A stretch of 36,293 nt of DNA from an uncultured Lachnospiraceae bacterium (GTDB lineage: Bacteria; Bacillota; Clostridia; Lachnospirales; Lachnospiraceae). The stretch lies in NCBI GenBank assembly GCA_947175175.1, contig CAMWLV010000022.1, forward strand, positions 1 through 36,293, in the 5' to 3' direction. Every line of letters begins with the position of its first letter. The stretch's first letter is position 1. Made by a program: the position numbers and the translations under genes. This document shows positions 1 through 36,293 of the stretch, in pieces. The notes beneath the pieces are model-generated. The model made no database searches. It saw only the letters and a program-made list of their open reading frames with translations, and was not told the DNA's origin.

Positions 1-876
1 AACGATGCCCTACATGATTTTGGCTAAAGTACAACAGGCATCACTGCTTCAACTGAGGAAATTTCCAACAGTGCAGACCTGCAGATCGATCAGGTAAGAG
101 GAAGCCTGGAAATCTTTAACGACTTAAATGACAAAATCGTAAGCTCTGAGGACAGGGTTACTCAGACCGTGGAGAACATAAAACAATTAAAAGATCAGAA
201 CAATGATGGAATCAAAGCAATCGAACAACTCTCCAGGAAATTTGATGAAAACATAAAGTCCACCAAAATAGCATCAGAGGGTGTCGCATTGCTGGCACAG
301 AAATCCAGCTCCATCGGTGAGATTATTGAGAGTATCAGCCAGATTGCAAAACAGACAAATCTCCTTGCCTTAAACGCGGCAATCGAGGCAGCCAGAGCAG
401 GAGAGGCCGGAAAAGGATTTGCCGTTGTAGCAGATGAGATCAATTCCCTGTCAGCAGAATCATCATCGGCAACCCAAAAAATCGATACAATCCTGAAAGA
501 TGTCATCTCAAGTGTGACAGAAATTAATACAGTCATCGATAACAACAATGTCATTGCAATGGAATCCAACGAGAAACTCAATGACACTGTCAAAATTTTC
601 GAGAGCATGCTTAACTCCTCAGAGGAGGTTATCTCTGTTACAAACCTGTTAAAAGAAGAGTTAGAAAATATCGTTTCCATCAAAGACCGTCTGCTGCAGG
701 CAATGCAGAGCGTGGAGGACATTTCCCAGCAGTCCGTCCAGAATACCGCAGATATCAGCGCCACTACTGAGGAACAGGCTGCTGTCGTGGAGAATATTCT
801 TAAACTGATGGACGATGTACAGGATGGCATCAATAAGCTTTCAACAGTCCTTAACAGCGATCAGATAGACAAGTAA
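1..876 (+). pseudogene. Methyl-accepting chemotaxis protein, C-terminal signalling half, with in-frame stop
   Basis: This is the cytoplasmic signalling region of a chemotaxis receptor; its 5' part lies outside the window. The highly conserved hairpin tip ([20 protein letters not shown] followed by [10 protein letters not shown]) is encoded at about 352-450 and marks the CheA/CheW contact site. Reading frame 1 is receptor-like from base 1 onward ([13 protein letters not shown] follows at about 40-78), but a TAA at 25-27 interrupts it. The first start-like codon after that stop is a GTG at 169 without a good ribosome site. The receptor is therefore probably inactivated, or only a cytoplasmic fragment is made. 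A sequencing error at the window edge is the alternative. No membrane segment or ligand domain is visible here. Confidence 0.75.
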
Positions 877-888
877 CAGTTCAGCCTA

Positions 889-930
889 GGAATTTGCACT
901 ACGCTGCAAATTCCGTAAGAAAGCGTAGTG
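889..930 (+). repeat. Two mutually exclusive inverted repeats downstream of the receptor
   Basis: GGAATTTGCA (889-898) pairs perfectly with TGCAAATTCC (905-914) around the 6-base loop CTACGC. The loop region CACTACGCT (897-905) can instead pair with AGCGTAGTG (922-930). The two hairpins compete for the same bases. No U-run follows, so this is not a simple terminator. Its function is unknown. Confidence 0.45.
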
Positions 931-1044
931 GTTGTACAGGGTCTGGAAAATGCACGAAATTGTGGAAGCAGTAGTCGGCATCGCATTTGTTGTAATAGCT
1001 GGCATTACTATTTATCAAGCGATACAGAAGAAAGAAATGATTCT

Positions 1045-1080
1045 ATCAGCGGCATCACAAGCCGCTGATTTTATTTTCTT
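1045..1080 (+). terminator. Rho-independent terminator after the chemotaxis receptor
   Basis: A 9-bp stem, ATCAGCGGC (1045-1053) with GCCGCTGAT (1061-1069), has a 7-base loop and is followed by TTTTATTTTCTT on the plus strand. It ends the receptor transcript and abuts the stop codon of the convergent znuB gene. Confidence 0.75.
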
Positions 1081-1907
1081 AATATTCTTCCGGCAATGCA
1101 ATTCATAACAAACATCACAATATCCGCCGCTACAATCGTCGAACCAACTGGCGTCGAAAAAAGAATCGACAGTACAATTCCCACAAGTGCGCAGAGTACA
1201 GATATAACAGCAGCATAAACCACCACTCCCCTGAAATTTTGTATCACACGCATCGCGGAAAGCGCCGGGAAAATTACAAGCGCCGAGATTAGAAGCGATC
1301 CTACCAGATTCATTGCAAGAACAATGATCACTGCAGTGATAACCGCAATCAAATTATTATATGCGCTGGCTCTTAATCCCGTCGCCCTTGCAAAATTCTC
1401 ATCGAACGTGACTGCAAAAATACGATTGTATAAAAATATAAAAACAGCCACCACAACCACTGACATAATCACACACAGCCATACCTCCGCTTTCGTGAGT
1501 GTCAAAATCGATGTCGAACCAAACAGTGTACTGCACACATCCCCTGATATATTTGCCGATGTGGAAAACAGATTCATCACAAGATAGCCGACAGCAAGTG
1601 AACCAACAGAGAGCATGGCAATCGCCGCGTCACCATGTAGCCTGGGATTTTGCCCTGTCCTGAGTATCAGTATCGCTGCTAAAACTGTCACAGGCATTAC
1701 CACAACCGATGTATTGCTAAGGTCAAAAAGCGTTGCAACCGCCAGCGCTCCAAATGCCACATGGGACAACCCATCGCCGATATAGGAAAAACGCTTCAAT
1801 ACCAGTGTCACCCCAAGCAGCGACGAGCAGAGTGCGATCAGCGTCCCTACAATCAGTGCATACCGCACAAAAGGGTAAGATAAATAAAATTGTAATGTCT
1901 GCAACAT
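1071..1907 (-). CDS. znuB: Zinc/manganese ABC transporter permease (ZnuB/AdcB type)
   Basis: This is a 278-aa polytopic inner-membrane protein of the ABC-3 metal permease family. Hydrophobic segments run along its length, and there is a conserved stretch around LVLKRFSYIGDGLSHVAFGA near residues 35-55. It would form the channel through which zinc delivered by the binding lipoprotein enters the cell. I chose the ATG at 1907, 6 bases after GGAGGTG, over the longer start at 1922, which would overlap the znuC stop codon. It is the last gene of the znuA-znuC-znuB operon. The family assignment is firm; zinc rather than manganese is inferred from the His-rich partner. Confidence 0.9.
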   Translation of the reverse strand: MLQTLQFYLSYPFVRYALIVGTLIALCSSLLGVTLVLKRFSYIGDGLSHVAFGALAVATLFDLSNTSVVVMPVTVLAAILILRTGQNPRLHGDAAIAMLSVGSLAVGYLVMNLFSTSANISGDVCSTLFGSTSILTLTKAEVWLCVIMSVVVVAVFIFLYNRIFAVTFDENFARATGLRASAYNNLIAVITAVIIVLAMNLVGSLLISALVIFPALSAMRVIQNFRGVVVYAAVISVLCALVGIVLSILFSTPVGSTIVAADIVMFVMNCIAGRILRK

Positions 1908-1921
1908 GTTTAACACCTCCA

Positions 1922-2626
1922 CTACTGCTCTCCCGCCATTTCAAGCGCTTTCCAGAAATCACTTCTGATATATTCCCTTGTCGTCCCGATAAACGACCTC
2001 TCCCTTTCCACATGGAGAATATGGCTTGCGTACTTCACCGCGGCGTGTATATCGTGAGATACCATAATGATCGTCAGCCCATCCTGGTTCAACTCCCTGA
2101 TCAGCTGATAGAATTCCGCTGTCACCTTGGGATCCAAACCTGTAACTGGTTCATCAAGCACTAAAAGCTTTGACGATGCACACAAAGCCCTCGCAAGAAG
2201 CACACGCTGCTGCTGTCCTCCCGAGAGATTGCGGTAACACTCCTTTTTCAGATCCCAGATATCCATGCGCTTCATATTTTCCTCTGCAATCTGCTTCTGT
2301 TCTCTATGATAAAATGGTCTTCTCCCACACTTAGGCAGCGTACCCGACAACACAATTTCCCACACAGACGCCGGAAAATCCTTCTGGACAAATGTCTGCT
2401 GCGGCAGATAGCCAATTTCATATGCTTCCAGCCCACTGCCATATCGAATGGTTCCACCCATCAGCGGCGTGAGTCCCAGCAGTGTCTTCATGAGCGTGCT
2501 TTTCCCCGCACCATTTTCTCCCACGATGCACAGATACTCTCCCTTTTCAACCGAGAAGCTGATATGCTCTGCCACTGGTGTTCCCTCGTAGCCCAATACC
2601 AGATCTTTGCATATAATATAGGACAT
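1922..2626 (-). CDS. znuC: Zinc ABC transporter ATP-binding protein (ZnuC/AdcC type)
   Basis: This 234-aa ABC ATPase energises the zinc importer. It has Walker A GENGAGKST (residues 37-45), the signature LSGGQQQR, Walker B LLVLDEP and the H-loop VSHD, so all catalytic elements are intact. The ATG at 2626 is preceded by AGGAGG. It lies between the binding-protein and permease genes, about 46 bp downstream of znuA and 14 bp upstream of the chosen znuB start, consistent with one transcript. Its size is typical for metal-ABC ATPases. Confidence 0.92.
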   Translation of the reverse strand: MSYIICKDLVLGYEGTPVAEHISFSVEKGEYLCIVGENGAGKSTLMKTLLGLTPLMGGTIRYGSGLEAYEIGYLPQQTFVQKDFPASVWEIVLSGTLPKCGRRPFYHREQKQIAEENMKRMDIWDLKKECYRNLSGGQQQRVLLARALCASSKLLVLDEPVTGLDPKVTAEFYQLIRELNQDGLTIIMVSHDIHAAVKYASHILHVERERSFIGTTREYIRSDFWKALEMAGEQ

Positions 2627-2672
2627 TCTTCCAACCTCCTATTTTCAAACCTGCGTCGACACCGACAGTTCC

Positions 2673-3689
2673 CTAATCATTTAACGCCTGCCTCAACACC
2701 TTCAGATTTGCCTCCATCACATTCAGATAGCTGAGCCCCGTCTTAATCTCCTTCTGCGAGACAGACTGCATTGAGTCTAAGACAAGAATCCGCTGATGCC
2801 CGGACTCTGTGTTCTCAATGACAACCCGCGCCAGCCTGTCATCTGAGCCGTCGATCACAATAACAGTGCCCAACCCCAGCTCATCCAGCTTGTTGATCAG
2901 AAATGCCACGGTCTCGAAGCTTGCCTCTGTCTCCGCACTACATCCGTTAAAAGCCGCACAGTAATCCAGTCCATAGTCCTCCGCAAAATATCGGAACGGA
3001 AATCTGTCTGCAAAGAGCAGTGTATTGCCGCTGCTTTTCCTGACTGCTTCCGCATACTGTATGTCAAGTGCGTTCAGCGCAGCAATATATCTGTCACTGT
3101 TCTTTCTATATAAATCTGCATTATGACTGTCCATACCCGCAAGCTCTGCCGCAATATTCTCCACGATGAGCTCCGCATTTCTGATTGAAAGCCAGACATG
3201 TTCGTCATATTCGCTTTTCTCATGCTCTTTGTGGTCATGCCCATCATGTCCGCTGAGTGCTTCTGCATGCTCTTCCGCAACAAGTCTTTCGCTGACCACT
3301 TCCATCATATTGATGACGCGCATGTCAGGATTGACCGCCTCCTTTAAGGCGTCACCAACCCATCCATCAGACTCGCCGCCCACATAGATAAACAGATCAC
3401 ATTCCGAAACCCTCGCGATGTCCAGTGCTGACGGCTGGAAATTGTGCATGTCTCCGCCCTTATCCATGAGCAATGTTACTGAGATATTTTCCTCATTGCC
3501 CTGAATCAGGTTTATAACCCAATCATACTGCGGAAATGTCGTGCAGACAATGTGCAAACAGTGATCGTCCGCCCAGATCGAACCGCTTTGGGCACAGCCG
3601 GTCAACAGACATACACATAATGCGGCAAGCATAGTGAATACTGATATTTTTTTTATATGAAATCCATGAAAAAAATCATGCTTCTTCAT
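2673..3689 (-). CDS. znuA: Zinc-binding lipoprotein of the metal ABC transporter (ZnuA/AdcA type)
   Basis: A 338-aa cluster-9 substrate-binding lipoprotein. An N-terminal signal peptide ends in the lipobox LTGC (Cys at residue 32), so the protein is anchored to the outer face of the membrane. A His/Asp/Glu-rich loop at roughly residues 138-165 (GHDGHDHKEHEK) is the zinc-scavenging loop typical of ZnuA rather than of manganese-binding relatives. Conserved positions include MHNFQPSALD and DEHVW. The ATG at 3689 follows GGAAAGG. It is the first gene of the operon, expressed from a consensus promoter with an overlapping dyad, which suggests repression by a Zur-like regulator when zinc is plentiful. 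That last point is inference. Confidence 0.9.
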   Translation of the reverse strand: MKKHDFFHGFHIKKISVFTMLAALCVCLLTGCAQSGSIWADDHCLHIVCTTFPQYDWVINLIQGNEENISVTLLMDKGGDMHNFQPSALDIARVSECDLFIYVGGESDGWVGDALKEAVNPDMRVINMMEVVSERLVAEEHAEALSGHDGHDHKEHEKSEYDEHVWLSIRNAELIVENIAAELAGMDSHNADLYRKNSDRYIAALNALDIQYAEAVRKSSGNTLLFADRFPFRYFAEDYGLDYCAAFNGCSAETEASFETVAFLINKLDELGLGTVIVIDGSDDRLARVVIENTESGHQRILVLDSMQSVSQKEIKTGLSYLNVMEANLKVLRQALND

Positions 3690-3788
3690 TCTATCATACC
3701 TTTCCTAAACCATATCGGTCAATCAAACCCTGCCGTTCAAAAATTGCATTGCCTTCATCTTTGAAAGCACCAGCAACTTTTTTCAAAA

Positions 3789-3840
3789 TTGCAACTCATT
3801 TGCATTTTTCAATTATATACGTCTGTCATTACAATGTCAA
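3789..3840 (-). promoter_or_regulatory. znuA operon promoter with candidate metal-repressor operator
   Basis: Reading the minus strand, the -35 TTGACA (complement of 3835-3840) and the -10 TATAAT (complement of 3812-3817) are separated by 17 bp, a perfect sigma-A promoter. Just downstream of the -10, over the expected start site, lies TTGCAACTCATTTGCAT (3789-3805), in which TGCAA and TTGCA form an inverted repeat. The position suits a Zur/Fur-type operator. The promoter is clear; the operator is a candidate. The rest of 3690-3925 holds the leader and no gene. Confidence 0.65.
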
Positions 3841-3925
3841 GATAAATTTATTTCACTTCCCTACTCGCCGCACCGGGCATCCGTCAGCTCCAGCTGGCAT
3901 ACTTCTTTTGGATGTCCGTGTGCAT

Positions 3926-3966
3926 AAAAAGAGCCCGCAACTGCTTTTTCCTACAGTCACAGGCTC
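3926..3966 (-). terminator. Terminator of the GH18/coiled-coil gene pair
   Basis: On the minus strand, a 13-bp stem (3954-3966 with 3931-3943, three G-U pairs) and a 10-base loop are followed by TTTTT. It lies about 30 bp downstream of the coiled-coil gene. Confidence 0.75.
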
Positions 3967-3995
3967 CCGTTCACTTCTCTTTTACTGAAATGCTG

Positions 3996-4631
3996 TTATG
4001 CCAGTCTCCGAATGCTCTCACTATGTTCTGATACCACTTTTTTCAACAGCTCTGTGTCTGCAAATGTCGCTTCCATCCGATCCGTATAGTCTTTATAACG
4101 ATTAAATGTATCTGTGTAACAGGACTCAATCGTATTTAACCGCGGCATGACCTTATTCTCCAACAAGTCAACTTCTATGCGCTGTATCCGATTCTCCATT
4201 TGCTCCATATGCGTTTCCAGACTCTGAATCTGATTCTGTATACCCTGCATCTGAATTTCCAGATGATCCGTTCGATTCTCCAACGAATCCATTCGATTCT
4301 CCAACGAATCCATTCGATTCTCCAAAGCATCCATTCGATTCTCCAAAACATTCATATGTTCTTCTAAGTTATCCATACGTTTTTCCAGACGATATATCTG
4401 TTTTTTCATGTTCTGTATTTGAATTTCCAGATCATCCATACGAGCTTCCAGACCATTCATACGAGCTTCCAGACTATCCATACGGTTTTCTATCCGCTCC
4501 ATACGATTTTCCATATTGTCCATCCGGACTTCGATCCGCTCCAGCCGGTTCTCAATTGGTTTTAATTTGGCATCTAATTTCACATCCAGTATTTGTGAAA
4601 ATGCCAATAAATCTTCATTGGTTAATGTCAT
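3996..4631 (-). CDS. Heptad-repeat coiled-coil protein of unknown function
   Basis: I do not recognise a named family. Starting at the ATG at 4631, the 211-aa protein opens with a short segment (MTLTNEDLLAFSQIL). About 130 residues of near-perfect heptads follow, of the form ENRMDSLE/EARMDDLE, with hydrophobic residues at a and d positions: a long parallel coiled coil rich in Glu, Arg, Met and Asn. The C-terminal 60 residues are a less regular helix. No signal peptide or membrane segment is visible. A TTG start at 4673 is possible but less likely. The gene lies 43 bp downstream of the GH18 gene and shares its terminator, so the two are probably co-transcribed. Similar heptad proteins of Clostridia are usually left as hypothetical. 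Confidence 0.65.
   Translation of the reverse strand: MTLTNEDLLAFSQILDVKLDAKLKPIENRLERIEVRMDNMENRMERIENRMDSLEARMNGLEARMDDLEIQIQNMKKQIYRLEKRMDNLEEHMNVLENRMDALENRMDSLENRMDSLENRTDHLEIQMQGIQNQIQSLETHMEQMENRIQRIEVDLLENKVMPRLNTIESCYTDTFNRYKDYTDRMEATFADTELLKKVVSEHSESIRRLA
4271..4354 (-). repeat. Four tandem 21-bp repeats inside the coiled-coil gene
   Basis: Units at 4271-4291, 4292-4312, 4313-4333 and 4334-4354 begin TTCGATTCTCCAA on the plus strand. The first two are identical and the others diverge at the end. Each unit encodes one heptad (M-D-S-L-E-N-R type), so copy number changes lengthen or shorten the rod in frame. Confidence 0.85.
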
Positions 4632-4674
4632 CCACCCACACCCTTTCCCCCAATATAATCGTAATCCTCTCAAC

Positions 4675-6390
4675 TCACTGCGCCATATACTCTGCGATTA
4701 CATCCCACACTGCAGGTACTTCCAGCCCTAGCTTCCAACTTGCTACACCCTTAATGCCCTGGCTCTGCATAACTTGGAGCTTAACTGCGATAGAATCCAC
4801 ATCCTCCAGCCAGCACTGATACAAAGTGTCATTCACCCGATACTCCGCGTAGTTCTGACAGCATTCGTCCACCCAAGTCGGTGTCACGCCTGTGTTTGCG
4901 ACCCAGTTCGTCTCAGAAGCCATTGTGAGTGTCGATGCTTTCAAACCATCTGGACCCGACTCCCACACTCTTGTATAAAATGGAATCGCGTTGATAATCT
5001 TCTCCGCCGGCACAACATCCATCGTATTGACGATACCATCTTCCACAAAACTAATCGACGCATTCGAGCCCGCTGCTCCGCCGCCGACATAGTGCTCATC
5101 GTAACCCATGATAATAATATAATCTGCCACGATTCCCTGCTCCCTGCGGTTGTAATGCGCTGTGTATTCCGATGGAACATAGTTGTCCACCGAGAGGACA
5201 ACCCCTCGCTTTCTGGTCTCAATCGAGAGCTCTCTTATGAATTGTACAAAATGGATACCAGAATCGCTTCTCACCTTCTCAAAGTCAATATTAATACCAT
5301 CAAGCCCATAGCTGTCTACCTGCGCCATAAGCCCATTGATCAAATACCTGCGGTTTTCAGACGCGGACAGCAGCTCCACAAAATCAATCTCCACACCATA
5401 CAGATCAGCACTGTCCACATCGGTCACCAACGCCCACACATCAACTCCAAGCTCATGCGCCTTCGCCACATAGGATGCATTGGCAAGGCTTGTGAAATCA
5501 CCGCTGCTGTTCGTCAGCCGAAACCACGTCGGCGCCACGACATTGACCGTCTTCGTCGGTGCAAGCGCATTGGCAAGGTAATTCCCACTCACTTCCTCAA
5601 ATACCTGATGGAACGTGAGATTGATCTTTCCCTCCTTAGTGACATTGTTGTATACAAACTCCTGAAAACCCGTTTCACACAGACGTTCTGTCTGTGTTTT
5701 ATTTTTCAGAAATTTATTCTGCACATAACCGATATAAGAATCCTTTGTCTTAACCTTAGACCAGTTCTCCAGTTCCTCAAGCACGGTCACTACATCACCT
5801 GCTGCAAGCTCCACCAATATATCACTCTTGATACCACCCTGATAACGTACTGCTGTCTTTCTGGAGAGTTCTGCTGTTGTATAGCTGTCCCACTGTGTAT
5901 AGACCTGCATATGCAATGGCGCGTCAAACACCTGATACTCAAAATTAGCATAACGTTTCACATAATCCGCCGCAATATACAGCGTGTCCCCCTCATAAAA
6001 AGCCGCCTTATAACCAAGCTCCTGCCCTTCGTTGGACACATACATCACATGGCTGTCATCTCCAATATTAATCTGTATCACATCGGTATCAGTCGTGAAC
6101 AGCAATATCTGTTCCAGACTATTCACATAAAAACGTTTTGTAAAATATGTCTCAACAGTGGAGAGCGCAAAGTAGACTATATTGTCCTTGAGCTTCGCTT
6201 TCTCATCGACGATCGTATCCTGAACCACCATTGCCACATCGTCCGCCTGCGTGATGTTAAAATATACATTTAAATCTGCCTTATTCTTTGAATAAGAATA
6301 TCGTTTTAAGATCTGGCTTCCAAGTGCCACTGCTATCACAACCAAAATGAGAACAATCGGCACAAGCACCGTAACTATTCGTTTTTTCAT
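4675..6390 (-). CDS. Membrane-anchored GH18 glycosidase with SH3 domain (YaaH/SleL-like)
   Basis: A 571-aa protein. Residues 7-27 form an N-terminal membrane anchor. Next comes an extracellular domain resembling the copper-amine-oxidase N-like stalk (about 50-160). An SH3-like segment (about 175-230, WSKVKTKDSYIGYVQNKFL) follows, then a C-terminal GH18 barrel. The catalytic motif is DGINIDFE with D364, D369 and the acid/base E371; Asn at 367 is common in the spore-cortex branch of GH18. Such enzymes act on N-acetylglucosamine linkages of peptidoglycan. I chose the ATG at 6390 because GGGAGG lies 6-7 bases upstream, rather than the TTG at 6405. Its role in wall remodelling or germination is inferred from family. 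Confidence 0.85.
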   Translation of the reverse strand: MKKRIVTVLVPIVLILVVIAVALGSQILKRYSYSKNKADLNVYFNITQADDVAMVVQDTIVDEKAKLKDNIVYFALSTVETYFTKRFYVNSLEQILLFTTDTDVIQINIGDDSHVMYVSNEGQELGYKAAFYEGDTLYIAADYVKRYANFEYQVFDAPLHMQVYTQWDSYTTAELSRKTAVRYQGGIKSDILVELAAGDVVTVLEELENWSKVKTKDSYIGYVQNKFLKNKTQTERLCETGFQEFVYNNVTKEGKINLTFHQVFEEVSGNYLANALAPTKTVNVVAPTWFRLTNSSGDFTSLANASYVAKAHELGVDVWALVTDVDSADLYGVEIDFVELLSASENRRYLINGLMAQVDSYGLDGINIDFEKVRSDSGIHFVQFIRELSIETRKRGVVLSVDNYVPSEYTAHYNRREQGIVADYIIIMGYDEHYVGGGAAGSNASISFVEDGIVNTMDVVPAEKIINAIPFYTRVWESGPDGLKASTLTMASETNWVANTGVTPTWVDECCQNYAEYRVNDTLYQCWLEDVDSIAVKLQVMQSQGIKGVASWKLGLEVPAVWDVIAEYMAQ

Positions 6391-7169
6391 ACGGATACCT
6401 CCCAATCGTTCTCATTATAGCAAAAGTTTGATATGAAGTACACAAAAATCTTTGCATAATCGCATATTTTATTTACAGTACTTCTTTTTTTCATCTTTTT
6501 GATGATGTTTGTTCGATCTGTTTTTGAATTTTTTGAACAGGAAGCACTTTTCAAATATTTACCTGAAAAAAGTCCCTATCATTTTTCGTCTGCATATGAT
6601 AAAATATAGATGTCTTGTTAGCGCTGCCATTTTTGCCCAAATGGTATGTGCTGGAACAATCTGTCGGATTATGCATAGAGGGGTTCTTTCATAAATTTTC
6701 CACAGATATTGTCATCAAAATATTACCAGATGCGGACCAAAGACCAAAAGTTTAAAATCGTGATATATAAGTAAACTTTTAAAGCTGCCGGAACAGATAC
6801 TTGTTCATTACTGGATATGTAAACACAAAAGCTTCCATTACTTGAATTATTCTAAGTAAGACTTGGAAAAATATTTTTGACCAATCAGCACAAGCTAATA
6901 AGACAATGAGAAAAATTTTTAACCGAGCCTCCTTCCCGTATAAAATTTGTTCCCGACATACTTTATACAAGCATTATTAACACATTCCGAAAAATTATGC
7001 AAATCGAAATGTAAAAATTCGCCCGAAATGTAAAAAATAATACAACTTTTTTAGAAAAACATCTGTTATTTTGACAATTCAGACGATATATAGACTGAAA
7101 TATGTACTGTGCTAATTTACCGTTTTATGGCATTAAAATAAATTTTTTAAAAAGTGTGGTCCTGTCCTA

Positions 7170-7198
7170 TTGACTAAACCATCTCTACATTATAATAT
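7170..7198 (+). promoter_or_regulatory. mecA promoter
   Basis: TTGACT (7170-7175), a 17-bp spacer and TAATAT (7193-7198). Transcription would start near 7205, giving a leader of about 180 bases before the mecA ATG. Confidence 0.6.
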
Positions 7199-7250
7199 AT
7201 GTGAGAAGGTCAGTCACTTGATGTCCATTCCGAGGGCTAACTTTAGAATT

Positions 7251-7346
7251 TTGAAATTACGCGGACACTGTTCAGACTCCAACCAAAGTAGTTGAAATTA
7301 CGCGCCAAAACCCACAAAAGTGGATAAAACCCACTAAAGTGGGTTT
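7251..7346 (+). promoter_or_regulatory. mecA leader: 13-bp direct repeats and a hairpin
   Basis: TTGAAATTACGCG occurs exactly at 7251-7263 and 7292-7304, 41 bp apart. It is followed by AAACCCAC (7327-7334) and GTGGGTTT (7339-7346), an 8-bp hairpin with a 4-base loop. A related AAAACCCACAAAAGTGG lies just upstream, so a second pairing partner exists. There is no U-run. This could be a protein-binding or RNA control element; no known riboswitch is recognised. Confidence 0.45.
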
Positions 7347-7386
7347 GGAACACAATGTAATATTAAATAGTGAGGATGTGAATAAT

Positions 7387-8181
7387 ATGAAAATCGAAAA
7401 AGTAAATGACCATCAAATTCGCTGCACGCTTACAAAGGCGGATCTGGCAGACCGTGAGCTTAAGATCAGCGAGCTTGCCTACGGCACCGAGAAAGCAAAA
7501 AACCTTTTCCGCGATATGATGCAGCAGGCCTCTTATGAATTTGGATTTGATGCTGATGATATTCCACTTATGATAGAAGCGATACCGCTCAATTCCGAGT
7601 GTATTGTCTTAGTGATTACCAAAGTTGAAGATCCCGAGGAACTCGACACACGTTTCTCAAAATTTGCCCCTTCTGTCCACGATGAATATGAGGAGGACGA
7701 TCTGGGTAGCACGCTCGACAGTATGCTTCAGAGTCTCTCTGAGGGCGCTGACGATGTGCTTGACCTGTTTAAGAAAATTCATGACAATCATCTTGCGGAG
7801 ACCGCTGCAAGTGGTTCTGATACGCTGGGCGGTGTCAGCAACCCGAGGGCAAAGTCGGCAAATACTGCAAGACAGCCTATTGGCATTGAACTGACGCGCA
7901 TTTATGGTTTTGAATCCCTGAACCAGGTAACACGCCTTGCCCATATACTGGCACAGCACTACAACGGGAAAAATTCCCTGTACAAGAACGATAAGACTTC
8001 CGGCTATCTGCTGGTTGTGACACAGTCTGACCACACACCTGAACAATTTAACAAAATTTGTAACATGCTTTCCGAGTACGGAAATCCGGAGAAGATTGCT
8101 TCTGCCAGTGAGGCATATATGGAAGAGCACTTCGAACCGATCATCAGGGATAAGGCGATCCAGGCATTGTCCCTCGTATAG
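7387..8181 (+). CDS. mecA: Adaptor protein MecA (ClpC adaptor / competence regulator)
   Basis: A 264-aa protein. The N-terminal domain (MKIEKVNDHQIRCTLTKADL, residues 1-90) is the substrate-recognition module of the MecA family. An acidic linker at about 100-150 leads to the C-terminal ClpC-binding domain (about 170-264). In Bacillus, MecA delivers ComK and other targets to the ClpCP protease and assembles the ClpC hexamer. I chose the ATG at 7387, preceded by GAGGATG, over a start at 7339, which would place the start inside a hairpin of the leader. The gene stands alone, with its own promoter and a shared terminator with the convergent DUF1858 gene. No clpC is in the window. Confidence 0.9.
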   Translation: MKIEKVNDHQIRCTLTKADLADRELKISELAYGTEKAKNLFRDMMQQASYEFGFDADDIPLMIEAIPLNSECIVLVITKVEDPEELDTRFSKFAPSVHDEYEEDDLGSTLDSMLQSLSEGADDVLDLFKKIHDNHLAETAASGSDTLGGVSNPRAKSANTARQPIGIELTRIYGFESLNQVTRLAHILAQHYNGKNSLYKNDKTSGYLLVVTQSDHTPEQFNKICNMLSEYGNPEKIASASEAYMEEHFEPIIRDKAIQALSLV

Positions 8182-8215
8182 GACAGTTGTTTTATAAATA
8201 TTTTGGAATATAGCG

Positions 8216-8249
8216 CCAAAAAATCCGCGACGTACATCGCGGACTTTTT
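8216..8249. terminator. Bidirectional terminator between mecA and the DUF1858 gene
   Basis: TCCGCGA (8224-8230) and TCGCGGA (8237-8243) form a stem with a 6-base loop, flanked by AAAAAA on the left and TTTTT on the right. It can stop transcripts from both convergent genes. Confidence 0.85.
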
Positions 8250-8282
8250 GTGTTTCCATATTTTGCTATGACATGATGACAA

Positions 8283-8477
8283 TTACGCGAGCGCTGCAAT
8301 CTTGTCCATGAGCGCGTCGATGTCCATACCATGAACCATCGCTGCTTCCTCTAAGGACTCCCCCTGTGCGGAAGGGCAGCCTAAACAGTGCATTCCTGCC
8401 TCCATGAGCACTGGCGCTACCTCCGGTTTTGTCCTCAAAATCTCACCGATTGTCATATCCTTGGTTATCTCTGCCAT
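8283..8477 (-). CDS. DUF1858 small redox-disulfide protein
   Basis: A 64-aa protein of the DUF1858 family (hybrid-cluster-protein-associated redox disulfide domain). It begins with [19 protein letters not shown] and carries the C-L-G-C pair in [14 protein letters not shown], followed by an [15 protein letters not shown] helix. Such proteins are common in strict anaerobes; the CxxC pair is thought to be redox active or to carry sulfur or metal, but no reaction is established. The start is set by AGGAGG 7 bases before the ATG. It is monocistronic and convergent with mecA. Confidence 0.85.
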
Positions 8478-8553
8478 GATGAATTCCTCCTATATCTCCT
8501 TCGTTATCCATAGCACTTTTGTATTATTATGCCTGAAATACAGTACATTATTC

Positions 8554-8582
8554 ACTATAATATATTTGGGGAATTTAATCAA
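8554..8582 (-). promoter_or_regulatory. Promoter of the DUF1858 gene
   Basis: On the minus strand, TTGATT (complement of 8577-8582), 17 bp, TATAGT (complement of 8554-8559). It lies about 77 bp upstream of the start codon. Confidence 0.55.
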
Positions 8583-8709
8583 GCCCCAAAACAGAATCGC
8601 ACAGAAGTAACATATTTTACATCTGATACAAGATTCACGACCAATTTCGCATCCTTGCGTTCCACATCCTGCAATCTCCCATACTCAATATGATAGCATT
8701 TGGTTCTTT

Positions 8710-9170
8710 CTATGATTGTCGAATGATTTCCATTATGTTAATTTTCTTAACTTTCTGTAAGGAACTGTTAAGAAATAACTTTTAAATAGTGCGCTTGATT
8801 TTTCTTCGAGAGTGCCGCTCGAAAATCAGGCGCATAGTGGGCTATGTAACTGATTTTTGAGTAATTGTTTTAACAATTTGATATCGGAGAAAAAGACAAG
8901 CAATATTAAAAGTTATTTTTGAACAGTTCCTAAGGGCATCAGTGACGATATAATTGCTGTAAACATAATGATTGCAATAATTGTAATTATCATTTCAACA
9001 GGCAATCGCCACACGGTATTAAATACTTACCAACCAGATGGATATAAATATAATAATGTAACCGTATGCCAAGTGCTATTCCCAATGCCCCACCGCCACA
9101 TGCATATATCAAAGCCTCGGTTACTACTATCTTTTTACATTGCTTTATCGTCCCACCTATAGCGCTTTTC
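8710..9170 (-). pseudogene. C-terminal remnant of an FtsX/MacB-type ABC permease, frameshifted and split by a MITE
   Basis: Only the last membrane helices of an FtsX-like permease remain. The minus strand encodes a conserved stretch around VVTEALIYACGGGALGIALG and then HYYIYIHLVGKY. One base is missing in the T-run at 9021-9023. In the next frame it continues FNTVWRLPVEMIITIIAIIM and FTAIISSLMPL. A 170-bp MITE interrupts it here. After removal of the element and one TTA copy, the frame resumes exactly as QKVKKINIMEIIRQS and a stop at 8710-8712. The 5' part is gone, replaced near 9165 by a transposase remnant. The family call is by pattern memory, but the frame restoration is directly visible. 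Confidence 0.7.
8761..8930. mobile_element. 170-bp MITE, TIR GGAACTGTT, 3-bp target duplication TAA/TTA
   Basis: The ends are imperfect inverted repeats of about 27 bp (GGAACTGTTAAGAAATAACT at the left, its near-complement at 8904-8930). They are flanked by TAA at 8758-8760 and 8931-8933. An inner hairpin pairs 8791-8810 with 8818-8833. There is no coding capacity, so it would be moved by a transposase elsewhere. It sits in the 3' end of an FtsX-type permease gene. A related end occurs at 36243 and a possible relic at 24676. Confidence 0.85.
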
Positions 9171-9491
9171 CATTTATTACTATAAGCTGCCCTGTTTTTA
9201 TCAATACAAGGTTCTTTGTCCATTCCACAAACAAATCCATAAATTTTTCTATGTCAATCCCCCTGAAAATATCCAAAAACACATCATGCGAAGGAACACC
9301 TTCCGACAATCCGAATTCCTCTGACAGTTCAGATTCCCTCTTCTTCAGGTAATAACTCATGTTTGTAAAATCACTGAAATCGGTCAGCACACTATAGGAC
9401 GCAAGGTTAAGATATCAATCAGTGGATAAATCTTTCCCCTGTTATCCCTTGGGTCTTCCAGATTTTCAAATATTTGAAAAAAGTCTTTTCA
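9157..9491 (-). pseudogene. ISAs1-family transposase remnant (N-terminal part)
   Basis: The minus strand encodes, in two frames, the N-terminal domain of an ISAs1/H-repeat transposase. From about 9488 it reads FFQIFENLEDPRDNRGKIYP then LIDILTL. A frameshift follows near 9395, then SVLTDFSDFTNMSYYLKKRE, the signature GVPSHDVF, and LIVINGKAL, where the family normally has an IDGK catalytic motif. The first catalytic Asp is therefore Asn. A stop follows at 9157-9159, and the rest, including the remaining catalytic residues, is absent. Terminal repeats are not recognisable. It is a dead fragment fused to the permease remnant. Confidence 0.7.
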
Positions 9492-9555
9492 TCTTCCATG
9501 CAGATACTATTCCTTTTGTCTTGTAGTTTTAACATCTTTTGTTATGCACTATGCG

Positions 9556-9580
9556 CAAAAAGAAGTCCAGACTTTTTCAA
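9556..9580 (-). terminator. Possible terminator of the natural-product operon
   Basis: On the minus strand, GAAAAAGTCTGGACTTCTTTTT, with AAGTC/GACTT arms around a two-base centre and a T-run, lies 36 bp after the formyltransferase stop. The tight loop makes it weak. Confidence 0.4.
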
Positions 9581-9615
9581 TAATTTTTAAGCATGCGAAG
9601 TTTGAGTTAATGAAT

Positions 9616-10425
9616 TCAATTTTCCAGAAGTTTATACAACAACTTGTCGTATTTATCACCGTTCCAATCTTCTTCCATAACAAATATTATCGCATCCTTA
9701 AGTAATAACTTCGTAAAATTTGGATTATCAAACAAATACGAAAAGTTTACTACTCTTGTAACTTTATCATCTCTGGCACATAGCAACGGTATAACATCGT
9801 TATATGCCCTGACAATTCGCTTAAAGTGTTCAAGAGATGTTTCTTCTGTGATAACATACTTGTCCAACTCTTTTAAACTCTCATAACTAGCATATAATTC
9901 GTTTTGTTCCACACATTTTATATTTGGATACTCACTTACGAAACGTTTTAACAACACTAATGCTGCCTTTAAACATTTCAAGTTAAGCAAAACATATGTT
10001 GTATCTTCTGTTAAAAAAAACTTTTCTTGGGCATATATTTCTCCTTTATCAAAATCTCTTCGCATCCGATGTAAAGTAACACCTGCTTCGATATCATTTT
10101 GTAAAATCGTAAAAACAAGTGGGATCGGCCCTCGGTGACGTGGAAGCAAAGCCTGATGAAAATTATAACAGTTATATTTATCACATATCTCCTCTGGCAA
10201 ACGATAATTCCAATTATACGAAATTATACAATCGAACTGGTAATACTCCAAAAATTGGTAGTTATCACCATATTCAAATTTCTCTATGGGTGTTCCTGGC
10301 GAAGCATCAGAAATAATTTCTGGATGTTCAGAAATACATGCAACTATTTCTATTTTGGAAATTTTACATACATGCTTTATAAACGCCCCGCCAATTTTCC
10401 CATTTAATAGAAAAATTACTTTCAT
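9616..10425 (-). CDS. Stand-alone formyltransferase (methionyl-tRNA formyltransferase fold)
   Basis: A 269-aa enzyme of the formyltransferase family, which moves a formyl group from 10-formyl-tetrahydrofolate to an amine. The catalytic triad is present as N88-x-H90 in YNFHQALLPRHRG and D126 in RRDFDKGEI. The 38-residue gap from Asn to Asp equals that in Fmt (N106/D144). It is shorter than housekeeping Fmt (about 315 aa), and its C-terminal region is unlike the tRNA-binding domain. This suggests a small-molecule, sugar or peptide substrate. The ATG at 10425 follows GGGAGG and lies just after the stop of the upstream ABC gene, so it is co-transcribed. In this operon it may N-formylate the exported product; that is inference. 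Base composition is visibly AT-richer than the ABC genes. Confidence 0.8.
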   Translation of the reverse strand: MKVIFLLNGKIGGAFIKHVCKISKIEIVACISEHPEIISDASPGTPIEKFEYGDNYQFLEYYQFDCIISYNWNYRLPEEICDKYNCYNFHQALLPRHRGPIPLVFTILQNDIEAGVTLHRMRRDFDKGEIYAQEKFFLTEDTTYVLLNLKCLKAALVLLKRFVSEYPNIKCVEQNELYASYESLKELDKYVITEETSLEHFKRIVRAYNDVIPLLCARDDKVTRVVNFSYLFDNPNFTKLLLKDAIIFVMEEDWNGDKYDKLLYKLLEN

Positions 10426-10430
10426 GCAGC

Positions 10431-12173
10431 CTACGCCTCCCGATACCACTTCGCCTGTTCATTCCAAATATGGTAAAAATACCCCCGCTGCTCCATCAGC
10501 TCCTCAAAGCTTCCTGCCTCCGCGATGCTGCCATGGTCCAGCACAAGGATCTTGTCCGCACTGCGGACTGCTCCAAGCCGGTGAGTCACCAGAACTACCG
10601 TCCGATCTTGGGCAAGGTCATTTAACCTCTGATAAATGGCCATCTCTTCCAGCGGATCGATGGCCGCCGTGGGTTCATCCAGGAACAGGATGGGACGCTG
10701 TCGGTAATAGCTCCGGGCCAGCGCAACGCGCTGCCACTGCCCGCCTGATAACTCGGTCCCGCCAAATTCCCTGCCCAAAAGCTGCTCCTGCGGATGTTCG
10801 GCAAGCAGTATTCCCGCCCATTCCAGCGCATGGCTGATCTTCTTATGATCCATCTCCTTTGTTGTATCCCCTAGGTAAACGTTCTGGGCCATGGTCAGCT
10901 TATAGTGGCCAAACTCCTGATAGACGGCACTGATCTGTTCAAAAATGCTATTCTCCTTAAGCTGGCTTCGTTCCACGCCCCCCAGCTCCAGCACGCCCTC
11001 GGTGGGCAGGAGAAATCCTGATAACAGCTTTGCCAGCGTGGTCTTTCCTGCGCCGTTTTCCCCCACAATGGCGATTCTCTCCCCTTTTTGAATGGATAAG
11101 GAGATATCCTTCAGTGCATACGCTTCCCCATTGGTATATTGGTAGGATACGTGCTCCAGGCGTGCCGCTTCCCTGCCAGACTCCATTTTCTTCCTTCCAT
11201 CCGTTACTTCAAGGTCCATCAGTTCAAAGAAGGAAGCGGACATCACACTCGTCTGCAAAATCTCGCCCGCATGATTAAAAAGCTGGGTGAAGGAGCTGGT
11301 CAAAGCGGAAAAGCTGGCCAAGAGGACGGAAAAGCCGCCGATGGTAATCCGGCCTGTCACCAGCAGCCAGACCATCAGGAATACGGACAGACCGTGGAAC
11401 AGGGATTTGATCCCTGCAAAGAAGAGCCCCACACCTCCCATCTGCCGGACGTGCTTTCCTTCTCTTTCATCCACCTCCCGGCAAGCCGCCAGATACCTCT
11501 CCGCCACATAACAGCCTGCCCCATAATGGGCAAGCTCCTTTTTGCTCCCAACCGTGGAAAGAAGGCCACGGGCATAGTTTTTTCTCCGCTCTGCCTGCGC
11601 CAGATCCAGCATCAAGCGGGACTGGTAACCGGCTCCCTTTAGTTTTTCCGAAATGACTGGGACACTTACCATCACCACAAACAGGATCAGCAGTGGGTGT
11701 AGGGAGGCCAGATACCCACCTACGGAAGTCAAGTTAAAGATCAGCACCAGCGACATTACTGCAAGGTTGGCGGTGAACACCAGAAACATGGATGCCTGTT
11801 TTGCTTTCTCCACCGTCTGGTAATACTGTGCAGAGTCATAATACTCCAAGGAGATTTTCGCGCTCTTTTCATGAATCTTAGCGTCCAGCCCTAGAAAGAC
11901 ATAGCGGAAATAGCCGAATTCCATATACTGTTTTGACACCAGCTCAAACATTTTCTGGATCATGTAGGTTCCGATCAGCAGTAGAACCGGTTCCGCGTAA
12001 TAGGACAGAGAGAGTCCCAAGCCGAAACTGGCTGCCCGATCCACGATCTGACGCTGCAGATACAGGAGCACGGTGGGTAGGACAGCGCCCGGTAGAGACA
12101 GCAGCAGATAAAGGGTCATGCGTAAGGGGGAGATGGGAATTACTAACCTTAAAATTCGGATGATATTTTTCAT
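10431..12173 (-). CDS. ABC exporter, fused membrane and ATPase domains (second of pair)
   Basis: A 580-aa half-transporter. An N-terminal six-helix exporter domain covers roughly residues 10-310. The ATPase is at about 335-570, with Walker A GENGAGKTT, Q-loop QEFGHYKL, signature LSGGQWQR, Walker B ILFLDEP and H-loop THRLG, all intact. The family exports peptides, lipids or drugs. The start ATG at 12173 follows AAAGGA. It lies 26 bp after the first ABC gene, which also has intact motifs, so the two probably form a heterodimer. The sequence is visibly GC-richer than the operon's other genes, suggesting a different history. The substrate is unknown; the neighbours point to a modified small peptide. 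Confidence 0.88.
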   Translation of the reverse strand: MKNIIRILRLVIPISPLRMTLYLLLSLPGAVLPTVLLYLQRQIVDRAASFGLGLSLSYYAEPVLLLIGTYMIQKMFELVSKQYMEFGYFRYVFLGLDAKIHEKSAKISLEYYDSAQYYQTVEKAKQASMFLVFTANLAVMSLVLIFNLTSVGGYLASLHPLLILFVVMVSVPVISEKLKGAGYQSRLMLDLAQAERRKNYARGLLSTVGSKKELAHYGAGCYVAERYLAACREVDEREGKHVRQMGGVGLFFAGIKSLFHGLSVFLMVWLLVTGRITIGGFSVLLASFSALTSSFTQLFNHAGEILQTSVMSASFFELMDLEVTDGRKKMESGREAARLEHVSYQYTNGEAYALKDISLSIQKGERIAIVGENGAGKTTLAKLLSGFLLPTEGVLELGGVERSQLKENSIFEQISAVYQEFGHYKLTMAQNVYLGDTTKEMDHKKISHALEWAGILLAEHPQEQLLGREFGGTELSGGQWQRVALARSYYRQRPILFLDEPTAAIDPLEEMAIYQRLNDLAQDRTVVLVTHRLGAVRSADKILVLDHGSIAEAGSFEELMEQRGYFYHIWNEQAKWYREA

Positions 12174-12199
12174 TCTTATATTCCTTTCTGTGATATTTT

Positions 12200-13957
12200 T
12201 TATTCATACATTCCTTTCTGAGCCTCGAACATCCTGCGATATAACCCGTCCGGTTTCTTCATCAGATGCACGTGGCTTCCCTGCTCCACAAACCGACCCT
12301 TTTCCAGCACACAGATCTCATCCGCATGGACGGCAGCACCCAGCCGGTGGGTTACAAAAAGATTGACACACCCCTCCTCGCGTTTGGAAAGGAAATCTCC
12401 GTAGAGGCGGGATTCCGCCAAGGGATCCATCGCAGCAGTGGGTTCATCCCAGATACAGATTCCAGCCCTGCGGTATAGCATACGGGCGATGGACAGGCGC
12501 TGCCACTGGCCGCCGGAGAGATCCATGCCTCCCTCCTCCAGATTCCCCAGCTTTGTCTCATAAGCATCCGGACAGGATGCGATCCAGGCATCCAGCCCTG
12601 CCTCCTGGGCCGCCCGACTCATATCCTTCTTTGAATCTTCCTTTCCCATGCGGGAGATTACAATATTTTCCTTTATTGTATAATCATAACGGTTGAAATC
12701 CTGGAAAACTGCGGAAAAATAACGTTGCAGTTTTCCAAACTCCATCTCCTGTATATTTACCCCATCAATTGTAATGATGCCGCTGTCCGGCCGGTAAAAT
12801 CCCATTAGCAGCTTCACCAGGGTCGTCTTCCCGCAGCCGTTCTCCCCTGCCAATGCATAATTCTTCCCCGCATGGAAGGTAAAATCCAGTCCGTCCAGCA
12901 CCGGCTTCTCCTGGCCAGGATAATGGAACACGATCTTTTCCCCCTTAATCTCATGAAAGGGTAGGGGGGAGTTATCTGCTTCCTCCTGGACATAATACTG
13001 CTCCGGCAGGGCGTAAAGCTTTCCCAGATCCTCCCAGCACGCTCGGTACTCCTGATAGGACGGCCAGTGCTCGCTGCCCACCGCCACAAAGAACGCCCCC
13101 AGCCTTGCCAATGCCGGGATGATGGAGATATATAATCCGATTTCCATTTCTCCCCGGTACAGGGGAAGCAGGAACAGCAGGTAGGCAGACGCGGAAAACA
13201 GGAAGGTGATGTTATCATACACCCATAAGGTCATGTTGGAGACCAATATGCTGCCCAGCATCTTCCTGTTGGACCGGATGGTCTCCTCCTCATAGAGCTT
13301 CTGGATATAAGGCGTATATCCAAACAGCTTTTTCTCCTGAGCCAGGCGCCGGTCAAACAGCAAACCGGACAGGTAATCGCTCCTCCTGCCAATTTCCTGC
13401 CTGCTCTGATACATGGCCAGCCTACTCTTTGCGATCAGGCGGAATGTGATGACCATCAGAGCTAGGAGTAGCAGGATGGCCAGCAAGAAGTAGGGGGCGT
13501 TCTCCACAACCAGCGCCAGGACACCAACGGTTCCTACGATCCCTCCCAGGATCTGCACCCCGGAAAAAAAACCATTTGCATAACGGGCTTCCGGGTTGTC
13601 CTGCACCCGGGCAATGAGAGCCTGGTTCTCCATATCTTCCAGTGCCGCAACAGAGATGCGAGCTGTTTTTTCGATGATAGTCTGCTCCAAATAGATACGC
13701 AGCTGCAGGCGGATTTTATCCTTCAGATAACCAAGCAGTGGCGTCTGGATGTAATAAAAAGCGTAGACTGCAGAGATCCCGAGGGCAAAAAGGGCAGACT
13801 GCGCCCATTGGAGACTGGAAAATCCGTCAATAAAACGTTGAAGGAGCACAACCTCCGAAACATTTAGAACCGCCTGTACCATGATCAACAGGGTTGCGGC
13901 CAGCGCTGCATAAGGCTTTTTGATGATCAGTTTCCAGAATGTTTCAGTTTTCTTCAT
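12200..13957 (-). CDS. ABC exporter, fused membrane and ATPase domains (first of pair)
   Basis: A 585-aa half-transporter with an N-terminal exporter-type membrane domain (about residues 10-310) and a C-terminal ATPase. The motifs are Walker A GENGCGKTT, signature LSGGQWQR, Walker B ICIWDEP and H-loop THRLG; the conserved Leu before Asp-Glu in Walker B is Trp. I chose the ATG at 13957, 7 bases after GGGGAGG. A longer start at 13993 would overlap the preceding P-loop gene, whose stop is at 13959-13961, so coupling is tight. No N-terminal C39 peptidase domain is present, so any leader peptide must be removed by another protein. It is paired with the next gene. Confidence 0.88.
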   Translation of the reverse strand: MKKTETFWKLIIKKPYAALAATLLIMVQAVLNVSEVVLLQRFIDGFSSLQWAQSALFALGISAVYAFYYIQTPLLGYLKDKIRLQLRIYLEQTIIEKTARISVAALEDMENQALIARVQDNPEARYANGFFSGVQILGGIVGTVGVLALVVENAPYFLLAILLLLALMVITFRLIAKSRLAMYQSRQEIGRRSDYLSGLLFDRRLAQEKKLFGYTPYIQKLYEEETIRSNRKMLGSILVSNMTLWVYDNITFLFSASAYLLFLLPLYRGEMEIGLYISIIPALARLGAFFVAVGSEHWPSYQEYRACWEDLGKLYALPEQYYVQEEADNSPLPFHEIKGEKIVFHYPGQEKPVLDGLDFTFHAGKNYALAGENGCGKTTLVKLLMGFYRPDSGIITIDGVNIQEMEFGKLQRYFSAVFQDFNRYDYTIKENIVISRMGKEDSKKDMSRAAQEAGLDAWIASCPDAYETKLGNLEEGGMDLSGGQWQRLSIARMLYRRAGICIWDEPTAAMDPLAESRLYGDFLSKREEGCVNLFVTHRLGAAVHADEICVLEKGRFVEQGSHVHLMKKPDGLYRRMFEAQKGMYE

Positions 13958-13958
13958 G

Positions 13959-15204
13959 TTATTCCTCCCCGTAGTAACAAATAACCAACTCAAAAAGACG
14001 ATCTAAATCTTCTGAAGATGACAGGTCATAGCAAGGCAAGGATGTCTCTTCAGATAAACGAGTACAAATCTGTAATCTTTCACTATCTTCGATGCGTCGA
14101 AAACGTCGTAAATTACTCATACCCTCCATTTTCCGCATTTGCGGGAATAATACGAGTGCAATTACTGTTGCGTTTGTAGCGGATTCAATTAAATTCACAT
14201 TTCTCATGATATAATCTGAATTTTGATGTCCACTAACGCATAGTATAACAGTATCTGGTTGTGTTCCCAGTAGAAATTCATATTGCGACAAATTCAAATG
14301 ATCCAAATGATAACTTGCCTCTGGGGCGGTTCCGGATTGACATCCCACAATAATCACATCTGGATTTGCCATTTCCATTTGATGCATATAATTATTTAAT
14401 GTTGCAATGGCTTCATATCCATGAATGAAAACCCCTTTATTAAACCCCATAGGATAAATATGTTGAAACCCAAATAGTAACGAGTTTGGCTCTGTTCCCA
14501 ACTGTTCAATGTCATATCCTGCCTCCATAAACCGTTTTCTAAGCTCAAGCTGGAGGGTAAATTTTCCCTGGTTTGCATCTGTACCAAACACTCCTAAAAC
14601 AGGTACATTTATGTTGTAAAGTTTCCCTTTTGTTTCATAAGGGATATCTTGCTTTGTAACAGAAGGAAAAAAGAATTTTTCAGGATCGCCCTTTTTTCTC
14701 AAATAATAGGAATACATCGTATCATCAAAGGCATAAATATTTTTATGTTGCAGAATACATTTATCAATAATTTTCTCAATTTGATTATATTTAACAAGCT
14801 TTACTAATTCACTTATATGCCCCAATATTAAGGTGTCAAAATCTTCCATTTTTATTGATGATACATCTTCAATTTCACATTTATTATCCATATTATCGGT
14901 TAACTTTAACAAATATTTATTAGTGTATATATGAGTTATCTTAAACGTTAAAAGTTCACTAAAACGGACTAGAGCGTGTTTGAAAAATCATTCCTGCCAT
15001 CTGCATAACGACGCCAAAGCGTCGTATTCACCAATTTGCGTGATATCTGCACCAAATTCAGTTGACATAAGGCATTGCCCTTTATGTCTTTGCCTCCTAC
15101 GCCGCCTTCATTTGGCACAAATCTCCCACAAATTGTGACGCACATCTGACAGAAAGCATTTTTCAAACACGCTCTAGTAAAATAGGGACCATATAACGTT
15201 CCAT
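13959..15204 (-). pseudogene. DUF1611-like P-loop protein of a peptide/natural-product operon, 5' end split by a MITE
   Basis: The uninterrupted part (TTG at 14912 or ATG at 14891, no ribosome site) has a P-loop-like motif GTDANQGKFT. It also has PDVIIVGCQSGTAPEA and FLLGTQPDTVILCVSG, as in the C-terminal domain of DUF1611 proteins and the related clostridial peptide-maturation family I recall as TIGR04066 (not certain). The frame stays open upstream to the MITE edge at 14969. Beyond the element is ATG at 15204 after GGCGG, 16 bp from the preceding stop. Joining MERYMVPIL to LVRFSELLTF across one CTAG copy gives a continuous 346-codon gene. As it stands, the first nine codons are cut off, and the protein is either lost or made as an N-terminally truncated form. 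Confidence 0.75.
14969..15177. mobile_element. 209-bp MITE with perfect 20-bp inverted ends including CTAG
   Basis: CTAGAGCGTGTTTGAAAAAT (14969-14988) is the exact complement of 15158-15177. CTAG at both ends is the likely 4-bp target duplication. An internal hairpin pairs ACGACGC (15008-15014) with GCGTCGT (15019-15025). A 65-codon open frame on the minus strand runs through most of the element but has no recognisable domain and overlaps the repeats; I regard it as spurious. The element splits the P-loop gene. Confidence 0.88.
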
Positions 15205-15220
15205 CTATGATAATCCGCCA

Positions 15221-16183
15221 TTACAATAACTGAATTGCCTCGCCGTAACACGCCTTTTCTTTTATTTCCAACTTTGTCAGTATATCAATTAACCTTGTCA
15301 GTATGTCTGGTTTTTTTGTGACCGTGAACTTCAAGGCAAGCATAAATAATAGCCTGGCAATATGTTCTATTTCCTCCATTTTTTCAACGATGGGCTTAAA
15401 TTTATCCCCTTGCAGTTCATTTAATTTTTCAAAATGGAGAAGGAAAATCTTCTTATGCTCCCATATCAGTCGAAAAATCCTTAGATCAAGTGACTCATCC
15501 TCTTCTTTTCTTCCTTCAACTTTGGCTTTCGTGCATTCCTTAATGACTTTATAAGTTTGTATTCCATATGCATTGGTTTCATCAACTCCCTTCTCAAGAA
15601 AATCTTGTATCCCTTTTTTGATTTTATCAATGTTAATTGAAACATAAGATGAAGCTATTCTGAAAGTGCTAAATTTAGTATCTGGTTCATCTGTCATTTG
15701 ACAATAGAGAGCTTCCACCACTTCATTTGCATCTATTTCAAGCAGTCGCAACTTCCTTTTAGAATAAGCCATAACACAAAACTTATCATCGCGATATCCA
15801 TAAATATAAGTATCATGTATATAATGCTGGATTCCATAACTTGTCGTATAGCTTAAATAATACTCATCAATCATGTACAACAGAATATAATTGTCCTGAT
15901 CAATCCTTTCTTTTATAAATCCGACAAAACACTCTTTTGCGATATTTTTAACGTGAAAACAATTCGTCTCAGCCAAACCATCTTTTCTGAATGGTTCCCA
16001 GTCGAAATCCTCGAAATGCAAGTTGATCTGGTTCATGTAATTTGTTTTACTACACTCAATGTTGTGATAATAATTATAGAAAGCATTTTTAATATTGTCG
16101 TTCGCCAATACAATTCCCATAGTAAATGAACTGTTATGGTATGTTTCACTTGGCGGCATAATAATTGGTAATATTTTTTCCAT
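15221..16183 (-). CDS. BtrH_N-like protein of a natural-product operon (function uncertain)
   Basis: A 320-aa soluble protein. The stretch ILLYMIDEYYLSYTTSYGIQ followed by HYIHDTYIYGYRDDKF (about residues 105-140) matches the pattern I associate with BtrH_N-type proteins of Firmicute biosynthetic clusters: an aspartate-containing EYYL motif, then HD, then a GYD-like turn. BtrH is an acyltransferase-like enzyme of the butirosin pathway with a cysteine-peptidase-like fold. I see no clear active-site Cys in the N-terminal part, where the family usually has one, so catalysis is doubtful. The C-terminal half is helical and charged. The ATG at 16183 follows AAGGAGGTG; that ribosome site lies inside the upstream 35-codon ORF, so translation is probably coupled. 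The family call is tentative. Confidence 0.5.
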   Translation of the reverse strand: MEKILPIIMPPSETYHNSSFTMGIVLANDNIKNAFYNYYHNIECSKTNYMNQINLHFEDFDWEPFRKDGLAETNCFHVKNIAKECFVGFIKERIDQDNYILLYMIDEYYLSYTTSYGIQHYIHDTYIYGYRDDKFCVMAYSKRKLRLLEIDANEVVEALYCQMTDEPDTKFSTFRIASSYVSINIDKIKKGIQDFLEKGVDETNAYGIQTYKVIKECTKAKVEGRKEEDESLDLRIFRLIWEHKKIFLLHFEKLNELQGDKFKPIVEKMEEIEHIARLLFMLALKFTVTKKPDILTRLIDILTKLEIKEKACYGEAIQLL

Positions 16184-16184
16184 T

Positions 16185-16292
16185 TTATTGCACACCTCCT
16201 TTTATTCTGCAGTTGAATGTCTGATTCAAATCCAAAGCAGACAGAACACAAATACATGCAAGAAAACTGTTTTTACTCATAATATGTTTCAT
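16185..16292 (-). CDS. 35-aa Cys-containing small ORF, candidate precursor peptide
   Basis: This ORF begins at ATG 16292 (AGGGA about 5 bases upstream; an internal ATG at codon 5 is possible) and ends at TAA 16185-16187, one base before the ATG of the BtrH_N-like gene. It starts MKHIMSKNSFLACICVL, has Cys at 13, 15 and 28, and ends CRIKGGVQ. Its last codons, K-G-G-V, contain the ribosome site of the next gene, a sign that it is translated and coupled. Its position at the head of an export operon suits a precursor peptide. No known peptide family is recognised, and no radical-SAM or lanthionine enzyme is adjacent. It could instead be only a leader ORF. Confidence 0.5.
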   Translation of the reverse strand: MKHIMSKNSFLACICVLSALDLNQTFNCRIKGGVQ

Positions 16293-16360
16293 CTTTCCCT
16301 AAAAAAATTTCTCAACTTTTTTAAAAACCTTGGCAAATACGTAAGAATGTGCAGCCGTTT

Positions 16361-16380
16361 TTGCTGATTGCAATCAGCAA
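16361..16380. promoter_or_regulatory. Perfect 20-bp palindrome upstream of the natural-product operon
   Basis: TTGCTGATTGCAATCAGCAA is its own reverse complement. It lies 69 bp upstream of the 35-codon ORF. No U-run follows on either strand, so an operator is likelier than a terminator. The regulator is unknown. Confidence 0.5.
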
Positions 16381-16976
16381 GATCATTCTATGATACCAAA
16401 TCAAGAGGATTGTCCTCCAAGAGTGCTGGCTGATCTTTTCATCATCTATTCAATATGTTACTTTATGCCAAGGCTCCCAAATGCTATAAGGGTTCCCATG
16501 AGAACCGTAGCTGTGGTCACTGCCGTGCACCTCCTGCGACACCTTATGGTGATTGCCGCGAAAGCCTGCAGCCCGGACATTACGCCAAGAGCTATGACAC
16601 AAATGCTGCATCCCCAGTTTTAGCCACCAGCAGGATATTTCTACTGGCGGAATGCTGATAACGCGAGGGTTAGACTGGTGTGCTGGTTTGGGATAAGCCA
16701 TGGTTTCGTTCCCCATCCATAAAAGAAAGGTGTTGATTACCCATGAAGAGAGCCGATTATCTGTCAACGCTTTTTGTCGTACATGTCCACCAAATTTTGT
16801 TATAATCCAAAAATTCAAAAACTGGGGGATTACTTTAATCTTTACGAATAATCAAATCAATACGTTATGCCTTCGGATTTTTTATCAGCATAATAACAGA
16901 TACAGCAATTCGCAGAAGTAAATTTGACCAAGCGATTACTTATAAGATTATGTTACAATCTTTTTATCCGGTCAGA
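16381..16976. other. Unassigned region between the operon and the secreted peptide gene
   Basis: Overlapping open frames of 60-120 codons occur on both strands (for example 16390-16623 plus and 16450-16818 minus), but none has a ribosome site or a domain I recognise. The segment 16480-16680 is GC-richer than its surroundings. One minus frame encodes a hydrophobic stretch near 16460-16600. It may be a decayed gene or a small membrane peptide gene; I make no call. Confidence 0.35.
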
Positions 16977-17024
16977 CAAGGGACAGAATTGTCAAGTATG
17001 ATAACTTGACAATTCTGTCCCTTG
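16977..17024 (+). promoter_or_regulatory. Perfect 20-bp inverted repeat with 8-base loop before the secreted peptide gene
   Basis: CAAGGGACAGAATTGTCAAG (16977-16996) is the exact complement of 17005-17024, separated by TATGATAA. The right arm contains TTGACA (17006-17011), with TATGAT 15 bp downstream at 17027-17032, a possible promoter. No U-run follows. It may be an operator for the adjacent regulator or an RNA hairpin in the leader. Confidence 0.5.
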
Positions 17025-17081
17025 TATATGATCACAAATTCAGATACATTGAAGATATCTAAAAAATGGAGGTGTTGATAT

Positions 17082-17246
17082 ATGAAAAGATCAAATTTCA
17101 AAAAAATGCTGTTAACTCTTGCACTTGTTATTATTATACAGAATAGTGTTATCGCAGCGCAAACTTTGCCGGGGAATCCTTATGCTGGGGATGAATCTGT
17201 TTCTCCTTGTAACGATAAACCCATTCATGACGAACACATTAATTGA
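17082..17246 (+). CDS. 54-aa secreted peptide, candidate signalling pro-peptide
   Basis: This small gene has a strong ribosome site (TGGAGGTG) 8 bases before ATG 17082. The product starts MKRSNFKKMLLTLALVIIIQ, a classic positively charged, hydrophobic signal peptide, with a likely cleavage after NSVIAA. The exported remainder is about 28 residues, Pro-, Asp- and His-rich, with one Cys (SPCNDKPIHDEHIN at the end). Its last 22 bases overlap the 3' end of the convergent HTH regulator. Small secreted pro-peptides next to a TPR-type HTH regulator are the hallmark of RRNPP systems (PlcR-PapR, Rgg-SHP), in which a processed C-terminal oligopeptide re-enters the cell. That role is inferred from context; a decoy or a small toxin is possible. 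Confidence 0.6.
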   Translation: MKRSNFKKMLLTLALVIIIQNSVIAAQTLPGNPYAGDESVSPCNDKPIHDEHIN

Positions 17247-19144
17247 TTGAGTTTATCAGAATAAAAACTTTCATCAAAAACCTGTCTGCAAAAATGACTG
17301 AGTGCGAGACACGCCCTTAATCCATCAGTCATTTTTTCTTTACCCAATTGCTGTCCATCACGAGCTTTCTGCTCCTTGGCATTCCACAACATGTCATAGA
17401 CAAATTCATCCGCTGCACCAAGCCTCCTGCACTTGAGCACTTCCTTCAACGCCTTTCTGCTCAACCCTGTTGCAAGCTGATACTCGCCCATATTTCCCAG
17501 TTCGCTCGCAATAAGCATAATGACAAATTCATATATGGCAATGTAATCTGCCAGCAGGTTTTCCTGCTCAAACTTCTCAAAGAAATGCAGCATAAAATCT
17601 ATCTGCTTCCTTTTTTCTGTTTCGTCAAGCCATTGTATGCTTTTCCGAATACAGACCATCTCCATCTCCGTCAGATAGAGCTCCCCAACATCACGCAGTC
17701 TCTGCAGATCCAGTGTACACTGGAGCGCCGCTTTTTCCCTTGCAGCAAATGCTTCCCCTGTGATCTTCCCTTCCATCAGGTCCAGTGACGCTTCGGCTTC
17801 CATTACATACTGCCTGTTTTCTGGTATCTCCAGACAGAGCGCTTCCTTTAACTGGTTCAGCACTTCCCTTGCCCGTCCGGTCTCACGGTTATTCCGGCAG
17901 CGCATCAGTTCCAGATTTAACTCAAGTGCTTTCCTGTCGTTTGTCACAAGATCCGTCTTCTGGATCTCCTTGGACAAGCCAAGCCTCCGCATCACCTGTC
18001 CAAGCGCTTCCCGCTGCATATTGACCAGCTTCTTCTCCGCCCTGCGCAGTGATTTTACCGAGCAGATGCCCGCACACACCTCCTGCTGCGTCATTCCATA
18101 CATGTTCCTGCGGATGCGCAGGACATCCCCGATCGAGAATACCCACCGCTGCCGGTACAGGTAAGTGCAGTCCTGCATATATTCCGGTATCCCATATTCC
18201 GCATATAGTTTCTTCAGCAGTTCTTCCATCTCCACGCTCTCCTGAAGGGCTGCTATATACTCCTCTATCCCCTGTTCATTCCCGTTTCCTGCAGGGCAGT
18301 TTATGATCTGTGTCAATATCTCCCTTTTGCACTCCAGCAGTTCCACCAGATAAAATGCCCACTGTGTATCGCGTAGCATCTCAATTGCCCGGTCACAGAC
18401 CTGCAAAGCTTTTTTCCTGCTGGTTATTGTCACTTCCCCACCGCCGGATAAAAGATCCCGCAAGTAGTAAAACGCAATCTTAGGGTATATTTTTGCTTTT
18501 GATAATGTATCATAAAGGGATTTTTCCACATATCCCATCAGATACTGGCACTTTGCGGCAAACTCTTCTGCCATGGTGCCATTTTCTTTTTTATAAAACT
18601 CATATTCCAGCACCATGTTGATTTCCACAACGGACAGCGCTTTTTCCCTCACGTAAATCTGTTCCACTTCTGGTACTGTAATGCGCACCGCCGTTTCATA
18701 ACAGCTGCCGAGTTTTGCGCAGTCTGCCCCCTGCTGTTTCAATAACTCCGCTTTTATGACATGGCAGAACTGGGACTTGATCTTATCCCCTGCCGGATCC
18801 TGTCTTTCAAAAGCCCCGATCAGTTTTTGTACCTTTTGAAATGCTTTCTGTTCAATGGCATACAGGATCTCCTGCTGCATCTCCCATATCGCATAGTCCT
18901 CCTTGTCCAGCAGGTTTTCATGCAGATCCGTCGCGACTCCCAGCCTGCCCAGCAGACGGTTCCGCAGCATTTTTCCGGCTGGTCTTTGTCCGTTCTCAAT
19001 CTTCGAAAGCAGGCTTGCTTCTACCAAACCTTCTCCCAGCACTTCGTCTGACACGCCCGATTCTTCCCGCACTCCTTTTAGAAATGCAGAAAAATCCTGA
19101 TCAGCCTGCCGGAGTTCCTTCGTCCCTTTTCTTCGCTTTCTCAT
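17225..19144 (-). CDS. Large transcriptional regulator with two XRE-type HTH domains and helical repeats (RRNPP-like)
   Basis: A 639-aa protein. An N-terminal XRE-like HTH spans about residues 17-75 (LGEGLVEASLLSKIENGQRP). A long helical region compatible with TPR repeats follows (about 85-335). A second HTH lies at about 338-392 (VLRIRRNMYGMTQQEVCAGI, then CSVKSLRRAEKK), and helical repeats continue to the end. Single HTH-TPR proteins of 280-450 aa that bind exported peptides form the RRNPP group; here the module appears doubled in one chain. ATG 19144 follows AAGGAG by 11 bases, downstream of a promoter at 19171-19200. It is convergent with a 54-aa secreted peptide gene and next to an export operon, so it may sense that peptide and control these genes. 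Peptide binding is not shown. Confidence 0.7.
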   Translation of the reverse strand: MRKRRKGTKELRQADQDFSAFLKGVREESGVSDEVLGEGLVEASLLSKIENGQRPAGKMLRNRLLGRLGVATDLHENLLDKEDYAIWEMQQEILYAIEQKAFQKVQKLIGAFERQDPAGDKIKSQFCHVIKAELLKQQGADCAKLGSCYETAVRITVPEVEQIYVREKALSVVEINMVLEYEFYKKENGTMAEEFAAKCQYLMGYVEKSLYDTLSKAKIYPKIAFYYLRDLLSGGGEVTITSRKKALQVCDRAIEMLRDTQWAFYLVELLECKREILTQIINCPAGNGNEQGIEEYIAALQESVEMEELLKKLYAEYGIPEYMQDCTYLYRQRWVFSIGDVLRIRRNMYGMTQQEVCAGICSVKSLRRAEKKLVNMQREALGQVMRRLGLSKEIQKTDLVTNDRKALELNLELMRCRNNRETGRAREVLNQLKEALCLEIPENRQYVMEAEASLDLMEGKITGEAFAAREKAALQCTLDLQRLRDVGELYLTEMEMVCIRKSIQWLDETEKRKQIDFMLHFFEKFEQENLLADYIAIYEFVIMLIASELGNMGEYQLATGLSRKALKEVLKCRRLGAADEFVYDMLWNAKEQKARDGQQLGKEKMTDGLRACLALSHFCRQVFDESFYSDKLNQLMCSS

Positions 19145-19170
19145 CTATATATAGTCTCCTTATGAAGTTC

Positions 19171-19200
19171 ATTGTACCATGTCCCTCCCCCCGCGCACAA
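19171..19200 (-). promoter_or_regulatory. Promoter of the HTH regulator
   Basis: On the minus strand, TTGTGC (complement of 19195-19200), 18 bp, TACAAT (complement of 19171-19176), about 27 bp upstream of the start codon. Confidence 0.5.
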
Positions 19201-19318
19201 GAGACAGCCATGTACATCAGAGAACACATAACAGTAAGATGCATCAAGTCATGGTATATGACTTTGACATCATGGGGCAATTTCGCATGGCATAATGCAG
19301 AGAGGATACAAACTCTCC

Positions 19319-19351
19319 GTTAAAATTCACAAATTTTTAATAAATTTTAAC
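19319..19351. promoter_or_regulatory. Inverted repeat upstream of the pyruvate formate-lyase promoter
   Basis: GTTAAAATT (19319-19327) and AATTTTAAC (19343-19351) form a perfect 9-bp dyad with a 15-bp centre, about 32 bp upstream of the -35. It is a candidate site for a redox or NADH-responsive regulator. It does not match the Rex consensus closely. The rest of 19201-19318 shows nothing I can name. Confidence 0.35.
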
Positions 19352-19383
19352 CCTCTGTACACAAAAAAGTACAAAGAATAGTG

Positions 19384-19413
19384 TTGACGTGTATACAAAA
19401 TTGAGGATATAAT
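19384..19413 (+). promoter_or_regulatory. Promoter of the pyruvate formate-lyase operon
   Basis: TTGACG (19384-19389), 18 bp, TATAAT (19408-19413). The leader of about 110 bases contains a small hairpin GCGGT/ACCGC (19481-19495) before the ribosome site at about 19519-19524. Confidence 0.75.
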
Positions 19414-19532
19414 ACAGTTATAGATGTTAGACAGGATTTCACAATTTCGTAACATTTAACATTCTAAATTTCAGTAACCAGCGGTGTCATACCGCATAAA
19501 AATTAAATTTATATTTTAGGAGGCTTTGCAAA

Positions 19533-21572
19533 ATGAGACCAGAATGGAAAGATTTTGTAGGTGGCAAATGGGAAAGCGAGATCAATGTACGTGACTTCAT
19601 TCAGAAGAATTTCACACCATATGAAGGAGATGAGGCTTTCTTAGCAGGACCTACACAGAACACAAAGGATTTATGGGACATGGTTCTTGATCTTCAGAAG
19701 AAGGAAAGAGAAGCCGGCGGTGTACTTGACATGGACACAAAGGTTATCTCTACCATTACTTCTCATGGTCCGGGATACCTCGACAAGAGCAAGGAGACGA
19801 TCGTTGGTTTCCAGACAGATAAGCCTTTCAAGCGTTCTTTACAGCCTTATGGCGGTATCAGAATGGCAGAGAAAGCCTGCTCAGACAACGGCTACGAAGT
19901 AGATCCTGAGATCAGTGAGTTCTTCTCTACACACAGAAAAACACACAATGCAGGATGTTTCGACGCTTACAATCAGGAGATGAGAGCATGCCGTTCATCA
20001 CACATCATCACAGGTCTTCCCGATGCTTATGGACGTGGACGTATCATCGGTGACTACAGAAGAGTTGCTCTCTATGGTATCGACAGACTGATCGAGGATA
20101 AGCAGGCTCAGAAGGATTCCACAGGCCGCGTTATGACCGATGATGTGATTCGTCTTCGCGAAGAGCTTTCAGAGCAGATGGTTGCTTTGAAGCTGATGAA
20201 AGAAATGGCTGCTTCTTATGGCTGTGATATTTCTAAGCCGGCTACAAACGTACAGGAAGCAATCCAGGCTACTTATTTCGGATACTTATGTGCAGTTAAA
20301 GAGCAGAACGGTGCAGCTATGTCTCTTGGCCGTACATCTACATTCCTTGATTGCTACGCACAGAGAGACTTAAAGAACGGAACATTCACAGAGGAGCAGA
20401 TTCAGGAGTTTGTTGACCACTTCATCATGAAGCTTCGTCTGATCAAGTTTGCTCGTACTCCTGAATACAACCAGATCTTCGCAGGCGATCCTGTATGGGT
20501 AACAGAGTCACTCGGCGGTGTTGGCGTAGACGGACGTCCTCTGGTAACAAAGATGTCCTTCCGTTATCTGAACACATTGACAAACCTCGGACCCAGCCCA
20601 GAGCCGAACTTAACAGTACTTTGGTCTACAAGACTTCCTGAGAACTGGAAGAGATACTGTGCAAAGATGTCGATCCAGACTTCTTCTATCCAGTACGAGA
20701 ACGACGATCTGATGCGTGTTACACACGGTGACGATTATGGTATCGCTTGCTGCGTATCTTCTATGGTTATTGGTAAGGAAATGCAGTTCTTCGGAGCTCG
20801 TGCAAACGTTGCTAAGTGCTTACTCTACGCTTTGAATGGCGGTGTGGACGAAGTTACCAAGAAGCAGGTTGGTCCTAAGTATCGTCCTGTTGAGGGTGAC
20901 GTTCTTGACTACGATGATGTATACAGCAAATTCATGGATATGCTTGAGTGGCAGGCAGATGTGTATGTAAATACACTGAATATCATCCACTACATGCATG
21001 ACAAATACTGCTATGAGAGAGCAGAGATGGCTCTTCATGACAGAGATGTTAAGAGATACTTTGCTACAGGTGTTGCTGGTCTTTCTATTGTTGCTGACTC
21101 TTTATCAGCAATTAAGTATGCCAAGGTAAAACCGATTCGCGACGAGGACGGCATCATTGTTGACTTCGAGACAACTGGCGATTTCCCTAAGTATGGTAAT
21201 GACGATGACCGCGTTGACCTGATCGCACAGGATATCGTTCACAAGTTTATGACAGCAATCAGAAGACATCATACCTACAGAAATGGTGTTCCCACCACTT
21301 CTATCCTTACAATTACATCTAATGTAACATATGGTAAGGCTACAGGTAACACACCTGATGGACGTAAGAAGGGACAGCCGTTTGCTCCTGGTGCAAACCC
21401 AATGCATGGACGTGATACACATGGTGCAGTAGCTTCTCTGTCTTCTGTATCAAAGCTTCCGTTCAAGGATGCACAGGATGGTATCTCAAATACCTTTACA
21501 ATCATTCCGAACGCTCTTGGTAAGGAAGCTAAGGTCTTTTCTGGAGATATTGAACTTGACCTGAATAATTAG
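19533..21572 (+). CDS. pflB: Pyruvate formate-lyase catalytic core lacking the glycyl-radical domain
   Basis: A 679-aa formate C-acetyltransferase core that splits pyruvate with CoA into acetyl-CoA and formate. The catalytic Cys pair is C406-C407 in [20 protein letters not shown] (E. coli C418-C419). The protein follows the family up to [20 protein letters not shown] and stops at LDLNN. The C-terminal 70-80 residues that carry the radical Gly in ordinary 750-760-aa enzymes are absent and instead encoded as a separate 80-aa protein at 21934-22176. Activity must therefore depend on assembly of the two chains. ATG 19533 follows AGGAGG. The usual lyase motifs are otherwise intact, so it is not a decayed gene. 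The activating enzyme is encoded at 24810. Confidence 0.92.
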
Positions 21573-21632
21573 TTTCGTGCCAGAAAAGCCCTTGGTCTTC
21601 TCTGGAGATATCGAGCTTGACCTGAACAATTC
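21534..21632 (+). repeat. Duplicated 3' end of the pyruvate formate-lyase core
   Basis: The segment coding [12 protein letters not shown] at 21534-21569 recurs at 21595-21630, 61 bp later and in another frame. The two copies differ at only four bases, all synonymous third positions. The second copy lies after the stop codon and reads on as SYKSAAGTPAAAI then stop; a GTG at 21577 could start it. It looks like an ancestral or alternative C-terminus left beside the present one. Confidence 0.75.
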
Positions 21633-21640
21633 GTACAAAT

Positions 21641-21664
21641 CAGCTGCAGGAACTCCTGCAGCTG
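21641..21664 (+). promoter_or_regulatory. Perfect intercistronic hairpin between pflB and the downstream small genes
   Basis: CAGCTGCAGG (21641-21650) pairs with CCTGCAGCTG (21655-21664) around the loop AACT. Only CTATATAAAAG follows, with no U-run, so it is probably a processing or stability element, or a partial attenuator, setting the ratio of core to glycyl-radical subunit. Confidence 0.6.
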
Positions 21665-21694
21665 CTATATAAAAGAGAGGAATAGGTGTAGTTT

Positions 21695-21898
21695 ATGGAT
21701 GAGAAATCAATGATTGACGACCTTGTATCACAGCTTGATGCTGGTTTCTCCAGTGAGAAAGCTGTGGGACATTTCAATGTAGATGTCAGCGAGGACGCTT
21801 CCACAAAAGAAGTCCAGACACTTGGATGTACAGACTGTTCCAGCAATCCCATGGCATGCAGTGTACCAACACTCCATGAGGGATTGGATAATGAATAA
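21695..21898 (+). CDS. 67-aa Cys-rich protein related to the start of the glycyl-radical domain
   Basis: I do not know a named family. Residues 6-33 (MIDDLVSQLDAGFSSEKAVG followed by HFNVDVSE) line up with the first part of the neighbouring glycyl-radical protein ([24 protein letters not shown]). The RVSGYAV radical loop is missing. Instead there is a tail with TLGCTDCSSNPMACSVPTLH, that is C-x2-C-x6-C. The ATG at 21695 has AGGTG six bases upstream and the gene sits between the two halves of pyruvate formate-lyase, so it is co-transcribed. It may be a duplicate of the radical domain converted into a metal-binding or thiol-based protein, perhaps a chaperone or regulator of the enzyme. The similarity is visible; the role is speculation. 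Confidence 0.6.
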   Translation: MDEKSMIDDLVSQLDAGFSSEKAVGHFNVDVSEDASTKEVQTLGCTDCSSNPMACSVPTLHEGLDNE

Positions 21899-21933
21899 AT
21901 AACGATTGAAACAATATTAGGAGGTATATAACT

Positions 21934-22176
21934 ATGGCAAACAATACAGCACAGGTTGATAACTTAGTTTCATTATTAGATGGCTATGCAACAAAGGGCG
22001 GCCATCATCTTAACGTAAATGTTCTCAACAGAGACACTCTGTTAGATGCTCAGAAGCATCCTGAGAACTATCCTCAGCTGACAATCCGTGTATCTGGATA
22101 CGCTGTTAACTTCATCAAGTTGACACCGGAGCAGCAGGCAGACGTTATCTCTCGTACATTCCACGAGGCTATCTAA
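21934..22176 (+). CDS. grcA: Autonomous glycyl-radical subunit of pyruvate formate-lyase (GrcA-like)
   Basis: An 80-aa protein equal to the C-terminal domain of full-length pyruvate formate-lyase. [20 protein letters not shown] is followed by the radical motif RVSGYAVNF with the glycyl residue at G55, then [18 protein letters not shown]. PflA would abstract hydrogen from G55, and the radical would pass to the Cys pair of the separate core chain. E. coli GrcA (YfiD, 127 aa) acts as a spare part for damaged enzyme. Here the core has no such domain of its own, so this protein is probably an obligate subunit. The start follows TTAGGAGG. The operon ends 14 bp later at a strong terminator. Confidence 0.92.
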
Positions 22177-22189
22177 TTTAAGCACGACT

Positions 22190-22220
22190 AAAGCCCTGAG
22201 ACGTTTCTCAGGGCTTTTTA
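22190..22220 (+). terminator. Terminator of the pyruvate formate-lyase operon
   Basis: AAAGCCCTGAGA (22190-22201) and TCTCAGGGCTTT (22206-22217) form a 12-bp perfect stem with the loop CGTT, followed by further T residues. Confidence 0.9.
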
Positions 22221-22332
22221 TGCATAGGGGCTCATAAGGGATTTTAGTTGATGCCGATACAGAGGGAATTTGCCATTGATATGACAGATCGGCGACGAGT
22301 CGTAAAATCTTTCAGCGATGTATCCCGCTGCA

Positions 22333-22719
22333 TCAAAGTTCGCTTTCCACCAGCCCGTGCAGCTCGTCCACAGATTTCTTGCTGAGCTGCTTTCCTCCGG
22401 TGAGCGCTGATATAAATACCTCAATCGATCCGTCATAATAATCTGCCAGGATTTTATTCGCTTTCCCACGCGCATACTGCGCAGGGGTCAACGCTGCGGA
22501 ATAGCGCCGGCTTTTCTGGCTGGCATCCGCTGATATCAGTCCTTTGTCGATTAAATGTCTGATAAATGTATTGATTGTCTGCTTTTTCCAGTTTTTATGC
22601 AATTCCCCATTCAGATATTCCATAATCTCACTAAAGCCTTTTCCACCATCATTCTTCCACAAATAATCCATAATCAGGCTCTCTGACTGTGACATCTCAC
22701 ATTTGACATTATTATCCAT
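22333..22719 (-). CDS. BlaI/MecI/CopY-family transcriptional repressor
   Basis: A 128-aa winged-helix protein. The N-terminal DNA-binding domain (about residues 4-75) shows SESLIMDYLWKNDGGKGFSE then NWKKQTINTFIRHLIDKGLI, the typical BlaI/MecI/CopY helix and wing region. The C-terminal dimerisation region (EVFISALTGGKQLSKKSVDE) also fits the family. ATG 22719 is chosen because GGAGG lies 8 bases upstream. No BlaR1-like sensor protease, beta-lactamase or copper ATPase is adjacent, so its inducer and targets are unknown and its sensor is probably elsewhere. It probably represses its own promoter. Confidence 0.85.
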   Translation of the reverse strand: MDNNVKCEMSQSESLIMDYLWKNDGGKGFSEIMEYLNGELHKNWKKQTINTFIRHLIDKGLISADASQKSRRYSAALTPAQYARGKANKILADYYDGSIEVFISALTGGKQLSKKSVDELHGLVESEL

Positions 22720-22784
22720 AATGACTTCCTCCATTAATTGAAAACTGGTACGAAAAATCTCTACCATAGTAACCTATCACTTCT

Positions 22785-22813
22785 ATTCTACTTGCTTTTT
22801 GCACAACTGTAAA
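22785..22813 (-). promoter_or_regulatory. Promoter and possible operator of the BlaI-type gene
   Basis: On the minus strand, TTTACA (complement of 22808-22813), 17 bp, TAGAAT (complement of 22785-22790). TTTACAGTTGTGCAAA over the -35 resembles the TACA/TGTA operator half-sites of the BlaI/CopY family, imperfectly. Confidence 0.45.
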
Positions 22814-22849
22814 GCACTTTTTGCATCTTTTTGCTTACTTTTTAAAACA

Positions 22850-22879
22850 AATGCATGGATTATTTCTAATCTATGCATT
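22850..22879 (-). terminator. Terminator of the sigma factor/DUF4179 operon
   Basis: On the minus strand, a 13-bp stem (22867-22879 with 22850-22862, one G-U type mismatch) has a GAAA tetraloop and is followed by TGTTTTAAAAA. It lies 17 bp after the DUF4179 stop. Confidence 0.65.
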
Positions 22880-22895
22880 GCAATCTGTTCGCTTT

Positions 22896-24077
22896 TTAAT
22901 TTAATGGCACAATATACAACTTATCTTCCGGCATATTGTAATACTCCTGCTGTGTTTCAGGTCTTGTTTTGACAAACAACAGTGCGTCCACTTCTGCAGG
23001 ATCGATGATATGGTCAATTGCACAATATAATATATAAGTGTTAGTATCATCAGGATTGTATCCCTCCGAACCACCTTGTGTAATGCCTGTGAGCTGAGTT
23101 CCGTCCTTCAGGCGTACTCCTGTAAGCCGTGGTGCCTCCGCAAATGTGGTGGACTGGATCGCATTTCCGGCTTCATCCACCCCGTCAATTCCTACTTTCT
23201 GCAGCGGGAAGTTGTACTCAACATAGAATGAAATCGGCGAGATCTCCGCTTTTGTTACTGTGGCACCGCTGTCCCCAAGTGACTGCGACAATTCGATTGT
23301 CCTGACCTGCTCAGACGCCTCCAGTGTAAAATCAAAGGTCCATGTGGCATTAATATCCGGCGTATATGCTGCTTTGCTGACTGTTCCCAGATTTTGAAAC
23401 TCAATGTGGATTGGTTTTCCTATGAAACTGTTATCTTTCTGGTTTGTCATCAGTGTCATTATGTATTCCATACTGCAATCATCATTTTCATACTTTGCAA
23501 TGATGCTCCCGTCTGCGGTCTCTTTGACAGGAGTCCCATCGGTATATGTGAAGTTGCCATTACTGTCAACATGCAGGTTGTCAAAAAAACTCCCTCCCGT
23601 TGCACTGGGATAATCACCATCGACTGTCGTGACCACATATTCAAAATCAGGCTGTACACCTTCCTCAACGTGATATCCGTCTACCCGGAAAGAAATGTGT
23701 GCAAAATGGGCATCCACAATACTCTGCTGCACTGTAACGGTAATCCCTTCCTTTGTGACACTATTGCTCATTGGCATTGTGATCTGACTCTCCTCCAAAT
23801 ACTCCTTCTGCTCCTGTGTGGCATTAAATTTTTCCTCCATTCCGCTGCTCCAATGCATATATGCCGCACACGCCACAGTGCCTAACACCAATACCACTGC
23901 CGCCACAGCGATCCACATACCTTTTCGCGCCGCTTTTCCTGAATATATCATCGTCTTTCCTCCCTTTCCTGCCTTTTCCTGCTTGATCTGCCCAAATACA
24001 AGGTCTGCTCTCTGCTGGACAATATCTGGAATCACAATATCCATCTGCAATGTCTCGATCGCCTTTTCCTTCTTCAT
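22896..24077 (-). CDS. DUF4179-type membrane protein, putative anti-sigma factor
   Basis: A 393-aa protein. An N-terminal cytoplasmic segment of about 50 residues precedes one membrane helix (about 53-73, WIAVAAVVLVLGTVACAAYM). A large extracytoplasmic beta-rich region follows, with FRVDGYHVEEG and DGDYPSATGGSFF, as in DUF4179 proteins of Firmicutes. These are usually encoded directly after an ECF sigma factor and are thought to hold it at the membrane. Here its ATG overlaps the sigma gene's stop as ATGA, and its ribosome site GGAGGT lies in the last sigma codons, so translation is coupled. I see no zinc-binding anti-sigma motif; regulation by binding is inferred from gene order. Confidence 0.75.
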   Translation of the reverse strand: MKKEKAIETLQMDIVIPDIVQQRADLVFGQIKQEKAGKGGKTMIYSGKAARKGMWIAVAAVVLVLGTVACAAYMHWSSGMEEKFNATQEQKEYLEESQITMPMSNSVTKEGITVTVQQSIVDAHFAHISFRVDGYHVEEGVQPDFEYVVTTVDGDYPSATGGSFFDNLHVDSNGNFTYTDGTPVKETADGSIIAKYENDDCSMEYIMTLMTNQKDNSFIGKPIHIEFQNLGTVSKAAYTPDINATWTFDFTLEASEQVRTIELSQSLGDSGATVTKAEISPISFYVEYNFPLQKVGIDGVDEAGNAIQSTTFAEAPRLTGVRLKDGTQLTGITQGGSEGYNPDDTNTYILYCAIDHIIDPAEVDALLFVKTRPETQQEYYNMPEDKLYIVPLN

Positions 24078-24625
24078 ATTCTACCTCCGTTTGCTGCCTC
24101 ACTCACATTCCGATTCCCATTGCGCTTCTCGCCAATCTGATAGACTATTGCTATCTGTTCACGCCCTCTTGCCAGTCTCGTCCGCACTGTACTCGCTGGC
24201 ATATTCAACACCTCACTGATCTGTGCAGTAGTCAGTCCATTTACGTAGTAGAGAATCATCACTAATCTGTACTTTTCGTCCAGACATTTCATCACTTCCA
24301 TCCACTCCACATTATTGTATTCCTGCGTCTCCTCTGGAAACTCCTGCAGCTCATCGTCGTAATGCAGTTCTTTCTTTTTTCTCAGAATATCGTTGCACTT
24401 ATTGATCAGTATTTTCGTCATCCATGTCCGGAAAAACTCCACCTTCCTAAGCTGTTCTATCTTTTCCCAGCACACAAGGAGTGTGTCTGCCACAGCGTCT
24501 GCTACATCCTCGTCATTGTTCAGGATTGCTCTTGCCGCTTTGTACATATTCTGCATCTGTGACTGCATCAACTCTGTAAACGCATCTGCGTCCCCTCTCT
24601 GGGCACGTTTTACCAAGTTATTCAT
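24074..24625 (-). CDS. ECF-type RNA polymerase sigma factor
   Basis: A 183-aa sigma-70 family protein with only regions 2 and 4. Region 2 (about residues 10-80) contains DEDVADAVADTLLVCWEKIE and FRTWMTKILINKCNDIL. Region 4 (about 115-165) contains LVMILYYVNGLTTAQISEVL and NMPASTVRTRLARGREQI. It would direct a small regulon in response to an envelope signal. The ATG at 24625 follows GAGAGGAAAG. The overlapping partner gene probably encodes its inhibitor. ECF operons commonly activate themselves; a GGAAC motif occurs in the palindrome about 50 bp upstream, but I cannot identify a matching -10. Confidence 0.88.
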   Translation of the reverse strand: MNNLVKRAQRGDADAFTELMQSQMQNMYKAARAILNNDEDVADAVADTLLVCWEKIEQLRKVEFFRTWMTKILINKCNDILRKKKELHYDDELQEFPEETQEYNNVEWMEVMKCLDEKYRLVMILYYVNGLTTAQISEVLNMPASTVRTRLARGREQIAIVYQIGEKRNGNRNVSEAANGGRI

Positions 24626-24672
24626 GCCGCTCTTTCCTCTCTATTTCATTATTGTAAAGAATGATCCTTGCT

Positions 24673-24698
24673 TTAGGAACTGTCGCGACTGTTCCTTA
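24673..24698. repeat. 20-bp near-palindrome flanked by TTA, possible MITE relic
   Basis: GGAACTGTCGCGACTGTTCC (24676-24695) has one mismatched pair per arm and is bounded by TTA on both sides. The outer bases match the ends of the 170-bp MITE (GGAACTGTT, TTA/TAA target). It could be a collapsed copy or an independent operator upstream of the sigma operon. Confidence 0.4.
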
Positions 24699-24763
24699 CA
24701 TACATTAGACGATGAAAAAGAAAAAAGTGTCTCAAAAATATACCTCATTTGGGAAAAATAGGG

Positions 24764-24769
24764 TATAAT
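24764..24769 (+). promoter_or_regulatory. -10 element of the pflA promoter
   Basis: TATAAT at 24764-24769 lies 40 bp before the pflA start. The hexamer 17 bp upstream (TACCTC) is a poor -35, so the promoter may need an activator. Confidence 0.45.
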
Positions 24770-24809
24770 GAGTATATCAAATCATTATGATACAGGAAAG
24801 GTTGATACT

Positions 24810-25568
24810 ATGCAAGGAAGAATTCATTCTTTAGAATCATTTGGTACAGTTGACGGTCCCGGTGTCCGTTATGTTGTCTTTGTACAGGGCTGCCCTATGA
24901 GATGCGCTTACTGCCACAACCCAGACACTTGGGAGATGAACGCCGGAACTCTGATGGAACCAGAGGAAATACTGGAAAACTATGAACGGAATAAGCCCTT
25001 TTACAAGGACGGCGGCATCACTGTGACCGGCGGTGAACCGCTGATGCAGATTGATTTTCTGCTGGAGCTCTTTACGTTGGCGCATGAGCGCGGCATCCAT
25101 ACCTGTCTGGACAGCTCCGGCATTGCTTACCGTCCGGACGGCAATCCCGAGTGGCTTGCCAAGTTAGACAAGCTCTGTGAGGTAACAGATCTTGTGATGC
25201 TTGATATCAAACATATTGATCCTGAGAAACACAAGGAACTGGTACATCAGCCAAACGATGGCATTCTTGCCTTTGCAGAATACCTCGACAGCAAGAATGT
25301 GGAAATCTGGATCCGCCATGTCGTTGTTCCTGGCATTACAGATGATCCAAATGATCTTCACAAGCTGGGTTATTTTATCGGTGGACTCAAAAACCTCAAG
25401 GCGCTTGACGTGCTCCCTTATCACACCATGGGCAAGAAAAAGTATGACGAACTCGGCATGAAATACCGCCTTGAAGGTGTTCCTGAGATGGATAAGGGCA
25501 AGGTTCCAGAGCTGAAACAATATATCTTAAACGGCATTCGCGAGCGGCGCGGTTTACCAATAAAATAG
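24810..25568 (+). CDS. pflA: Pyruvate formate-lyase activating enzyme (radical SAM)
   Basis: A 252-aa radical SAM enzyme that installs the glycyl radical on pyruvate formate-lyase, here on the detached GrcA-like subunit. The cluster ligands are C28, C32 and C35 in GCPMRCAYCHNP. The SAM-binding region ITVTGGEPLMQIDFLLELF and the family's ESFGTVDGPGVRYVVF start are present. ATG 24810 with GGAAAGG upstream is chosen over an upstream ATG at 24768 that overlaps the -10. Unlike many Firmicutes, pflA is about 2.6 kb from pflB, with minus-strand genes between, so it has its own promoter. A ferredoxin gene follows about 200 bp downstream and may supply electrons for cluster reduction, which is inference. 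Confidence 0.93.
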   Translation: MQGRIHSLESFGTVDGPGVRYVVFVQGCPMRCAYCHNPDTWEMNAGTLMEPEEILENYERNKPFYKDGGITVTGGEPLMQIDFLLELFTLAHERGIHTCLDSSGIAYRPDGNPEWLAKLDKLCEVTDLVMLDIKHIDPEKHKELVHQPNDGILAFAEYLDSKNVEIWIRHVVVPGITDDPNDLHKLGYFIGGLKNLKALDVLPYHTMGKKKYDELGMKYRLEGVPEMDKGKVPELKQYILNGIRERRGLPIK

Positions 25569-25771
25569 GCTGTGTATTTTATCAGAAACTTTACAAGATT
25601 TTATATTTTATGCCTTGTATTTCGAACAAATTTATATTAAAATATCTGTATTGACAAGTATTTATCAAACTTATTTCAAATATTTGTCATGTGGCTGTGA
25701 TTTGTAGCGATCTGACAATAATGCAGTCTGCTACAACAAATAATAGAATGATAAAAGGAGGAATTTGTACT

Positions 25772-25942
25772 ATGGCATATCAGATTTCAGATGCATGCGT
25801 TTCTTGTGGAGCTTGTGAGTCCCAGTGTCCGGTTGGCGCGATCAGCATGGGCGATGGCAAATTTGAGATTGACGCAGATAAGTGCATCGACTGCGGTTCT
25901 TGCGCAGGCGCATGCCCTACAGGCTCTATCGATCAGGCTTAA
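25772..25942 (+). CDS. 2[4Fe-4S] ferredoxin
   Basis: A 56-aa clostridial-type ferredoxin with two classic cluster motifs, CVSCGACESQCPVG (first Cys at residue 9) and CIDCGSCAGACPTG, in the usual pseudo-twofold arrangement. It carries low-potential electrons for anaerobic metabolism. ATG 25772 follows AAAGGAGG; longer starts upstream are not needed. The 203-bp gap after pflA is AT-rich and probably contains its own promoter. A bidirectional terminator follows. Supplying PflA with electrons is plausible, but a general role is at least as likely. Confidence 0.93.
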   Translation: MAYQISDACVSCGACESQCPVGAISMGDGKFEIDADKCIDCGSCAGACPTGSIDQA

Positions 25943-25975
25943 GCATTTTGCTTTTGCAATTGCATCGGCGTGTAT

Positions 25976-26017
25976 ATTTAAAAAGGTGTTGCTGTCCGAC
26001 AACACCTTTTTTTATTT
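25976..26017. terminator. Bidirectional terminator after the ferredoxin gene
   Basis: AAAAGGTGTTG (25981-25991) and CAACACCTTTT (26000-26010) form an 11-bp stem with an 8-base loop, with A-rich sequence before it and TTTTATTTTTT after. It also serves the convergent MerR-like gene ending at 26021. Confidence 0.88.
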
Positions 26018-26020
26018 TTT

Positions 26021-26980
26021 CTACTTTGCCTCCACAGCCTTTTTAAAAAAGTGAAACTCCTTCTTTGCCTTTGGCTCTTTTTTCTCTTTTGCATTTGGAA
26101 ATTCTATTGTCTTTTCCTTTTGTTTCTCCTTATTCTTTTCCTTATTTTTATCCTTAAACCTGCCATTTTTGCCGCTGTACTGCCGCAGTAATTCATCTAT
26201 CCGCTTATAGTACTCTTCATTGCGCTTGTCCTCCAGCTCATGTCTAGTGTTCACTCTCTCCTCATCACGCTCCTCCATAAGCCGGAACTGATAGTCAAGT
26301 TCCTTGCACAGATCGCCTTTCACATTCTCCGTGATGCGCGCAACTAGTTGGTCTGCCATCTCCTTATTATTGGCAGCTACTGCATCCTTGATCAGCTTCT
26401 GAAACAGGTACTGCAGTCTCAGTGTCTGTGCTTGTCCAGCCTCTGGAAGTCGGTCATTTTGGGAATAATCTGGTCTGGAAGAGCCTTCCATGGCGTCAAG
26501 CGATCTCATTTCCTTGATCTCAATCATATTTTTCATATCCGTTCTGCCGCCCTCACTAGAATGTTTGTTCTTTTCTTCTGTATTTGATGTACCCGCTATT
26601 GCTTCATGCTTTCTTCCAAACCGCTCATTCCACTTCGCATCCTCTGAATTCTTTATTGCTGCCATCTTTGCCTCCCCTAATTTTGTTATTTTCGTCAACT
26701 GCTTTTGTGCAAATGGATTGCCTGCCCTCATATCCTCATCGCCTCCATTATCACTATGTATCTGATCTAATATCGTCTTCACCGCCTTTAGCTGCAAACC
26801 TTGATCCTTCAGATCCTTGATCGCAATAAATCTGTCGATATCCTCCTGTGTATATATTCTGTGTCCCTGCTCATTCCGCTTGATGGGCAGTCCCAGTTCC
26901 TCCTCCCAGTATCTTAGAACGTGTGATTCCACATGTACTTCTTTTGCAGCCTCGTTGATCAAATACCTTTCTTTTACCAC
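26021..26980 (-). CDS. MerR-type HTH protein with long charged coiled-coil tail
   Basis: A 319-aa protein. Residues 1-70 form a MerR-like winged helix (YLINEAAKEVHVESHVLRYW, then GHRIYTQEDIDRF). A linker and then a helical, coiled-coil region (about 185-265) follow, ending in a Lys/Glu-rich tail (FKDKNKEKNKEKQKEK). The plan resembles Firmicute DUF3967 and RacA-type DNA-binding proteins more than classic effector-binding MerR regulators, since no ligand domain is present. A role in chromosome organisation or gene control is possible but unproven. The start codon is GTG after AAAGGAG. It stands between the ferredoxin and dnaB, each with its own terminator. Confidence 0.7.
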   Translation of the reverse strand: MVKERYLINEAAKEVHVESHVLRYWEEELGLPIKRNEQGHRIYTQEDIDRFIAIKDLKDQGLQLKAVKTILDQIHSDNGGDEDMRAGNPFAQKQLTKITKLGEAKMAAIKNSEDAKWNERFGRKHEAIAGTSNTEEKNKHSSEGGRTDMKNMIEIKEMRSLDAMEGSSRPDYSQNDRLPEAGQAQTLRLQYLFQKLIKDAVAANNKEMADQLVARITENVKGDLCKELDYQFRLMEERDEERVNTRHELEDKRNEEYYKRIDELLRQYSGKNGRFKDKNKEKNKEKQKEKTIEFPNAKEKKEPKAKKEFHFFKKAVEAK

Positions 26981-27031
26981 TTTGCTACTCCTTTCTTGTC
27001 ATTTATGATACCAATTTGTCGATTTTATAAA

Positions 27032-27063
27032 GAAAAAGAGGACTGGTCCTCACCCTGTCCTCT
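27032..27063 (-). terminator. Terminator after dnaB
   Basis: On the minus strand, AGAGGAC and GTCCTCT (27057-27063 with 27037-27043) form a stem with a 13-base loop, followed by TTTTTC, 13 bp after the dnaB stop. Confidence 0.75.
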
Positions 27064-27075
27064 TCTGTAATATGA

Positions 27076-28416
27076 TTATTTTGCTAAATTTGCAAACTGC
27101 GTATAATCCGGCAGCCACGCCAGATTGATCGTTCCAATCGCACCGTTTCTCTGTTTCGCAATAATGATCTCCGCCACGTTTTTCATCTCAGTATCCTTAT
27201 TGTAATAGTCATCGCGATAGATAAACATGACAACATCGGCATCCTGCTCGATCGCACCTGACTCTCTCAGATCGGAAAGCATTGGTCTGTGATCTGGTCT
27301 CTGTTCCACAGCACGCGAGAGCTGGGAAAGCGCTATGACGGGCACGTGAAGTTCACGCGCCAAAGCCTTCAGAGACCTTGATATATCTGAAATTTCCTGC
27401 TGTCTCGACTCATTATTCTTACCTGAACCCGTCATCAGCTGCAAATAGTCGATAATGATCATTTGCACATCATACTCAAGTTTGAATTTCCTGCACTTGG
27501 AACGGAGTTCCCCGATGCTGATGCCCGGCGTGTCATCAATCAGAAGACCTGATCTGCCGATCACGTCAGCGCTCTCGATCAGGCGCTCCCACTCGTCATC
27601 CTTCATATTTCCTGTCCTGATTGCCTGTGAGTTCACCTTGGATTCCAGAGATAACAGTCGATTGACAAGCTGCTCTTTGGACATCTCCAAGGAAAAAATG
27701 GCAACAGACTTATTGTCGTGGAATGCCACATGCTGCGCAATGTTTAATACAAACGCAGTTTTTCCCATGGAAGGACGCGCTGCGATCAGTATCAGATCGG
27801 AGGGCTGCATTCCCGCAGTTTTGTAGTCCAGATCGAGAAATCCTGTCGCAATCCCTGTCACAGCACCCTTGTTCTTAGACGCCTCCTCGATCAGATTCAT
27901 CGCGTTCATGACAACCTGTCTAATCGGCACGAAATCGCCGCTGTTTCGCTTCTGTATAATATCAAATATACTCTTCTCAGAAACCTCCAATATGGATTCC
28001 AACGAGTCATTCTGCGCATAACAGCTGTTTGCAATCTCCTCGTTGACGCGAATCAGCTTTCTCAAAACAGCTTTTTCCGCCACGATGTTTGCATAATGCT
28101 TAATGTTTGCCGAAGTCGGCACCGCAGCCATTACATCCCTTATGTACTCGAGACTGTATATCTCAGGCGGTACACCTTTTTCCTTGAGCCTCTCCTGCAG
28201 TGTCACAAGGTCAACCGGCTTTCCCTCATCATTAAGCTCCACCATGGCATCAAAGAGAATACCATACTGTTTCCCATAAAAGTCCTCGCCGCTGATCTGC
28301 TCACTTGCTATGGTGATCGCTTCCTTGTCCATCAGCATGGACCCGATGACCGACTGCTCTGCCTCGATGCTGTGAGGCAGGACTCTCTTTAAAACCGCCT
28401 CATCCATTTCCGGCAT
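27076..28416 (-). CDS. dnaB: Replicative DNA helicase DnaB (DnaC in Bacillus)
   Basis: A 446-aa RecA-fold hexameric helicase that unwinds DNA at the replication fork. The N-terminal domain (about residues 10-110, LPHSIEAEQSVIGSMLMDKE) precedes a linker and the C-terminal ATPase, which has Walker A ARPSMGKTAF, Walker B MIIIDYLQLM and the loop LSQLSRAVEQRPD. Length and motifs are complete, with no intein. I chose the ATG at 28416, seven bases after AGGAGG; the GTG just before it is too close to the ribosome site. It lies 11 bp after rplI, the same rplI-dnaB order as in Bacillus, so the two are co-transcribed. Confidence 0.95.
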   Translation of the reverse strand: MPEMDEAVLKRVLPHSIEAEQSVIGSMLMDKEAITIASEQISGEDFYGKQYGILFDAMVELNDEGKPVDLVTLQERLKEKGVPPEIYSLEYIRDVMAAVPTSANIKHYANIVAEKAVLRKLIRVNEEIANSCYAQNDSLESILEVSEKSIFDIIQKRNSGDFVPIRQVVMNAMNLIEEASKNKGAVTGIATGFLDLDYKTAGMQPSDLILIAARPSMGKTAFVLNIAQHVAFHDNKSVAIFSLEMSKEQLVNRLLSLESKVNSQAIRTGNMKDDEWERLIESADVIGRSGLLIDDTPGISIGELRSKCRKFKLEYDVQMIIIDYLQLMTGSGKNNESRQQEISDISRSLKALARELHVPVIALSQLSRAVEQRPDHRPMLSDLRESGAIEQDADVVMFIYRDDYYNKDTEMKNVAEIIIAKQRNGAIGTINLAWLPDYTQFANLAK

Positions 28417-28427
28417 CACTCAACCTC

Positions 28428-28874
28428 CTACACACATGCAACATGCACTTTGAGCTTTGCCGATACCTTGGGATGCAGTTTCACCGTAACCTCATGCGTT
28501 CCAGCCGCCTTGATCGCCTCACTGAGCTGTATCTTCTTCTTGTCAATTTCCTTGCCGTACTGATCTGCCACTGCCTTGGCAATCTCCTTGGAGGACACGG
28601 AGCCAAACGTCTTTCCGCCTTCTCCCCCCTTGATCTCCATCCTGACTGTCATCTGCTCAATCTCGGCAGCAAGAGCTTGTGCCGCCTCAAGCTGCTCCCT
28701 GGCAATCTTCTCCTCATTCTGCTTCTGTAGCTTTAGTGTATTTCTATTCGCATCAGTGGCTTCCACTCCCAGCTTCTTGGGAATGATAAAATTCTTGGCA
28801 TAGCCTTCCTTAATCTCCACCAGATCTCCCTTTTTTCCTACGGATTTTACATCTTCCAATAATATTACTTTCAT
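28428..28874 (-). CDS. rplI: 50S ribosomal protein L9
   Basis: A 148-aa L9. The N-terminal rRNA-binding domain begins MKVILLEDVKSVGKKGDLVE, a connecting helix follows (LKLQKQNEEKIAREQLEAAQ), and the C-terminal domain includes GKTFGSVSSKEIAKAV. The size is typical. ATG 28874 with AAAGGA upstream is the family start; a longer frame from 28961 runs through tandem repeats and is not coding. It lies between gdpP and dnaB in one orientation. Confidence 0.95.
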   Translation of the reverse strand: MKVILLEDVKSVGKKGDLVEIKEGYAKNFIIPKKLGVEATDANRNTLKLQKQNEEKIAREQLEAAQALAAEIEQMTVRMEIKGGEGGKTFGSVSSKEIAKAVADQYGKEIDKKKIQLSEAIKAAGTHEVTVKLHPKVSAKLKVHVACV

Positions 28875-28895
28875 GATATTTTTGTCCTTTCTGTA

Positions 28896-28919
28896 ATTGC
28901 ATACGCAATTGCATACGCA
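28896..28919. repeat. Tandem 12-bp repeat upstream of rplI
   Basis: ATTGCATACGCA occurs twice head to tail (28896-28907, 28908-28919), followed by a degenerate third copy near 28925-28940. It lies in the 67-bp gap between gdpP and rplI. Its function is unknown. Confidence 0.7.
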
Positions 28920-28941
28920 CATATTTGCAATAATACGCATC

Positions 28942-30984
28942 TTATATAGAACCTTCTTCAAGCATCTGATTCAGCGTCTCCTTCACGACGAACATTGCCC
29001 GCTCCGAAGTGGTATCTGTCAGCTGCGCACCAGCAATATTCATGTGCCCGCCGCCACCAAGACGCTCCATGATGATCTGTACATTCACCTCATCGATCGA
29101 TCTCGCTGAAATATAGATCTTGCCATTATATTCTGTCATTACAAAACTTGCCTTGATGCCATTGATACCAAGCAGCTCATTGGCAGCCTGCGCACCGATT
29201 TCTGTCGGACTGTCCAATCCCTCTGATGGACAGATTCCCATAGCATATGCATTCTTGTATATCTCAGCATTTCGTACAGTCTCTGCCTTTGCCTTGTATT
29301 CCTGCGCGCCATCCCTAAACATCTTCCTGACTCTCGTCACATCAGCTCCGCACCTTCGCAGAAACGCTGCCGCTTCAAAAGTTCTGACGCCCGTTTTTGT
29401 CGTAAAATTATTCGTGTCTACCATTATGCCGGAATACATGCAGTCTGCCTCGTTGCTGCGCACCTTGACAGTGCCTGCTATATACTGTACTACCTCTGCC
29501 ACCATCTCGCAAGTGCTCGATGCGTATGGCTCCACATAGGACAGCGTAGCATTCTCTATAACCTCCGAGCCCTGTCTGTGATGATCCAGAACCACGACTG
29601 TCCTACAGCTCTTGATCAAGTCCGAGCACTCTGTAATGCTAGGTTTGTTGACATCCACAACGATCAGCACAGTGCTGTTATCCGCTATTTCCAACGCCTC
29701 CGTGCTGCCTATGATAAAATTTTCCTCATAGATATTCCTATCCCGGAAAAGCTCCACAAGCGGTCTCAGTGAAGTCGTGATATCATTGATGACAATATGC
29801 GGCTTCCTGCCAAGTGCCCTTGCAATACAGCTGATTCCCACTGCCGCACCAAACGCATCTGCATCCGCCAGTCGGTGTCCCATGATCAACACCTTGTCCT
29901 TGCTTGTGATAATCTCCTGAAGGGCATTCGCCTTTACACGCGCCTTCACACGCGTATTTTTTTCAATCTGCTGACTCTTCCCACCATAATAGACAATGGA
30001 ATCCGGCGACTTCACCACCGCCTGATCTCCGCCGCGTCCCAGCGCCAGATCAATTGCAGTGCGCGCAAACTCAGCGTTCTGGGCATATGTAGGCGCATCA
30101 ACCCCCACACCAATACTTACTGTCACAGCCATCTCATTTCCGATATTCACTGTCTTGACATCCTCTAACAGTTCAAACCGTGATTCCTTCAGATTCATCA
30201 GCGCCTTCTTGCGCATAATGATCAGATATTTGTCCTTCTCTGTCTTTCTCACAATCCCGTCAATCGATGTGATATACTTGTTGATCTTCCTGTCGATCAA
30301 CGCCATCAGCAACGACCTTCTGACATCCTCCACGCTCTCAAGCGCTTCATCGTAATTGTCAATATAAAGCATGCCCACTGCAAGGCTCTGTTCATCGCGC
30401 TCGCGAAGTGCCCGTTTCAATGCCGTTTCATCAAACAGATACCCCGCTATCAGAAAATTCTCATTCCCGGCGCTCTCGATCACCTCGCTATTGTCCAAGA
30501 CATCCTTGATGGAAATCCGTTTCATCTTAAAGATGTATTCATGCTCCTCATAAGCAATCTCCATCTCAGTATCCTGCTCAAACTCAAACTTTTCCTTTGT
30601 GACAGAGGAAAATATTGTGGAGATCGGTTTCCGATAGCCCTTTTCCTTATGTATCACCTGCTCAAAAGCCGCATTCATCCATATAATCTTTCCATCATCA
30701 TCCATCAGCACATGGGGAAGTTCCAAATCCCGCAGCAGGGTTCTCTGTATCTGTCCATACTGCGTAGCAAAACTGATAAATTCATTCATAATTATGGACT
30801 TATTTCTATATAATAGAGTAGACATCGCAATCAGGTATATTAACAGGAATCCTGAAACACAGATGCCCGACTTTATATCAAGAAAGTAGATTCCGATATT
30901 TACCAAAGTCAACAATATTCCCAAGATCAGGGTGGTCTGAAGATATGATTTCAGGTGTCCCTTTATTTTCACTTTTTGCTTCAT
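28942..30984 (-). CDS. gdpP: Cyclic-di-AMP phosphodiesterase GdpP (YybT)
   Basis: A 680-aa membrane enzyme that hydrolyses the second messenger c-di-AMP, with effects on wall and potassium homeostasis. Two N-terminal helices (about 15-34 and 38-60) are followed by a PAS-like domain (about 85-145). A degenerate GGDEF domain follows (about 195-320; a diverged RGGDQ replaces the catalytic motif). The DHH-DHHA1 phosphodiesterase then has MGHRLADADAFG (from M368), D467-H468-H469 and GGGGHMNIAGAQL near the C-terminus. The domain order is that of GdpP. The gdpP-rplI-dnaB order is common in Firmicutes. A weak promoter is seen at 31100-31128. Confidence 0.93.
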   Translation of the reverse strand: MKQKVKIKGHLKSYLQTTLILGILLTLVNIGIYFLDIKSGICVSGFLLIYLIAMSTLLYRNKSIIMNEFISFATQYGQIQRTLLRDLELPHVLMDDDGKIIWMNAAFEQVIHKEKGYRKPISTIFSSVTKEKFEFEQDTEMEIAYEEHEYIFKMKRISIKDVLDNSEVIESAGNENFLIAGYLFDETALKRALRERDEQSLAVGMLYIDNYDEALESVEDVRRSLLMALIDRKINKYITSIDGIVRKTEKDKYLIIMRKKALMNLKESRFELLEDVKTVNIGNEMAVTVSIGVGVDAPTYAQNAEFARTAIDLALGRGGDQAVVKSPDSIVYYGGKSQQIEKNTRVKARVKANALQEIITSKDKVLIMGHRLADADAFGAAVGISCIARALGRKPHIVINDITTSLRPLVELFRDRNIYEENFIIGSTEALEIADNSTVLIVVDVNKPSITECSDLIKSCRTVVVLDHHRQGSEVIENATLSYVEPYASSTCEMVAEVVQYIAGTVKVRSNEADCMYSGIMVDTNNFTTKTGVRTFEAAAFLRRCGADVTRVRKMFRDGAQEYKAKAETVRNAEIYKNAYAMGICPSEGLDSPTEIGAQAANELLGINGIKASFVMTEYNGKIYISARSIDEVNVQIIMERLGGGGHMNIAGAQLTDTTSERAMFVVKETLNQMLEEGSI

Positions 30985-31099
30985 GTATAATACCTCCCGA
31001 TTCCCTCTGCCTTGATAGGGAAGTGAACCGTAACTATAACTGCACTTCGGGATACGAAAAAATTGTAAATAATCTCCTTATGCGTTTGTGTCCATAGAT

Positions 31100-31128
31100 A
31101 GTATAACATTAATTTGAGAAAAGTTCCA
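31100..31128 (-). promoter_or_regulatory. Candidate promoter of the gdpP-rplI-dnaB operon
   Basis: On the minus strand, a -10 of TATACT (complement of 31100-31105) has TGGAAC 17 bp upstream as a poor -35. It lies about 115 bp before the gdpP start. Confidence 0.4.
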
Positions 31129-31173
31129 TAGCAGATTTTGTCTCTTAACGTCGCAAAGACTAAAATCCTGTTA

Positions 31174-32409
31174 TTACTTAGCTGTTATGTCAACCAAATT
31201 TAATAAAATTTCCACAATCTTCTCCATATCCTCGATACAGGCAAACTCATTTCTACCATGATGTCCTTCTGAACCCGTACAAATATTCGGACATAATAGT
31301 CCGTCAAAAGACAGCCTCGCCCCGTCCGTTCCTCCTCGTATCGCAGAAATCTCTGGTTCCACCCCCGCCTGTTTCATCGCCGAAACTGCATTGTCAACAA
31401 TATACATCTTCTTCTCAATCATCTCACGCATATTGCTGTAGGAATCGGATATTTCTACTTGGAAAGTACCTTTTCCGTATTTTTGGTTCAATTCTTCTGC
31501 GGTCTTTGCAAATATTGCCTTTCTCTCCTCGAATTTTGTCTTGTTATGATCCCTGATAATATATTCTGCTACTGCTTTTTCTACATTTCCCCTCATATTA
31601 TCCACATGATAAAAGCCTTCATATCCTTCTGTATTCTCAGGACATTCATCTGGAAGTGCATTTTGGAATTCATATGCGAGCTTGATGGCATTTCTCATAA
31701 TATTCTTGGCATAACCTGGATGCACACTTTTTCCAGTGACGGTGAGCACTGCTCCTGCCGCGTTAAAGCACTCATAGCTCATATCTCCAAGCATACCGCC
31801 GTCCACTGTGTAGGCATAATCTGCACCAAAGCTTTTGATATCAAAATATTCAACACCATTCCCGACTTCCTCGTCTGGTGTAAATCCGATACAAATCCTG
31901 CCATGCTTTACCTCTGGGTGTGTCAACAGATGCTCTGCCATAGCCATTATCTCCGCGACTCCTGCCTTATCATCTCCGCCGAGAAGCGTATTGCCGTCTG
32001 TCACAATCAGACTCTTTCCCTTACAATTCTTCAGCACTGGAAAATCAGATACATAAGTCACAATATTTGCTTCTTCATTCAGAACAATATCGTTCCCATC
32101 ATAATTGTCAATTACTCTCGGATTTACATTTTCCCCGCTCACAGCTGGCGACGTGTCCATATGCGCAATAAAGCCAACTGCCGGCACTTGTCCTTTGTCT
32201 ATATTGGACGGAATCACTGCATAGACATAACTGTGCTCCTCGTCATAGCGCACATCCTCTGCACCAAGCTCCGAAAGTTCCTGATACAACAGTTTAGCCA
32301 GATTCCGCTGTTTTTCTGTGGAAGGCACTTTGTCTGACGTCTCCTCTGAGGACTGGGTGTCAATCTTCACATACCTTAAAAAATTCTCTACTACTTTTGA
32401 ATATGCCAT
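31174..32409 (-). CDS. pepT: Peptidase T (tripeptide aminopeptidase)
   Basis: A 411-aa M20-family zinc peptidase that removes the N-terminal residue from tripeptides in the cytoplasm. The metal and catalytic motifs are visible: HMDTSPA with the first His and Asp, the bridging Asp in GGDDKAG, the catalytic Glu pair in TPDEEVG, a lower Asp in VDGG, and the C-terminal His in GSEGHHGRNEFA. The length is that of PepT. ATG 32409 follows AAAGGAG. It stands alone between gdpP and the rpsR terminator. Confidence 0.94.
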   Translation of the reverse strand: MAYSKVVENFLRYVKIDTQSSEETSDKVPSTEKQRNLAKLLYQELSELGAEDVRYDEEHSYVYAVIPSNIDKGQVPAVGFIAHMDTSPAVSGENVNPRVIDNYDGNDIVLNEEANIVTYVSDFPVLKNCKGKSLIVTDGNTLLGGDDKAGVAEIMAMAEHLLTHPEVKHGRICIGFTPDEEVGNGVEYFDIKSFGADYAYTVDGGMLGDMSYECFNAAGAVLTVTGKSVHPGYAKNIMRNAIKLAYEFQNALPDECPENTEGYEGFYHVDNMRGNVEKAVAEYIIRDHNKTKFEERKAIFAKTAEELNQKYGKGTFQVEISDSYSNMREMIEKKMYIVDNAVSAMKQAGVEPEISAIRGGTDGARLSFDGLLCPNICTGSEGHHGRNEFACIEDMEKIVEILLNLVDITAK

Positions 32410-32465
32410 CTTTCATCACTCCTTTTCATATTATTCAGTATACCACGTTTTCCCCAAAAGGAAAA

Positions 32466-32505
32466 CAAAAAAGAACCAACAAACTTCCTGTCAGTTCATT
32501 GGTTC
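32466..32505 (-). terminator. Terminator of the rpsF-ssb-rpsR operon
   Basis: On the minus strand, a 12-bp stem (32494-32505 with 32473-32484, two G-U pairs) and a 9-base loop are followed by TTTTTT, a few bases after the rpsR stop. Confidence 0.85.
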
Positions 32506-32512
32506 CTAATCC

Positions 32513-32776
32513 TTAATCGATCGTGTAAGGCATCAGCGCAATATGGCGCGCTCTCTTGATTGCCACTGTGAGCGCTCTCTGATGCTTTGCGCAGTTTCCA
32601 GTGATACGTCTGGGAAGGATCTTGCCTCTCTCAGACACATATCTCTTTAACTTCGCTGTATCCTTATAATCAATTACATTGTCCTTGCCGCAAAATACGC
32701 AAACTTTTTTTCTTCTACGGATTCCGCCTCTTCTCTTCATTGGAGAATCAGCTTTTTCACTTTTATTAAAAGCCAT
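32513..32776 (-). CDS. rpsR: 30S ribosomal protein S18
   Basis: An 87-aa S18. It has the conserved core [20 protein letters not shown] and [20 protein letters not shown]. The N-terminal extension carries the Cys pair CVFCGKDN, which in Cys-plus ribosomal paralogues can take part in zinc binding; with the single Cys in GNCAKH, the site would be incomplete. It is the last gene of the S6-SSB-S18 operon. Confidence 0.95.
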
Positions 32777-32822
32777 GATAAAGCCCCCTATTCTTTCAAT
32801 CTCAAAACTCTAAAAACAGATC

Positions 32823-33314
32823 TTAATTAAATGGCAACTCCTCATCGATTCCGTCTGGAATATTCATGAAGCCGTCGCCTGCTGCCATCGGCGCTGCCGA
32901 CTGGCTGCTGCCTCCGAAGCCGCTTCCATAGTTACCGTTTCCGTAATTACTATTTCCATAGCCACCGTCGGAGTTACTGCTATTGTTTTTGCTCTCAGCA
33001 AATTCCTGATCATCAACAATGACTTCTGTAGTATATACTTTCACGCCATCTTTGTTGGTATAGCTTCCAGTCTGAATACGCCCGGATACGGCGATCTTTG
33101 TTCCTTTTCGGAAATACTTCTCCGCAAACTCACCCGCCTTATTGAAGGCAACACACGGAATAAAATCCGCTGTGTTCTCATCATTACCATTGCCGCGGTT
33201 AAATCTCCTGTCCACAGCAAGTGTGTATCTTGCGATTGCCATCTGGTTCTCACCCTGTGTATATCTCACCTCAGGATCTCTTGTTAAACGTCCCATTAAA
33301 ACTACTTTATTCAT
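32823..33314 (-). CDS. ssb: Single-stranded DNA-binding protein
   Basis: A 163-aa SSB. The OB-fold (residues 1-105) begins MNKVVLMGRLTRDPEVRYTQ and contains AVDRRFNRGN and FIPCVAFNKAGEFAEKYFRK. A flexible Gly/Asn/Ser-rich linker follows, then the acidic C-terminal tip DGIDEELPFN, which recruits replication and repair partners. It lies between rpsF and rpsR, the standard order, and is the main housekeeping copy by context. Confidence 0.95.
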   Translation of the reverse strand: MNKVVLMGRLTRDPEVRYTQGENQMAIARYTLAVDRRFNRGNGNDENTADFIPCVAFNKAGEFAEKYFRKGTKIAVSGRIQTGSYTNKDGVKVYTTEVIVDDQEFAESKNNSSNSDGGYGNSNYGNGNYGSGFGGSSQSAAPMAAGDGFMNIPDGIDEELPFN

Positions 33315-33374
33315 ATATTAAGGTTCTCCACTATACGCCCTGTCCTCTGTTCACACCGGATACAGGCGCGCACT

Positions 33375-33665
33375 CTATTTCTCGTCCTGTCTAACGCACA
33401 AATATCTGACAACGTTCTCCATGAGACGGATTCTTGACTCGATCTCTGCCGGAACATCTGCCTCGCCATCAAACTGAATGAAATAATAGAAAGCTTCCCT
33501 CATCTTGCGCACTTCGTAAGCAAGTCTCTTCTTGCCCCACTCGTCCACGTTTGTGATCGTGCCGCCATGCTTGGTGATCATGTTCTTTACCTTCTCGATG
33601 GTGGCTGCTCTCTCATCGTCCTCAAGCTTTGCGCTGACAACAACGGCTAATTCGTACTTGTTCAT
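33375..33665 (-). CDS. rpsF: 30S ribosomal protein S6
   Basis: A 96-aa S6 (MNKYELAVVVSAKLEDDERA; GGTITNVDEWGKKRLAYEV; YYFIQFDGEADVPAEIESRI). It binds S18 in the platform of the small subunit. It is first in the rpsF-ssb-rpsR operon, with AAAGGAGG before the ATG. The 70-base leader may hold the S6:S18-binding RNA motif known from other bacteria, but I could not identify it with confidence. Confidence 0.95.
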   Translation of the reverse strand: MNKYELAVVVSAKLEDDERAATIEKVKNMITKHGGTITNVDEWGKKRLAYEVRKMREAFYYFIQFDGEADVPAEIESRIRLMENVVRYLCVRQDEK

Positions 33666-33735
33666 TTTGTTACCTCCTTTTGGTCTCTGGCCTCTTCCCT
33701 GAGAAGAAGCAAGGATTTATATATCACGAATGTTT

Positions 33736-33764
33736 ATGATACTACATTTTTCCTAATTTTGCAA
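33736..33764 (-). promoter_or_regulatory. Promoter of the rpsF-ssb-rpsR operon
   Basis: On the minus strand, TTGCAA (33759-33764), 17 bp, TATCAT (complement of 33736-33741). It lies just downstream of the DUF951 gene stop. Confidence 0.6.
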
Positions 33765-33773
33765 GACATATTC

Positions 33774-33971
33774 CTAATTTTTTTCCGTGTTTTTCCTTAA
33801 ACCTTTCGTACTCTTTTCCACCTGGCGCCTTGGGAGCATAACCTGATGTCCGCAGCCAACACATTTCAGACGGAAATCTGCGCCCACACGCAGGATTTCC
33901 CACTCTGGACTTCCGCAGGGGTGCGGCTTTTTTAATTTGACGATATCGCCAACTTCATATTCAAATCCCAT
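33774..33971 (-). CDS. DUF951 family small protein
   Basis: A 65-aa protein of the widespread Firmicute DUF951 family, with the typical YEVGDIVKLKKPHPCGSPEW, EILRVGADFRLKCVGCGHQV and MLPRRQVEK. Its three Cys (one in HPCGS, CxxC in CVGCG) suggest a small metal-binding or nucleic-acid-associated fold. Its function is unknown, but it is commonly found beside rpsF/ssb/rpsR or the mechanosensitive-channel gene. I chose the ATG at 33971, with GGAG six bases upstream, rather than the one at 33983, which directly abuts the sirtuin stop and has no ribosome site. Confidence 0.88.
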   Translation of the reverse strand: MGFEYEVGDIVKLKKPHPCGSPEWEILRVGADFRLKCVGCGHQVMLPRRQVEKSTKGLRKNTEKN

Positions 33972-33983
33972 AAAGTTCTCCAT

Positions 33984-34712
33984 CTACTCATGAAGGTCAA
34001 TCTGCGAAAATACTTCGCCGATGCTTTCTGTAATGACTAAGTTTGCCATAGTATCCTTCTGTGTGGGAGTCTTGTTGATCAGCACAAGCCGGTTCCCCTG
34101 GTAATAGTCAATCAGCCCGGCCGCCGGGTACACTGCAAGTGATGTGCCGCCGATGATCAGCATATCTGCATCACTGATGACGCGCACTGCTTCCTGCAGC
34201 GTGTACTGGTCAAGTCCTTCTTCATATAGTACTACATCTGGTTTGATCCTGCCCCCGCACGTGCAGGTTGGAACACCAGTACTATTTACAATTTCCTCCA
34301 CCGCATGGAATTTGCGGCATTTTTCACAATAGTTGCGAAGGACACTGCCATGAAGCTCCAGCACTTTTCTGCTTCCCGCCGCCTGATGCAGACCATCAAT
34401 GTTCTGTGTCACGACTGCGGTGAGCTTTCCCTGCGCCTCAAGCTTTGCCAGAACCTTGTGTGCGGTGTTCGGCTTCGCGTCAAGGCAGAGCATCTTATCA
34501 CGGTAAAATTTGAAAAACTCGTCAGGTCTTCTCACATAAAACGTATGGCTCAGTATCGTCTCTGGCGGATAGTCGTATTTCTGATTATATAGCCCATCGA
34601 CACTGCGAAAGTCGGGAATTCCGCTCTCGGTCGACACGCCCGCTCCTCCAAAAAAGACAATTTTGCTGCTCTCGTCGATCATTTTTTGCAAGGTTTCGAT
34701 TTCTTTACTCAT
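33984..34712 (-). CDS. cobB: NAD-dependent protein deacylase (sirtuin)
   Basis: A 242-aa sirtuin that removes acyl groups from lysines using NAD. The Rossmann motif FFGGAGVSTESGIPDFRS, the catalytic TQNIDGLHQAAG and the base in ELHGSVLRNYC are present. So is the zinc site, with Cys in YCEKCRKF and TCTCGG, followed by KPDVVLYEEGL. The start at 34712 fits AAGGAG with 9-base spacing; ATG 34718 is only three bases from it. It lies directly upstream of DUF951, with which it is probably co-transcribed. Confidence 0.93.
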   Translation of the reverse strand: MSKEIETLQKMIDESSKIVFFGGAGVSTESGIPDFRSVDGLYNQKYDYPPETILSHTFYVRRPDEFFKFYRDKMLCLDAKPNTAHKVLAKLEAQGKLTAVVTQNIDGLHQAAGSRKVLELHGSVLRNYCEKCRKFHAVEEIVNSTGVPTCTCGGRIKPDVVLYEEGLDQYTLQEAVRVISDADMLIIGGTSLAVYPAAGLIDYYQGNRLVLINKTPTQKDTMANLVITESIGEVFSQIDLHE

Positions 34713-34803
34713 ATTCATGCACTCCTTTTCCTGTCATTTTATTGTATCCTCCATCTCTAATAGAAGGTTTAAATTGCAATCTCCTGATTTCCAGTTCTTT
34801 GAC

Positions 34804-35973
34804 CTACCATATCTTAAAAGATATATTCAGATCCACATTGTTCGGAATACCGTCCACTCTACCTTTCTCCGTATACTGCCAGCAGCTCACTTCATATGGC
34901 ATATACATATAGTCGTCATAAAATGCATACCATTTTTCATAATCATTGAGCTGTGTCATATCGAGCAGCTGGGTAAAGCAGACAACGTTTCCATAAATCA
35001 TCGGTGTATATCCTGCCGCCTTAATCGCCTCACAGAAAGCGATTGTGACAGCGGTGCGCTCCTCCTTGGTCATCTGGTCAGCGCGCCCCTTGCCACCGGA
35101 AATGCGCTCCACATCAAACACAACCGGACACGCCACATCATAGTTAGTGAGATTCTGTATGACAAACTCCGCTTCCTCTTTTGCCTCCTCAACCGTGACT
35201 GCCTGTGTGAAAAAATATACCCCCGCCTTCACTCCGGCGCTGTTTGCGCCTTTCATATTTTCATCATAATATTCATCCAGCACAATTTTCCCAGACTCAT
35301 ATCCCCTGATTCCCAGACGGATAAAGGCATACTCAATGCCCTCCTCCTTGACAGCTGTCCAGTCAATATTCCCCTGATATTTTGACACATCAATCCCCGT
35401 GTGTGATGTGACGATTCCGTTCTCCACATACTGCATCAGCCCATCCTCGGTCTTCTCGAAGTTCTCATCAAGAAGCGAATGTTTGTTTACGTTCTCCAGA
35501 ACCGGCGCAAAGACATACGCATCCTCAAAGCTGTAGATTAGGTTTTCTGGAAAAAAAGAACGAAGCATTTTGAGCGGGCTTCCGTCCTCTTTTGTCACAA
35601 GCTCTTTCATTCTATCCTTGATGGACTGCTCCACTTCTGCTTCTTTTGACTGCATGAGCTGTGCAATGCCTGCATCATCCAGATTCAGCTGAACATCTTC
35701 CCCAGCTGCCGCAATTCCCTCAGCCGATTCCATATCTTGGTCTTCCATTCCTGGCTCCAGGTTTCCGATTGTGCCATTTTCCACATCCACGGAGAGCACA
35801 GGAAGTGCCTGGTCTACAATCAACTGTTCTTTCTCGCCCCGCAGGCGGCTTACCTCTCCGACTTCCTTCACATACAGCGCACCCATTGCCCCCGCAAAAG
35901 TCAGTGAAATAATCGTTACGATAATAAGTAGTATAATGATAATATGTAATGTCCTGATTCGCTTATTCTGCAT
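34804..35973 (-). CDS. Membrane-anchored GH25 lysozyme-type muramidase
   Basis: A 389-aa protein with an N-terminal membrane helix (about residues 9-33, IIIILLIIVTIISLTFAGAM). An acidic, partly coiled stalk with EVGEVSRLRGEKEQL follows (35-180). The C-terminal GH25 barrel starts HTGIDVSKYQGNIDW (about residue 190), with the active-site FDVERISGG, PMIYGN and a final WQYTEKGRVDGI plus DLN. GH25 enzymes cut the beta-1,4 bond between N-acetylmuramic acid and N-acetylglucosamine in peptidoglycan. ATG 35973 follows GGAGG. It stands alone and, with the GH18 protein at 4675-6390, is one of two anchored wall hydrolases here. Confidence 0.92.
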   Translation of the reverse strand: MQNKRIRTLHIIIILLIIVTIISLTFAGAMGALYVKEVGEVSRLRGEKEQLIVDQALPVLSVDVENGTIGNLEPGMEDQDMESAEGIAAAGEDVQLNLDDAGIAQLMQSKEAEVEQSIKDRMKELVTKEDGSPLKMLRSFFPENLIYSFEDAYVFAPVLENVNKHSLLDENFEKTEDGLMQYVENGIVTSHTGIDVSKYQGNIDWTAVKEEGIEYAFIRLGIRGYESGKIVLDEYYDENMKGANSAGVKAGVYFFTQAVTVEEAKEEAEFVIQNLTNYDVACPVVFDVERISGGKGRADQMTKEERTAVTIAFCEAIKAAGYTPMIYGNVVCFTQLLDMTQLNDYEKWYAFYDDYMYMPYEVSCWQYTEKGRVDGIPNNVDLNISFKIW

Positions 35974-36238
35974 CTTCTTCCTCCAAATAACGAACTGTCA
36001 AGTCGTAAAGCTTTTCAAATTCCTTCCCTTACAGTCTACACCATATGAGAAAGATATGCAAGAAAAGCCCACCATCACATCGTTATTTAATAAAACAGTT
36101 TCGTGTATTCCGTTTGTGTATCTGCTATAAGATATACATATACTGCAGCCTGTCTGTATATAACAATATGCCTTTCACAGACCGCCATTCGGTATCCTTT
36201 CTGATTAAACCACTCATCAGGTGTATTCTTTACTATTT
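35974..36238. other. Intergenic region upstream of the GH25 gene
   Basis: AT-rich, with no gene I can support. Short frames on the plus strand lack ribosome sites. The leader of the GH25 gene lies at its left end and the MITE at its right. Confidence 0.5.
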
Positions 36239-36239
36239 C

Positions 36240-36293
36240 TTAGGAACTGTTAAGAATTAACTTTGCATATGACGCAGGATAAATCTTTTTATG
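36240..36293. mobile_element. Start of a second MITE of the GGAACTGTT family, cut by the window end
   Basis: TTA (36240-36242) is followed by GGAACTGTTAAGAATTAACT at 36243. This matches the left end of the 170-bp element at 8761 at 19 of the first 20 bases. The interior then differs, so it is a related but not identical element. Confidence 0.7.

Follow-up and report, generated by a model that had tools for sequence, protein, structure and literature searches.

What can a row of genes make that encodes a P-loop protein, a BtrH-like protein, two ABC half-transporters and a formyltransferase, with no maturation enzyme beside them? The row lies in a 36,293-nucleotide stretch of DNA (the window) from a draft genome of an uncultured Lachnospiraceae bacterium (249 contigs, 86.5% complete). 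A preliminary description took it for an uncharacterised operon that might export a formylated peptide. We consider it highly likely that the operon is instead a truncated or degraded copy of a radical-SAM RiPP cluster. The window copy probably makes no peptide, because a short mobile repeat stands in place of the radical enzyme, carrier, protease and peptide gene of its relatives.

The gene row and its relatives

All six ORFs described earlier, five large genes among them, were found again at their positions (Table 1). The tight head-to-tail spacing holds from the DUF1611 gene to the formyltransferase gene: the ATG of ABC half A lies 1 nt past the DUF1611 stop and that of the formyltransferase 5 nt past the stop of ABC half B, each with an SD-like sequence. 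It fails between the BtrH-like and DUF1611 genes, where a gap of 308 nt (15220-14913) contains an interspersed repeat, which interrupts the row. All five large genes are real, yet they probably do not form a complete operon.

Table 1. Features of the locus, with positions in the window
Feature	Position	Strand	Remarks
Formyltransferase-like protein	9616..10425	-	ATG 10425; rare accessory; PF00551 (Formyl_trans_N) 4.4e-12
ABC exporter half B	10431..12173	-	33% identity to L182 exporter
ABC exporter half A	12200..13957	-	ATG 13957; 32% identity to L158 exporter
DUF1611/TIGR04066-like P-loop domain	13959..14912	-	apparent 3' part of a fused subtilase-DUF1611 gene, its N-terminal subtilase missing
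Linker remnant, subtilase to DUF1611, in frame	14913..14967	-	between repeat and DUF1611 TTG start; from alignment to fused relatives
MITE-like interspersed repeat	14968..15178	.	211 bp; 32-bp terminal inverted repeats, 28/32 identical
BtrH-like protein	15221..16183	-	listed ORF from GTG 16195; ATG 16183 with AAAGGAGGTG upstream
35-codon ORF, proposed precursor	16185..16292	-	no match to precursor model, no relative
Signal-peptide-like ORF, 54 aa	17082..17246	+	tail to tail with regulator, 22-nt overlap; candidate pheromone propeptide
Tandem-duplicated HTH receptor-like regulator, 639 aa	17225..19144	-	HTH_31 2.7e-7

A first scan of contig proteins with a single window protein as query gave seven pattern matches and no relative. 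A scan for the DUF1611 sub-family gave 101 relatives, of which the best 80, representing 79 distinct loci, were kept. Among these 79 loci (best 80 of 101 relatives), 75 encode a subtilase (S8) and the TIGR04066-like P-loop domain as one fusion protein, a count that describes this sub-family rather than DUF1611 generally because the queries came mostly from fused proteins. The same 79 have a radical SAM/SPASM enzyme in 50 cases, a carrier protein in 53, a BtrH-like protein in 48, at least one ABC exporter in 68 and at least two in 51; related loci also have short Cys-containing precursors. No radical SAM match was found within the examined DNA of the other 29, of which 16 belong to Latescibacterota/Gemmatimonadota and several others stop at contig ends. 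Of 82 mapped loci, 14 have the order radical SAM, carrier, S8/DUF1611, ABC, ABC on one strand, and in four of the 14 (L079, L127 of Anaerocolumna sp. AGMB13025, L164 and L182) BtrH lies upstream of the block; L145, read by hand, has the same order. The window retains BtrH, DUF1611 and the ABC pair in the order of its relatives, minus the middle block.

The preliminary description was right to see a locus for a peptide natural product here and to relate it to TIGR04066 clusters, with a DUF1611 P-loop protein, a BtrH-like protein and an exporter pair. The published CLI_3235-type clusters, which are sactipeptide- or ranthipeptide-like, combine a TIGR04068 radical SAM enzyme (CcpM), TIGR04066, a TIGR04069 carrier, a subtilase and ABC genes; examples are SacP23 of Paenibacillus polymyxa (in the part of PMC10731318 used here) and a Roseburia cluster (PMC4573289). 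The relatives of the window resemble these in their radical SAM/SPASM enzyme, TIGR04066-like and carrier-like proteins, subtilase, ABC exporter and short Cys-rich precursor. They differ in joining subtilase and TIGR04066-like domain in one protein, whereas canonical TIGR04066-type matches have the domain alone in frames of 326-415 aa, and in that they usually have two ABC half-transporters and commonly a BtrH-like protein; most of these parts are missing from the window copy. None of the scanned representatives (subtilase fusion, radical SAM, BtrH, carrier) reached a curated NCBIfam cut-off, and six representative precursors had no NCBIfam match. Our best reading is that the relatives define a radical-SAM RiPP sub-class that no NCBIfam equivalog matches. 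The window shares with this sub-class a pair of ABC half-transporters next to DUF1611; both halves match ABC_tran (E about 5e-30) and, by pattern, have intact Walker and signature motifs.

The BtrH-like protein is 36.5% identical to that of L080/L125 (323 columns), and its match to the BtrH_N family is weak (E 0.004, 17.8 bits against a cut-off of 29.7). Its AlphaFold model (mean pLDDT 95.1) matches CcbD, CtaG and AziU3/U2 in Foldseek (first 19 matches E 2.9e-8 to 7.9e-5, TMq 0.48-0.70), and the protein is thus predicted to have the papain-like, carrier-dependent transferase fold. As with BtrH, CcbD, CtaG and AziU3, which have carrier-protein partners, a carrier gene is near in most relatives of the window cluster. 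The His at window residue 127 is shared by 39 of 44 family members, but the column of the candidate catalytic Cys, placed by sequence alignment rather than structural superposition, holds Cys in 13 of the 44 and His in the window. On plasmids, one distant BtrH-like protein (24%) adjoining NRPS genes and no DUF1611 was found; on two unannotated phage contigs, DUF1611 matches of about 32% cover 40-43% of the query.

A probable cut fusion gene and a repeat

The window DUF1611 protein (PF07755, E 1.6e-13) is 39-41% identical to fused relatives. It matches TIGR04066 from model position 62 (E 1.7e-28) at 99.6 bits, below the curated cut-off of 200; the fused relative L080 scores 99.5 bits. The fusion is not intact in the window, where only the linker and the DUF1611 part are left. 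The remnant codons upstream of the DUF1611 start match the conserved fusion linker (HMM E=2.6e-7 against 3 for the runner-up among 1531 six-frame fragments), which supports descent of the window gene from a subtilase fusion. The L145 fused protein was modelled with a mean pLDDT of 76.9 (7 sequences). The repeat that abuts the remnant recurs, in partial or diverged form, at nine places elsewhere in the genome, all on other contigs. A 65-aa ORF within it (14969-15166) was rejected as a gene, being a DUF6783-type spurious sequence (8.1e-09).

The absence of an adjacent radical SAM gene or protease, noted earlier, is true of the window and does not extend to its relatives; the DUF1611 gene bears the scar of truncation at the place where they would be expected. 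No radical SAM/SPASM maturase lies between 9.6 and 19.1 kb. The sole radical SAM match in the window is PflA (24768-25568; TIGR02493 1.4e-88), and tblastn candidates at 24.8-25.1 kb (best 1.9e-7) were rejected as this gene. Likewise, a carrier candidate at 25.8 kb (7.4e-4) is a ferredoxin-like ORF (25691-25942), the best match below 1e-3, and no carrier-like protein was found in the window. The homology, the linker remnant, the repeat and the absences within the window are observations at the sequence level.

In the intact class, a radical SAM/SPASM enzyme would modify the precursor, assisted by the carrier protein and the BtrH-like protein with its ACP-dependent transferase fold; the leader would be cut by the subtilase half of the fusion with the TIGR04066-like P-loop domain, and the pair of ABC half-transporters would export the product. 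The window copy probably lost its radical SAM enzyme, carrier, precursor and subtilase, with the fused gene cut at the MITE-like repeat, and kept BtrH, the P-loop domain, both exporter halves and the accessory formyltransferase. This may have happened in a single deletion event, and the order of events suggested here is likewise a reconstruction. Against degradation, none of the five remaining genes has a broken reading frame, and the decay would then be recent or the remainder kept by selection; the 29 relatives with no radical SAM match weigh in the same direction. Similar truncations occur in L161 (Blautia hansenii), where DUF1611 lies beside a sulfatase-like fragment, and in G143, which has one in-frame TAA.

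The short ORF, the formyltransferase and other readings

The 35-codon ORF had been singled out as the best precursor candidate, and in this role we reject it; it is probably not a gene. Precursors of the relatives are 24-60 aa long with the pattern MKKxLxKP...VxLYxxE...C. A loose regular expression for them gave 65 rows in 49 loci, noise included; a script reduced these to 31 peptides from 28 loci, and a precursor HMM was built from them. The 35-codon ORF does not match this model, and the best window ORF (E 0.63) does not indicate a short Cys-rich precursor anywhere in the window; a looser pattern had no match in ten radical SAM loci. A tblastn comparison with 228 loci gave no relative of the ORF in the corresponding position (best E 0.97), and the ORF ends in the AAAGGAGGTG that belongs to the ribosome site of BtrH. 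Its three Cys are unexceptional, as 52 of 230 window ORFs of 30-60 aa on both strands have three or more. The preliminary description would have been refuted by homologous operons without any conserved small ORF, and the outcome is mixed: a small-ORF family is conserved, but the 35-codon ORF does not belong to it and the window yielded no member.

The N-H-D triad of the formyltransferase is indeed present as NxH...D residues (by pattern), and the protein scores below the cut-off for methionyl-tRNA formyltransferase (Fmt; TIGR00460 69.5 bits against 201.5). In L145 a related formyltransferase (37% over 145 aa) immediately precedes the fused gene, and the two enzymes appear closest to each other in a sequence comparison that included one of the genome's four further formyltransferase places. 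However, this is the single case among the 79 related loci (best 80 of 101 relatives), so the formylated-peptide claim draws little weight from it, and no other genome among 392 of the order has the enzyme at E 1e-22. With the short ORF unconserved, unlike the relatives' precursors and overlapping a ribosome site, a new operon yielding a formylated exported peptide is very improbable.

The open frames would also suit an immunity or export module in which the ABC pair, the P-loop domain and BtrH were retained as protection against neighbours' peptide, or to pump it out, after the producing genes were lost. DUF1611 and ABC genes without subtilase occur in L161 (two ABC) and G143 (ABC and BtrH) as well, and an immunity role has been guessed for a TIGR04066 protein (PMC10731318). 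That guess is based on annotation only, as far as the part of the paper used here goes, and the G143 copy carries its in-frame TAA; we regard such a module as unlikely. In a draft genome, the missing genes could also be located outside the window, or the assembly could be wrong at the join, with a full cluster in the true genome and the repeat exactly at the junction. The sole near-full-length repeat copy elsewhere is only 76% identical and should not confuse an assembler, and both flanks come from the same kind of cluster with order kept, which makes an error rather improbable. Slightly less credible still is a working minimal variant, in which the P-loop protein, lacking its subtilase, would cooperate with a precursor and a maturase from other places in the genome. 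The genome has six other radical SAM places, one of them (C50) beside a 41-aa Cys-rich ORF, but no S8-DUF1611, carrier or BtrH neighbour was found at the five considered (all but C212), the draft genome has no second S8-DUF1611 match, no precursor-family ORF was found in the window, and the linker remnant and repeat indicate a cut gene.

The neighbouring regulator and peptide ORF

Upstream of the probably degraded cluster, the 639-aa HTH protein is a possible regulator of it. The N and C halves of 13 regulator homologs align with each other (hhalign E 9.4e-33). The window protein matches HTH only, and among eight homologs scanned, RNPP_C was above cut-off in one (L203, 1.4e-7) and TPR matches were below cut-off in five. 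A secreted-peptide ORF lies tail to tail with 15 of 18 long regulator homologs and with 6 of 747 control genes; the signal-peptide test was tightened after an earlier result and then applied equally to regulators and controls. The regulator stands directly upstream of S8-DUF1611 RiPP clusters in the window, L116, L143 and L157, and near other radical SAM genes in 3 of 15 further regulator loci.

An HTH protein adjoining a short ORF with a signal-peptide-like start recalls the RRNPP/Rgg-SHP quorum-sensing pairs, as presented in the parts of PMC10075063 and PMC9765709 used here. Compared with those accounts, the window-type receptor has roughly double the length (596-657 aa in complete copies) and two homologous halves, and its peptide ORF is convergent, abutting or overlapping the receptor 3' end. 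A published receptor detector was restricted to 250-500 aa, according to the same part of PMC10075063. We are evenly divided on whether the cluster is wired to an undescribed RRNPP-like quorum-sensing system, missed by published length filters, in which a receptor of two fused HTH-TPR-like units directly upstream of S8-DUF1611 clusters would pair with a candidate propeptide gene on the opposite strand, tail to tail with it and overlapping or abutting its 3' end. The receptor/peptide-ORF pair is more novel than the probably degraded RiPP cluster.

A puzzling operon thus becomes the readable scar of a RiPP cluster, and a caution against mining such remnants for precursors. Its sub-class spans Lachnospirales, Paenibacillaceae, Treponema and other groups and is little described, with a recognisable precursor family of which the six peptides tested have no NCBIfam match. 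The receptor-peptide pair offers a testable handle on when such clusters switch on.

The probably truncated DUF1611 gene

All genes from the BtrH-like gene through the formyltransferase gene have open frames. The preliminary description placed them in one tight head-to-tail row. This holds from DUF1611 to the formyltransferase, where DUF1611, both ABC genes and the formyltransferase gene are closely spaced, with Shine-Dalgarno-like sequences, but the BtrH-like gene is set off by 308 nt that contain a repeat. The repeat includes a 65-aa ORF of DUF6783 type, and other contigs of this draft genome (249 contigs, 4.1 Mb, 86.5% complete) carry a 205-base stretch 76% identical to it, plus several shorter stretches.

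Upstream of its TTG start, the DUF1611 frame remains open into the repeat, as far as position 14987. An in-frame alignment matches the 18 codons between the repeat and the start to the linker (PFNKEMHSLxRFxxLLxFxIxxIYDxKY) found in proteins of relatives in which a subtilase (Peptidase_S8) is fused to the TIGR04066-like P-loop domain. A linker HMM from 78 fusions, with the window sequence left out although its columns were picked on an alignment that included it, matched this stretch at E=2.6e-7; the next best of 1531 six-frame fragments had an E value of 3. The TIGR04066 match starts at model position 62 in the window protein and at position 3 in the fused protein of locus L080. Given the in-frame linker remnant and the late start of this match, the gene was most likely cut at this place.

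Radical SAM, carrier, fusion and two ABC genes lie in that order on one strand in 14 of 82 mapped loci, with BtrH upstream in 4 of those. In fusion locus L145, read by hand, the succession is BtrH, radical SAM, transposase-like pieces, radical SAM, carrier, precursor, solute-binding protein, formyltransferase, fusion, ABC and ABC. The window gene order fits that of L145 and other relatives minus the middle block. In the simplest reading, this block would have been lost in one deletion whose site the repeat marks; neither the gap nor the stretch upstream of BtrH yielded any remnant of it (no match below E 0.4). Other shortened copies occur. The DUF1611 frame lacks the subtilase in L161 (Blautia hansenii), where the preceding fragment is presumably sulfatase-like, and in genome match G143, which has an in-frame TAA; locus L147 is missing most of the subtilase and retains the linker.

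Features of the window and of two other sequences
Feature	Sequence	Position	Strand	Description
Gap repeat	window			211 bp; 32-bp inverted ends, 28/32 identical
DDE_Tnp_1-associated fragment	window	9157-9390	-	2.1e-8; transposase remnant adjoining the locus, downstream of formyltransferase
Peptide ORF	window	17082-17246	+	
Regulator	window	17225-19144	-	639 aa
Pyruvate formate-lyase ORF	window	19533-21572	+	TIGR01255, 1094.7 bits; ends at model position 665/744
Glycyl-radical-like stretch	window	about 21.9-22.2 kb	+	RVSGYA; after an ATG, downstream of the pyruvate formate-lyase ORF and in another frame; may reflect a split enzyme or a frameshift
Radical SAM gene, then 41-aa Cys-rich ORF	L104 (contig C50, window genome)	7539-8953		separate RiPP-like cluster
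BtrH-like protein	L020 (Paenibacillus sp. 37 plasmid pART37)	11992-12987		24% identical to the window's; beside two NRPS genes

Relatives with the subtilase fusion

At 1e-12, the DUF1611 protein has matches in 8 of 344 genomes of the order, the window genome included. In five of these besides the window genome, the match (E 1e-68 to 1e-45) lies inside frames of 593-632 aa, which are subtilase-DUF1611 fusions (Peptidase_S8 2.1e-10 in locus L079), surrounded by radical SAM/SPASM enzymes, carrier proteins, ABC pairs, BtrH-like proteins and, once, YcaO. The subtilase D, H and S, which we take to be the catalytic triad of S8 proteases, are unchanged in all seven aligned fusions.

An alignment of the fused-type domain was searched against one genome per species, and the best 80 of 101 relatives gave 79 loci. 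Counts among these are lower bounds because many loci end at contig ends: the S8 fusion is present in 75, radical SAM in at least 50, a carrier in at least 53, a BtrH-like protein in at least 48, one or more ABC genes in at least 68 (two or more in at least 51), YcaO in 2 and a formyltransferase in 1. The 16 Latescibacterota and Gemmatimonadota loci had no radical SAM match; 9 had a carrier match and 4 a BtrH match. L176, L184, L170, L180 and other loci of these phyla combine the fusion with a carrier and a BtrH-like protein. The carrier/BtrH part is perhaps the older core of this class.

Acyl transfer, formylation and precursor

The window BtrH-like protein has a confidently predicted fold (pLDDT 95.1), and its 19 best Foldseek matches are AziU2-U3, CcbD and CtaG. 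Acyl transfer from carrier proteins is established for these named relatives, and by analogy we infer the same role here. Titles of structure entries list mutated residues C19 of CcbD and C11, H128 and D144 of CtaG. His 127 of the window protein is conserved in 39 of 44 family members; the aligned N-terminal column holds His in the window and Cys in 13 of 44.

The formyltransferase is not Fmt (69.5 bits against a cut-off of 201.5), and among 392 genomes of the order none but the window genome reaches 1e-22. Its sole relative in the 79 loci belongs to the fusion operon of L145 (37% over 145 aa, 117 bits). A few clusters may possess it as a true tailoring gene; that the product is formylated is speculation.

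Small ORFs beside radical SAM and carrier genes in relatives share the pattern MKKxLxKP...VxLYxxE...C. A model of 31 such peptides from 28 loci found no match in the window (best E 0.63), and six precursor peptides tested had no NCBIfam match. The upstream 35-codon ORF, earlier favored as the precursor, scored 0 bits against this model, and no relative of it was found in 228 loci (best tblastn E 0.97); we abandon that assignment.

The regulator and its convergent candidate peptide ORF

Homologs of the HTH receptor-like regulator occur in 25 of 392 genomes of the order (window genome included), and directly upstream of the S8-DUF1611 loci L116 (cut by the locus start), L143 and L157. A radical SAM match was found in 3 of 15 regulator neighbourhoods (L229, L232, L237). 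In 13 long homologs, the N half is homologous to the C half (hhalign E 9.4e-33, 254 columns), and one homolog exceeds the RNPP_C cut-off.

Signal-peptide-like ORFs of 43-73 aa that converge on the gene, with their ends at -25 to +55 nt relative to its stop, accompany 15 of 18 long homologs (including the window, the near-identical L200/L201, and L222 from the window's genome), 5 of 15 shorter homologs and 6 of 747 control genes; the six control cases include two pairs in which one contig was counted twice. Peptides of L116, L143, L198 and L206 end with an I/W-R-P-L-like motif. The loci concerned, besides the window, are L116, L143, L157, L197-L207, L222 and L224.

In the covered portions of the freely accessible, non-preprint literature, TIGR04066 itself is present in two papers, and DUF1611 joined with BtrH or a formyltransferase was not found; nor was a subtilase-DUF1611 fusion or a double-length RRNPP receptor in the parts searched, including those of PMC10075063, PMC9765709 and PMC12700828. 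The tandem-duplicated regulator with its 3'-abutting secreted-peptide ORF resembles a quorum-sensing class of RRNPP type whose receptors have double length.
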